This document shows, piece after piece, positions 1 through 52,748 of a DNA stretch of 52,748 bases (position 1 is its first letter; every line of letters starts with the position of its first letter). The notes beneath the pieces are model-generated. The model saw nothing but the letters and a program-made list of their open reading frames with translations. It was not told the origin of the DNA and searched no databases. The position numbers and the translations under genes are program-made. The stretch is from positions 1-52,748 of the forward strand of contig CATDDF010000098.1 in assembly GCA_949498175.1 (NCBI GenBank), written 5' to 3'. The stretch is from Alphaproteobacteria bacterium (lineage in GTDB: Bacteria > Pseudomonadota > Alphaproteobacteria > RS24).

Positions 1-51
1 ACCCTGACCAATGAGGTCAGCTATATTGAGCCTAAGGCTCGCGTATATTAG
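1..51 (+). CDS. sdhA: Succinate dehydrogenase flavoprotein subunit, C-terminal end (partial)
   Basis: The first 16 codons and a TAG stop read in frame 1 and end in the peptide YIEPKARVY, the usual C-terminus of alphaproteobacterial SdhA. The rest of the gene lies before the window. SdhA is the FAD subunit of complex II, which oxidises succinate to fumarate on the cytoplasmic face of the inner membrane. It stops 9 bases before sdhB, as expected for an sdhCDAB operon. The identification rests on this short tail plus the neighbour. Confidence 0.85.
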   Translation, partial: TLTNEVSYIEPKARVY

Positions 52-60
52 GGGGCGATA

Positions 61-840
61 ATGGTTGAGATTGCACTTCCGGCCAATTCGAAAATCGGTA
101 AAGGGGTGGCGCATCCGGCGCCGGAAGCGGCGCAACAGCCGCGCACGCTGAAAATCTATCGCTGGAATCCCGACGATGCCGATAATCCGCGCGTCGACAG
201 CTATGTCATTGATGCTGAGGATTGCGGGCCAATGGTGCTCGATGCGCTCATCAAAGTAAAAAACGAGATCGACTCGACCCTGACTTTCCGCCGCTCGTGC
301 CGCGAGGGCATTTGCGGCTCTTGCGCGATGAATATTGACGGGCAAAACACTTTGGCCTGCACCAAAGGCTTGGACGAGATTAAGGGCGATATTGCCATTT
401 ACCCGCTGCCGCATATGCCGGTGATTAAGGATTTGGTGCCCGATTTGAGCAGCCTTTATGCGCAATATCAGGCGATTGAACCGTGGTTGAAAACCGACAC
501 GCCCAAGCCGCAAAATGAATGGCAGCAAAGCCGTGAAGACCGCGAGCAATTGGACGGGCTGTATGAGTGTATTCTGTGCGCTTGCTGTTCGACCTCATGT
601 CCCAGCTATTGGTGGAATTCGGATAAATATTTGGGCCCCGCCGTCTTGCTGCAAGCCTATCGCTGGCTGGCCGATAGCCGCGATGAAAAAACCGGCGAGC
701 GGCTTGATGATTTGGAAGATCCGTTCCGCGTCTATCGCTGCCACACCATTATGAATTGCGCCAAAGCCTGCCCGAAAGGCTTGTCACCGGCCAAAGCGAT
801 TACCGAGATCAAAAAAATGATGGTGGCGCGCGAGGTTTAA
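61..840 (+). CDS. sdhB: Succinate dehydrogenase iron-sulfur subunit
   Basis: This 259-residue protein is the electron-transfer subunit of complex II, passing electrons from SdhA flavin to quinone at the SdhCD anchor. The plant-type [2Fe-2S] site is visible as C80, C85, C88 and C100 (motif CREGICGSC). The C-terminal ferredoxin-like domain has C170-x2-C173-x2-C176-x3-CP and C227/C233/C237, which ligate the [4Fe-4S] and [3Fe-4S] clusters. The start is ATG at 61, preceded by GGGGGCG. It lies directly after sdhA in one operon. All cluster ligands are present and length is normal. Confidence 0.98.
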
Positions 841-860
841 TTTTAGGCTGGCGGGCAGAC

Positions 861-3040
<2,180 letters not shown>

Positions 3041-3100
3041 GACGCTCCAATTTTGGTGAAACAAGAGAAGGGCGCGACAGACTGAGCTTTCGACACCTGC

Positions 3101-3133
3101 CTAACTATTGACAATAGAACTGCCAATAGTTAG
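3101..3133. promoter_or_regulatory. Operator-like inverted repeat upstream of the metallo-hydrolase gene
   Basis: A perfect 10-base inverted repeat, CTAACTATTG (3101-3110) and CAATAGTTAG (3124-3133), has a 13-base spacer. A third CAATAG lies at 3112-3117, making a second palindrome (CTATTG-A-CAATAG). A TTGACA hexamer sits at 3108-3113 inside the repeat. The site ends 21 bases before the start codon at 3155, which suits a repressor-binding site controlling that gene. The repeat is seen directly; the regulatory role is inferred. It could also form a weak hairpin in mdh read-through RNA. Confidence 0.5.
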
Positions 3134-3154
3134 CGTCATGAAAAGGGGTGCATC

Positions 3155-4243
3155 ATGGCCGATAAAGGTAAAAAAATCGTCAAAACAAGTGCGATCATTG
3201 CCGCTCTTTTGGCGGCTCTGGTGCTGGCTCTTATCGGTGCCGTGAGCAATAGCGAGCGCCTGCAAGACCGCTTGGTGACGCGCGCTGTTGGCGGCCTGTT
3301 ATCGGCGCCGATTGCAACGCTGGGCGGCGATAATATTGATATTGTCTTTTGCGGCACCGGTTCGCCTATGGGTGGGGCCGGTCCGCGCGGCACGGCGCAA
3401 TCTTGCGTCGCGGTTTTGCTCGGCGATAAGTTTTTCATCGTCGATACGGGCGCGCGCTCAGCCGATAAGGCGGCAGCCTTGCGCCTGCCGATTCAACGCC
3501 TCGATGCGGTTTTGCTGACCCATTTCCATTCCGACCATATTGCCGCTTTGGGGGATATGCATTTAAACAGCTGGGTGCGCGGGCGCCCGTCCAAGCTTGA
3601 TGTTTATGGCGGGCCCGGCGTTGACCGCGTGGTGGACGGTTTCAATCTCGCCTATGGGCAAGATTATACCTATCGCACCGGCCATCATGGCGAAGATTAT
3701 GTGCCGTCCAGCAAGGCCGGTCTGGTCGCCAAAACCATTCAGGCCGATAGTGTGATTTATGACCAAGACGGCATTAAAATCACCGCGATTACGGTTTATC
3801 ACCCGCCGATTGAACCGGCTTTGGCTTTCCGCTTTGACTATAAGGGGCGCTCCGTGCTGATCAGCGGCGATACGGTGAAAGACGATAATCTCATCGCTGC
3901 GGCAAAAAATGTCGATGTGCTCATTCACGAAGTCATTCAGCGTGATTTGGTCGATATTTTCGTGCAGGCTTTGGAAGATAACGGGCAGGGCAATCTCGGC
4001 AAAATCATCCATGACACGCATGATTATCACGCCTCGCCGGTTGAGGCGGCACAGGCGGCCAATGAAGCCAGTGCCGATTTACTGGTATTTTATCATTACG
4101 CACCGGTGCCGCAAAACGCGATTATGGACCGAATTTTTATGCGCGGGGTTGATGATATTCGCCCCGACGGCGTGCTGGCGGCGCGCGATGGCACACATAT
4201 TCGCCTGCCCGCCAATAGTGAGATTATTTCCATCGAGAAATAG
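3155..4243 (+). CDS. Membrane-anchored metallo-beta-lactamase-fold hydrolase (AtsA/RNase Z-like)
   Basis: 362 residues with one N-terminal membrane segment (about 11-30), so the catalytic domain is probably periplasmic. The metal motif THFHSDH gives H123, H125, D127 and H128, followed by a later SGDT aspartate and C-terminal histidines (HEV, FYHYAP). The run GTGSPMGGAGPRGT and the segment around LNSWVRGR-VYGGPG resemble arylsulfatase AtsA-like members of the RNase Z branch. The substrate is unknown; sulfatase, lactonase or phosphodiesterase activity are all possible. The gene is inserted between mdh and sucC, which are usually adjacent, and has its own operator-like repeat. Start ATG 3155 follows AAAAGGGG. 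Confidence 0.8.
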   Translation: MADKGKKIVKTSAIIAALLAALVLALIGAVSNSERLQDRLVTRAVGGLLSAPIATLGGDNIDIVFCGTGSPMGGAGPRGTAQSCVAVLLGDKFFIVDTGARSADKAAALRLPIQRLDAVLLTHFHSDHIAALGDMHLNSWVRGRPSKLDVYGGPGVDRVVDGFNLAYGQDYTYRTGHHGEDYVPSSKAGLVAKTIQADSVIYDQDGIKITAITVYHPPIEPALAFRFDYKGRSVLISGDTVKDDNLIAAAKNVDVLIHEVIQRDLVDIFVQALEDNGQGNLGKIIHDTHDYHASPVEAAQAANEASADLLVFYHYAPVPQNAIMDRIFMRGVDDIRPDGVLAARDGTHIRLPANSEIISIEK

Positions 4244-4253
4244 CCGTTTTCTG

Positions 4254-4282
4254 TTGAGACGTGGCGGCGCTTGGGCTAGTTT
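4254..4282 (+). promoter_or_regulatory. Candidate sigma-70 promoter for sucCD
   Basis: TTGAGA at 4254-4259 and TAGTTT at 4277-4282 are separated by 17 bases, about 40 bases before sucC. The -35 is good and the -10 is mediocre. Placement in the gap after the metallo-hydrolase gene supports a separate start for the suc genes. Read by eye only. Confidence 0.35.
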
Positions 4283-4321
4283 TCCGCTCAGGTTTTGCGA
4301 AGCGATGAGGGACTTTCACCC

Positions 4322-5491
4322 ATGAATATTCATGAATATCAAGCCAAACAGGTCCTCGGCTCTTTTGGCGTGCCGGTGCCGCGCGGGTTTGTTGCCTTTA
4401 GCGCCGATGAGGCGGTCGAAGCGGCAGAGAAATTGGGCGGCCCTGTTTGGGTCGTGAAAGCGCAAATTCACGCCGGCGGGCGCGGCAAAGGCGGCGGCGT
4501 TAAAGTCGTCAAATCAATTGAGGAAGTGCGCGCCGAAGCGACGCGCATGTTGGGCATGACTTTGGTGACCCATCAAACCGGCCCGGAGGGCAAAGAGGTC
4601 GGCCGTGTCTATGTCGAAGAGGGCTCTGATATTGCCCGCGAGCTCTATTTGTCGGCCCTTGTTGACCGCGCGACATCGCGCATTTCATTTATCGCTTCGA
4701 CCGAAGGCGGCATGGATATTGAAGAAGTGGCGGAAAAAACGCCGGAAAAAATCCTCACCATAAGCGTTGATCCGGCCAGCGGCATTTCCGGCCATCATGG
4801 GCGGCAAATTGCCTTTGCCTTGGGGCTGGAGGGCGAACAGGTAAAACAGGCCAATGCATTGATTGCCAATCTTTACAAAGCTTTTGTCGAAAAAGACATG
4901 TCGCTCTTGGAGATTAATCCGCTTGTTGTTACCGGCGCCGGTGACCTTATCTGCCTCGATGCGAAAGTGAATTTCGATTCCAATGCGCTGTATCGGCAAA
5001 AAGACATTGTCGAACTGCGCGATTTGGCCGAAGAAGATCCGGCTGAAATTGAAGCGTCAAAATATGACCTGTCCTATATTAAATTGGACGGCAAAATCGG
5101 CTGCATGGTAAACGGCGCCGGGCTCGCCATGGCGACCATGGATATTATCAAGCTTTACGGTTCGGAGCCGGCCAATTTCTTGGATGTCGGGGGTGGCGCA
5201 AGTAAAGAAAAAGTCACTGAAGCGTTCAAAATCATTTTGTCCGATGACAATGTGGAAGGCATTTTGGTGAATATTTTCGGCGGCATTATGCGTTGTGACA
5301 TTATCGCTGAAGGGGTGGTCGCCGCGGCTAAAGAATTGAGCCTTAATGTGCCGCTTGTGGTGCGTTTGGAAGGCACGAATGTTGATGAAGGCAAAGAGAT
5401 TATGGCCAATTCAGGCCTCCCAATTATCGCCGCTGATGATTTAAACGATGCAGCCGAGAAAATTGTCGCTGCCGTGAAGGAGGCTGCATAA
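4322..5491 (+). CDS. sucC: Succinyl-CoA synthetase beta subunit
   Basis: 389 residues, normal for the family. With SucD it converts succinyl-CoA, ADP or GDP and phosphate to succinate, CoA and a nucleoside triphosphate. The ATP-grasp domain starts with [10 protein letters not shown]; a glycine-rich loop [11 protein letters not shown] lies near residue 53. The C-terminal ligase/CoA domain has the typical [10 protein letters not shown] segment. ATG 4322 is chosen over an upstream in-frame start because it gives the conserved MNIHEYQ N-terminus. Its TAA overlaps the sucD ATG (TAATG), so the two subunits are translationally coupled for equal production. Confidence 0.98.
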
Positions 5492-6366
5492 TGTCGGTTT
5501 TGGTCAATAAGGATACAAAAGTCATTTGTCAGGGCTTTACCGGCTCGCAAGGCACATTTCATTCCGAACAGGCGATTGCCTATGGCACGAAAATGGTCGG
5601 CGGGGTGACCCCCGGGCGCGGCGGTTCAAGCCATCTCGACTTACCGGTTTTTGATACGGTGGCGCAGGCGGTAGAAAAAACCGGCGCCACGGCGTCGGCC
5701 ATTTATGTGCCGCCGCCTTTTGCCGGCGATGCCATTTTGGAAGCCATTGAAGCCGGTATTGAACTGGCCGTATGCATTACCGAAGGCATTCCGGTCAGCG
5801 ATATGATCAAGGTCAAGCGCGCTTTGCAAGGCTCCAATACACGTCTGGTCGGGCCCAATTGCCCGGGCGTCATTACGCCGGATGAGTGCAAAATCGGCAT
5901 CATGCCGGGCCATATTCACCGCCGCGGATCGGTCGGCATTGTCTCGCGCTCGGGCACGCTGACTTATGAGGCGGTGGCGCAAACAACGGCTGCCGGCCTC
6001 GGCCAATCAACCTGTATCGGGATTGGCGGTGACCCGGTCAATGGCACGAATTTCATTGATTGTTTGGATTTGTTCCTCGGTGATGATGAAACCGAAAGCA
6101 TTATCATGATCGGTGAGATTGGCGGTTCGGCGGAAGAAGAAGCGGCGGAATTTTTGAAAGCCTCGAAAGTAAAAAAACCCATGGTCGGCTTTATCGCCGG
6201 TGTTACGGCACCGCCGGGCCGTCGCATGGGCCATGCCGGTGCGATTATTGCCGGTGGCAAAGGCGGGGCTGACGATAAAATGGAAGCCATGCGCGCGGCC
6301 GGCATCACCGTCTCGCCGTCACCTGCCTCTTTGGGCACCACTTTGGTCGAGGTGTTGAAAGGGTGA
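5491..6366 (+). CDS. sucD: Succinyl-CoA synthetase alpha subunit
   Basis: 291 residues. It binds CoA through its N-terminal Rossmann domain ([11 protein letters not shown]) and carries the phosphohistidine in the [10 protein letters not shown] motif near residue 250. It forms a heterodimer with SucC and makes the TCA-cycle substrate-level phosphorylation step. The start codon shares its A with the sucC stop. Length and motifs are complete. A 92-base gap with a candidate promoter separates it from sucA. Confidence 0.98.
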
Positions 6367-6392
6367 TTTTATCCTCCCTGTGCCGCTAATCA

Positions 6393-6421
6393 TTGCTCTT
6401 GGCGGTCAAAGGGTCTAATAT
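6393..6421 (+). promoter_or_regulatory. Candidate sigma-70 promoter for sucAB-lpd
   Basis: TTGCTC (6393-6398) and TAATAT (6416-6421) are separated by exactly 17 bases in the sucD-sucA gap, about 38 bases before the sucA start. The -10 is close to consensus and the -35 keeps TTG. It suggests the 2-oxoglutarate dehydrogenase genes can be transcribed apart from sucCD. Read by eye only. Confidence 0.4.
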
Positions 6422-6458
6422 TCCTTCAGGTCGCGAAGGGCCTTAAACGGATAGGCAC

Positions 6459-9455
6459 ATGTCGGATAAGAATTCGCCAGCCAAAAACATTTCTGACATC
6501 TCCCAGTCTCATTTTGACGGGGCCAATGCGCTTTATCTTGAACAGCAATATGCCCGTTATAAAGCCGGTGATACGGCTTTGGATGCCGGATGGAAGAGCT
6601 ATTTTGCCGCTCTGGACGACCCGATTGCACCGCATCGACCAAGCTGGCAGCGCGATGACTGGCCGCCGAAGATAAACGGCGATATGACGGCTGTCTTGGA
6701 CGGCAATTGGCCGGAGGCAAATATTGACGATTTGCCTGCGCCGCAGGCTTTGGCGGGCAAGATTGAAGCGCGGCTGGACGGGCAAAATGTCGAAGCGGTG
6801 CGCGCTGCCACTTTGGACAGTATTCGCGCCATTATGATGATCCGCGCCTATCGCTTTCGCGGTCATTTGGCGGCCAATCTTGACCCGTTGGGGATTGAAC
6901 CGCCGGGCAGCCATCCCGAGCTTGACCCGACTTCTTATGGCTTCACGGAAGCCGATTATGACCGACCGATTTTCATCGATTATGTGCTCGGACTTGAAAG
7001 CGCCACCATTCGCGAGATGCTGGATATTTTGCACCGCACTTATTGCGGCACAGTGGCGCTTGAATTCATGCATATTTCCGACCCCGAAGAAAAAGCATGG
7101 CTGCAAGAGCGTATTGAAGGGCCCGACAAGGAAGTGGCTTTTACCGATATGGGCAAGCAGGCGATTTTTCAAAAATTGGTTGAGGCGGAAGGGTTGGAGC
7201 AATTTATCGATGTCAAATATACCGGCACCAAACGTTTCGGTTTGGATGGCGGTGAGGCACTGATACCGGCACTGGAACAAGTGATTAAGCGCGGTGGCAA
7301 TCTCGGTGTTAAAGAAGTGGTGTTAGGCATGCCGCATCGGGGCCGTTTGAATGTATTGACCAATGTCATGGGCAAACCGTTCAAGGCGCTGTTTCACGAA
7401 TTTAAGGGCGGCTCAGCCAATCCGGAAGATATAGAGGGTTCGGGTGATGTAAAATATCACCTCGGCGCCTCATCAGACCGTGAATTTGACGGCAATAAGG
7501 TTCATTTATCCTTGTCGCCCAATCCGTCGCATTTGGAGGCGGTCGATCCGGTCGTGCTCGGTAAAGCGCGCGCCAAGCAAGACCAATATAAAGAACACCC
7601 GCGTGCCATGGCCGATCGCAGCAAGGTCATCCCGCTTTTGTTGCACGGCGATGCGGCTTTTGCCGGCCAGGGCGTGGTCGCCGAATGTTTGGGCTTATCC
7701 GGCCTTATCGGCCATAAATCGGGCGGCTCCATTCACTTTATCGTCAATAATCAAATCGGCTTTACCACCAATCCGCGCTTTTCGCGCTCCTCGCCCTATC
7801 CCTCCGATGTCGCGAAAATGGTTGAAGCGCCGATTTTTCACGTCAATGGCGATGACCCCGAAGCGGTGGTATTCGCCGCCAAAGTGGCGACTGAGTTTCG
7901 GCAAAAATTTTTAAAGCCCGTTGTTATCGATATGTTCTGCTATCGTCGCCATGGCCATAATGAGGGCGATGAACCGGCTTTTACCCAACCGACCATGTAT
8001 AAAAAAATCAAAGGGCATGACTCGGTGGTGCAAAAATACGGTCGCCGCTTGGTTGATGAAGGCCTGTTGAGCGAAGATGCGCTTAATGCCGCCAAAGCCG
8101 ATTACCGCGCGCAGCTTGATGAGGCGTTTGAAGCGGCCAATAGTTTCAAGCCCAATAAGGCCGATTGGCTGGATGGCAAATGGTCGGGTCTGGAACGAAA
8201 AAGCGCTGAATTTGTGCGCGGCGATACCGGTGTTGCGGAAAGCCTATTGCGAGAAGTGGGCGCCGGTCTGACACGTGTGCCTGAGGGGTTTAATTTGCAC
8301 CGCGCTTTGACACGGCAATTAAAGGCCAAAGACCAAATGTTTGAAAGCGGCAGCGGGTTTGATTGGGCAACAGCAGAAGCACTGGCTTTCGGCTCGCTTT
8401 TGTTGGACGGCCATCCGGTGCGTTTGGCCGGTCAAGACAGCGAGCGCGGCACGTTTTCGCAACGCCATTCCGCTTGGATCGACCAAGAAACTGAGCGGCG
8501 TTATAAGCCGCTCAAATATATTCGTGACGAGCAGGCTTTGTTCGAAGTCATTAATTCCATGCTGTCGGAAAATGCCGTGCTCGGTTTTGAATATGGCTAT
8601 TCGCTGGCCGAGCCCAATACGCTGGTTTTATGGGAGGCGCAATTCGGCGATTTTGCCAATGGCGCACAAGTGGTGGTCGATCAATTTATCTCATCGGGCG
8701 AAAATAAATGGCTGCGTATGTCGGGTTTGGTCATGTTGTTGCCGCATGGTTATGAGGGGCAAGGCCCCGAGCACAGTTCGGCGCGGCTTGAGCGCTATTT
8801 GCAAATGTGCGCGGAAGAAAATATGCAAGTCGCCAATTGCACCACACCGGCCAATTATTTCCATATTTTGCGCCGCCAGGTGAAGCGCAATTTCAGAAAG
8901 CCGCTTATTTTGATGACGCCGAAATCACTTTTGCGGCATAAAAAATGCGTCTCCAATCTTGAAGACATGACCATCGGATCGTCCTTCCACCGCGTTTTAT
9001 GGGATGGCCGCGATGCACGTACGCCCGATGCCGGTCCAGCGGATGGTCGCGGTGCGTTGAAAGCGGCCAAAGATATCCGCCGCGTGGTTTTGTGTTCGGG
9101 CAAAGTGTATTTCGACCTGCTGGAAAAATGCGAAGCGGAAAATATTGATGATGTGTATTTAATGCGACTCGAACAGCTTTATCCGGTGCCGCATGGGCCT
9201 TTATTGGCCGAATTGGAACCGATGGCGCATGCCGAAATGGTCTGGTGTCAGGAAGAGCCGCGCAATATGGGCGCGTGGCGCTTTATCGAACCGGAATTGG
9301 AAGAGGTTTTGACCAATTTGGGCGGCAAGCATAAGCGGGTCGGTTATGCCGGTCGGCGCGCTTCGGCCTCGACGGCCAGTGGTTTGATGAGCCGCCATTT
9401 GGAACAAAGAGAGGCGTTGTTGAAAGCGGCGCTGATTGACCCTGTCGACAGATAG
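6459..9455 (+). CDS. sucA: 2-oxoglutarate dehydrogenase E1 component
   Basis: 998 residues, a full-length homodimeric thiamine-diphosphate E1o. It decarboxylates 2-oxoglutarate and transfers the succinyl group to the lipoyl arm of SucB. The N-terminus has the E1o signature [13 protein letters not shown]. The active-site segments [11 protein letters not shown] (near residue 290), [21 protein letters not shown] and [11 protein letters not shown] are intact. The C-terminal half carries [16 protein letters not shown]. It is the first gene of a sucA-sucB-lpdA operon that encodes the whole complex in order E1-E2-E3. Confidence 0.98.
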
Positions 9456-9474
9456 GCGAGACGGAGAAAGAGAC

Positions 9475-10761
9475 ATGGCCAGTGAAATTCGCGTCCCCAC
9501 ATTGGGCGAGTCGGTGACCGAAGCGACGATTGCGCAATGGTATAAAAAACCCGGCGATGCTGTGGCGATGGATGAGCCGCTTTGTGAATTGGAAACCGAC
9601 AAAGTGACCATTGAAGTGCCGGCGCAAAGCGCCGGTGTGCTGGCTGAAGTTGTGGTCAATGAGGGCGAGACGGTTGAGGTTGGGGCGCTTTTGGGCTCGA
9701 TTGGTGAAGGCGACGGACGGGCAGTATCGGCTGCAGCTGAAGCCGCCGCAGTGCCGACCCCGGAAGCAGCCATTGAAGCCGTGTCGAAAACAGAAACCGC
9801 GCCAGCCACAGAAGCGGCACCGATGACAGCTGCACCGGCCGGCAGTAAGCCGGTTGATACAAGCGCCTTGTCGCCGGCGGCGCGCCGCGTGGTCGAAGAA
9901 CACGGCCTTGATCCGGCGCAGATTACCGGCACCGGAAAAGACGGTCGCTTGACCAAGGAAGATGCGTTAAAAGCGGCCAGCGGCGCGCCCGCGCCCGCCG
10001 CGTCACTAGCGCCGACACCGGCTGCGCCGGCCGCTCAGGCAGCGTCGACGCTCCAAAAAGGCGTGCGCGAAGAACGGGTGAAAATGACGCGGCTCAGAAA
10101 AACCATTGCCGCGCGCTTGAAAGAAAGCCAAAACACGGCAGCGCAATTGACCACTTTCAATGAGGTCGATATGGGCGCGCTGATGGATGTGCGGCGCGAA
10201 TATAAGGATTTGTTTGAACAAAAATACGGTGCGCGGCTTGGCTTTATGGGCTTCTTTGCGCGCGCCTGTGTCACTGCCTTAACGGAAATTCCCGCCATTA
10301 ATGCCGAAGTGACGGATGATGAAATCATTTATAAAAATTACGTCAATATGGGGATTGCCGTGGGCACGGAAAAAGGTCTGGTGGTGCCGGTCATTCGCGA
10401 TGTGCAAAATATGGGGCTGGCCGATATTGAATTGGCAGTTGCCGAAATGGGGCGCAAGGCGCGCGACGGCAAGCTGGCGATTGATGATTTGCAAGGCGGC
10501 ACTTTCACCATGTCCAATGGCGGCGTTTACGGCTCTTTGATGAGCACGCCGATTTTGAACATGCCGCAATCGGGCATTTTGGGCATGCATAAGATTCAAG
10601 AGCGTCCGGTTGTTATTGACGGTCAGATTGTTGTGCGGCCGATGATGTATCTCGCCTTATCTTATGACCACCGCATTGTCGACGGCAAGGAGGCGGTGAC
10701 GTTTTTGGTGCGTGTGAAGGAGTCTTTGGAAAATCCCGAACGGCTTTTGCTCAATATTTAG
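9475..10761 (+). CDS. sucB: Dihydrolipoamide succinyltransferase, E2 component of 2-oxoglutarate dehydrogenase
   Basis: 428 residues with a single lipoyl domain (residues 1-75, lipoylated K43 in [11 protein letters not shown]). An Ala/Pro-rich linker follows, then a peripheral E3-binding domain ([17 protein letters not shown], near 136), a second linker and the acyltransferase core with the catalytic motif YDHRIVDG near the C-terminus. It forms the 24-mer core that accepts succinyl groups from SucA and passes them to CoA. ATG 9475 is chosen over an upstream start inside sucA because of the [14 protein letters not shown]-terminus and the GGAGAAAG ribosome site. Confidence 0.98.
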
Positions 10762-10780
10762 CGCCGATAAAGAGGAAAAA

Positions 10781-12193
10781 ATGAGCGACGAAAATAATTT
10801 CGATATGGTGGTTATCGGGGCCGGTCCTGGCGGCTATGTCTGCGCTTTGCGGGCTGCCCAATTGGGCATGAAAGTGGCATGCATTGACAAGCGCGGCGCG
10901 CCCGGCGGCACGTGTTTGAATGTCGGCTGCATTCCGTCCAAAGCGCTTTTGCACGCTTCTGAGGTTTATGCAGAAGCGGCGCATGCTGCCGATATGGGCA
11001 TTCAATTCGGCGCGGTGAAATTGGATCTTGAAAAAATGATGGCTTATAAGGCGCAAGGCATTACCGGCAATACGGATGGCGTACGCTTTTTGCTGAAGAA
11101 AAATAAGGTCGAGGAAATTGAAGGGGCAGCCAAGCTGACCGCGCCGGGCGCCATTGAGGTTGCTTTGCTGGCCGGTGGTACGCGGGCATTATCGGCCAAA
11201 CATATTGTTATTGCCACCGGTTCGGAAGTGACGCCACTGCAAGGCATTGATATGGATGAGGAACGAATTGTTTCCTCCACCGGCGCTTTGTCTTTCGATA
11301 AAGTGCCGAAACATTTGGCAATTATCGGGGCCGGCATTATCGGGCTGGAATTGGGCTCGGTGTGGAAAAGACTGGGCGCAGAAGTGACGGTGATTGAGTT
11401 TCTCGACCGCATCACGCCCGGCATGGATGCCGATATGGCGAAAAACTTCCAACGCGTATTGAAAAAACAGGGCATTAAATTCATGCTTGGCAAAAAAGTC
11501 ACCGCCGCCAAAGCGTTGAAAAATTCGGTCAAGCTGACATTGGCACCGGCATCTGGCGAGGGCGAGGAAGAAAGCCTGACCGCCGAACGCGCGCTGGTCG
11601 CCATTGGCCGTCGCCCGCATACGCAAGGGCTTGGCTTGGAGGCGATTGGCGTGGCGCTGGATGCAGCGGGACGGGTTGAAACCGACACGCATTTCAAAAC
11701 CAATATTGACGGCATTTATGCCATTGGCGATGTCATTGCCGGGCCGATGTTGGCACATAAGGCAGAAGATGAAGGGGTTGCATTGGCCGAGCATTTGGCC
11801 GGCAAACCGGCTCATGTCAATTATGATGCCATTCCGTCGGTCGTCTATACGGCGCCGGAAGTGGCTTGGGTCGGACGCACCGAAGAAGAGCTGAAGGATG
11901 CCGGTGTCGACTATAAAGTCGGCAAATTTCCCTTCACCGCCAATGGCCGCGCCAAAGTCAATGGCACGACGGACGGCTTTGTGAAAATTCTTGCCGATGC
12001 CAAAAGCGACAAGGTTTTGGGCGTGCATATTTTGGGTGCGCAAGCCGGTGACATGATTGCCGAGGCCGCCATTGCCATGGAGTTCTCAGCCAGCGCCGAA
12101 GATATTGCCCGTACCTGTCACGCCCATCCGACGCTCACCGAAGCGGTCAAAGAAGCTGCTTTGGCGGTCGATAAGCGCGCTTTGCACATGTAA
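10781..12193 (+). CDS. lpdA: Dihydrolipoamide dehydrogenase (E3)
   Basis: 470 residues. This FAD-dependent disulfide oxidoreductase reoxidises the lipoyl arm of SucB with NAD+. The FAD site GAGPGGY is at residues 13-19 and the redox disulfide is C45-C50 (GGTCLNVGC). The NAD-binding motif GAGIIGLELGSV lies near residue 180, and the C-terminal catalytic pair HAHPTLTE near 450. An AGAGGAAAA ribosome site precedes ATG 10781. It closes the suc operon and converges with xerC with only 2 bases between stops. Confidence 0.98.
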   Translation: MSDENNFDMVVIGAGPGGYVCALRAAQLGMKVACIDKRGAPGGTCLNVGCIPSKALLHASEVYAEAAHAADMGIQFGAVKLDLEKMMAYKAQGITGNTDGVRFLLKKNKVEEIEGAAKLTAPGAIEVALLAGGTRALSAKHIVIATGSEVTPLQGIDMDEERIVSSTGALSFDKVPKHLAIIGAGIIGLELGSVWKRLGAEVTVIEFLDRITPGMDADMAKNFQRVLKKQGIKFMLGKKVTAAKALKNSVKLTLAPASGEGEEESLTAERALVAIGRRPHTQGLGLEAIGVALDAAGRVETDTHFKTNIDGIYAIGDVIAGPMLAHKAEDEGVALAEHLAGKPAHVNYDAIPSVVYTAPEVAWVGRTEEELKDAGVDYKVGKFPFTANGRAKVNGTTDGFVKILADAKSDKVLGVHILGAQAGDMIAEAAIAMEFSASAEDIARTCHAHPTLTEAVKEAALAVDKRALHM

Positions 12194-12195
12194 TT

Positions 12196-13131
12196 TCAAC
12201 GCCGCTTATGGGCGCGATCATAAACCGCCAAAAGCGCGGTTTCATCCACTTTGGTGTAAATTTGTGTCGAACTGAGGCTGGCATGGCCGAGCAATTCTTG
12301 AATGGTGCGCAAATCGCCCCCCCCGGCCAGCAAATGGCTGGCAAAACTGTGACGCAACGCATGCGGCGTCACGCTGTCATCAAGCCCGATGGCGCAGCGC
12401 AAGCGGCTCAAAAGGGCTTGCGCTTGGCGCGGCGTCATCACCCCGCCACGCTGCCCGCGAAAAATTTTGTCTTCGCGGCGTAGCCCGAAAGGCTGGGCGG
12501 CGAGATAATCATCAAGCGCTTGACCGACCAAAGGCAAAAGCGGGACATCACGCTGCTTGCTGCCTTTTCCGGTGACGCGCAACATGTCATGCGCGTTTTC
12601 AATATCATGGCGGGTGACTGACAGCGCTTCGGAAATACGCAAGCCGGTGCCGTATAATAAGGTCAATAAGGCGCTGTTGCGCAATCCCAGCCATTTTTCT
12701 TTTGGGCTGTCGAGCGCATGGCGGATGAGCGTAAAAACATCCGGCGCGGCAATGGCGCGCGGCAAAGCTGTGAGGGCTTTCGGCGCGTCAATTGCATGAA
12801 ACGCATCGGAGATGTCCAGCCCTTGTTGCCTTAAATATTCGGCAAAGCCGCGCAGCGCAGACAGCGCCCGATTGAGCGAGCGGGCGCTCACGCCGGCCTG
12901 GCGCCGTGCCGCCATAAAAGCGCGCACATCGCGCATATGCAAATTGGCCAAATCTTGCCCATATGGGGGGTGGCCCAAATGGTCTTCTAAAAATGCCAAA
13001 AACCCGCTGACATCGCGGTGATAGGCGGCGACCGTATGGGCACTCAAGCGCAATTGGTCGCGCAATATAATGTGCCAGTCGCGCAGCAAAAGTGCTGCCT
13101 CAGCCCGGCCGCGTTTTTCGCCTTTGCTCAT
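12196..13131 (-). CDS. xerC: Tyrosine recombinase XerC
   Basis: 311 residues. It resolves chromosome dimers at dif together with XerD. The N-terminal SAM-like core-binding domain is at about 10-110 and the catalytic domain at 125-310. All active-site residues are visible: R165 (GTGLRISEAL), K189, H257-x2-R260 (HALRH), H283 and nucleophile Y292 (IYTKV). The ATG at 13131 shares its A with the stop of the upstream transaldolase gene (TGATG); a longer frame starting inside that gene is rejected. Length and location argue for the housekeeping Xer protein, not a mobile-element integrase. Confidence 0.93.
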   Translation of the reverse strand: MSKGEKRGRAEAALLLRDWHIILRDQLRLSAHTVAAYHRDVSGFLAFLEDHLGHPPYGQDLANLHMRDVRAFMAARRQAGVSARSLNRALSALRGFAEYLRQQGLDISDAFHAIDAPKALTALPRAIAAPDVFTLIRHALDSPKEKWLGLRNSALLTLLYGTGLRISEALSVTRHDIENAHDMLRVTGKGSKQRDVPLLPLVGQALDDYLAAQPFGLRREDKIFRGQRGGVMTPRQAQALLSRLRCAIGLDDSVTPHALRHSFASHLLAGGGDLRTIQELLGHASLSSTQIYTKVDETALLAVYDRAHKRR

Positions 13132-13787
13132 CAGGCAATGGACTGGCCGGTTTTTTGCCAATCGGCGAGAAACGCCTCCAGCCCCTTATCGGTCAAAGGA
13201 TGATTGATGAGGCTTTTCAACACATCGGGCGGCAAAGTGGCGACATCAGCACCGATCAGTGCCGCCGCGCGCATATGCTCCGGGCTGCGCACCGAGGCGA
13301 CCAATATTTCTGTCTCAAGCTCCGGATAATTGTCATAAATCTGGCGAATATCGGCAATCAACCCCATGCCGTCCGCGCCAATATCATCCAAGCGCCCGAC
13401 AAAGGGCGAAATGAAAGCCGCTCCGGCTTTCGCCGCCAGAAGCGCTTGATTGGCCGAAAAACACAATGTGACATTGACCATTTTGCCCTTATCGGCCAGT
13501 GCGCGCGTGGCTTTTAACCCGTCCCAGGTGAGCGGCACTTTAATGCACACATTATCGGCAATGGCCAAAAGCTCATCGGCTTCTTTCAGCATGGCATCGG
13601 CTTCCAGCGCCGTGACCTCGGCCGAAACCGGCCCGTTCACCATGGCGCAAATCTCAGCCACAAGCTCTTTAAAGTCGCGACCGGATTTGGCGACCAGTGA
13701 CGGATTGGTCGTCACCCCATCGACCATGCCGGTGGCGGCCAATTCTTGAATGGCTGCGCTGTCTGCGCTATCGACAAAAAACTTCAT
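13131..13787 (-). CDS. tal: Transaldolase, fructose-6-phosphate-aldolase-like small type
   Basis: 218 residues, the short TalC/FSA-type transaldolase with a single TIM barrel. The Schiff-base lysine is K83 in [10 protein letters not shown]. The N-terminal MKFFVDSAD and TTNPSL motifs are typical of the family. It moves dihydroxyacetone units between sugar phosphates in the non-oxidative pentose phosphate pathway. ATG 13787 has a strong AAGGAGCGAG ribosome site; the frame is open further upstream but without family similarity. It is coupled to xerC by a one-base overlap and is divergent from priA. Whether it is a true transaldolase or an aldolase cannot be read from the sequence. Confidence 0.93.
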
Positions 13788-13904
13788 GGCTCGCTCCTTT
13801 GAGAATCTCCTGCTCTTCGACCAGCTTGCACCAGCCCCAAATCCGGCGCAAGAGCCCGACATGGCGTGGCTTGAATTTATTCGATGCATGACCGACAGTG
13901 CAGC

Positions 13905-16061
13905 ATGCCCAACGTATCCATATTGATACCTTTGGCCTTGCCGGGCCCTTACGATTACGCCGTGCCGCTGCATATGGCGGTGGCGCCGGGCTCAATTGTG
14001 CGCGTGCCTTTGGGGTCGCGCCAAGTCTATGGCGTGGTATGGGGCGAGGCTGAGGGTGACGCACCGGCGCATAAGATAAAGCCGATTATCGCGCTCTGCG
14101 ACGTGCCGCCTTTGGCCGAAGAATTACGTCAATTTGTCGATTGGGTAGCCAATTATGTCATGGCGCCGCCGGGCGCGGTATTGCGCCAAGTGATGCGCGT
14201 GCCGCAGGCTTTTGCTCCGCCCAAACCGCTCAGCGTTTTGGCGCCCGGTGCACCACCGGAAAAAATGACCGCCGCGCGCCGACGCGTCTATGAGGCGCTG
14301 GCCGAGCGCGGCGCCATGGCGGCGTCCGAATTGGCGCGCGCTGCAGGGGTCAGTGCGTCAGTGGTAAAAACATTGGCGCAAGGCGGGTATTTGACAGCGC
14401 ATGAGATGCCCGGCGATAAGCATTTCCCGCACCCCGATGCGACCCATCAAAGGCTTGATTTATCGGCGCAGCAAAAAGCCGTGGCCGACAGTCTGGCCGA
14501 GAGTGTGATGGCGCAAGGCTTTACCCCCCATTTGCTCGACGGGGTGACCGGCGCAGGAAAGACGGAGGTTTATTTTGAGGCCATTGCGGCGGCGCTTGAG
14601 GCGGATAAAAAGGCGCTGATATTATTACCGGAAATCGCCCTGACCGGACAGTTTCTTGAGCGCTTTGAGGCGCGTTTCGGCTGTCCGCCCGCCTTATGGC
14701 ATTCCGGCTTGACCGCAGCCGAGCGGCGGCGCACATGGCGGGAAATTGCTGAAAACCGCGTCGAGGTGCTTGTCGGCGCGCGCTCGGCACTGTTTCTGCC
14801 ATGGCGTGATTTGGGTGTCATTATTGTCGACGAAGAGCATGATGGCGGTTTCAAACAAGAAGATGGGGTGATTTACAATGCCCGCGATATGGCGGTGGTG
14901 CGGTCGCGTTTGGCCGCTTGTCCGGTGATTTTATCGACCGCAACCCCATCTTTGGAAAGCTATGTCAATGCGCGCGACGGGCGTTATGTGGCACATCGTT
15001 TGACGGCGCGCCATGGCGCGGCGCTCTTGCCGGAGATTGAACTGGTCGATATGCGTGCCGCGCCGCCGCCGCAAGGGGCCTGGCTGGTGCCGCAAATGGT
15101 CGCGCAAGTGGGCGCGGCCATAGACAGAGATGAGCAAGCCCTATTGTTTTTGAACCGGCGCGGCTATGCGCCGCTTACCCTGTGTCGCGCTTGCGGGCAT
15201 CGTTATGCCTGTCCGGCTTGCGATGCTTGGATGGTCGAGCATCGTTTCCGCAAACAATTACAGTGTCATCATTGCGGTCATATGGAGCCGGTGCCGCAAA
15301 ATTGTCATAGCTGCGGTGAAGCTGACAAGCTGGCCGCTTGCGGACCCGGCGTCGAGCGTATAACGGAAGAAATCATCGGTCATTTTCCCGAAGCGCGCAC
15401 CATTGTCTTATCTTCCGATATGGGCGGCGTGGCGGCGCAGCGCGAGGCCATTCAACGCATTGGCGCGGGCGAAGCCGATATTATTGTCGGTACGCAAATT
15501 ATCGCCAAAGGCCATGATTTCGCGAAATTGAGCTTTGTCGGTGTAGTCGATGCCGATTTGGGTATAGGCAATGGCGATTTGCGCGCCGCCGAGCGTACCT
15601 ATCAATTATTGAGCCAAGTGGCCGGTCGCGCAGGGCGGCGCGCCGAGCGGCAAGGCTTTGCCATGTTGCAAAGTCATAGCCCCGAGCATCCGGTTTTGCA
15701 GGCCTTGGTTTCAGGCGATCGCGACAGCTTTTTTGAGCGCGAAATCGCGGCGCGGCAATTGGCTGAAATGCCGCCCTTTGGTCGTTTGGCGGCGCTGATT
15801 GTCTCAGCCACCAATCCACAAGAAGGGCTGGCTTTTGTGCGCCAAATGGCGGCCAAAATGCCGCCGCATAAAGAGATTCGCGTGCTCGGTCCGGCCCCGG
15901 CTCCGATGGCGCGCATTCGCAATCGCTACCGCTATAGGTTTCTCTTGAAAGCGTCCCGCCAAGCGCCGCTGCAGGGATATATTGCAAGCTGGTTAAAACC
16001 CTTTAAGCCGCGCGGTTCTGTGCGGCTTTCGGTCGATATTGACCCATATAATTTTCTCTGA
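13905..16061 (+). CDS. priA: Primosomal protein N' (replication restart helicase PriA)
   Basis: 718 residues from ATG 13905. It is a superfamily 2 helicase that reloads the replisome at stalled forks. Walker A is [11 protein letters not shown] and Walker B is VDEEHDGG. A zinc-binding insert follows the pattern CRAC-CPAC-CHHC-CHSC between about residues 430 and 470. The N-terminal [11 protein letters not shown] segment is the 3'-DNA-binding domain. An alternative in-frame ATG at 13884 would add seven residues; neither has a clear ribosome site. It is divergent from tal and has 183 bases before atpH. Confidence 0.96.
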
Positions 16062-16104
16062 CCGTGGCCATTTAAACCGCCTGTAAATAACCCCAAAACA
16101 ATTA

Positions 16105-16133
16105 TTGCAAGCGCCTTTCTGACGTGATATTGC
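16105..16133 (+). promoter_or_regulatory. Candidate promoter for the atpHAGDC operon
   Basis: TTGCAA (16105-16110) and TATTGC (16128-16133) are spaced by 17 bases in the 183-base priA-atpH gap, which must hold the operon start. The -10 match is poor, so this is only the best candidate seen. The remaining gap sequence shows no hairpin or other clear element. Confidence 0.3.
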
Positions 16134-16244
16134 ACAAGCCGGAAATCGCGAAAACACCTGTTTTTCGCTCTTAATTTGCTCTCGCGGTGTGGGTCAAAAA
16201 GCTGTTTTGCTGCTGATTAGCCGCCCAATAAATGGGATAAATCC

Positions 16245-16808
16245 TTGTCTGCTGATGAAAGTGTGATTGGAGGTCTGGCCGGACGTTATGCGGTCGCCAT
16301 GTTCGAACTGGCGCAAGAGCTGACAAGCGATGAGCAAAGCCGTTTGGCCAATAATATGGCAGCCTTGAAAGTGCTGATTGACGGCAGCGATGATTTACAA
16401 AAATTGCTGAAAAGCCCGGTCATCAATGCCGAAGAACAGGCCGCTGCTTTGGCCGCCGTGCTTGATAAGGCTGGCGCTCATCAGCTGGTCAAAAATTTTG
16501 CCGCTTTGGTGGTCGAAAAACGGCGTGCTTTCGCGCTGGCTGATATGGCGGCGCAATATGGTGCGCTGGTGGCCGGTTCGCGCGATGAAATTGTTGCCCG
16601 TGTCGCCTCGGCGCGTGATTTGAGCGCCGCACAAATCGATGCACTGAAAGGCCAGCTTGAAAAAGCTGTCGGCAAAAACGTAATTGTTGAAAATGAAACC
16701 GATGCCGCGCTATTGGGTGGCATGGTCGTCAAATTGGGCAGTCGTATGATTGACGGCTCGCTTAGAACCAAATTGAATTCTCTGAAAACCGCTCTCAATG
16801 AAAGCTGA
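16245..16808 (+). CDS. atpH: ATP synthase F1 delta subunit
   Basis: 187 residues. Delta links the F1 head to the peripheral stalk. The helical N-terminal domain ([16 protein letters not shown] at 10-25) and the C-terminal segment [21 protein letters not shown] are typical. The start is TTG at 16245. No in-frame ATG exists nearby, and this start gives the normal length; a GTG at 16263 would remove six residues. A GGGA stretch lies 9 bases upstream. It is the first gene of atpHAGDC. The F0 genes are not in the window, as usual in alphaproteobacteria. Confidence 0.95.
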
Positions 16809-16837
16809 AGCGGCTCGTTAAAGGTGAGGCCAGATTG

Positions 16838-18367
16838 ATGGATATTAAAGCATCTGAAATTTCTTCCATTTTGAAGGAACAAATCAAAGGGTTTGACCAG
16901 AAATCGGAAGTTTCCGAAATCGGTCAAGTGCTCTCGGTCGGGGACGGCATTGCCCGTATTTACGGCCTTGATAATGTGCAAGCCGGTGAAATGGTTGAGT
17001 TTCCCGGCGGCATTCGCGGCATGGCCTTGAATTTGGAAGAAGATAATGTCGGGGCCGTGGTGTTCGGTTCTGACCGCGATATTCGTGAGGGCGATACGGT
17101 CAAACGAACCGGTGATATTGTTTCCGTGCCGGTCGGTAAGGGCCTGTTGGGGCGCGTTGTAGACCCGCTCGGCAATCCGCTGGACGGCAAAGGGCCGATT
17201 GAAGCCGAAGCCAATATGAAAGTGGATGTCAAAGCGCCCGGTATTATCCCGCGCAAATCGGTGCATGAGCCGATGCAGACCGGTTTGAAAGCGGTCGATG
17301 CGCTGATCCCGGTCGGTCGTGGCCAACGCGAACTGGTCATTGGTGACCGCCAAACCGGTAAAACCGCCATCGCCATTGACGCGATTTTGAACCAAAAAGC
17401 GATTAATGATGGCGATGATGAAAGCGCCAAGCTGTATTGTGTTTATGTGGCCATCGGCCAAAAGCGCTCAACCGTGGCGCAAATTGTTAAAACGCTGGAA
17501 GAAAACGATGCGATGAAATATTCCATCGTGGTGGCGGCCACCGCCTCAGAAGCGGCACCGCTGCAATTTTTGGCACCCTTTACCGGTTGCACCATGGCGG
17601 AATATTTCCGCGATAATAGCATGCATGCGTTGATTACTTATGATGATTTGTCGAAACAGGCTGTGGCCTATCGTCAAATGTCACTTTTGCTGCGCCGCCC
17701 GCCGGGCCGAGAAGCCTATCCGGGTGACGTCTTCTTTCTGCATTCGCGCCTATTGGAGCGTGCCGCCAAGCTGAATGATGATTTCGGCGCCGGGTCGATG
17801 ACCGCTTTGCCAATCATTGAAACGCAAGCCAATGACGTGTCGGCTTATATTCCGACCAATGTGATTTCCATTACTGACGGCCAAATCTTCCTTGAAACCG
17901 ATTTGTTTTATCAAGGCATCCGTCCGGCTGTGAATGTCGGCCTATCCGTGTCACGGGTCGGTTCATCGGCGCAAATCAAAGCGATGAAGCAGGTTGCCGG
18001 CAAGATTAAGGGCGAGCTGGCGCAGTATCGCGAAATGGCAGCGTTTGCCCAATTTGGCTCAGACCTTGACGCCTCGACCCAGCAATTGCTGCGCCGCGGC
18101 GAGCGTCTTACCGAATTGCTCAAGCAAGCGCAGTTTTCGCCGCTTAAAGTGGAAGAGCAAGTTGTGGTGATTTATGCCGGTGTGAACGGCTATTTGGATG
18201 AGCTGGAAGTCTCACAAGTCGGTGCCTTTGAGCAAGGCCTGTTGGAAAAAGTGCATGGCAGCCACAATGAAATTCTCGACGCCGTGCGCGCAGAGAAAGA
18301 ATTGAGCGAAACCACGGAAGCGGCTTTGAAGAAAGTCGTTGACGATTATGCGGCGAGCTTTGCGTAA
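16838..18367 (+). CDS. atpA: ATP synthase F1 alpha subunit
   Basis: 509 residues. It forms the non-catalytic nucleotide sites of the alpha3-beta3 hexamer. The P-loop GDRQTGKTA is at residues 169-177, and the arginine-finger region [13 protein letters not shown] lies near 365. ATG 16838 is preferred to the in-frame TTG at 16835 because it gives the conserved [10 protein letters not shown]-terminus with an AAGGTGAGG ribosome site. It lies 29 bases after atpH. A GCGCTAGCGC palindrome just after its stop could form a small hairpin in the mRNA before atpG. Confidence 0.99.
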
Positions 18368-18395
18368 GCGCTAGCGCAAGCGAGAGGACAGCCTG

Positions 18396-19274
18396 ATGGC
18401 ATCTTTGAAAGAGCTCCGTAATCGCATTGCCAGCGTGCAGGCAACGCAGAAGATTACCCGCGCCATGCAGATGGTGGCGGCTTCAAAATTGCGTCGCGCG
18501 CAAGAAGCGGCCGAGGCGGCGCGCCCCTATGCCGATCGCATGGGCGCGGTTTTGGGCAATCTGGCAGCCAGCATTAATGATGTCGAAACCGCCCCGAAAT
18601 TATTGGCCGGAACGGGAAGCGATAAGCGCCATTTGCTGATTGTTGCGACCGCTGAACGCGGCTTGTGCGGCGGCTTTAATTCATCAATTGCGCGCTTGGC
18701 GCGCGAAGATGCGCAAAAGCTCATGGCCGATGGCAAGCAGGTGCAAATCCTATGTGTCGGGCGCAAAGGCCATGATGTGCTGAAGCGTTATTTTGATAAA
18801 GAATTGCTGGAGCCGGTCAGCTATCAAGGTTTGAAAAGCATCGGCTTTGACCAAGCGCAAGAAGTGGCCGGCCGCATTTTGGACGATTTTACCGCCGACG
18901 GTTTCGATATATGCACTTTATATTATTCGAAGTTTGAAAATGTCATCAGCCAAGTGCCGACCGGCCTGCAAATCATTCCGGCCCGTTTCGATGACAGCCA
19001 AACCCCCGAGCTGGGCGGTGCGGCTTATGATTATGAGCCGGAAGAGAATGATATTTTGGACGCGCTTCTGCCCCGCAATATCGCCGTGCAAATCTTGCGC
19101 GCGCTTTTGGAAAATGCCGCCAGTGAGCAAGGTGCGCGAATGACCGCCATGGATAATGCAACGCGCAATGCAGGTGAAATGATTGAGAGTCTGAGCATCA
19201 CTTATAACCGATCGCGTCAGGCTCAAATTACGAAAGAATTGATAGAAATCATCTCCGGAGCGGAAGCGCTTTAG
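18396..19274 (+). CDS. atpG: ATP synthase F1 gamma subunit
   Basis: 292 residues. This is the rotating central shaft of F1. The long N-terminal helix ([30 protein letters not shown]) and C-terminal helix ([17 protein letters not shown]) form the coiled coil. The central Rossmann-like domain has the conserved RGLCGGFN segment near residue 88. AGCGAGAGGACA precedes the ATG. It sits between atpA and atpD as usual. Confidence 0.98.
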
Positions 19275-20732
<1,458 letters not shown>

Positions 20733-20743
20733 GGAAGTTTCGC

Positions 20744-21004
20744 ATGGCAGATAGACTGAAATTCGATTTGGTCAGCCCGGAAAAGCTGGTGCTGTCGGCA
20801 GAGGTCGATATGGTTGAAGTGCCGGGCGCGGAAGGTGATTTCGGCGTTTTGCCCAATCACAGCCCGGTCATGGCCATGTTGCGTCCCGGCACATTGACCG
20901 TTGAAAGCGACGGCAAACGCCAAAGCTTTGAGCTGGATGGCGGCTTTGTCGATGTCACGCCGGAAGGGGTGACGGTGCTGGCGGAAAATATCTCAGGGGC
21001 ATAA
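20744..21004 (+). CDS. atpC: ATP synthase F1 epsilon subunit, short form
   Basis: 86 residues. The N-terminal beta-sandwich domain (KFDLVSPEKLVLS, GAEGDFGVLPNHSPVM) is complete. The C-terminal two-helix domain found in most bacterial epsilon subunits (usually 130-140 residues) is absent. The frame ends with a clean TAA just before the operon terminator, and the bases beyond do not continue the domain in another frame. This looks like a natural short form, not a frameshift. Without the helices, epsilon cannot insert into F1 to block ATP hydrolysis, so another inhibitor (for example an alphaproteobacterial zeta protein) may do this. Confidence 0.93.
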   Translation: MADRLKFDLVSPEKLVLSAEVDMVEVPGAEGDFGVLPNHSPVMAMLRPGTLTVESDGKRQSFELDGGFVDVTPEGVTVLAENISGA

Positions 21005-21023
21005 AGGTTTTTATGTTCCGATT

Positions 21024-21050
21024 AAGGCGTCCCACGGGGCGCCTTTTCTT
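21024..21050 (+). terminator. Rho-independent terminator after atpC
   Basis: AAGGCG and CCC (21024-21033, one bulged T) pair with GGG and CGCCTT (21037-21045) around an ACG loop. The run TTTTCTTTTC follows. It lies 20 bases after the atpC stop and ends the atpHAGDC operon before the convergent oxygenase gene. Confidence 0.8.
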
Positions 21051-21089
21051 TTCGCCAATTAACCGCGCCGTGTCGAAAACGGCCAATTT

Positions 21090-22049
21090 TCAGTCATTGC
21101 GATAGTCAAAACTGTCGTCAATTTTAGTGAGCAAATATTCGAGCGCGGTCAAGGGCGGTGCATTGCTCGCGCCGCAATTGGGTAAAGGCGTTAAATCGGC
21201 ATCAGGGTCAGGGTCAAAAAAATAGGCTATGGAATGGCGTGTCTCTGGTGCGCGATTGACCACACGATGCACGGTGGAGGCGTAAGTTCCGCCGGTCCAG
21301 CGCGCCATCATATCGCCAATATTGACGATAATCGCGCCGTCCAAAAGCGGCACGGCCTGCCAGCCGCCTTGTGTTTTAATCTCCAAGCCCGGCACATCAT
21401 GTTGGAATAGGAGGGTCAAGCAGCCGAAATCCGTATGTGCCCCGGCTGATAATTCTTGCGCCTTTTGCATCGGCGGATAGCGCAAGGGTGCAAGCGTGGC
21501 CATAGGTTCATTGAGCCAGCCGTCAAAATAAGTCGGCGGCAATTCGAGCGATAAGGCGAAAGCCTGCATGAGCTGGCGCGACAGCGCCTCGCACGCATCG
21601 TAAAGCGTGTCCATGCTGGCGCGAAAACCGATAAGCGCATTGCACTCTTCAGGATATTGATTGGCGCCGTGCAAGGGCAGCGCCGCTTTGACACGGGCAT
21701 GGTCAGGCGGCAGATCGCGGCCGATTTTCAGCCCTTCTTTATAGTCGCCCTGCGGTTGATTGGCTTTATCCAGCGCCTCGCCGCCATGCGCGAACCAACC
21801 GCGATGGCAAGGCGAGCGCGCAATGGCAATGTCTTGTTTTTGTGCTTCCGGTAAATCGAAGAAATGTTGCGCCATGGCAAAAGCGTCATCAATCAAACCC
21901 GCCTTAATGGTGTGACCGGTCAGGGCAAAAAACCCGTTTTCGCGACACGCCGCACCTATTTTGGCGGCAATGGCGGCGCGGCGCGCATCGCCTGCGGCGC
22001 TGTCATCGGCAAAGCCGGTAAAATCAATGACGGGTAGGGCGCGTGTCAT
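21090..22049 (-). CDS. 2-oxoglutarate/Fe(II)-dependent oxygenase, isopenicillin N synthase-like
   Basis: 319 residues. The N-terminal DIOX_N region begins LPVIDFTGF. The iron-binding triad is H205, D207 (AHTDFG) and H261 (STVHRVVN), with R271 for the 2-oxoglutarate carboxylate (RHSIAYFF). The substrate is unknown; relatives include flavonoid, gibberellin and ethylene-forming types, and no neighbour points to one. The start is ATG 22049, 4 bases after the rppH stop; the longer frame reaching into rppH is rejected. It is the last gene of the long minus-strand run and converges with the atp terminator. Confidence 0.85.
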   Translation of the reverse strand: MTRALPVIDFTGFADDSAAGDARRAAIAAKIGAACRENGFFALTGHTIKAGLIDDAFAMAQHFFDLPEAQKQDIAIARSPCHRGWFAHGGEALDKANQPQGDYKEGLKIGRDLPPDHARVKAALPLHGANQYPEECNALIGFRASMDTLYDACEALSRQLMQAFALSLELPPTYFDGWLNEPMATLAPLRYPPMQKAQELSAGAHTDFGCLTLLFQHDVPGLEIKTQGGWQAVPLLDGAIIVNIGDMMARWTGGTYASTVHRVVNRAPETRHSIAYFFDPDPDADLTPLPNCGASNAPPLTALEYLLTKIDDSFDYRND

Positions 22050-22053
22050 GGGG

Positions 22054-22572
22054 CTAAGGCGATAAATGCGCCAGGCGCGTCGCCAATTGGCGATAAATGG
22101 GCTTTTTGAAAGCGATGACGGTCTCGACACACTCATCCAATGAGCGCCACGCCCAATCGTCAAATTCAATCTGGTCATGCGCGGCGAGGTCAATCTCATT
22201 ATCATTGCCGGTAAAACGCATGGCGAACCATTTTTGTTTTTGCCCGCGAAAGCGGCCTTTCAGCGCTTTGCCGATCAAATCTTCCGGCAAATCATAGCGC
22301 AGCCAATCGGGCAATTCGTAAATCAGTTCTGCCGAGCGAATGCCGGTTTCCTCGGCCAATTCCCTGAAAGCCGCCTCAAGCGGCGCTTCGCCTGCATCGA
22401 TGCCGCCCTGCGGCAATTGCCAAAGCGGTGCATCCGGCGGCAAATTATCGGGTCGCCGTTTGCCGCAAAATACTTTTCCTTCATCATTGAACAGCGCAAT
22501 ACCGGCGCAAGGTCGCCAGCTCAATTGATGCGCCTTGTGACCTTCGGGAAAATCGGGGACGTCATATGCCAT
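22054..22572 (-). CDS. rppH: RNA pyrophosphohydrolase RppH (Nudix)
   Basis: 172 residues. It removes pyrophosphate from the 5' triphosphate of mRNA to start decay, or acts as a dinucleoside polyphosphate hydrolase. The full Nudix box G-x5-E-x7-REVxEE-like motif runs from G56 to I78 (GGIDAGE...RELAEETGI). The N-terminal RPCAGIALFN and WQLPQGGID are typical of RppH/NudH. It follows ctpA by 11 bases, a common alphaproteobacterial pairing. Confidence 0.93.
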   Translation of the reverse strand: MAYDVPDFPEGHKAHQLSWRPCAGIALFNDEGKVFCGKRRPDNLPPDAPLWQLPQGGIDAGEAPLEAAFRELAEETGIRSAELIYELPDWLRYDLPEDLIGKALKGRFRGQKQKWFAMRFTGNDNEIDLAAHDQIEFDDWAWRSLDECVETVIAFKKPIYRQLATRLAHLSP

Positions 22573-22583
22573 GAATAAAGCAC

Positions 22584-23939
22584 CTAAGAATTGGGGCGGG
22601 TTTTGCCGGCAGCCGATTTTTGCAAACCGATGAGCAATTGAATGGCATCTTGCAATTGCTTGTCATCTTCCGGCTCGCCCGGAATATAGGCAATGGGATT
22701 TTTGCGTTTGGGCGCATCGTCCGCCCCAGGGGCGGCGCCATTGGATGCGCCATCAATATTTTGCCCGTCCAGCGCGCCGCGCAAATCGGCCTCTCGGCGG
22801 CCTTTGCGGCCTTGCAATTCTTCCGGCAATTGCTGCTCGGCAAAAATATCCGGCGTGATGCCCTTGGCCTGTATTGAGCGTCCCGACGGCGTGTAATAGC
22901 GCGCCGTCGTCATGCGCAAGGCACCATCATTACCGAGCGGCATAATCGATTGCACCGAGCCTTTACCGAAACTGGGCGTGCCCATTATCACCGCGCGATG
23001 ATGGTCTTGCAACGCACCGGCAACGATTTCAGAGGCCGAGGCCGAGCCGCCATTAATCATCACGACAATGGGCAGGCCGCGGGCCATATCGCCACGCCGG
23101 GCTGAAAAGCGCGAGCTGTCATCTTCATTGCGCCCGCGCGTCGAGACAATTTCGCCGCGGTCCAGCATCGTGTCGGACACGGAAATGGCCTCGCGCAACA
23201 GCCCGCCCGGATTATTGCGCAAATCAATAATAAAACCGGCGAGCTTGTTTTTGCCAATCTCGGCGGGTAGCGCATTAAAGGCTTTTTTCAGGTTTTTTGT
23301 GGTTTGCGAGTTAAACGTGGTCAGGCGAATATAGGCGATATTCTTCTCCGGTCCCTCCACCCGCGTGCGCACGGCGCGAATGCGTATCGTGTCGCGAATA
23401 ATGGTGATTTCCAAAGGTTCTTTTTCGCCCTCGCGCAATACGGTCAGGGTTATCGGCTTGCCTTTTTCGCCGCGCATCAAATCTACCGCATCAGAGAGGG
23501 TCAGCCCCAAAACCGGTTTGCCGTCCAGTTCGGAAATCAAATCATTGGGCAACATACCGGCACGGCTGGCCGGCGTGTCGTCAATCGGGGCAATGACTTT
23601 GACGAGCCCGTTTTCCATCGTCACTTCAATGCCCAAGCCGCCAAATTCGCCTTTGGTTTCAACCTGCATATCTTCAAAATTTTTCGGCGGCAAATAGGCC
23701 GAATGCGGGTCGAGCGACGCCATCATGCCCGACAGCGCCGCTTCAATCAGTTCCTTGTCAGACGGCGCATCGACATAATTGCGTCGCACTTGTTCCAACA
23801 CATCACCAAACAGGGTCAGCTGATTGTATAATTCTTGCTCATCTTGTCGATTTTCAGCCAATGAGGGTGTGGCGGCAAAGGCCAGCCATGCGCTGAGCAC
23901 GGACGCACAAATGAGGCGCTGAGCCTTGTAAACTATCAT
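22584..23939 (-). CDS. ctpA: Carboxyl-terminal processing protease (S41 family)
   Basis: 451 residues from ATG 23939, which has AAGGA seven bases upstream; a TTG six bases earlier is in frame. A signal peptide is visible (residues 1-28, ending TPSLA). A PDZ domain lies at about 95-170, followed by the protease domain with catalytic S301 (GGSASASEI) and K326 (FGKG). It cleaves periplasmic proteins or peptidoglycan hydrolases from their C-termini. It lies 44 bases after the envC-like gene, suggesting shared work on cell-wall turnover. The C-terminus is low-complexity and charged. Confidence 0.95.
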   Translation of the reverse strand: MIVYKAQRLICASVLSAWLAFAATPSLAENRQDEQELYNQLTLFGDVLEQVRRNYVDAPSDKELIEAALSGMMASLDPHSAYLPPKNFEDMQVETKGEFGGLGIEVTMENGLVKVIAPIDDTPASRAGMLPNDLISELDGKPVLGLTLSDAVDLMRGEKGKPITLTVLREGEKEPLEITIIRDTIRIRAVRTRVEGPEKNIAYIRLTTFNSQTTKNLKKAFNALPAEIGKNKLAGFIIDLRNNPGGLLREAISVSDTMLDRGEIVSTRGRNEDDSSRFSARRGDMARGLPIVVMINGGSASASEIVAGALQDHHRAVIMGTPSFGKGSVQSIMPLGNDGALRMTTARYYTPSGRSIQAKGITPDIFAEQQLPEELQGRKGRREADLRGALDGQNIDGASNGAAPGADDAPKRKNPIAYIPGEPEDDKQLQDAIQLLIGLQKSAAGKTRPNS

Positions 23940-23989
23940 ATTCAATCCTTTCCACCGTGCATGCGGTGATGCCTATGGATTTCCACCCG

Positions 23990-25153
23990 TCAGCCGCTTT
24001 TTAGCCAGGGCGATGGGTCAATCGGTTGACCGTCAAATCTCAGCTCCATATATAGCTGACTGCGGCCGGAAGTCGAAGACCCCAATTGGTGATTTTCATG
24101 CTCTTCATGGGCAAATTCATCATCGGCCAACACGCCGAGCGGTTCACCGGCCAGTATTTCCTGCCCGACAAACACTCCGCTATCGGCCAGGCCGGCCAAT
24201 ATCATCTGAAACCCGTCGGCCAGGCTGATAATGACAATCTCGCCATATTGACGAAACGGCCCGCTATAGAGCACCAGCCCGTCATAGGGCGCATTGATTT
24301 GCGCACCGGCGCGCGCGGCAATGGAGAGGCCTTGTTGGCGCACACCGTTTTCATTACGCTGGCCAAAACGCCCGGTCACGCGGCCGGTTACGGGGAGGGG
24401 CAAAAGCCCGCGCGCGGCGTCAAAACCCGAACCGCGATAAGCTTTATCGCCGCGCCGGTTTTGCAAACGTCGTGATAAATCGCGCAAATCGCGTGCCTCA
24501 TCAACCAAACGCGCAATGGCTGCCGCTTCGCTTTTGGCAGCGCGGCGGATTTTCTTCTCGGCTGCCGCTTTCTCGGCCAATGCCATGTCGAGATCGGCGC
24601 GCGCGGCTGCGGCATCTTGTTCGGCAATGATCAGCGCTTGCGATTGTCGGTCCATGCGCGCGCGCAAAGCGGCCAATTCGGTCAACCGGTCGCGCAATTC
24701 ATCGGCGCGGCTTTGCATATTGGGCACAATCGATGCCATGACCAGCGCGCCCTGCACGGCAGCAAGCGCGTCATCGGCATGTACGGCGAAGGCCGGTGCC
24801 GGCTGCTTTTGCATGGCTTGCAAACCGGCCAGAAGCTTGGCCAAAGCGGCACGGTCTTGCTGTAAAGCTTCATCAAGCTGGCTTTCGCTGACCGCCAATT
24901 CGGCGAGGCGGTCTTCCAAATTATCGCGTTCGGCATCGATATTTTGTAAATCGCGCGCCAAAGCAATGGTGCGTTTTTGCAGCGCTTTTTGCTGCGCTTG
25001 CAAAATCTGCGCTTCGGCGCGTAATTCGGCTTGCCGATTTTTGCGATTCTCAATCTCGCTATTGAGTGCATCCAGCTTGTCGCGCGCACCACCTTGCTGC
25101 GCCCAAGCGGGGGCTGCAAAAATCAAAAAACCAATAATCAAGGCGCGTCTCAT
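23990..25153 (-). CDS. EnvC-like murein hydrolase activator (degenerate LytM/M23 domain)
   Basis: 387 residues. A signal peptide (1-18, ending AWAQ) is followed by a long coiled coil (about 22-235) and a C-terminal LytM domain (about 255-385; TGRVTGRFGQRNENG...). The zinc ligands of active M23 peptidases are missing: the usual H-x3-D site reads QGLSIAA and the HxH site reads ILAGL. It therefore fits EnvC-type proteins that activate amidases at the septum rather than cutting peptidoglycan. It starts one base after rlmH. The LytM tail (LYMELRFDGQPIDPSPWL) is otherwise well conserved. Confidence 0.9.
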   Translation of the reverse strand: MRRALIIGFLIFAAPAWAQQGGARDKLDALNSEIENRKNRQAELRAEAQILQAQQKALQKRTIALARDLQNIDAERDNLEDRLAELAVSESQLDEALQQDRAALAKLLAGLQAMQKQPAPAFAVHADDALAAVQGALVMASIVPNMQSRADELRDRLTELAALRARMDRQSQALIIAEQDAAAARADLDMALAEKAAAEKKIRRAAKSEAAAIARLVDEARDLRDLSRRLQNRRGDKAYRGSGFDAARGLLPLPVTGRVTGRFGQRNENGVRQQGLSIAARAGAQINAPYDGLVLYSGPFRQYGEIVIISLADGFQMILAGLADSGVFVGQEILAGEPLGVLADDEFAHEEHENHQLGSSTSGRSQLYMELRFDGQPIDPSPWLKSG

Positions 25154-25154
25154 C

Positions 25155-25613
25155 TCAATCCCGATGATAAGGGTGGCCGCTCAAAATGGAAATGGCGCGC
25201 CATAATTGTTCGGCCAGCATGATGCGGGTCAACATATGCGGCCAGGTCATTTTTCCCAAAGAAAGGGTCATATGGCCGCGTGTCTTAAGGGCCGGGTCAA
25301 AGCCGTCGGCCGGTCCGATCACAAACAGCGCATCACCGCGCCCGTCATCGCGCCAAGCCGCCAAGCTGTCGGCAAATTGACGGCTGGTCCAATTTTCGCC
25401 GCCTTCATCCAACAGCACAATCAGCCCCTTATGATTGTCCAAAGCGGCCAGCAATTTGGCGGGAGCCGTGGCATGTTCTTTGATTTCAGTGAGATGCAGC
25501 CCATCAAAGCCGATTTGGCGACCGCTTGCGGCAATTCGTCCGGCATAATTTTCGTAAAGCGGCGCCTCATCCATGCCGCGCATTTGCCCGACCGCCAAGA
25601 GAGCGAGCCGCAT
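25155..25613 (-). CDS. rlmH: 23S rRNA pseudouridine-1915 N3-methyltransferase RlmH
   Basis: 152 residues, a SPOUT-class SAM methyltransferase acting on helix 69 of 23S rRNA in whole ribosomes. The trefoil-knot region is seen in LIVLLDEGGENWTSRQFA, FVIGPADGFDP and the C-terminal LSLGKMTWPHMLTRIMLAEQLWRA-x3-LSGHPYH. It follows rsfS by 5 bases, the usual pairing of two ribosome-related genes. Confidence 0.96.
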   Translation of the reverse strand: MRLALLAVGQMRGMDEAPLYENYAGRIAASGRQIGFDGLHLTEIKEHATAPAKLLAALDNHKGLIVLLDEGGENWTSRQFADSLAAWRDDGRGDALFVIGPADGFDPALKTRGHMTLSLGKMTWPHMLTRIMLAEQLWRAISILSGHPYHRD

Positions 25614-25618
25614 ATGCG

Positions 25619-26095
25619 CTAAGCGGTCAGTCCGGCCGGGCGCGCCGGGTCGGAATTATAAGCTTTGGCTTCTGCCTCGGTCGCCCACATTTTTTCAATG
25701 CCGTAAAATTCGCGCACTTCTTCACGGAAAATATGCACCACCACATCACCGGCATCCACCAGCACCCAATCGCCGGTTTTTTGCCCCTCTGTGCGGATAT
25801 TCTTTTCTCCGTTTTCTTTCAGCTTGCGCAATAAATGATCGGCCAAAGCACTGACATGGCGCTGTGAGCGCCCGGTGGCAATCACCATATGGTCGGCCAA
25901 AGCCGATTTGCCTGCAAGATTTATGGTTACAATGTCCTGCGCCAGATCATCATCGAGGCTGGTCAGAACCATTTGGTGAAGCGCGCCGTCTTCAAGACCG
26001 GGGCGCTCCCGCTTTGCCTGTGGCGCATTGGCCTTTGGCTGTTTGTCACTCAGAGCGTTTTCCTCACTTTGCTTGACACGAAACAGGGTGAACAA
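25619..26095 (-). CDS. rsfS: Ribosomal silencing factor RsfS
   Basis: 158 residues. RsfS binds L14 and keeps 50S subunits from joining 30S under starvation. The core is clear (SLDDDLAQDIVTINL, GKSALADHMVIATGRSQRHVSALADHL). A 40-residue polar N-terminal extension precedes it. The only usual start in this frame before the core is TTG at 26095; an internal ATG at residue 42 falls inside the first helix. The true start is uncertain. It lies 61 bases after nadD and 5 before rlmH. Confidence 0.9.
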   Translation of the reverse strand: MFTLFRVKQSEENALSDKQPKANAPQAKRERPGLEDGALHQMVLTSLDDDLAQDIVTINLAGKSALADHMVIATGRSQRHVSALADHLLRKLKENGEKNIRTEGQKTGDWVLVDAGDVVVHIFREEVREFYGIEKMWATEAEAKAYNSDPARPAGLTA

Positions 26096-26156
26096 TCACC
26101 ATGATTTGAGATTAGCAATAATTTGCCGCCCGTTTCAATCATCTTTCACGCCTCTT

Positions 26157-26753
26157 TTATTTACCTTTTTGCCGCAGCTCTGACGAGGCCAAGCCGGAAC
26201 GCGCACCCTCCAGCATCACCCAAGCCGGGGCTTGATAAAGCGGCAAACAGGAAGCCGCCGCAGCGCCGAGACGCGCCCAGTCAAAAGCTTTTGCTGCCGG
26301 TGCCAAAGCCGCCCTATGTGCCGTGCCGGGGCGCGGATAGACGGCAATGGGAATTTCGCGCATCAGATTCTGCCAATCTTTCCAGCGATGCATTTGGCTG
26401 AGATTGTCGGCACCGATAAGCCATACAAAATTTACCTGCGGGTAAGTTGCTTTTAAGGCGCGCACCGTATCAATGGCGTAAAATGTGCCGAGGCGCAGCT
26501 CTTCATCGCTGACAATAAAGCGCCGCTCATTGGCAAGGTCGCGCACTGCCGCCAGACGCTGTGCCAATGCTTTCGGCTTATGGTTTTTCAGCGGGTTTTG
26601 CGGGCTGACCAGAAACCATACATAGTCAACTTTGAGCGCGCGCAAAGCCGCTTTGGCGACCAGCCTATGGCCGTCATGCGGCGGGTCAAAGCTGCCGCCA
26701 AAAAGCGCCACTTTGGCGCCGTCAAAAAATTTGCGCTGGGCAGCCATGCTCAT
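26157..26753 (-). CDS. nadD: Nicotinate-nucleotide adenylyltransferase
   Basis: 198 residues from ATG 26753 (another in-frame ATG lies at 26747; a longer frame into proA is rejected). It adenylates nicotinate mononucleotide in NAD synthesis. The nucleotidyltransferase motif GGSFDPPHDGH is near the N-terminus, WLIGADNLSQMHRWKDW is mid-protein, and the C-terminal SSELR matches the SSTxIR signature. It starts 4 bases after proA and is followed by rsfS, a widely conserved order. Confidence 0.93.
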   Translation of the reverse strand: MSMAAQRKFFDGAKVALFGGSFDPPHDGHRLVAKAALRALKVDYVWFLVSPQNPLKNHKPKALAQRLAAVRDLANERRFIVSDEELRLGTFYAIDTVRALKATYPQVNFVWLIGADNLSQMHRWKDWQNLMREIPIAVYPRPGTAHRAALAPAAKAFDWARLGAAAASCLPLYQAPAWVMLEGARSGLASSELRQKGK

Positions 26754-26757
26754 CGGG

Positions 26758-28036
26758 CTATTTGGGGCGCGTCTGGCCTTGCCCACGCACGGCATATTTG
26801 AAACTGGTCAATTGTTCCAAACCGACCGGCCCGCGCGCGTGAAAGCGCCCCGTTGCAATGCCGATCTCGGCCCCCATGCCAAACTCGCCGCCATCGGCAA
26901 ATTGCGTTGAGGCATTATGCATGACAATGGCGCTGTCGACACGTTTTAGGAAATCTTCAGCCGCTTGTCCGTCATCGGTTATGATGGCTTCCGTATGTCC
27001 TGAGCCATATTGCGCAATATGGTCCACCGCTTCATTTATACCGCTTACCGTTTTCACGGCAATCACCGCATCGAGATATTCTTCATACCAATCTTCTTCA
27101 CTGGCCGCGCTGACGCGGCTATCGGCTTTTTGGGCCGCATCATCGCCGCGCACGGCGCAATCGGCGTCAATCAGATCGCCAATCAGTGCTGGCAAATGCG
27201 TCTCGGCGCAGTCTTTATCGATAAGCAGGGTTTCGGCCGCGCCGCAAATGCCGGTGCGCCGCATTTTGGCATTGAGCAAGACTTCGCGCGCCATATCCAG
27301 TGATGCATTTTCATGCACATAGACATGGCACACGCCATCAAGATGCGCGAAAACCGGCACGCGCGCCTCATCTTGCACGCGCCCGACCAAGCCTTTGCCG
27401 CCGCGCGGTACAATCACGTCAATATTGCCGTCCAGCCCGGCCAGCATCATGCCGACCGCGGCGCGGTCCGGCGTGTCGACAATTTGCACGCAATTTTCAT
27501 CGAGATCGGCACTTTTCAGCGCGCGGGCAAAACAGCCATGAACGAGACGTGCCGAATTTTGAATTTCCGACGAGCCGCGCAAAATCACCGCATTGCCGGC
27601 CTTCAAACACAGCGCCGCCGCATCGGCCGTGACATTTGGGCGGCTTTCATAAATTACCCCGATAACGCCAAGCGGCACACGCACGCGGGTAATATCAAGA
27701 CCGCTTTCCACCTGCCAGTGCGCCATGCTTTGTCCGACCGGATCGTCCAGCGCGATAATCGCTTCCAGCGCTTGCGCAATGCCTTCAAGGCGCGCCTCAT
27801 CCAGCATGATGCGGTCAAGCCGTGCCGCGCCGAGATTTTGCGCTTCGGCCAATTTCGTATCTTCGCCATTGGCGGCGAGAATATTGGCGGCATCAGCGCG
27901 CAATTCATCGGCCGCGGCTTGCAAAGCGGTATTTTTTTGCTCCGTCGAGGCCGTGGTCAATTGGCGCGCGGCGCGGCGCGCCTGCACGCCCAATTGCGCC
28001 ATCATATCGGCCAATGACATATCCATTTTTTTTGCT

Positions 28037-28044
<8 letters not shown>
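26758..28044 (-). CDS. proA: Gamma-glutamyl phosphate reductase
   Basis: 428 residues, aldehyde-dehydrogenase fold. It reduces gamma-glutamyl phosphate with NADPH in proline synthesis. The substrate and cofactor segments [14 protein letters not shown] and [10 protein letters not shown] are clear, and the nucleophilic cysteine lies in [12 protein letters not shown]. The C-terminal [15 protein letters not shown] is typical. Its start overlaps the proB stop by 8 bases, so the two consecutive enzymes are translationally coupled. Confidence 0.97.
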
Positions 28045-30293
<2,249 letters not shown>

Positions 30294-30324
30294 TTAACGG
30301 CATTTGCGTGAAAAGCGAAAGCAA

Positions 30325-30358
30325 CAAAAAAGAGAGATGACGTTTCGGTCATCTCTCT
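30325..30358 (-). terminator. Rho-independent terminator after rpmA
   Basis: A perfect 11-base stem, AGAGAGATGAC (30331-30341) and GTCATCTCTCT (30348-30358), encloses a 6-base loop. On the minus strand it is followed by TTTTTTG. It lies 40 bases after the rpmA stop and separates the ribosomal-protein pair from obgE. Confidence 0.9.
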
Positions 30359-30397
30359 TATTGATACATGACCGCCCTAACGGGCCGTCAAAACCCG

Positions 30398-30667
30398 TTA
30401 TTCTGCCGCTTCGGCCAATGGCGCAACGGAAACGACCGTGCGGCCGCCGCGGCTTTGTGAAAATTGCACATTGCCTTCAATCACGGCGAAAATCGTGTGA
30501 TCTTTGCCCATGCCGACATTGTCGCCCGGATGCCATTTGGTGCCGCGCTGGCGAATAATGATATTGCCGGGAATGACGTGCTCGCCGCCGAATTTTTTGA
30601 CACCAAGACGGCGACCCGCACTATCGCGACCATTGCGGGATGACCCGCCTGCTTTTTTATGAGCCAT
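30398..30667 (-). CDS. rpmA: 50S ribosomal protein L27
   Basis: 89 residues. L27 reaches toward the peptidyl-transferase centre. The N-terminal [16 protein letters not shown] and the [20 protein letters not shown] segment are diagnostic. There is no N-terminal cleavage extension of the Firmicutes type. It starts 5 bases after the rplU stop and ends in a strong terminator. Confidence 0.98.
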
Positions 30668-30672
30668 TTATC

Positions 30673-31047
30673 TTACTCCTCTGCCGCATCTTCAGATGCT
30701 TCGGCTTTCGGCGCCGCTTTTTTGGCCGCGGCCTTGGCTGAAATGCCGGTAATCTTCAGCACGGTTTCGTGCTGGCGATGGCCTTTATTGCGGTGGTAGT
30801 TTTTACGACGTTTGAACTTGATGACGCTGATTTTATCGGCGCGGCCCTGTTCCAGCACTTCGGCTGTCACGCTGGCTCCTTTGAGCACCGGCGCGCCGAT
30901 TTTCGGTTCTTTACCGGCTTCGCCCAGCATCAAAACCTCGTCAAATTTCACCTTATCGCCGGCTTTGCCGTCGAGTTTTTCAATGGCGATAATATCGTCT
31001 TTGGTGACACGATATTGCTTGCCGCCGGTGCGAATAACTGCGTACAT
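30673..31047 (-). CDS. rplU: 50S ribosomal protein L21
   Basis: 124 residues. The MYAVIRTGGKQYRV N-terminus and the KFKRRKNYHRNKGHRQ RNA-binding segment identify L21. A C-terminal Ala/Lys/Glu-rich tail of about 25 residues extends beyond the usual 103-residue form, as in many alphaproteobacteria. The frame runs upstream to 31149, but the start is ATG 31047, judged by homology. It has a strong promoter 75-100 bases upstream. Confidence 0.97.
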   Translation of the reverse strand: MYAVIRTGGKQYRVTKDDIIAIEKLDGKAGDKVKFDEVLMLGEAGKEPKIGAPVLKGASVTAEVLEQGRADKISVIKFKRRKNYHRNKGHRQHETVLKITGISAKAAAKKAAPKAEASEDAAEE

Positions 31048-31121
31048 CGGTTTGTCCACCTTCGTATCCAACAAATTTTTGACCGATAGGCACAAAGGCT
31101 GAAATCGGCAATTGAGCGGCG

Positions 31122-31149
31122 AATATACTGAGCCAGCGGGGCAAGTCAA
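31122..31149 (-). promoter_or_regulatory. Sigma-70 promoter of rplU-rpmA
   Basis: On the minus strand TTGACT (31149-31144) and TATATT (31127-31122) are spaced by 16 bases, close to consensus. The predicted start leaves a leader of about 70 bases before rplU. Confidence 0.7.
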
Positions 31150-31224
31150 GCGCTAACTCAACGACCTGAGGGCGAGAAAAAGAGGAGCGAACAGCTATTA
31201 ATACAAATAAAAATGTAGATAATT

Positions 31225-31253
31225 ATAAATACCATTGAAAAATTGTTATTTAT
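31225..31253. promoter_or_regulatory. AT-rich inverted repeat in the cysD leader
   Basis: ATAAATA (31225-31231) and TATTTAT (31247-31253) form a 7-base inverted repeat with a 15-base spacer, 40-70 bases before cysD. The whole 31195-31260 stretch is much richer in A and T than the rest of the window. It may be an activator site for sulfur control (LysR-type sites have this look) and probably contains the cysD promoter. The role is inferred. Confidence 0.3.
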
Positions 31254-31292
31254 GCGATAGAGAAGGGCAGTTTTTGACGGAAAGACGGAAAA

Positions 31293-32192
31293 ATGGCGGT
31301 TCTTACACATTTACAGCAATTGGAAGCGGAAAGTATTGAAATTATGCGCGAAGTGGTCGCGCAGGTCGACAATCCGGTCATGCTTTATTCCATCGGTAAA
31401 GATAGCGCGGCCATGCTGCATGTCGCCAAAAAGGCATTTTTCCCTGCGCCGCCGCCCTTTCCGCTCTTACATGTCGATACGACGTGGAAATTTCGCGATA
31501 TGTATAAATTGCGCCAAAAAGCGGCCGATGAGGCGGGCATAGAGCTGATTGTGCATCAAAATCCGCAGGCGCAAGCGCAGGGCATTAACCCGTTTGACCA
31601 TGGTGCGTTGCATACCGATATGTGGAAGACGGAAGGGTTGAAACAAGCGCTTGATAAACACCAATTCGATGCGGCCTTTGGCGGGGCGCGGCGCGATGAA
31701 GAAAAATCGCGCGCCAAGGAGCGAATTTTTTCTTTTCGCAGCGAAAACCATCAATGGGACCCGAAAAATCAGCGCCCCGAATTATGGTCTTTGTATAATG
31801 CGCGCAAAAAGCCCGGCGAAAGCATGCGCGTCTTCCCCATGTCGAACTGGACCGAGCTTGATATTTGGCAATATATTCGGCTCGAGAACATCGAAATCGT
31901 GCCGCTTTATTTTGCCGCGCCGCGCCCGACAGTGGAGCGCGACGGGCTGATTTTAATGGTCGATGATGAGCGCTTCCCGTTACATGAGGGCGAAGAACCG
32001 CTCATGCGCTCGGTGCGTTTCCGCACATTGGGCTGTTATCCGCTGACCGGCGCGGTCGAAAGCCAAGCAACGACACTTGATGAGGTCATCCAAGAAATGC
32101 TGCTGACCACCACCTCGGAACGCCAGGGTCGTGCCATCGACCAAGAGGCCGGTGCGTCCATGGAAGTGAAAAAACAGCAGGGGTATTTTTAA
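31293..32192 (+). CDS. cysD: Sulfate adenylyltransferase subunit 2
   Basis: 299 residues, PP-loop ([11 protein letters not shown], near residue 33) ATP-alpha hydrolase. With the GTPase CysN it makes adenosine 5'-phosphosulfate from sulfate and ATP. The segments [31 protein letters not shown] and [12 protein letters not shown] are typical. Its stop overlaps the cysNC start (TAATG). It provides activated sulfate for cysteine synthesis or for sulfation of small molecules. Confidence 0.97.
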
Positions 32193-34117
32193 TGTCCGCT
32201 TCTGACACCGGCTATCGCGCCGATGCGCTGATCGGCCAAGATATTGCTGCTTATTTGAAAGCGCATGAAGAAAAAACCATGCTGCGCTTCATCACTTGCG
32301 GTTCGGTCGATGACGGCAAATCGACGCTTATCGGGCGGCTTTTATATGACAGCAAAATGATTTTTGACGACCAGCTGAGCGCGCTGGAAGCGGCCTCAAA
32401 AAAATCCGGCACGCAAGGCGATGCGATTGATTTTGCCCTTTTGGTCGACGGGCTGGCGGCCGAGCGCGAGCAGGGCATTACCATTGATGTCGCCTATCGT
32501 TTCTTTGCCACTGAAAAGCGCAAATTCATTGTCGCCGACACGCCGGGCCATGAGCAATATACCCGCAATATGGTGACCGGTGCGTCGACCGCCGATTTGG
32601 CTGTGTTGTTGGTCGATGCGCGCCAGGGCGTGCTGACGCAAACGCGCCGCCATGCCTATTTGGTGCATTTATTGGGCATTAAACATATTGTTTTGGCGGT
32701 CAATAAAATGGATTTGGTCGATTTCAGCGAGACCCGCTTCCAAGACATTGTCGGTGATTTCAATCGGTTTGCCGCCGATCTCAATATGGCGCCGCCTTTG
32801 GCCATTCCCTTATCGGGGCTGGCCGGTGACAATATTACCGGCCGCAGCGACAACACGGCTTGGTATAAAGGGCCATCGCTTTTGGCGCATCTTGAAAATG
32901 TCGAACTGGCCGATAATGCGGCACAAAAACAAAGCTTCGCCATGCCGGTGCAATGGGTCAATCGGCCCAATCTCGATTTTCGCGGGTTTAGCGGGCGCGT
33001 GGCGGGCGGCACGGTCAAGCCGGGCGATAAGATACGCATTGTGCCCTCGGGCAAGACCAGCACGGTAAAAGAGATTGTCACCATGGCGGCCGATGGTAGC
33101 CGCGCCGATGTGTCCGAAGCATTGGCCGGTCAATCGGTAACGCTGACGCTCAATGATGAAATTGACTGCTCGCGCGGCGATGTCATTGCCGCAGCCGATA
33201 ATCCGCCTTTGGCGGCAGACCGCTTTGAAGCCAGCCTGGTTTGGATGGATGAAGCGGAAATGCTGCCCGGCCGCGCCTATGAATTGCGGCTTGGCACACA
33301 GGCCGTCTCGGCCCGCGTGCAAGCGCCGAAATATGCCGTCAATGTCAATAATATGGAACATTTGGCGGCCAAAACATTGGGCTTGAATGAAATTGGCGTG
33401 GTCGAATTGGCAACCGACCGACCGGTGGTGTTTGCGCCCTATGCCGACAGCCAAAAGCTTGGCAGTTTTGTGCTGATTGATAAAATATCCAATGCCACAG
33501 TGGCCGCCGGCATGCTGCATTTTTCCTTGCGCCGCGCCCATAATATTCATTGGCAAGCGGTCGATATTGACCGCGCCGCCCATGCTGAATTGAAAGACCA
33601 AAAGCCGAAAATTCTTTGGTTCACCGGCCTGTCCGGTTCGGGCAAATCGACCATTGCCAATGCGGTGGAGAAAAAGCTGCACGCCAATGGCAAACATACC
33701 TTCTTGCTCGATGGCGATAATGTGCGCCACGGCCTGAATAAGGATTTGGGCTTTACCGATGCTGACCGTATTGAAAATATTCGCCGCATTGGCGAGGTCG
33801 CCAAGCTGATGACCGATGCCGGTTTGATTTTACTGACCGCTTTTATTTCGCCGTTCCGCGCCGAGCGCGATATGGCGCGCGCCATGGTGGCTGACGGCGA
33901 TTTTGTCGAAATTCATGTCGATACGCCGCTGGATGTGGCCGAGCAGCGCGATGTCAAAGGCTTGTATAAAAAAGCCCGTGCCGGTGAGTTGAAAAACTTC
34001 ACCGGCATTGACAGCCCTTATGAGCCGCCTGAAGCGCCTGAAATTACCGTCAATACGACCGAGCTGAGCGCCGAAGAAGCGGCCGATTTAATCATCGATT
34101 ATCTTGATAAAAATTAG
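32192..34117 (+). CDS. cysNC: Bifunctional sulfate adenylyltransferase subunit 1 / adenylylsulfate kinase
   Basis: 641 residues. The N-terminal CysN part (about 1-455) is an EF-Tu-like GTPase with [26 protein letters not shown] and NKMD. The C-terminal APS kinase (about 465-641) has a P-loop GLSGSGKST and [15 protein letters not shown]. It makes PAPS from sulfate in two steps, together with CysD. The fused form is common in alphaproteobacteria and rhizobial NodQ. The start overlaps the cysD stop. Confidence 0.97.
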
Positions 34118-34120
34118 CTT

Positions 34121-35098
34121 CTAGCCATCGGGCTCAAAAATTACCCGCCCGACAATTTCGCGCCGCGCCATCATATCGAAACCGTCGCGCCATTGGGACA
34201 AGGGTAAGCGCGCATGCACATGCGGGGTTATTTTACCTTCCGCCGCCAAACGCCATATCGCTTCTTGGTTTTCAGCCCCTTTTTCGGGATTGCGCCGTCC
34301 ATATTCACCGGCGCGCACGCCGACCACCGAAAAGCCTTTAATCAGCGGCATGTTAACGCCAATATTCGGAATCCGCCCATCGGCAAAACCGATAATCAAA
34401 AGGCGGCCATCCCAGCCAATGCAGCGCACGCTTTCATCAAACACATCGCCGCCGACCGGATCGTAAATCACATCGGCCCCGCCGCCGGTCAGTTCCTTCA
34501 CTTTTTCGCGAAAGCCGTCATTAATGTTTATCACGGCTTCGGGGACGAATTTCTCTTCAATGAGCGCCAGTTTTTCGTCAGAAGAAGCGGTGGCGATGAT
34601 TTTGGCTCCCAAATATTTGCCCAAATCAACCGCCGCCAAGCCGACCCCACCGGCTGCGCCATGCACCAAAAGCCATTCATTTTTTTGTAAAAGCCCACGC
34701 CGCACCAGCCCGACATAGGCGGTGAGATAGGCCGAGCCGGTCGCCGCAGCCGTAGCAAAATCGAGACCGTCCGGTATTTTGCGCAAGCGCTCGGCCGGCA
34801 TCACCATATAATCGGCAAATGTGCCGAGCCCGCCGCACACCACTTTATCGCCGACGGCCCAGCCCTCAACATCGGCGCCCAATGCGGCGATTTCCCCGGC
34901 CCCCTCCATGCCCGGCGAAAACGGCACGGGCGGTTTTAATTGATAGCCGCCATGGGTCATTAAAAAATCGGGAAAGCCGAGTGTGGCGGCGCGGATTTTG
35001 ACCAACACCTCGCCCGCTTGCGGTTTGGGTGTCGCCAATTCTTCCAGCGCCACGCCGGCCAAATCGGGCAGCAATTCATTGACCCGTAATGCTTTCAT
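34121..35098 (-). CDS. Zinc-independent quinone oxidoreductase-like MDR protein
   Basis: 325 residues of the medium-chain dehydrogenase/reductase superfamily. The N-terminal GroES-like fold (SPGMEGAGEIAALG) and the NADPH site HGAAGGVGLAAVDLGKYLGA are present. No catalytic or structural zinc cysteines are seen, which fits the quinone oxidoreductase/crotonyl-CoA-reductase-like branch. The likely reaction is NADPH-dependent reduction of an alkene or quinone; the substrate is unknown. It lies 12 bases after an SDR gene in a two-gene operon and converges with cysNC. Confidence 0.88.
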   Translation of the reverse strand: MKALRVNELLPDLAGVALEELATPKPQAGEVLVKIRAATLGFPDFLMTHGGYQLKPPVPFSPGMEGAGEIAALGADVEGWAVGDKVVCGGLGTFADYMVMPAERLRKIPDGLDFATAAATGSAYLTAYVGLVRRGLLQKNEWLLVHGAAGGVGLAAVDLGKYLGAKIIATASSDEKLALIEEKFVPEAVININDGFREKVKELTGGGADVIYDPVGGDVFDESVRCIGWDGRLLIIGFADGRIPNIGVNMPLIKGFSVVGVRAGEYGRRNPEKGAENQEAIWRLAAEGKITPHVHARLPLSQWRDGFDMMARREIVGRVIFEPDG

Positions 35099-35110
35099 AT
35101 GCCCGCACCC

Positions 35111-36004
35111 TTATTTCTGTCGGTCGCGCTGCGCTTGCAGCGCTTCATAAAAACTGCGCGTATCGTTTTTTTGCCAATCCTCTGACGGGCTGGTTTGGGC
35201 ATCAAAAGCGGCGATGATTTCATCATTGCGCTCTTCGGCCAAATGGCGCGATGCATAATGGGGGAAAATATAAAAAGAGCCGTTCTTGATTTCGGCCAAA
35301 CTATGCGCGCCGACGGTTTCCACCTCATAGGGCATATGATCGCCCTCTTGCGGATAATGCGGGCGCGCCGGTTTCGGGCCGCCAAACCTGTCTTGTCGCT
35401 TGGTGCCCGAATTGCCGATATCGGTGCGCGTCCAGCCCGGGCACAAAAGCGAAATGGTGATATGGTCGGGCAATTCCATGCGCAACATGCCCGTATAGCC
35501 GAGCACGGCAGCTTTCGAGGCATTATAGCCCGACATGAAAGGCATGGGCCAGCCAATGGAGTTTTCGGACGCCGTATTGCAAATATGCGCCTCGCTGTCT
35601 TGCGCTTTGAAGCGGCGCAGAAACTCCATGCACATATTCCAATTGCCGAAAAAATTAACCTCAAAGATCCAGCGCAAATCATCATCCTCGGTTTTGTCGG
35701 CCGATTTCAGCCCGGCGCCGACACCGGCATTATTGAATAAAATATCGACATGGCCGAAATGCGCCCATGCCTTATCGGCCAAAGCGGTGATTTGGTCTTT
35801 ATCGGTGACATCGCACGCCATGCCGACCGCTTCGACGCCATGCCCCAAGGCGCGAATCTCATCGGCCGCTGCATCGCATGCCGCTTGCTCAATATCGGCA
35901 ATCACCACATGGCATTTTTCGGCCGCCAAAGATTTGCCGATATCGAGGCCAATGCCATTGGCGCCGCCGCTAATGACCGCAACTTTATCCGTGAAATCTT
36001 TCAT
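35111..36004 (-). CDS. Short-chain dehydrogenase/reductase
   Basis: 297 residues, classical SDR. The cofactor motif GGANGIG is at residues 14-20, NNAG near 91, the catalytic serine within NTASENS, and Y-x3-K in YNASKAA near 179. The C-terminal extension of about 60 residues beyond the core is longer than usual. It may act on a hydroxylated lipid or alcohol; the substrate is not readable. It is the first gene of the SDR-MDR operon with its own promoter at 36027-36055. GGGGGC precedes the ATG. Confidence 0.9.
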   Translation of the reverse strand: MKDFTDKVAVISGGANGIGLDIGKSLAAEKCHVVIADIEQAACDAAADEIRALGHGVEAVGMACDVTDKDQITALADKAWAHFGHVDILFNNAGVGAGLKSADKTEDDDLRWIFEVNFFGNWNMCMEFLRRFKAQDSEAHICNTASENSIGWPMPFMSGYNASKAAVLGYTGMLRMELPDHITISLLCPGWTRTDIGNSGTKRQDRFGGPKPARPHYPQEGDHMPYEVETVGAHSLAEIKNGSFYIFPHYASRHLAEERNDEIIAAFDAQTSPSEDWQKNDTRSFYEALQAQRDRQK

Positions 36005-36026
36005 GACTGCCCCCTATTACAATCGA

Positions 36027-36055
36027 ATGCTAGCCCTGTGTAGTTTCACTTGCAA
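36027..36055 (-). promoter_or_regulatory. Promoter of the SDR-MDR operon
   Basis: On the minus strand TTGCAA (36055-36050) and TAGCAT (36032-36027) are separated by 17 bases, about 23 bases before the SDR start. The TTGCAA hexamer is palindromic and also serves as the candidate -35 of the divergent tRNA promoter. Confidence 0.5.
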
Positions 36056-36077
36056 CGCCCGACCAGCAATTTATAAG
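36050..36077 (+). promoter_or_regulatory. Promoter of tRNA-Ser(CGA)
   Basis: TTGCAA (36050-36055) and TATAAG (36072-36077) are spaced by 16 bases and would start transcription a few bases before the tRNA at 36088. The -35 is shared with the divergent SDR promoter. Confidence 0.55.
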
Positions 36078-36087
36078 GGCTGAGAAC

Positions 36088-36177
36088 GGAGAGGTGCCGG
36101 AGTGGTTGAACGGGGCGGTCTCGAAAACCGTTGTGCGTGCAAGCGTACCGAGGGTTCGAATCCCTCTCTCTCCGCCA
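36088..36177 (+). tRNA. tRNA-Ser (anticodon CGA)
   Basis: A 90-base class II tRNA with encoded CCA. The acceptor arms GGAGAGG and CCTCTCTCC-type 3' end pair. The anticodon loop CTCGAAA gives anticodon CGA, reading serine UCG codons. A long variable arm (about TGTGCGTGCAAGCGTAC) and the T loop GGTTCGAATCC are present. The 3' end carries G-CCA. It closely resembles the bacterial tRNA-Ser(CGA) pattern. Confidence 0.96.
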
Positions 36178-36261
36178 TAAATTTTCCTCTAAATATTTTT
36201 CAGTCGCTTCTATTGCCTCTCTGCCTGACCCATGCCACGCTTTCAAAAAGGGAGAGGGGCT

Positions 36262-36627
36262 ATGAGCTATTATTTATTCATCGCCGCCGCGGCGGTTTGC
36301 CTGGTTAGTGTTTATGTGCATGGCGTGTGGGGTCGACGTCTCTATTCCGGCTTTATCGGCAATAGCAATTTGCCGGCGCGCGAAAAAGCGGTCAGCTTGG
36401 TGTCATGGGATGTGTTTACCGTCATGCTGGCGGTCAGCGGCTTGACGCTGATATGCGTCGCGCTCAATCCCGATATGAAGCTGATGGCTTATCCGATTAT
36501 GCTGATGCATTTGGGCGGCGCCGGTGTTTTTCTTTTCTTAATCCTTAATGGGCATAAAGCACTTATTCGTTTGCCGGGGGCATTTTTAATGGGCGGTACC
36601 GGCGTGCTGATTTTGCTGGCGCTGTAA
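36262..36627 (+). CDS. Small four-helix membrane protein of unknown function
   Basis: 121 residues, not recognised. Hydropathy by eye suggests four membrane helices (about 3-21, 50-68, 74-95 and 103-120). A conserved-looking polar motif VHGVWGRRLYSG follows the first helix. The start is ATG 36262 with GGGAGAGGGG just upstream; an in-frame ATG at 36232 is less likely. It lies between the tRNA and the first P450 gene, on the same strand, but the P450 has its own promoter. No function is proposed. Confidence 0.75.
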   Translation: MSYYLFIAAAAVCLVSVYVHGVWGRRLYSGFIGNSNLPAREKAVSLVSWDVFTVMLAVSGLTLICVALNPDMKLMAYPIMLMHLGGAGVFLFLILNGHKALIRLPGAFLMGGTGVLILLAL

Positions 36628-36665
36628 TGTCGCACAGATTTTTGCGGGTCAAAATCGCGCGCCCC

Positions 36666-36693
36666 TTGCCCAATGCACTTTCCCGCCTATAAT
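36666..36693 (+). promoter_or_regulatory. Promoter of the P450-sulfatase operon
   Basis: TTGCCC (36666-36671) and a perfect TATAAT (36688-36693) are spaced by 16 bases. The predicted start, around 36700, falls inside the palindrome at 36695-36710, so a protein bound there would block initiation. Confidence 0.65.
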
Positions 36694-36694
36694 C

Positions 36695-36710
36695 ATGACG
36701 CAAGCGTCAT
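36695..36710. promoter_or_regulatory. Palindromic operator ATGACGC-AA-GCGTCAT
   Basis: Seven-base perfect arms with a 2-base centre, beginning one base after the -10 hexamer and 15 bases before the P450 start. The same arms occur before the CYP153 gene at 41821. Position over the transcription start points to a repressor, perhaps TetR-type; no such regulator gene is in the window. Confidence 0.65.
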
Positions 36711-36725
36711 TTTTGGGGTTCAGTC

Positions 36726-38063
36726 ATGCTCTCATTGTCAGAGACCATTCAGCCGGAAGATAATAGCTATCGACCGCCACATATTAAATATCAAACGCCG
36801 GAAGGCTTTGATTTGATGGATATTATGGCCTTTGCCGAGCATGGTCAGCCCTATGAATATTTCCACACATTGCGCGCGCAAGCGCCGGTTGCTTGGTGGC
36901 AGCCGCCGTCAGATATTGATGTCGCCGGTTTTTGGTCGCTGTCGCGCTATGAAGATGTCAAAAAATGCGATCTTGATGCCAAGACATTTTCATCCGGCAA
37001 AGGCGGTATTTTGATGGGCTATAGCGCGCGCCAGCAAGGCCCGAAAAGGCTGAGCGGGGCGGCCTTGAACTCAATGATTAATTTGGACCAGCCGTTTCAT
37101 ATTCCGTTGCGCATGGCGCATCGACCGTTTTTTACGCCCGATTATATTGCTCATTTGCAAACCCGTGTTGAGGATGAGGTTGATCGCCTGCTCGACAATA
37201 TGGAAGCGATTGCCAAGAAAAATGACGGCAAGGTCGATATGGTGACCAATTTTTCCGAATGGTTGCCCATGTATACTTTATGCGAAATGCTCGGCATTGA
37301 TGAAAAAGACCGGCATAAAATCGTCCGTTGGATGCATTATTTGGAAAACGCGCAATATATTATCGGCAATCCCGATGCCAAGGTCAGCCCGTGGTTCATT
37401 ATGAAGTTCCTTTGGAATATTCGGCAAATGTTCAATTACGGGCAAAAGGTTTTGCAAGACCGGCGCAAAAATCCGCGCGATGATTTATTGACGGTGATTG
37501 CCACCACTGAGGTCGATGGCGAGCCGATGGACCAGTCTTATCTCGACGGTTCATGGTTGCTGATTATTTTCGCCGGCAATGACACGACGCGCAATTCACT
37601 GTCGGGCACGATGCGGCTATTGACGCAGTTTAAAGACCAAAAGCAAATGCTGTTGGATGATCCCAATCTGGTGCCGGCCATGGTGCCGGAAGCTTTGCGT
37701 CTGGTCTCGCCGGTCATGTATATGCGCCGCACGGCGCTGGCCGAGGCTGAGTTTTCCGGCCAACAGATTATGCCGGGTGAGAAAGTCGTCATGTATTATG
37801 GCGCCGCCAATCGCGATCCGGAGGTGTTTCAAAACCCCGATCAAATGGATATGCACCGCAATAATGTGCAAGACCATTTGGCCTTCGGCACCGGCCCGCA
37901 TGTTTGTCTCGGCCAACGCATTGCCAATATGCAGCTTGAGACCGCTTATAAGCGTATTCTTGACCGTTTTCCGAATATTGAATGGACCGGCAAGCAGCGT
38001 CACGCGCCGAATAATTTCGTCAACGCCATCTCGCATTTGGAAGTTGATTTGGGCATTCAATAA
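36726..38063 (+). CDS. Cytochrome P450 (family not assigned)
   Basis: 445 residues, soluble bacterial class I type. The I-helix oxygen-activation motif AGNDTTRNS begins at residue 283, E322-x2-R325 forms the K-helix pair, and the haem loop FGTGPHVCLG carries ligand C394. The AGNDTTRNS and YMRRTA stretches resemble the CYP125/124/153 group acting on aliphatic chains of steroids, terpenoids or alkanes. It is clearly different from the CYP153-type protein at 41891. No ferredoxin or reductase is adjacent. Its TAA overlaps the sulfatase ATG. The substrate is unknown. Confidence 0.92.
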   Translation: MLSLSETIQPEDNSYRPPHIKYQTPEGFDLMDIMAFAEHGQPYEYFHTLRAQAPVAWWQPPSDIDVAGFWSLSRYEDVKKCDLDAKTFSSGKGGILMGYSARQQGPKRLSGAALNSMINLDQPFHIPLRMAHRPFFTPDYIAHLQTRVEDEVDRLLDNMEAIAKKNDGKVDMVTNFSEWLPMYTLCEMLGIDEKDRHKIVRWMHYLENAQYIIGNPDAKVSPWFIMKFLWNIRQMFNYGQKVLQDRRKNPRDDLLTVIATTEVDGEPMDQSYLDGSWLLIIFAGNDTTRNSLSGTMRLLTQFKDQKQMLLDDPNLVPAMVPEALRLVSPVMYMRRTALAEAEFSGQQIMPGEKVVMYYGAANRDPEVFQNPDQMDMHRNNVQDHLAFGTGPHVCLGQRIANMQLETAYKRILDRFPNIEWTGKQRHAPNNFVNAISHLEVDLGIQ

Positions 38064-39541
38064 TGCCTGCCATAATGTCAGCAAGACTCAAAATATGGCT
38101 TAAACGCCTCGGCCTTTTGATGGCGCTGCCGATGCTGACAATCATTTTGACGATTGTCTATGTGAGCGTCAAAATCGCCACTTATGAGCAGCGCGATGAC
38201 GCCGCCCATATGGCGTCAAAAGTCGATTATTTGAAATCCATTGCCCGCGCCGCGCCGGAAAACGCTCCGGATTTGGTGGTGATTTTGTTTGATGATTTGG
38301 GCTATGGCGATGTCGGTTTTACCGGCAATCAAATAATAGCCACGCCGCATATGGATGCGCTGGCCGATAAGGGCATGGTGCTTGAAAATTATTATGCGCC
38401 GGCGCCGGTCTGTTCGCCGTCGCGCGCCGCCATGTTGACGGGGCGCTTGCCGCCGCGTGCCGGTCTCACCCATGTGCCGTTTCCCTCGGGCACCATATTT
38501 GACCGCCTCAATCGGTTTTTCGGTAATCCGGTGCGCCTGCCGCGCGAAGAAATCCTATTGGCCGATATTTTGCAAGCGGTCGGCTATGAAACGGCTATGG
38601 TCGGTAAATGGCATATGGGCGACCATGCCGGTTCCGTGCCGACGCAGTTTGGCTTTCAGCGCTTTTTCGGCACTTATTATTCCAATGATATGAACCCGTT
38701 CACGCTGGTTCGCGGCACGGCGGATAAAGGCGAAGCAATCAGCCATGCCGCGCCGTTTGACCAGACACAACTCAATCGGCTTTATGCCGAAGCGGCGGAA
38801 AGATTTATCGCCGAAGCGGCGACCGATAAGCCGCTATTTCTTTATTTCGCCCATAATTTCCCGCATGTGCCGCTTTACGCCGCGCCCTCCGAAGCGGGGC
38901 GCTCCGATGCCGGTCTTTATGGCGATGTTGTGCAAGGTCTCGATGATACGGTCGGGCGCCTTATAGCGGCGCTCAAACAGCGCGGGCGCTTTGACAATAC
39001 GCTTATTCTCATCACCAGCGATAATGGCCCATGGTGGGAAGGGCGCGGCGTCGGGCGCGGCCGCAAAGGGGTCAGTTTTGAAGGCGGCATTCGCGTGCCG
39101 TTCATCGCCTATTGGCCGCAACAGATAAAACCGGCGCGCTCTGCGGCGCTGGCCATGGGCACGGATTTACTGCCGACCATGCTCGATGAATTAAATGTGC
39201 CGCCGCCGCCCGACCGCGTTCTGGACGGCAAATCCATCGCGGCCAGCCTGCGCGGCGGGCCAAGCCCGCATGAGGTGCTGTATCATTATGCTGCCGGCAC
39301 GCTGATGGCGGTGCGCAGCGCCACGCATAAATATCGCGACCGCAAAGCGGTTGCATATCCGACCGATCCGGTGCGCTTGCCGATTTGGCAGGCGCATGGC
39401 CCCTGGCTGTTTGACATGCGCGCCGACCCTCAAGAAGCTTATGATATTTCCATGCAACAAGCCGATATGGCGGCGCAGATGAAGGCGCTGATGGAGGCCA
39501 AAAACGCCGAAATGAAGGCCAATCCGCGTGGTTGGAAATAG
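38063..39541 (+). CDS. Type I sulfatase, membrane-anchored
   Basis: 492 residues. An N-terminal membrane segment (about 15-37) should place the catalytic domain in the periplasm. The sulfatase signature C117-S-P-S-R121 supplies the cysteine that becomes formylglycine, and metal ligands DD 77-78 (LFDDLGYGD) and TSDNGPWW are present, with K182/H184 in GKWHMG. It is an arylsulfatase A-like member that hydrolyses a sulfate ester; the substrate is unknown. It starts within the P450 stop codon (TAATG), so the two are translationally coupled. It needs a formylglycine-generating enzyme from elsewhere in the genome. Confidence 0.92.
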   Translation: MPAIMSARLKIWLKRLGLLMALPMLTIILTIVYVSVKIATYEQRDDAAHMASKVDYLKSIARAAPENAPDLVVILFDDLGYGDVGFTGNQIIATPHMDALADKGMVLENYYAPAPVCSPSRAAMLTGRLPPRAGLTHVPFPSGTIFDRLNRFFGNPVRLPREEILLADILQAVGYETAMVGKWHMGDHAGSVPTQFGFQRFFGTYYSNDMNPFTLVRGTADKGEAISHAAPFDQTQLNRLYAEAAERFIAEAATDKPLFLYFAHNFPHVPLYAAPSEAGRSDAGLYGDVVQGLDDTVGRLIAALKQRGRFDNTLILITSDNGPWWEGRGVGRGRKGVSFEGGIRVPFIAYWPQQIKPARSAALAMGTDLLPTMLDELNVPPPPDRVLDGKSIAASLRGGPSPHEVLYHYAAGTLMAVRSATHKYRDRKAVAYPTDPVRLPIWQAHGPWLFDMRADPQEAYDISMQQADMAAQMKALMEAKNAEMKANPRGWK

Positions 39542-39611
39542 ACGCGCAGCGCGATAAAGCCGCCATCACCCAAAGCGTGGGCCTACTCTTTCGCCGGCGA
39601 ATGGTTGCGGC

Positions 39612-41711
<2,100 letters not shown>

Positions 41712-41718
41712 ATGATTT

Positions 41719-41747
41719 ACTCTAGATTTCGCGCTGCAGCAGCGCAA
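41719..41747 (-). promoter_or_regulatory. Promoter of thiC
   Basis: On the minus strand TTGCGC (41747-41742) and TAGAGT (41724-41719) are spaced by 17 bases. The predicted start is about 41712, exactly at the 5' end of the riboswitch, which supports both calls. Confidence 0.5.
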
Positions 41748-41788
41748 GCGGCAGGCATAAAAAACCCGTGTATCATTGCCGAAACTGC

Positions 41789-41818
41789 TTGAGTCGGGTG
41801 ACGTTTAATGCTTATCAT
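41789..41818 (+). promoter_or_regulatory. Promoter of the CYP153-SDR operon
   Basis: TTGAGT (41789-41794) and TATCAT (41813-41818) are spaced by 18 bases. The palindrome at 41821 begins two bases later, the same arrangement as before the other P450. The leader to the CYP153 start is about 65 bases. Confidence 0.5.
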
Positions 41819-41820
41819 TT

Positions 41821-41836
41821 ATGACGCATGCGTCAT
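41821..41836. promoter_or_regulatory. Palindromic operator ATGACGC-AT-GCGTCAT
   Basis: A perfect 16-base palindrome with arms identical to those at 36695-36710. It covers the predicted transcription start of the CYP153 gene and lies 54 bases before its ATG. A shared repressor for both P450 units is inferred. Confidence 0.65.
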
Positions 41837-41890
41837 CTTTATGTGGCGCGCATAATTATGATTTGGGAGCGAACTACTTGGGAGTAGGCA

Positions 41891-43168
41891 ATGAGCGAAG
41901 CGATTAAACAAGAAACCGTGCCGGGGCATGATTATGCCTATAATACGCCTTTGGAGGATTTGGATGTTTCCAATCCGCATCTCTGGCCGTCAGAAGAAAT
42001 GTGGCCGATTTTTGAGCGTTTGCGCGATGAAGATCCGCTGCATTATTGCAAGGATGGCTGGACCTCAGAAGGACGCACCGAAATGGATGAGCCCATCGGT
42101 CCCTATTGGTCAGTGACCCGCTATGACGATATTATGGCCATTGATACGGACCATAAGCGTTTTTCGTCCGAGCCGGCAATTGTGCTGCCCAATCCGGCAG
42201 AGGATTTTGAATTGCCCATGTTCATTGCTATGGACCAGCCGAAACATGATGTGCAGCGCAAAACCGTGGCACCGATTGTCTCGCCCATGAGCCTGGCGGA
42301 AATGTCGACCCTCATTCGAGAGCGCACGCAAAATCTGCTCGATACCGTGCCGGTCAATGAAGAATTTGACTGGGTCGATACGGTATCGATTGAGCTGACC
42401 ACAATGATGTTGGCCACTTTGTTCGATTTCCCGTTTGACGACCGCCGCAAATTGACCCGCTGGTCGGACGTCGCGACAGCGGGGCCGGAAACCGGCATTG
42501 TCGAAAGTGAAGATCAGCGTCGCGCCGAATTGATGGAATGTGTGGAATATTTCATGGGGCTGTGGCAACAGCGCGTCGGCAAAGACGGCCATGATTTAAT
42601 CACCATGTTGGCCAATGGCGAAGAAACCAAAGATATGGACACAATGGAATATCTCGGCAATCTGATTTTGCTGATTGTCGGTGGTAATGACACGACGCGC
42701 AATTCCATGTCGGCCTCGATTTACGGTTCCAATCTGTTCCCCGCCGAATGGGAAAAAGTGCGCGCCAATCGTGACCTCATCCCCAATACGGTGGCCGAGA
42801 TTATCCGCTGGCAAACGCCTTTGGCCTATATGCGCCGCACCGCATTGGAAGATGTGGAGATGCACGGCAAGACCATCAAAAAAGGTGACAAGGTTGCCAT
42901 GTGGTATGTCTCAGGCAATCGCGATGAGCGCAAATTCGACAATGCCAATGTGCTGGATTTCGAACGCGCCAATGCACGCAACCATATTTCCTTCGGTTTC
43001 GGTATTCACCGTTGCTTCGGCAATCGTCTGGCCGAATTGCAATTGCAAATTTTGTGGGATGAAATGCTCAAACGCTTCTCGAAAGTTGAAGTTGTCGGTG
43101 AGCCGAGCCGGAATATTTCCAGCTTTGTCAAAGGCTACACTAAAATGAACGTCATTTGCCGCGACTAG
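41891..43168 (+). CDS. CYP153-type cytochrome P450 (alkane/fatty-acid terminal hydroxylase)
   Basis: 425 residues. The protein matches the CYP153 pattern throughout: LEDLDVSNP (21-29), PMFIAMDQPKHDVQRKTV (109-126), LATLFDFPFDDR, LLIVGGNDTTRNSMS (I-helix, GGNDT 264-268), E303-x2-R306 and haem loop FGFGIHRCFG with C375. The family hydroxylates the terminal carbon of medium-chain alkanes, alkenes and fatty acids in marine and soil bacteria. It needs a ferredoxin and ferredoxin reductase, which are not adjacent here. GGGAGTAGGCA precedes the ATG. An SDR follows after 4 bases and could oxidise the alcohol product. Confidence 0.93.
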   Translation: MSEAIKQETVPGHDYAYNTPLEDLDVSNPHLWPSEEMWPIFERLRDEDPLHYCKDGWTSEGRTEMDEPIGPYWSVTRYDDIMAIDTDHKRFSSEPAIVLPNPAEDFELPMFIAMDQPKHDVQRKTVAPIVSPMSLAEMSTLIRERTQNLLDTVPVNEEFDWVDTVSIELTTMMLATLFDFPFDDRRKLTRWSDVATAGPETGIVESEDQRRAELMECVEYFMGLWQQRVGKDGHDLITMLANGEETKDMDTMEYLGNLILLIVGGNDTTRNSMSASIYGSNLFPAEWEKVRANRDLIPNTVAEIIRWQTPLAYMRRTALEDVEMHGKTIKKGDKVAMWYVSGNRDERKFDNANVLDFERANARNHISFGFGIHRCFGNRLAELQLQILWDEMLKRFSKVEVVGEPSRNISSFVKGYTKMNVICRD

Positions 43169-43172
43169 CCAG

Positions 43173-43982
43173 ATGACATTATTGAATGATTGTAGCGGTA
43201 AGGTCGCGCTGATTACCGGCGCGGCAGGCGGTATCGGGCGCTCTTGTGCGCAAAAACTGGCCGAAGCCGGTGCCCGTGTTATCGTCACTGATATTGAGCA
43301 AGAAGGGTTGCAAAAAACCGTCTCGCTGATCACTGAAGCGGGCGGCACGGCGCGCGGCTTGGCGCAAGATGTTACCGAGGAAGCCGTGTGGCAAGAGCTC
43401 ATTGCCGATATTAAGGCCAATGAAGGGGCGCTGCATGTTCTGGTCAATAATGCCGGTATTGCCATCGGCGTGTCGATTTTGGAAATGTCGTTGGACGATT
43501 GGCGCCGCCAAAGCGCAATAAATCTTGATGGCGTGTTCCTCGGCTGCAAACACGCCATTCCGCTCATGGCGGAAAGCGGGGCCGGTTCGATTATCAATAT
43601 TTCTTCGATTGCGGGCCTGCGCGGCGCGGCCGGATTGGCCGGTTATTGCGCGACAAAGGGCGGGGTGCGGCTGTTTTCAAAATCTGTTGCCTCGGAATGT
43701 GCGGCGGCCGAGCTGCCGATACGCTGCAATAGCGTGCATCCCGGCATTATCGATACCGATATTTGGGGGCGTGAGATTGCCGGTATTGCCGCCAATAATC
43801 CCGAGATGATGGCCGAAGGCGGCAATCGCATTGATATTAATTTGGTGGCGGCGGGTGTGCCGGGCGGCAAGCCGGGCCATCCTGATGACATTGCCAATGG
43901 CGTTGTCTATTTGGCCTCGGATGCTTCTTCTTATGTCAATGGTTCGGAACTGGTCATTGATTACGCCATGACGGCGCGATAA
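43173..43982 (+). CDS. Short-chain dehydrogenase/reductase in the CYP153 operon
   Basis: 269 residues, classical SDR. The cofactor loop TGAAGGIG is at residues 15-22, NNAGIAIG near 92, the catalytic serine in NISSIAG and Y-x3-K in YCATKGG near 158. The resemblance is to 3-alpha/20-beta-hydroxysteroid and secondary-alcohol dehydrogenases. It starts 4 bases after the CYP153 stop, so it is almost certainly co-transcribed and probably oxidises the hydroxylated product or a related alcohol. The substrate is not proven by sequence. Confidence 0.9.
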   Translation: MTLLNDCSGKVALITGAAGGIGRSCAQKLAEAGARVIVTDIEQEGLQKTVSLITEAGGTARGLAQDVTEEAVWQELIADIKANEGALHVLVNNAGIAIGVSILEMSLDDWRRQSAINLDGVFLGCKHAIPLMAESGAGSIINISSIAGLRGAAGLAGYCATKGGVRLFSKSVASECAAAELPIRCNSVHPGIIDTDIWGREIAGIAANNPEMMAEGGNRIDINLVAAGVPGGKPGHPDDIANGVVYLASDASSYVNGSELVIDYAMTAR

Positions 43983-44017
43983 TCTGTCGTCAGTTTTTCT
44001 CACTTACGGGATGTGTC

Positions 44018-45448
44018 ATGTCTGTTGACGGCATTTTTCCGGCCATGCCGGATGATATTTACTTGCAGGATAAGGGCAAGCCGGCTTGCCTTATTCGGGC
44101 ACTGACTCCGGCCGCTCTGGCCGATTGGCGCGAGACGCTGGCCGGCCCGCATTTGGCATGGATGGAAACCGCGCATTTCACCGCTGCGGCAGGTGACATA
44201 TTACTGCTGCCCGACAGCGCCGGCGGTTTGGAAGCGGTATTATTGGGGCTCGGCGCGACACCCGATCCGATGGCCCTGGCCGCTTTGCCGAAAAAATTGC
44301 CGAGCGGCGCTTATCGCCTCGATGCGAAAGCGCCTGCGGCGGTGCGCGAAATGGCCTCTTTGGCTTGGGCTTTGGGGACGTATGAATTTAAGCTTTATAA
44401 AAAAGCCGCGCCCAAAAGTGCCAAACCGAAAACCGACTGGCCGAAACTGGTGCTCGATAAAAATACCGATATGGCGCGCATTGAGCGCATTAGTCGCGCG
44501 GTTTATTCGGCCCGTCATCTCATCAATACACCGGCTGCCGATATGGGCCCTGACGCATTGCAAAAAGTGATGGAAACTCTCGCCAAACGCCACACGGCCA
44601 AATTGCAGGTGATTAGCGGCGATGATTTATTGGCCGAAAATTATCCGATGATCCACGCAGTGGGGCGTGCCGCGCACGAAGCGCCGCGTTTTCTCGATCT
44701 CGTCTGGGGCGATGCGACGGCGCCGAAACTGACGCTTATCGGCAAGGGTGTGTGTTTCGATACGGGCGGTCTCAATCTAAAGCCCGGCAATTATATGGAT
44801 TTGATGAAGAAAGATATGGGCGGAGCGGCTTTGGCCATTGCGCTGGCCGATGCGGTGATGGATGCCGGCCTGCCGGTGCGTTTGCGGTTGATGATCGGCG
44901 CGGTCGAAAATGCCATTGGGCCGGATGCGTTTCGCCCGGGCGATGTGCTGGCCAGCCGTAAGGGCTTGAGCGTTGAGATTGGCAATACCGATGCCGAAGG
45001 GCGTTTGGTGCTGGCCGATATGTTGAGCGAAGCCGATGATGAAAAGCCCGACATGATGGTTGATTTCGCCACTTTGACCGGCGCGGCCCGCGTCGCCATG
45101 GGCCCCGAAGTGACGCCGTTTTACACCCATAGTGACACGCTGGCGGCGGGGCTTGCAGAGGCCGCGCAAGCTGCGCATGACCCGCTTTGGCGCATGCCGC
45201 TATGGCCCGGCTATGATGGCTGGCTCGACAGTTCGATTGCCGATGTCAGCCATATTTCATCCTCGCCCATGGGCGGCTCAATCACCGCCGCTTTGTTTCT
45301 GGCGCGCTTTGTCGATCATTGCCCCGATTGGGTGCATTTCGACACATATGCGTGGAATTTGAAAGCGCGCGCCGGTCGTCCGGTCGGCGGCGAGGCGCAA
45401 GCCATACGCGCCGTTTATCATTATCTGGAAGCACGCTTTGCCGGTTAA
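44018..45448 (+). CDS. M17 family leucyl aminopeptidase
   Basis: 476 residues, cytoplasmic two-zinc aminopeptidase. Active-site residues are in place: K243 and D248 (GKGVCFDTGG), K255, D266 (KKDMGGAA), and D325, E327 and R329 in the signature NTDAEGRL. The N-terminal domain is divergent, as in the PepB-like alphaproteobacterial branch. It overlaps the following NlpC/P60 gene by 11 bases, so the two peptidases are coupled. It lies 35 bases after the SDR gene and may share its transcript. Confidence 0.93.
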   Translation: MSVDGIFPAMPDDIYLQDKGKPACLIRALTPAALADWRETLAGPHLAWMETAHFTAAAGDILLLPDSAGGLEAVLLGLGATPDPMALAALPKKLPSGAYRLDAKAPAAVREMASLAWALGTYEFKLYKKAAPKSAKPKTDWPKLVLDKNTDMARIERISRAVYSARHLINTPAADMGPDALQKVMETLAKRHTAKLQVISGDDLLAENYPMIHAVGRAAHEAPRFLDLVWGDATAPKLTLIGKGVCFDTGGLNLKPGNYMDLMKKDMGGAALAIALADAVMDAGLPVRLRLMIGAVENAIGPDAFRPGDVLASRKGLSVEIGNTDAEGRLVLADMLSEADDEKPDMMVDFATLTGAARVAMGPEVTPFYTHSDTLAAGLAEAAQAAHDPLWRMPLWPGYDGWLDSSIADVSHISSSPMGGSITAALFLARFVDHCPDWVHFDTYAWNLKARAGRPVGGEAQAIRAVYHYLEARFAG

Positions 45449-46277
45449 GCCAAAGCCCGATCCGCGCCTTAATCCCTGGCGCGATGATTTGGCGGCAGCG
45501 CATTTGCGCGGCGAAATAGATGCCCCGAAATTTGTCGACGGCACGCTCAAACAAGTGACCGCGCCGGTTGCCGCTTTGCGGCGCTCTCCGGCCGATGGCG
45601 CCATGCAAGACAGCCAGCTGCTCTATGGCGAGCTGTTCTGCATTTATGAAGAAAAAAGCGGCTGGGCCTGGGGTCAAGCGGCGCGCGATGATTATGTCGG
45701 CTATGTGCCGAGCGCGGCCTTTGGTATGCCGCATGAGGTAAGCCACAAACTCACCGCGCTCAGAAGTTTTGTCTATCGCGCGGCCGATATTAAAAGTCGC
45801 CCGCTTATGGCGCTGTCTTTCGGCGCGCCATTGCCGCTGGTGCGAGAGGAAAAAGAATTTGTCGAATTGGCGACAGGCGGCTTTATCTATGCGCCGCATA
45901 TTGCGCCGCTTGATGCGTATGAGGCTGATGCGGTGGCGGTGGCGCAGCGCTTTATCGGCGCGCCTTATTTATGGGGCGGGCGCGAGGCGAGCGGCCTTGA
46001 TTGTTCGGCTTTGGTGCAACTGGCTCTGATGGCATGCGGCCAAGCCTGTCCGCGCGACAGCGACATGCAAGAGGCGGTTTTGGGCCAAGCGGTCAGCACA
46101 CCCGAATATGGCGATATTGTTTTTTGGAAAGGCCATGTCGGTTTCATATCGGGCGACAATCTTTTGTTGCACGCCAATGCCCATCACATGGCGGTCGCAC
46201 AAGAGCCTTTTAATGCCGCTTGCGCGCGCATTAAGGCGGCCGGCGGCGGGGATGTCACGGCCATTAAAAGGCTGTAA
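45438..46277 (+). CDS. SH3-NlpC/P60 cysteine peptidase, cytoplasmic (YkfC-like)
   Basis: 279 residues. An SH3-like domain (about 35-95) precedes an NlpC/P60 domain with C189 (GLDCSALVQ), H233 (KGHVGFI) and H245 (LLHANAHH). There is no signal peptide, so it should work in the cytoplasm, as do YkfC-type gamma-D-glutamyl-diamino acid endopeptidases of muropeptide recycling. The start is TTG 45438, overlapping the aminopeptidase stop; no ATG is available before the SH3 domain. It converges with the yej operon with 2 bases between stops. Confidence 0.88.
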   Translation: MPVKPKPDPRLNPWRDDLAAAHLRGEIDAPKFVDGTLKQVTAPVAALRRSPADGAMQDSQLLYGELFCIYEEKSGWAWGQAARDDYVGYVPSAAFGMPHEVSHKLTALRSFVYRAADIKSRPLMALSFGAPLPLVREEKEFVELATGGFIYAPHIAPLDAYEADAVAVAQRFIGAPYLWGGREASGLDCSALVQLALMACGQACPRDSDMQEAVLGQAVSTPEYGDIVFWKGHVGFISGDNLLLHANAHHMAVAQEPFNAACARIKAAGGGDVTAIKRL

Positions 46278-46279
46278 CC

Positions 46280-47872
46280 TTAACCGTCCAAAGCGGCGGC
46301 CAGCAGGCTTTGCGTATAGGCCTCTCGTGGGTGCGTAAAAATATCTTCGCTCGCGCCTTCTTCAATGCATTGACCGTCTTGCATCACCATGACGCGATGT
46401 GCCAAAGCGCGCACCACTTTCAAATCATGGCTGATGAATAAATAGGTCAGTTCTTTTTGCGCCTGCAAGCGGCGCAACAATTCGATGATTTGCGCTTGCA
46501 CCGAGCGGTCCAGCGCGCTGGTCGGCTCATCCAAAACGATAAATTGCGGCTCTAAAATCAGCGCGCGGGCAATCGCAATGCGCTGCCTTTGACCGCCTGA
46601 AAACTCATGCGGATAGCGCGGCGCCATGGACGGGTCCAATTCCACCTCGCGCATCATCGCATCGCGCCGCTCTGCCATATCGGTCGCGCTTAAATGCGGC
46701 TCGTGCAGTTTCAAACCTTCAAGAATAATATCCCCGACACTCATACGCGGGCTCAGTGCGCCGAACGGGTCTTGAAAGACAATCTGCATGTCTTTGCGGA
46801 GTTTGCGCCGCGTCTTCCGCGATACGCCGATAATCTCTTGCCCGTTAAACTTTGCCTGACCGGTCGCGGCTTGCAGACCCAAAAGCGCACGCCCCAAAGT
46901 GGTTTTGCCCGAGCCGCTTTCGCCGACAATGCCCAAAGTTTCGCCTTTGTGAATGGTAAAGCCCATATCGGTGACCGCTTTCACATGGTCCCTTGTGCGC
47001 CGCAAAAGCCCGGTTTTCACCGGAAACCAAACGCGCAAATCTTCTGCCTCGACCAATATGTCTTGCGCAGTCAGTGGCGGCGCATGGCCATGCGGTTCGG
47101 CATTGATGAGTTGTTGGGTATAAGCGTGTTGCGGCGCATTGAAAATATCATCAACCGCCCCGTCTTCGACAATATCGCCGTCTTGCATGACATAAATGCG
47201 GTCAGCCATTTTCTTGACCACGCCCAAATCATGGGTGATGAGCAGTATCGACATGCCGAACTCGCTTTGCAATTCCTGCAGCAGGTCGAGAATTTGCTTT
47301 TGAATGGTCACATCAAGCGCTGTGGTCGGCTCATCGGCAATCAGCAAATCAGGCTGATTGGCCAGCGCCATGGCAATCATCACGCGCTGTCTTTGCCCGC
47401 CCGATAATTCATGCGGCAAGGCTTTCAAACGCTTTTCCGCATCAGCAATGCCGACGCGCGTCAACAGACGCAAGGTCTCGGCGCGCGCGGCGGCGCGGTC
47501 CAGCTCTTGATGCAATTCAATGATTTCCGAAATTTGCTTTTCAATCGAATGCAGCGGATTGAGCGATGACATGGGCTCTTGAAAAATCATCGAAATGCGA
47601 TTGCCGCGCACCGAGCGCAGCACATGGTCGGGCTGGGTCATCAGATCGACATCGTCAAAATAAATTTTGCCGCTTTCATGAAAAGCCGTCGGATAGGGCA
47701 GCAGTTTCAAAATGGACAAAGCGCTGACCGATTTGCCCGAGCCGCTTTCACCGACCAGACCGACCGTCTCGCCATGGCCGATATGAAACGACACTTTATT
47801 GACGGCAGTGGATTTTTGCCCGTCTGAAACAAAGCCCACTGAAAGCGCTTCAATGTTCAATAGTTTGCCCAT
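46280..47872 (-). CDS. yejF: Peptide ABC transporter ATP-binding protein, fused double-domain
   Basis: 530 residues with two ABC ATPase domains (about 1-260 and 275-530). Walker A motifs are GESGSGKSVSAL and GESGSGKTTLGR; signatures are LSGGQRQR and FSGGQRQR. It powers a Yej-type oligopeptide importer. ATG 47872 is preferred; a GTG three bases earlier is in frame. GAGGCGGTG lies upstream. It is the last gene of yejABEF. Confidence 0.95.
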   Translation of the reverse strand: MGKLLNIEALSVGFVSDGQKSTAVNKVSFHIGHGETVGLVGESGSGKSVSALSILKLLPYPTAFHESGKIYFDDVDLMTQPDHVLRSVRGNRISMIFQEPMSSLNPLHSIEKQISEIIELHQELDRAAARAETLRLLTRVGIADAEKRLKALPHELSGGQRQRVMIAMALANQPDLLIADEPTTALDVTIQKQILDLLQELQSEFGMSILLITHDLGVVKKMADRIYVMQDGDIVEDGAVDDIFNAPQHAYTQQLINAEPHGHAPPLTAQDILVEAEDLRVWFPVKTGLLRRTRDHVKAVTDMGFTIHKGETLGIVGESGSGKTTLGRALLGLQAATGQAKFNGQEIIGVSRKTRRKLRKDMQIVFQDPFGALSPRMSVGDIILEGLKLHEPHLSATDMAERRDAMMREVELDPSMAPRYPHEFSGGQRQRIAIARALILEPQFIVLDEPTSALDRSVQAQIIELLRRLQAQKELTYLFISHDLKVVRALAHRVMVMQDGQCIEEGASEDIFTHPREAYTQSLLAAALDG

Positions 47873-47879
47873 CACCGCC

Positions 47880-48923
47880 TCACATCAGCGTCTTGCGCGG
47901 GTCAAACGCATCGCGCACCGCCTCACCTATGAAAATCAAAAGGCTCAACATGAAGGCAATGGTGAAAAACCCCGATAGGCCGAGCCAGGGCGCTTGCAAA
48001 TTGGCTTTGCCTTGCGCCAGCAATTCACCCAAAGAGGGTGACCCGGGTGGCAGACCAAAGCCCAGAAAATCGAGCGAGGTGAGGGTGGTAATCGACGCGT
48101 TTAAAATAAACGGCATGAAAGTGAGCGTTGCCACCATAGCATTGGGCAGTAAATGGCGGCACATAATGGTGATATTGGAAACCCCCAAAGCGCGCGCCGC
48201 TTCGACATATTCAAAATTACGCGCGCGTAAAAATTCGGCACGCACCACGCCGACCAATGCGACCCATGAAAACAGCAATAATATGCCGAGCAAAATCCAA
48301 AACCCCGGCTCAATGACGGCGGCAATGATGATCAGCAAATAAAGCGAGGGCACTGAGGTCCATATTTCGATAAAGCGTTGCATGGACAAATCGGTCCAGC
48401 CGCCGAAATAGCCCTGCACGGCACCCGCCGCAATGCCGATAAGCGAGGAGGCAATGGTCAAAGCCAGACCGAATAAAACCGAAATGCGAAAGCCGTAAAT
48501 CAAACGCGCCAGCACATCGCGGCCTTGATCATCCGTGCCGAGCCAATTTTCAGCGCTGGGCGGGGCCGGGGCCGGGCGGTCAAGATTGAGATTTATCGTG
48601 TCATAGCTATAGCGCAGCAGCGGCCAGATAATATAACCGTCCTTCTCTCCGTTCTCGCCTTCAATCAAGGCAATAACAAACGGGTCGCGATAATCGGCCT
48701 CAGTGGCGAAATCGCCGCCAAATTCGGTTTCCGCATAGGCGGTCAAAACCGGCATGTAAAATGCCCCTTCATGGCGAATGAGCAGCGGTTTGTCATTGGC
48801 CAAAAACTCGGCAAATAAAGTCACGAAAAACAAAATGCCGAACAGCCATAACGCGATGAAGCCGCGCAGATTGGCTTTGAAATTGCGCCAGCGCCGTTGA
48901 TTGAGCGGAGACAAGCCGGCCAT
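47880..48923 (-). CDS. yejE: Peptide ABC transporter permease
   Basis: 347 residues. The N-terminus SPLNQRRWRNFKANLRGFIALW and the long periplasmic loop after the first helix are typical of YejE. The core has several membrane helices and a permease EAA-like loop (EAARALGVSNITIMCRHLLPN). It pairs with YejB. Its ATG shares a base with the yejB stop (TGATG). Confidence 0.95.
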   Translation of the reverse strand: MAGLSPLNQRRWRNFKANLRGFIALWLFGILFFVTLFAEFLANDKPLLIRHEGAFYMPVLTAYAETEFGGDFATEADYRDPFVIALIEGENGEKDGYIIWPLLRYSYDTINLNLDRPAPAPPSAENWLGTDDQGRDVLARLIYGFRISVLFGLALTIASSLIGIAAGAVQGYFGGWTDLSMQRFIEIWTSVPSLYLLIIIAAVIEPGFWILLGILLLFSWVALVGVVRAEFLRARNFEYVEAARALGVSNITIMCRHLLPNAMVATLTFMPFILNASITTLTSLDFLGFGLPPGSPSLGELLAQGKANLQAPWLGLSGFFTIAFMLSLLIFIGEAVRDAFDPRKTLM

Positions 48924-50029
48924 CAGCCTTGCCCTCGGGCTTCAAAATCAATGCGCGGGTCAACCCACATATACGTCAGGTCGGACACTAAAGTGACGAG
49001 CAAGCCAATCAGCCCAAAAATATAAAGCGAGGCAAACACCACCGGATAATCGCGATTAATGATGCTTTCATAGGAAAGCAGACCCAGCCCGTCGAGCGAG
49101 AATATGGTTTCAATCAATAAGGAGCCGGTGAAAAACGCGCCGATAAAGGCACCCGGAAAACCGGCAATGACGATCAACATGGCATTGCGAAACACATGGC
49201 CGTAAAGCACGCGCGTCTCATCCAGCCCTTTGGCGCGCGCGGTGACGACATATTGTTTTCTTATTTCATCGAGAAAAGCGTTTTTGGTCAAAAGCGAGGT
49301 AGTGGCAAAACCGGCAATCGTCATGGCAATGACCGGCAATGTGATGTGCCAGAGATAATCGCCGATTTGCCCCAGCACTGACAATTCGTCAAAATTATCC
49401 GAGGTCAGACCGCGCAAGGGAAACCAGTCGAGATAAGAGCCGCCGGCAAACAGCACAATCAACATGACGGCGAATAAAAAACCCGGTATCGCATAGCCGA
49501 CAATAATCACGGCCGAAGTCCAAACATCAAAGCGCGTGCCGTCGCGCCGCGCTTTGGCAATACCCAAAGGAATGGAAATCAGATAGGTGAGTAAAGTCGT
49601 CCACAGCCCCAAAGTGATGGAGACGGGCAGTTTTTCCAAAATTAAATCGATAACGGGAATATCGCGATAATAGCTGTCGCCGAAATCAAAGCGCGCATAA
49701 TCGCCGACCATTTTGAAAAACCGCTCATGCACCGGTTTGTCGAAGCCGAATTGCGCCTCCAATTCGGCGATAAATTCAGGGTCGAGACCCTGCGCGCCGC
49801 GATATTTGGAATTGACCGCCGCTTGCGCCGCCGCATTGGTGCCCAAAGTGCTGCCGTCTTGCGCGCCGGTAAAGCGCGAAGTGGCGCCGACATCATGGCC
49901 TTGCAATTGCGCAATCACGCGCTCCACCGGTCCGCCCGGGGCAAATTGCACAATGGCAAAGCTAATGGCCATAATGCCGAAAATGGTCGGCACCATGAGC
50001 AAAAGGCGGCGGAGAATATAGGCGGCCAT
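48923..50029 (-). CDS. yejB: Peptide ABC transporter permease
   Basis: 368 residues, DppB/OppB-type permease. It has the N-terminal helix [18 protein letters not shown], a periplasmic insert after PGGPVERV with the YejB-type DGS-rich segment, and an EAA-like loop ([21 protein letters not shown]). It forms the channel with YejE. It starts 6 bases after yejA. Confidence 0.95.
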
Positions 50030-50035
50030 TTATTT

Positions 50036-51829
50036 TTATTCCTTCCACCAAATGGTCGGGAAACCCAGCCCGTATTTCGGCATATTAGCGGGACGCACCA
50101 GCCCCTGCCAATAGGCCAGTCGCTCATGCGGGGCGTGCCATTGCGGCATAATATAATGGTTGGAGATCAACACGCGGTCCAGCGCGCGTGTGGCAGTGAC
50201 CAATTCTTGCCGCGAGCGCGCAAAAATAAGTTTTTCGATCAGCGCATCGACCGCTGCGTCTTTAATGCCGATATAATTGCGCCCACCCGGCCGGTCGGCC
50301 GCGGCGGCAGACCAATAATCGCGTTGCTCATTACCCGGTGACAAGGATTGCCCGAAACTCATCACCACGGCGTCATAATCATAATTGGTGACGCGGTTTT
50401 GATATTGCGTCGGGTCAATGCTGCGCATTTTCGCCTCAATGCCGAGCTTGGCGAGGTTTTTGATATAGGGGGCAACAATGCGCTCAAAGGCCGGTTGCAC
50501 GAGCAAAAACTCGATAGTGAAAACCTCACCGTTTTTTTGAAGTTTGCCGTCCTTAATGGTCCATCCGGCTTTTTCAAACAGGGCGCGCGCCTTGCGTAAA
50601 TGTGCACGAATATTGCCGCTCGCATCACTTACGGGATTTTCAAATAGCGGGTCAAAAGTCTTGGCCGGCAGTTTATCGCGCAGCGGCTCAAGCAAGGCCA
50701 GCTCCTCTTTTGATGGTGAGCCGGACGCGGCCAGTTCCGAGCCCTGAAAAAACGAGCCGGTGCGCGCATATTGGCCGTAAAACAAATTCTTTTTGGTCCA
50801 TTCAAAATCATAGGCCCAATTGAGCGCCTCGCGGACATGGATATTGTCGAAACGCGGGCGGCGCAAATTAAAGACAAAGCCCTGCATGCCGGCCGAGTTC
50901 TCCAGCGTCACCGTCTCTTTTACCATTTTTCCGGATTTGACGGCCGGTGTGTTATAGCCGGTCGCCCAAACGCGGGAGGAGAACTCGCGGCGAAAATCAA
51001 TCTCACCCGCTTTCAGCGCTTCAAAAGCCACCGTGTCATCGCCGAAATAGACATATGTCACGCGCTCAATATTGTTTTTGCCGATATTGACGTTCAAATC
51101 TTTGGCCCAATAATCAGGGCGGCGTTGATAGGTGATGGCGCGACCGGCATCGACTTTGGCGATTTCATATGCGCCCGATACGGGTGGGATGTCCAAAGTG
51201 GTTTCGGCCAAAGAGCGCCCTTCAGCATTCCAATAGGTTTTTTTCAAAATCGGCAATTGCCCCAAAATCATCGGCAATTCGCGATTGCCCTTTTGCCCGA
51301 AGCGAAAGCTGATTTCATGCGCATTGGTTGTCTCATAGCCGACCACATCGGCATAATAGGCGCGGTAAAAAGGATGCGTTTTTTTCAAAGCGGTCAGCGA
51401 AAAGGCAACATCATCGGCGGTGATGGGGCTGCCATCTGAAAATCTGGCGTTTTTATTGAGACGGAAGCTGACGGATGAATAATCGGCCGCATGTTTCACC
51501 GCCTCGGCAATCAGCCCGTAACCGGCGCTCGCCTCATCAAGCGAGCCGGTCATCAACGTGTCATGGATAAGCCCCAAACCACCGGCCGCATTGCCCTTAA
51601 TGGTAAATTGGTTGAGATTGTCAAACGAACCGATGGCCGCAATGCGCACGCTGCCGCCTTTCGGGGCGCTTTCATTGACGTAAGGGAAATGGGCAAAGCC
51701 GCGCGGCAATTGCGGTTTGCCGAAAAGTGACAGGCCGTGCTGCCAGTCAGCGGCAAATGTCGGGCTCATAAGGCTGAGAAAAAGCGCTAAGGTTTTGAGG
51801 CAAATTGCGGCAGGCGGCGGCACGGACAT
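50036..51829 (-). CDS. yejA: Periplasmic peptide-binding protein (YejA/YepA-like, SBP family 5)
   Basis: 597 residues. The signal peptide runs from M1 to about residue 26 (LFLSLMSPTFAA). The family-5 solute-binding fold is visible from FPYVNESAPKGGSVR and KFSDGSPITADDV-like segments (RFSDGSPITADDV) to the C-terminal DALIEKLIFARSRQEL. It captures oligopeptides for YejBEF; in Agrobacterium a related system imports anhydromuropeptides. ATG 51829 with GGAG upstream is chosen over a longer frame. It begins the yejABEF operon after the cycM terminator. Confidence 0.93.
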   Translation of the reverse strand: MSVPPPAAICLKTLALFLSLMSPTFAADWQHGLSLFGKPQLPRGFAHFPYVNESAPKGGSVRIAAIGSFDNLNQFTIKGNAAGGLGLIHDTLMTGSLDEASAGYGLIAEAVKHAADYSSVSFRLNKNARFSDGSPITADDVAFSLTALKKTHPFYRAYYADVVGYETTNAHEISFRFGQKGNRELPMILGQLPILKKTYWNAEGRSLAETTLDIPPVSGAYEIAKVDAGRAITYQRRPDYWAKDLNVNIGKNNIERVTYVYFGDDTVAFEALKAGEIDFRREFSSRVWATGYNTPAVKSGKMVKETVTLENSAGMQGFVFNLRRPRFDNIHVREALNWAYDFEWTKKNLFYGQYARTGSFFQGSELAASGSPSKEELALLEPLRDKLPAKTFDPLFENPVSDASGNIRAHLRKARALFEKAGWTIKDGKLQKNGEVFTIEFLLVQPAFERIVAPYIKNLAKLGIEAKMRSIDPTQYQNRVTNYDYDAVVMSFGQSLSPGNEQRDYWSAAAADRPGGRNYIGIKDAAVDALIEKLIFARSRQELVTATRALDRVLISNHYIMPQWHAPHERLAYWQGLVRPANMPKYGLGFPTIWWKE

Positions 51830-51879
51830 GACATCTCCAAATCGGACAATAAAATCAGACGAAAGCCACCTATCGAAGC

Positions 51880-51918
51880 AAAAATAAAGGCCGCACACAA
51901 GCTGATGTGTCGCGGCCT
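51880..51918 (-). terminator. Rho-independent terminator after cycM
   Basis: On the minus strand AGGCCGC (51918-51912) and TGTGCGGCCT-type arm (51899-51888) pair over 12 bases, with one bulged base. TTTATTTTTG follows. It lies 16 bases after the cytochrome c stop and isolates it from yejA. Confidence 0.85.
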
Positions 51919-51934
51919 AAATAGAAAATCGCGT

Positions 51935-52450
51935 TTATTTCAAGCTGTCGAGATAGGCGATAATATTGGCGCGATCTTTGGCTTTGCGCAGTCCGGCAAA
52001 GGCCATATTGGTGCCGGCCGCATATTTTTTCGGATTTTCCAAAAAGCCGTTCAGCGCCTCATAATCCCAAGCACCGCCCATATCGGCCAAAGCGCCGGAA
52101 TATTTAAAGCCGCCATATTGACCAATCGTGCGATCAACAATGCCGTAAAGGGCAGGGCCGATTTTATTGGCGCCGCCCGGCTCAAAGCTGTGACAGGAGA
52201 CGCATTTTTTCGCCACTTTAATGCCCTTGTCGATGGAGGCGGTGGCCAGCATATCGGCAATCGGCACCACTTCTTCGGCCACGGCAGCAACGGCGACAGC
52301 GCCTTCTTCTTCTACCCCTTCCACCACATAGGCTTCCGGATTGGCCGGTGCCGGGTCAAACATAATGGCTCCGAGGTTTTGTACGCCGAGATATACCAGC
52401 AAGGTAAACAATACCGCTCCGGCTATTTTATTGAGTTCAAAACTATCCAT
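51935..52450 (-). CDS. cycM: Membrane-anchored c-type cytochrome (CycM/c552-like)
   Basis: 171 residues. An uncleaved N-terminal helix (about 8-30) anchors a periplasmic class I cytochrome domain. Haem motif C83-V-S-C86-H87 and axial M149 (GTNMAFAGL) are visible. A flexible Glu/Ala-rich linker (about 40-70) separates them. CycM-type proteins carry electrons from complex III to the aa3 oxidase. ATG 52450, with GGGGGAC upstream, is preferred over one four codons earlier. It is divergent from kdsB, a common alphaproteobacterial arrangement. Confidence 0.95.
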   Translation of the reverse strand: MDSFELNKIAGAVLFTLLVYLGVQNLGAIMFDPAPANPEAYVVEGVEEEGAVAVAAVAEEVVPIADMLATASIDKGIKVAKKCVSCHSFEPGGANKIGPALYGIVDRTIGQYGGFKYSGALADMGGAWDYEALNGFLENPKKYAAGTNMAFAGLRKAKDRANIIAYLDSLK

Positions 52451-52602
52451 TATGTCCCCCAAAATGCGAAAGGATGGGCCAACGTCCGACCATTAAAGTG
52501 GCCGCACTTTACGCAATTTCTCCGGCTAACCCCATTGTTTCCACTTGCGGCCTAGCGTCGCACAAATTAGGAAGAGATTAGGAAAACAAACAGTGAGTCG
52601 CA

Positions 52603-52748
52603 ATGGCGGAGAAACAGCACATGGTGGGGCAAAACCCGATAATTTTAATACCGGCGCGCATGGCCTCGACGCGGCTGCCAAACAAGCCTTTGGCCAAGAT
52701 TTGCGGTGTGCCGATGATTGTGCAAGTGCTCAAACGCGCGCAGGAAGC
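52603..52748 (+). CDS. kdsB: 3-deoxy-manno-octulosonate cytidylyltransferase, N-terminal part (partial)
   Basis: The first 48 codons are in the window; the gene runs off the end. The peptide [16 protein letters not shown] followed by [15 protein letters not shown] is the nucleotide-binding start of KdsB. It activates Kdo with CTP for lipopolysaccharide core synthesis. The start is ATG 52603, without an obvious ribosome site; ATG 52621 is an alternative. A weak promoter candidate (TTGCGG 52545, TAGGAA 52568) lies upstream. The 152-base gap to cycM shows nothing else. Confidence 0.93.

Follow-up and report, generated by a model that had tools for sequence, protein, structure and literature searches.

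The closest described systems share different features with the gene pair considered here. In marine Bacteroidetes, P450 and sulfatase genes occur in one catabolic locus, the porphyran locus, in which a P450 demethylates 6-O-methyl-D-galactose and zinc alcohol dehydrogenases (ADHs) are also encoded (PMC10033563). For the P450, the best sequence and fold matches are the mycobacterial hydroxylases CYP124, CYP125, CYP126 and CYP142, soluble proteins with an AGNDTT-type I-helix and separate redox partners. For the sulfatase, the closest branch is that of arylsulfatase A, GALNS and steryl-sulfatase, with which it shares CSPSR, the metal ligands and the GKWH and HVP motifs.

The stretch of DNA analyzed (the window, 52,748 nucleotides, contig C98) comes from a metagenome-assembled genome (G000; 1.68 Mb, 92.6% complete, 118 contigs) that belongs to the marine PS1 clade. 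A literature search on the PS1 clade and cytochrome P450 gave no match. The initial annotation proposed that the pair removes sulfate from a sulfated lipid, steroid or terpenoid and then hydroxylates the product. The pair exists as described, is conserved and is restricted to its lineage. This proposal is, tentatively, the best single reading of it, and a transcript shared by functionally unrelated genes ranks close to it.

The gene pair in the window

The features of the locus are as follows.

36232..36627, + strand: small membrane-protein ORF upstream of the P450
36666..36693, + strand: promoter-like site TTGCCC-16-TATAAT, 32 bp 5' of the P450 start (consensus match only)
36726..38063, + strand: cytochrome P450 gene, 445 aa (Pfam p450 PF00067, E 1.9e-26)
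38063..39541, + strand: S1 (type I) sulfatase gene, 492 aa (Pfam Sulfatase, E 5.5e-54)

Base 38063 is common to the P450 stop TAA and the sulfatase start ATG (TAATG), as the initial annotation had observed. By itself this overlap does not imply the matched production that the initial annotation read from it. One-base overlaps are not unusual in the window and occur in 4 of the 26 close same-strand pairs checked (at 5491, 32192, 38063 and 48923). A second in-frame ATG, at 38075, could also be the sulfatase start. No Shine-Dalgarno-like motif is seen 4-17 bases 5' of either ATG, so the exact start is not fixed. Coupled re-initiation at the sulfatase start is plausible.

The small membrane ORF has no match in Pfam or NCBIfam. 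Several PS1 genomes have it in front of the P450, among them genomes of genus g4 that have no sulfatase at that position. Other neighbors of the pair are thiC-like, SDR, quinone oxidoreductase, CysD/NC-like and CYP153-like P450 genes, and no redox-partner gene adjoins it. The locus is not a polysaccharide utilisation locus in its make-up, as no glycoside hydrolase or SusC/D-like gene lies beside the pair. At window 41891-43982, the CYP153-like P450 (542 bits to PDB 6hqg) is followed 4 bp further on by an SDR gene, and both, together with thiC and a downstream peptidase-like gene, are conserved across PS1 genera. A serine tRNA-like sequence, noticed by eye only, lies at window 36090-36178, with the divergent SDR gene on one side and the small membrane gene on the other.

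Conservation of the pair

Both genes were searched in 61 genomes and gene maps of the loci were compared. The genes are side by side in 11 genomes, which are all the intact loci found, and these belong to two PS1 genera, g1 (G000, G001, G002, G003, G004, G005, G010 and G011) and g6 (G016, G019 and G022). The recurrence in relatives on which the initial annotation had staked its proposal is thus found. Six genomes have a spacing of -1 and five have one of +1 to +7 bp; in G008 the contigs break off at the expected junction. The surroundings differ among genomes, with a small membrane gene, a divergent SDR gene or an ADH gene upstream and thiC or pyruvate dehydrogenase genes downstream. Adjacency in 11 genomes from two genera is more than chance. 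The contig of G004 (L071, G004:C117) changes abruptly around 9600-9800 from G010-like to G002-like sequence; the change point lies in the last ~150 bp of the P450 and the sequence is G002-like from there on. Either recombination or a chimeric assembly produced this locus, and G004 does not count as independent evidence.

Genus g4 (G014, G018, G024 and G026) has a P450 that is 86-87% identical, with no sulfatase beside it, and in G018 and G024 thiC is directly 3' of the P450. The P450 tree places g4 within a poorly resolved g1+g4 group that is separate from g6. Because the pair is present in both g6 and g1, this placement suggests that the pair is ancestral and that the sulfatase was lost in g4. 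Outside PS1, P450s that are 50-70% identical are found in Maricaulis, Hellea, Luminiphilus, OM182, SAR86 and other marine Alpha- and Gammaproteobacteria, and none of the 64 such loci has an adjacent homologous sulfatase. The pair is thus a lineage-restricted operon built on a widespread marine P450. One candidate pairing outside PS1, L113, was rejected because its sulfatase has a CGPSR motif, scores 134 bits where true orthologs reach at least 949, and does not adjoin the P450. Within 8 kb (2425-10852), L113 holds a P450 of the same family, an ADH, a hydrolase, a Baeyer-Villiger-like monooxygenase, an MFS-type transporter and this unrelated sulfatase.

The cytochrome P450

The Pfam match, the ExxR motif (EALR) and the Cys heme loop (FGTGPHVCLG) identify the protein as a cytochrome P450; the I-helix reads AGNDTT. 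The catalytic Glu/Arg and Cys residues are invariant in 37 homologs, and pairwise dN/dS values of 0.02-0.10 indicate purifying selection. No signal peptide or hydrophobic N-terminus is seen, which fits the cytoplasmic location that had been proposed.

The predicted model has a pLDDT of 92. By sequence and fold, the nearest solved P450s are CYP125MRCA (36% identity), CYP126A1 (33%), and CYP124 and CYP142 (30-31%), with Z values of 43-46, and CYP142A2 with cholesterol sulfate (PDB 4tri) is among them. Identity to M. tuberculosis CYP125 is 28%. The conventional threshold for one CYP family is 40% identity, and at 28-36% the PS1 protein lies outside CYP125 (steroid C26-monooxygenase). The CYP family assignment foreseen in the initial annotation therefore ends near CYP124/125/126/142, in no family and at no more than 36% identity. 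These neighbors provide a lead to lipid or sterol-side-chain hydroxylation. The porphyran-locus P450, a 6-O-methyl-galactose demethylase, belongs to family CYP236A; no CYP236A is among the sequence and fold matches listed for the PS1 P450, and absence from that listing is not exclusion.

A survey of steroid degraders detected no orthologs of CYP125 or CYP142 among Proteobacteria (PMC4810484), which agrees with the marine P450 forming a family of its own. Searches for KshA (PF19298) found it only in g3, which does not have this P450, and not in G000 or in any other genome searched from g1, g4 and g6. Steroid growth by the complete classical route (aerobic 9,10-seco catabolism) is ruled out by the absence of KshA, and use of the sterol side chain only is possible.

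The sulfatase and its maturation

The complete CSPSR motif reported by the initial annotation is present at residues 117-121, together with the metal ligands DD77-78 and DN320-321. These residues define an S1 (formylglycine) sulfatase, and CSPSR is invariant in the PS1 orthologs. There is a single hydrophobic stretch at residues 16-34, with four Lys/Arg residues before it and no second segment, and the proposed N-terminal anchor and periplasmic location fit this sequence. Pairwise dN/dS values of 0.04-0.17 indicate purifying selection on this gene as well. The AlphaFold model is unreliable (pLDDT 49).

Among solved sulfatases, the best matches are arylsulfatase A (277 bits), GALNS (261) and steryl-sulfatase (255), followed by S1_19 and carrageenan sulfatases; such matches do not decide between a lipid and a sugar substrate. 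Homologs at 40-46% identity in other Alphaproteobacteria are found with GH3 glycosidases, kinases of the FGGY and PfkB types, MFS_2 transporters and KDPG aldolase, so sugars are favored for the wider sulfatase family. The PS1 branch of the tree is long (1.6 changes per site), and the PS1 substrate may therefore differ from that of the wider family. Some mobility of the gene is also apparent. In G024 (g4) a separate sulfatase copy, away from the P450, adjoins an MFS_2 transporter, and its sister (100/100 support) is a 66% identical sulfatase from a different alphaproteobacterial family (L183, G372:C70:118-1587). Horizontal transfer of these copies is likely from their placement. A short peptide upstream of the G372 sulfatase has no match to the MFS_2 transporter beside the G024 copy.

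The proposal also depended on a maturase, and G000 has a formylglycine-generating enzyme (FGE), encoded by one gene at G000:C104:3302-4072 (239 bits). Both active-site Cys residues are conserved across the PS1 FGE alignment, and the lipobox-like N-terminus makes it likely that the FGE is a lipoprotein. The sulfatase Cys would then be converted to formylglycine. Anaerobic sulfatase maturase is absent in 28 of 28 genomes of the order, including G000. In four relatives (G004, G010, G016 and G019), FGE was not found with either the Pfam model or a PS1-specific profile (E up to 1), which leaves these genomes with no detectable maturase. Their sulfatases (L012, L016, L020 and L019 for G004, G010, G016 and G019, respectively) keep CSPSR despite this. 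Between G016 and G019, which both lack FGE, the dN/dS of the sulfatase is 0.044; it is ~0.055 on the G010 branch versus 0.064 on that of G001 (a three-taxon estimate made by hand from pairwise values). The sulfatase in the FGE-less relatives is under strong purifying selection.

An assembly gap is possible for G016 and G019, as their contigs end near the FGE cluster. In G004 the syntenic FGE cluster is assembled and contains no FGE. G010 is assembled in 3 contigs, is 100% complete, and also lacks the dehalogenase-like gene that neighbors FGE. Alternatives to the known maturases include weak activity of the unmodified cysteine and a third system in E. coli (PMC6189696); the latter, as cited there, was proposed from aslB and ydeM mutants (Benjdia 2007). 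It is rather unlikely that the sulfatase of PS1 members with neither FGE nor anaerobic maturase, for which G010 is the best case, is matured by a third system or acts with its cysteine unmodified. Relatives that have the sulfatase and lack every known maturase would be a natural setting in which to test for a third maturation system.

Possible roles of the pair

In the desulfate-then-hydroxylate reading, the sulfatase and the P450 would be made from one transcript. The sulfatase, anchored on the periplasmic side of the inner membrane, would remove sulfate from a small sulfated hydrophobic alcohol such as a sterol or terpenoid sulfate or a sulfolipid. The freed alcohol would enter the cell and be hydroxylated by the P450, which would be soluble and need separate redox partners. 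As the P450 is kept without the sulfatase, the latter may be an add-on that widens the substrate supply. This reading is favored by the spacing of -1 to +7 bp in 11 genomes despite varied flanks and by purifying selection on both genes. It is also favored by the nearest solved P450s, 4tri included, the presence of steryl-sulfatase among the nearest sulfatases, the FGE in the genome itself, and the production of sterol sulfates by diatoms in the sea (PMC5670183). The relatives, the FGE and the compartments thus agree with what the initial annotation proposed. The shared route itself is plausible, and is weakened by the g4 P450s and the 64 loci outside PS1 that lack an adjacent sulfatase, by the sugar genes around the sulfatase relatives and the MFS_2 gene beside the G024 copy, and by the absence of KshA.

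The same observations bear on a shared operon with no shared pathway, which is a possibility to be taken almost as seriously. The sulfatase would have been inserted between the P450 and thiC in a PS1 ancestor and would use the P450 promoter for an unrelated sulfate-ester or sulfated-sugar task, while the P450 carries out its own core lipid task. A P450 that is widespread without the sulfatase and retained alone in g4, sister sulfatase copies that lie away from it in G024 and G372, and the ordinary nature of one-base overlaps in the window all fit this explanation. However, in two genera the genes of the pair have stayed adjacent while their flanks on either side were rearranged. A sugar route is doubtful; here the sulfatase would take sulfate off a sugar or glycoside from algae, and oxidative loss of an O-methyl group would be the task of the P450, as when marine Bacteroidetes use porphyran. 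The sugar clusters around the sulfatase relatives and the ADH directly 5' of the P450 in G016 and G019 are in keeping with it, but the P450 clusters with hydroxylases of lipids and sterols, and the pair has no glycoside hydrolase, SusC/D-like or redox-partner gene beside it. It is very unlikely that the sulfatase scavenges sulfate for the nearby CysD/CysNC-like genes (31293-34117). These lie ~4 kb 5' of the sulfatase in G000, G003, G002 and G008, but they form a different transcription unit and are not beside the pair in g6, and seawater is rich in sulfate.

The pair is a two-gene unit, conserved in a streamlined marine lineage and accessible to testing, and it places a possible substrate clue beside a widespread, uncharacterized marine P450 family.

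Comparison with known systems

The PS1 P450 differs from mycobacterial CYP124/125/126/142 in its low identity (28-36%), in its occurrence in marine Proteobacteria, and in the lack of KshA in the genera that have the pair. The PS1 sulfatase is set apart from the arylsulfatase A/GALNS/steryl-sulfatase branch by its single N-terminal anchor. In the porphyran locus, redox partners, glycoside hydrolases and SusC/D adjoin the P450 and sulfatases, whereas PS1 has a two-gene unit whose P450 resembles lipid hydroxylases.
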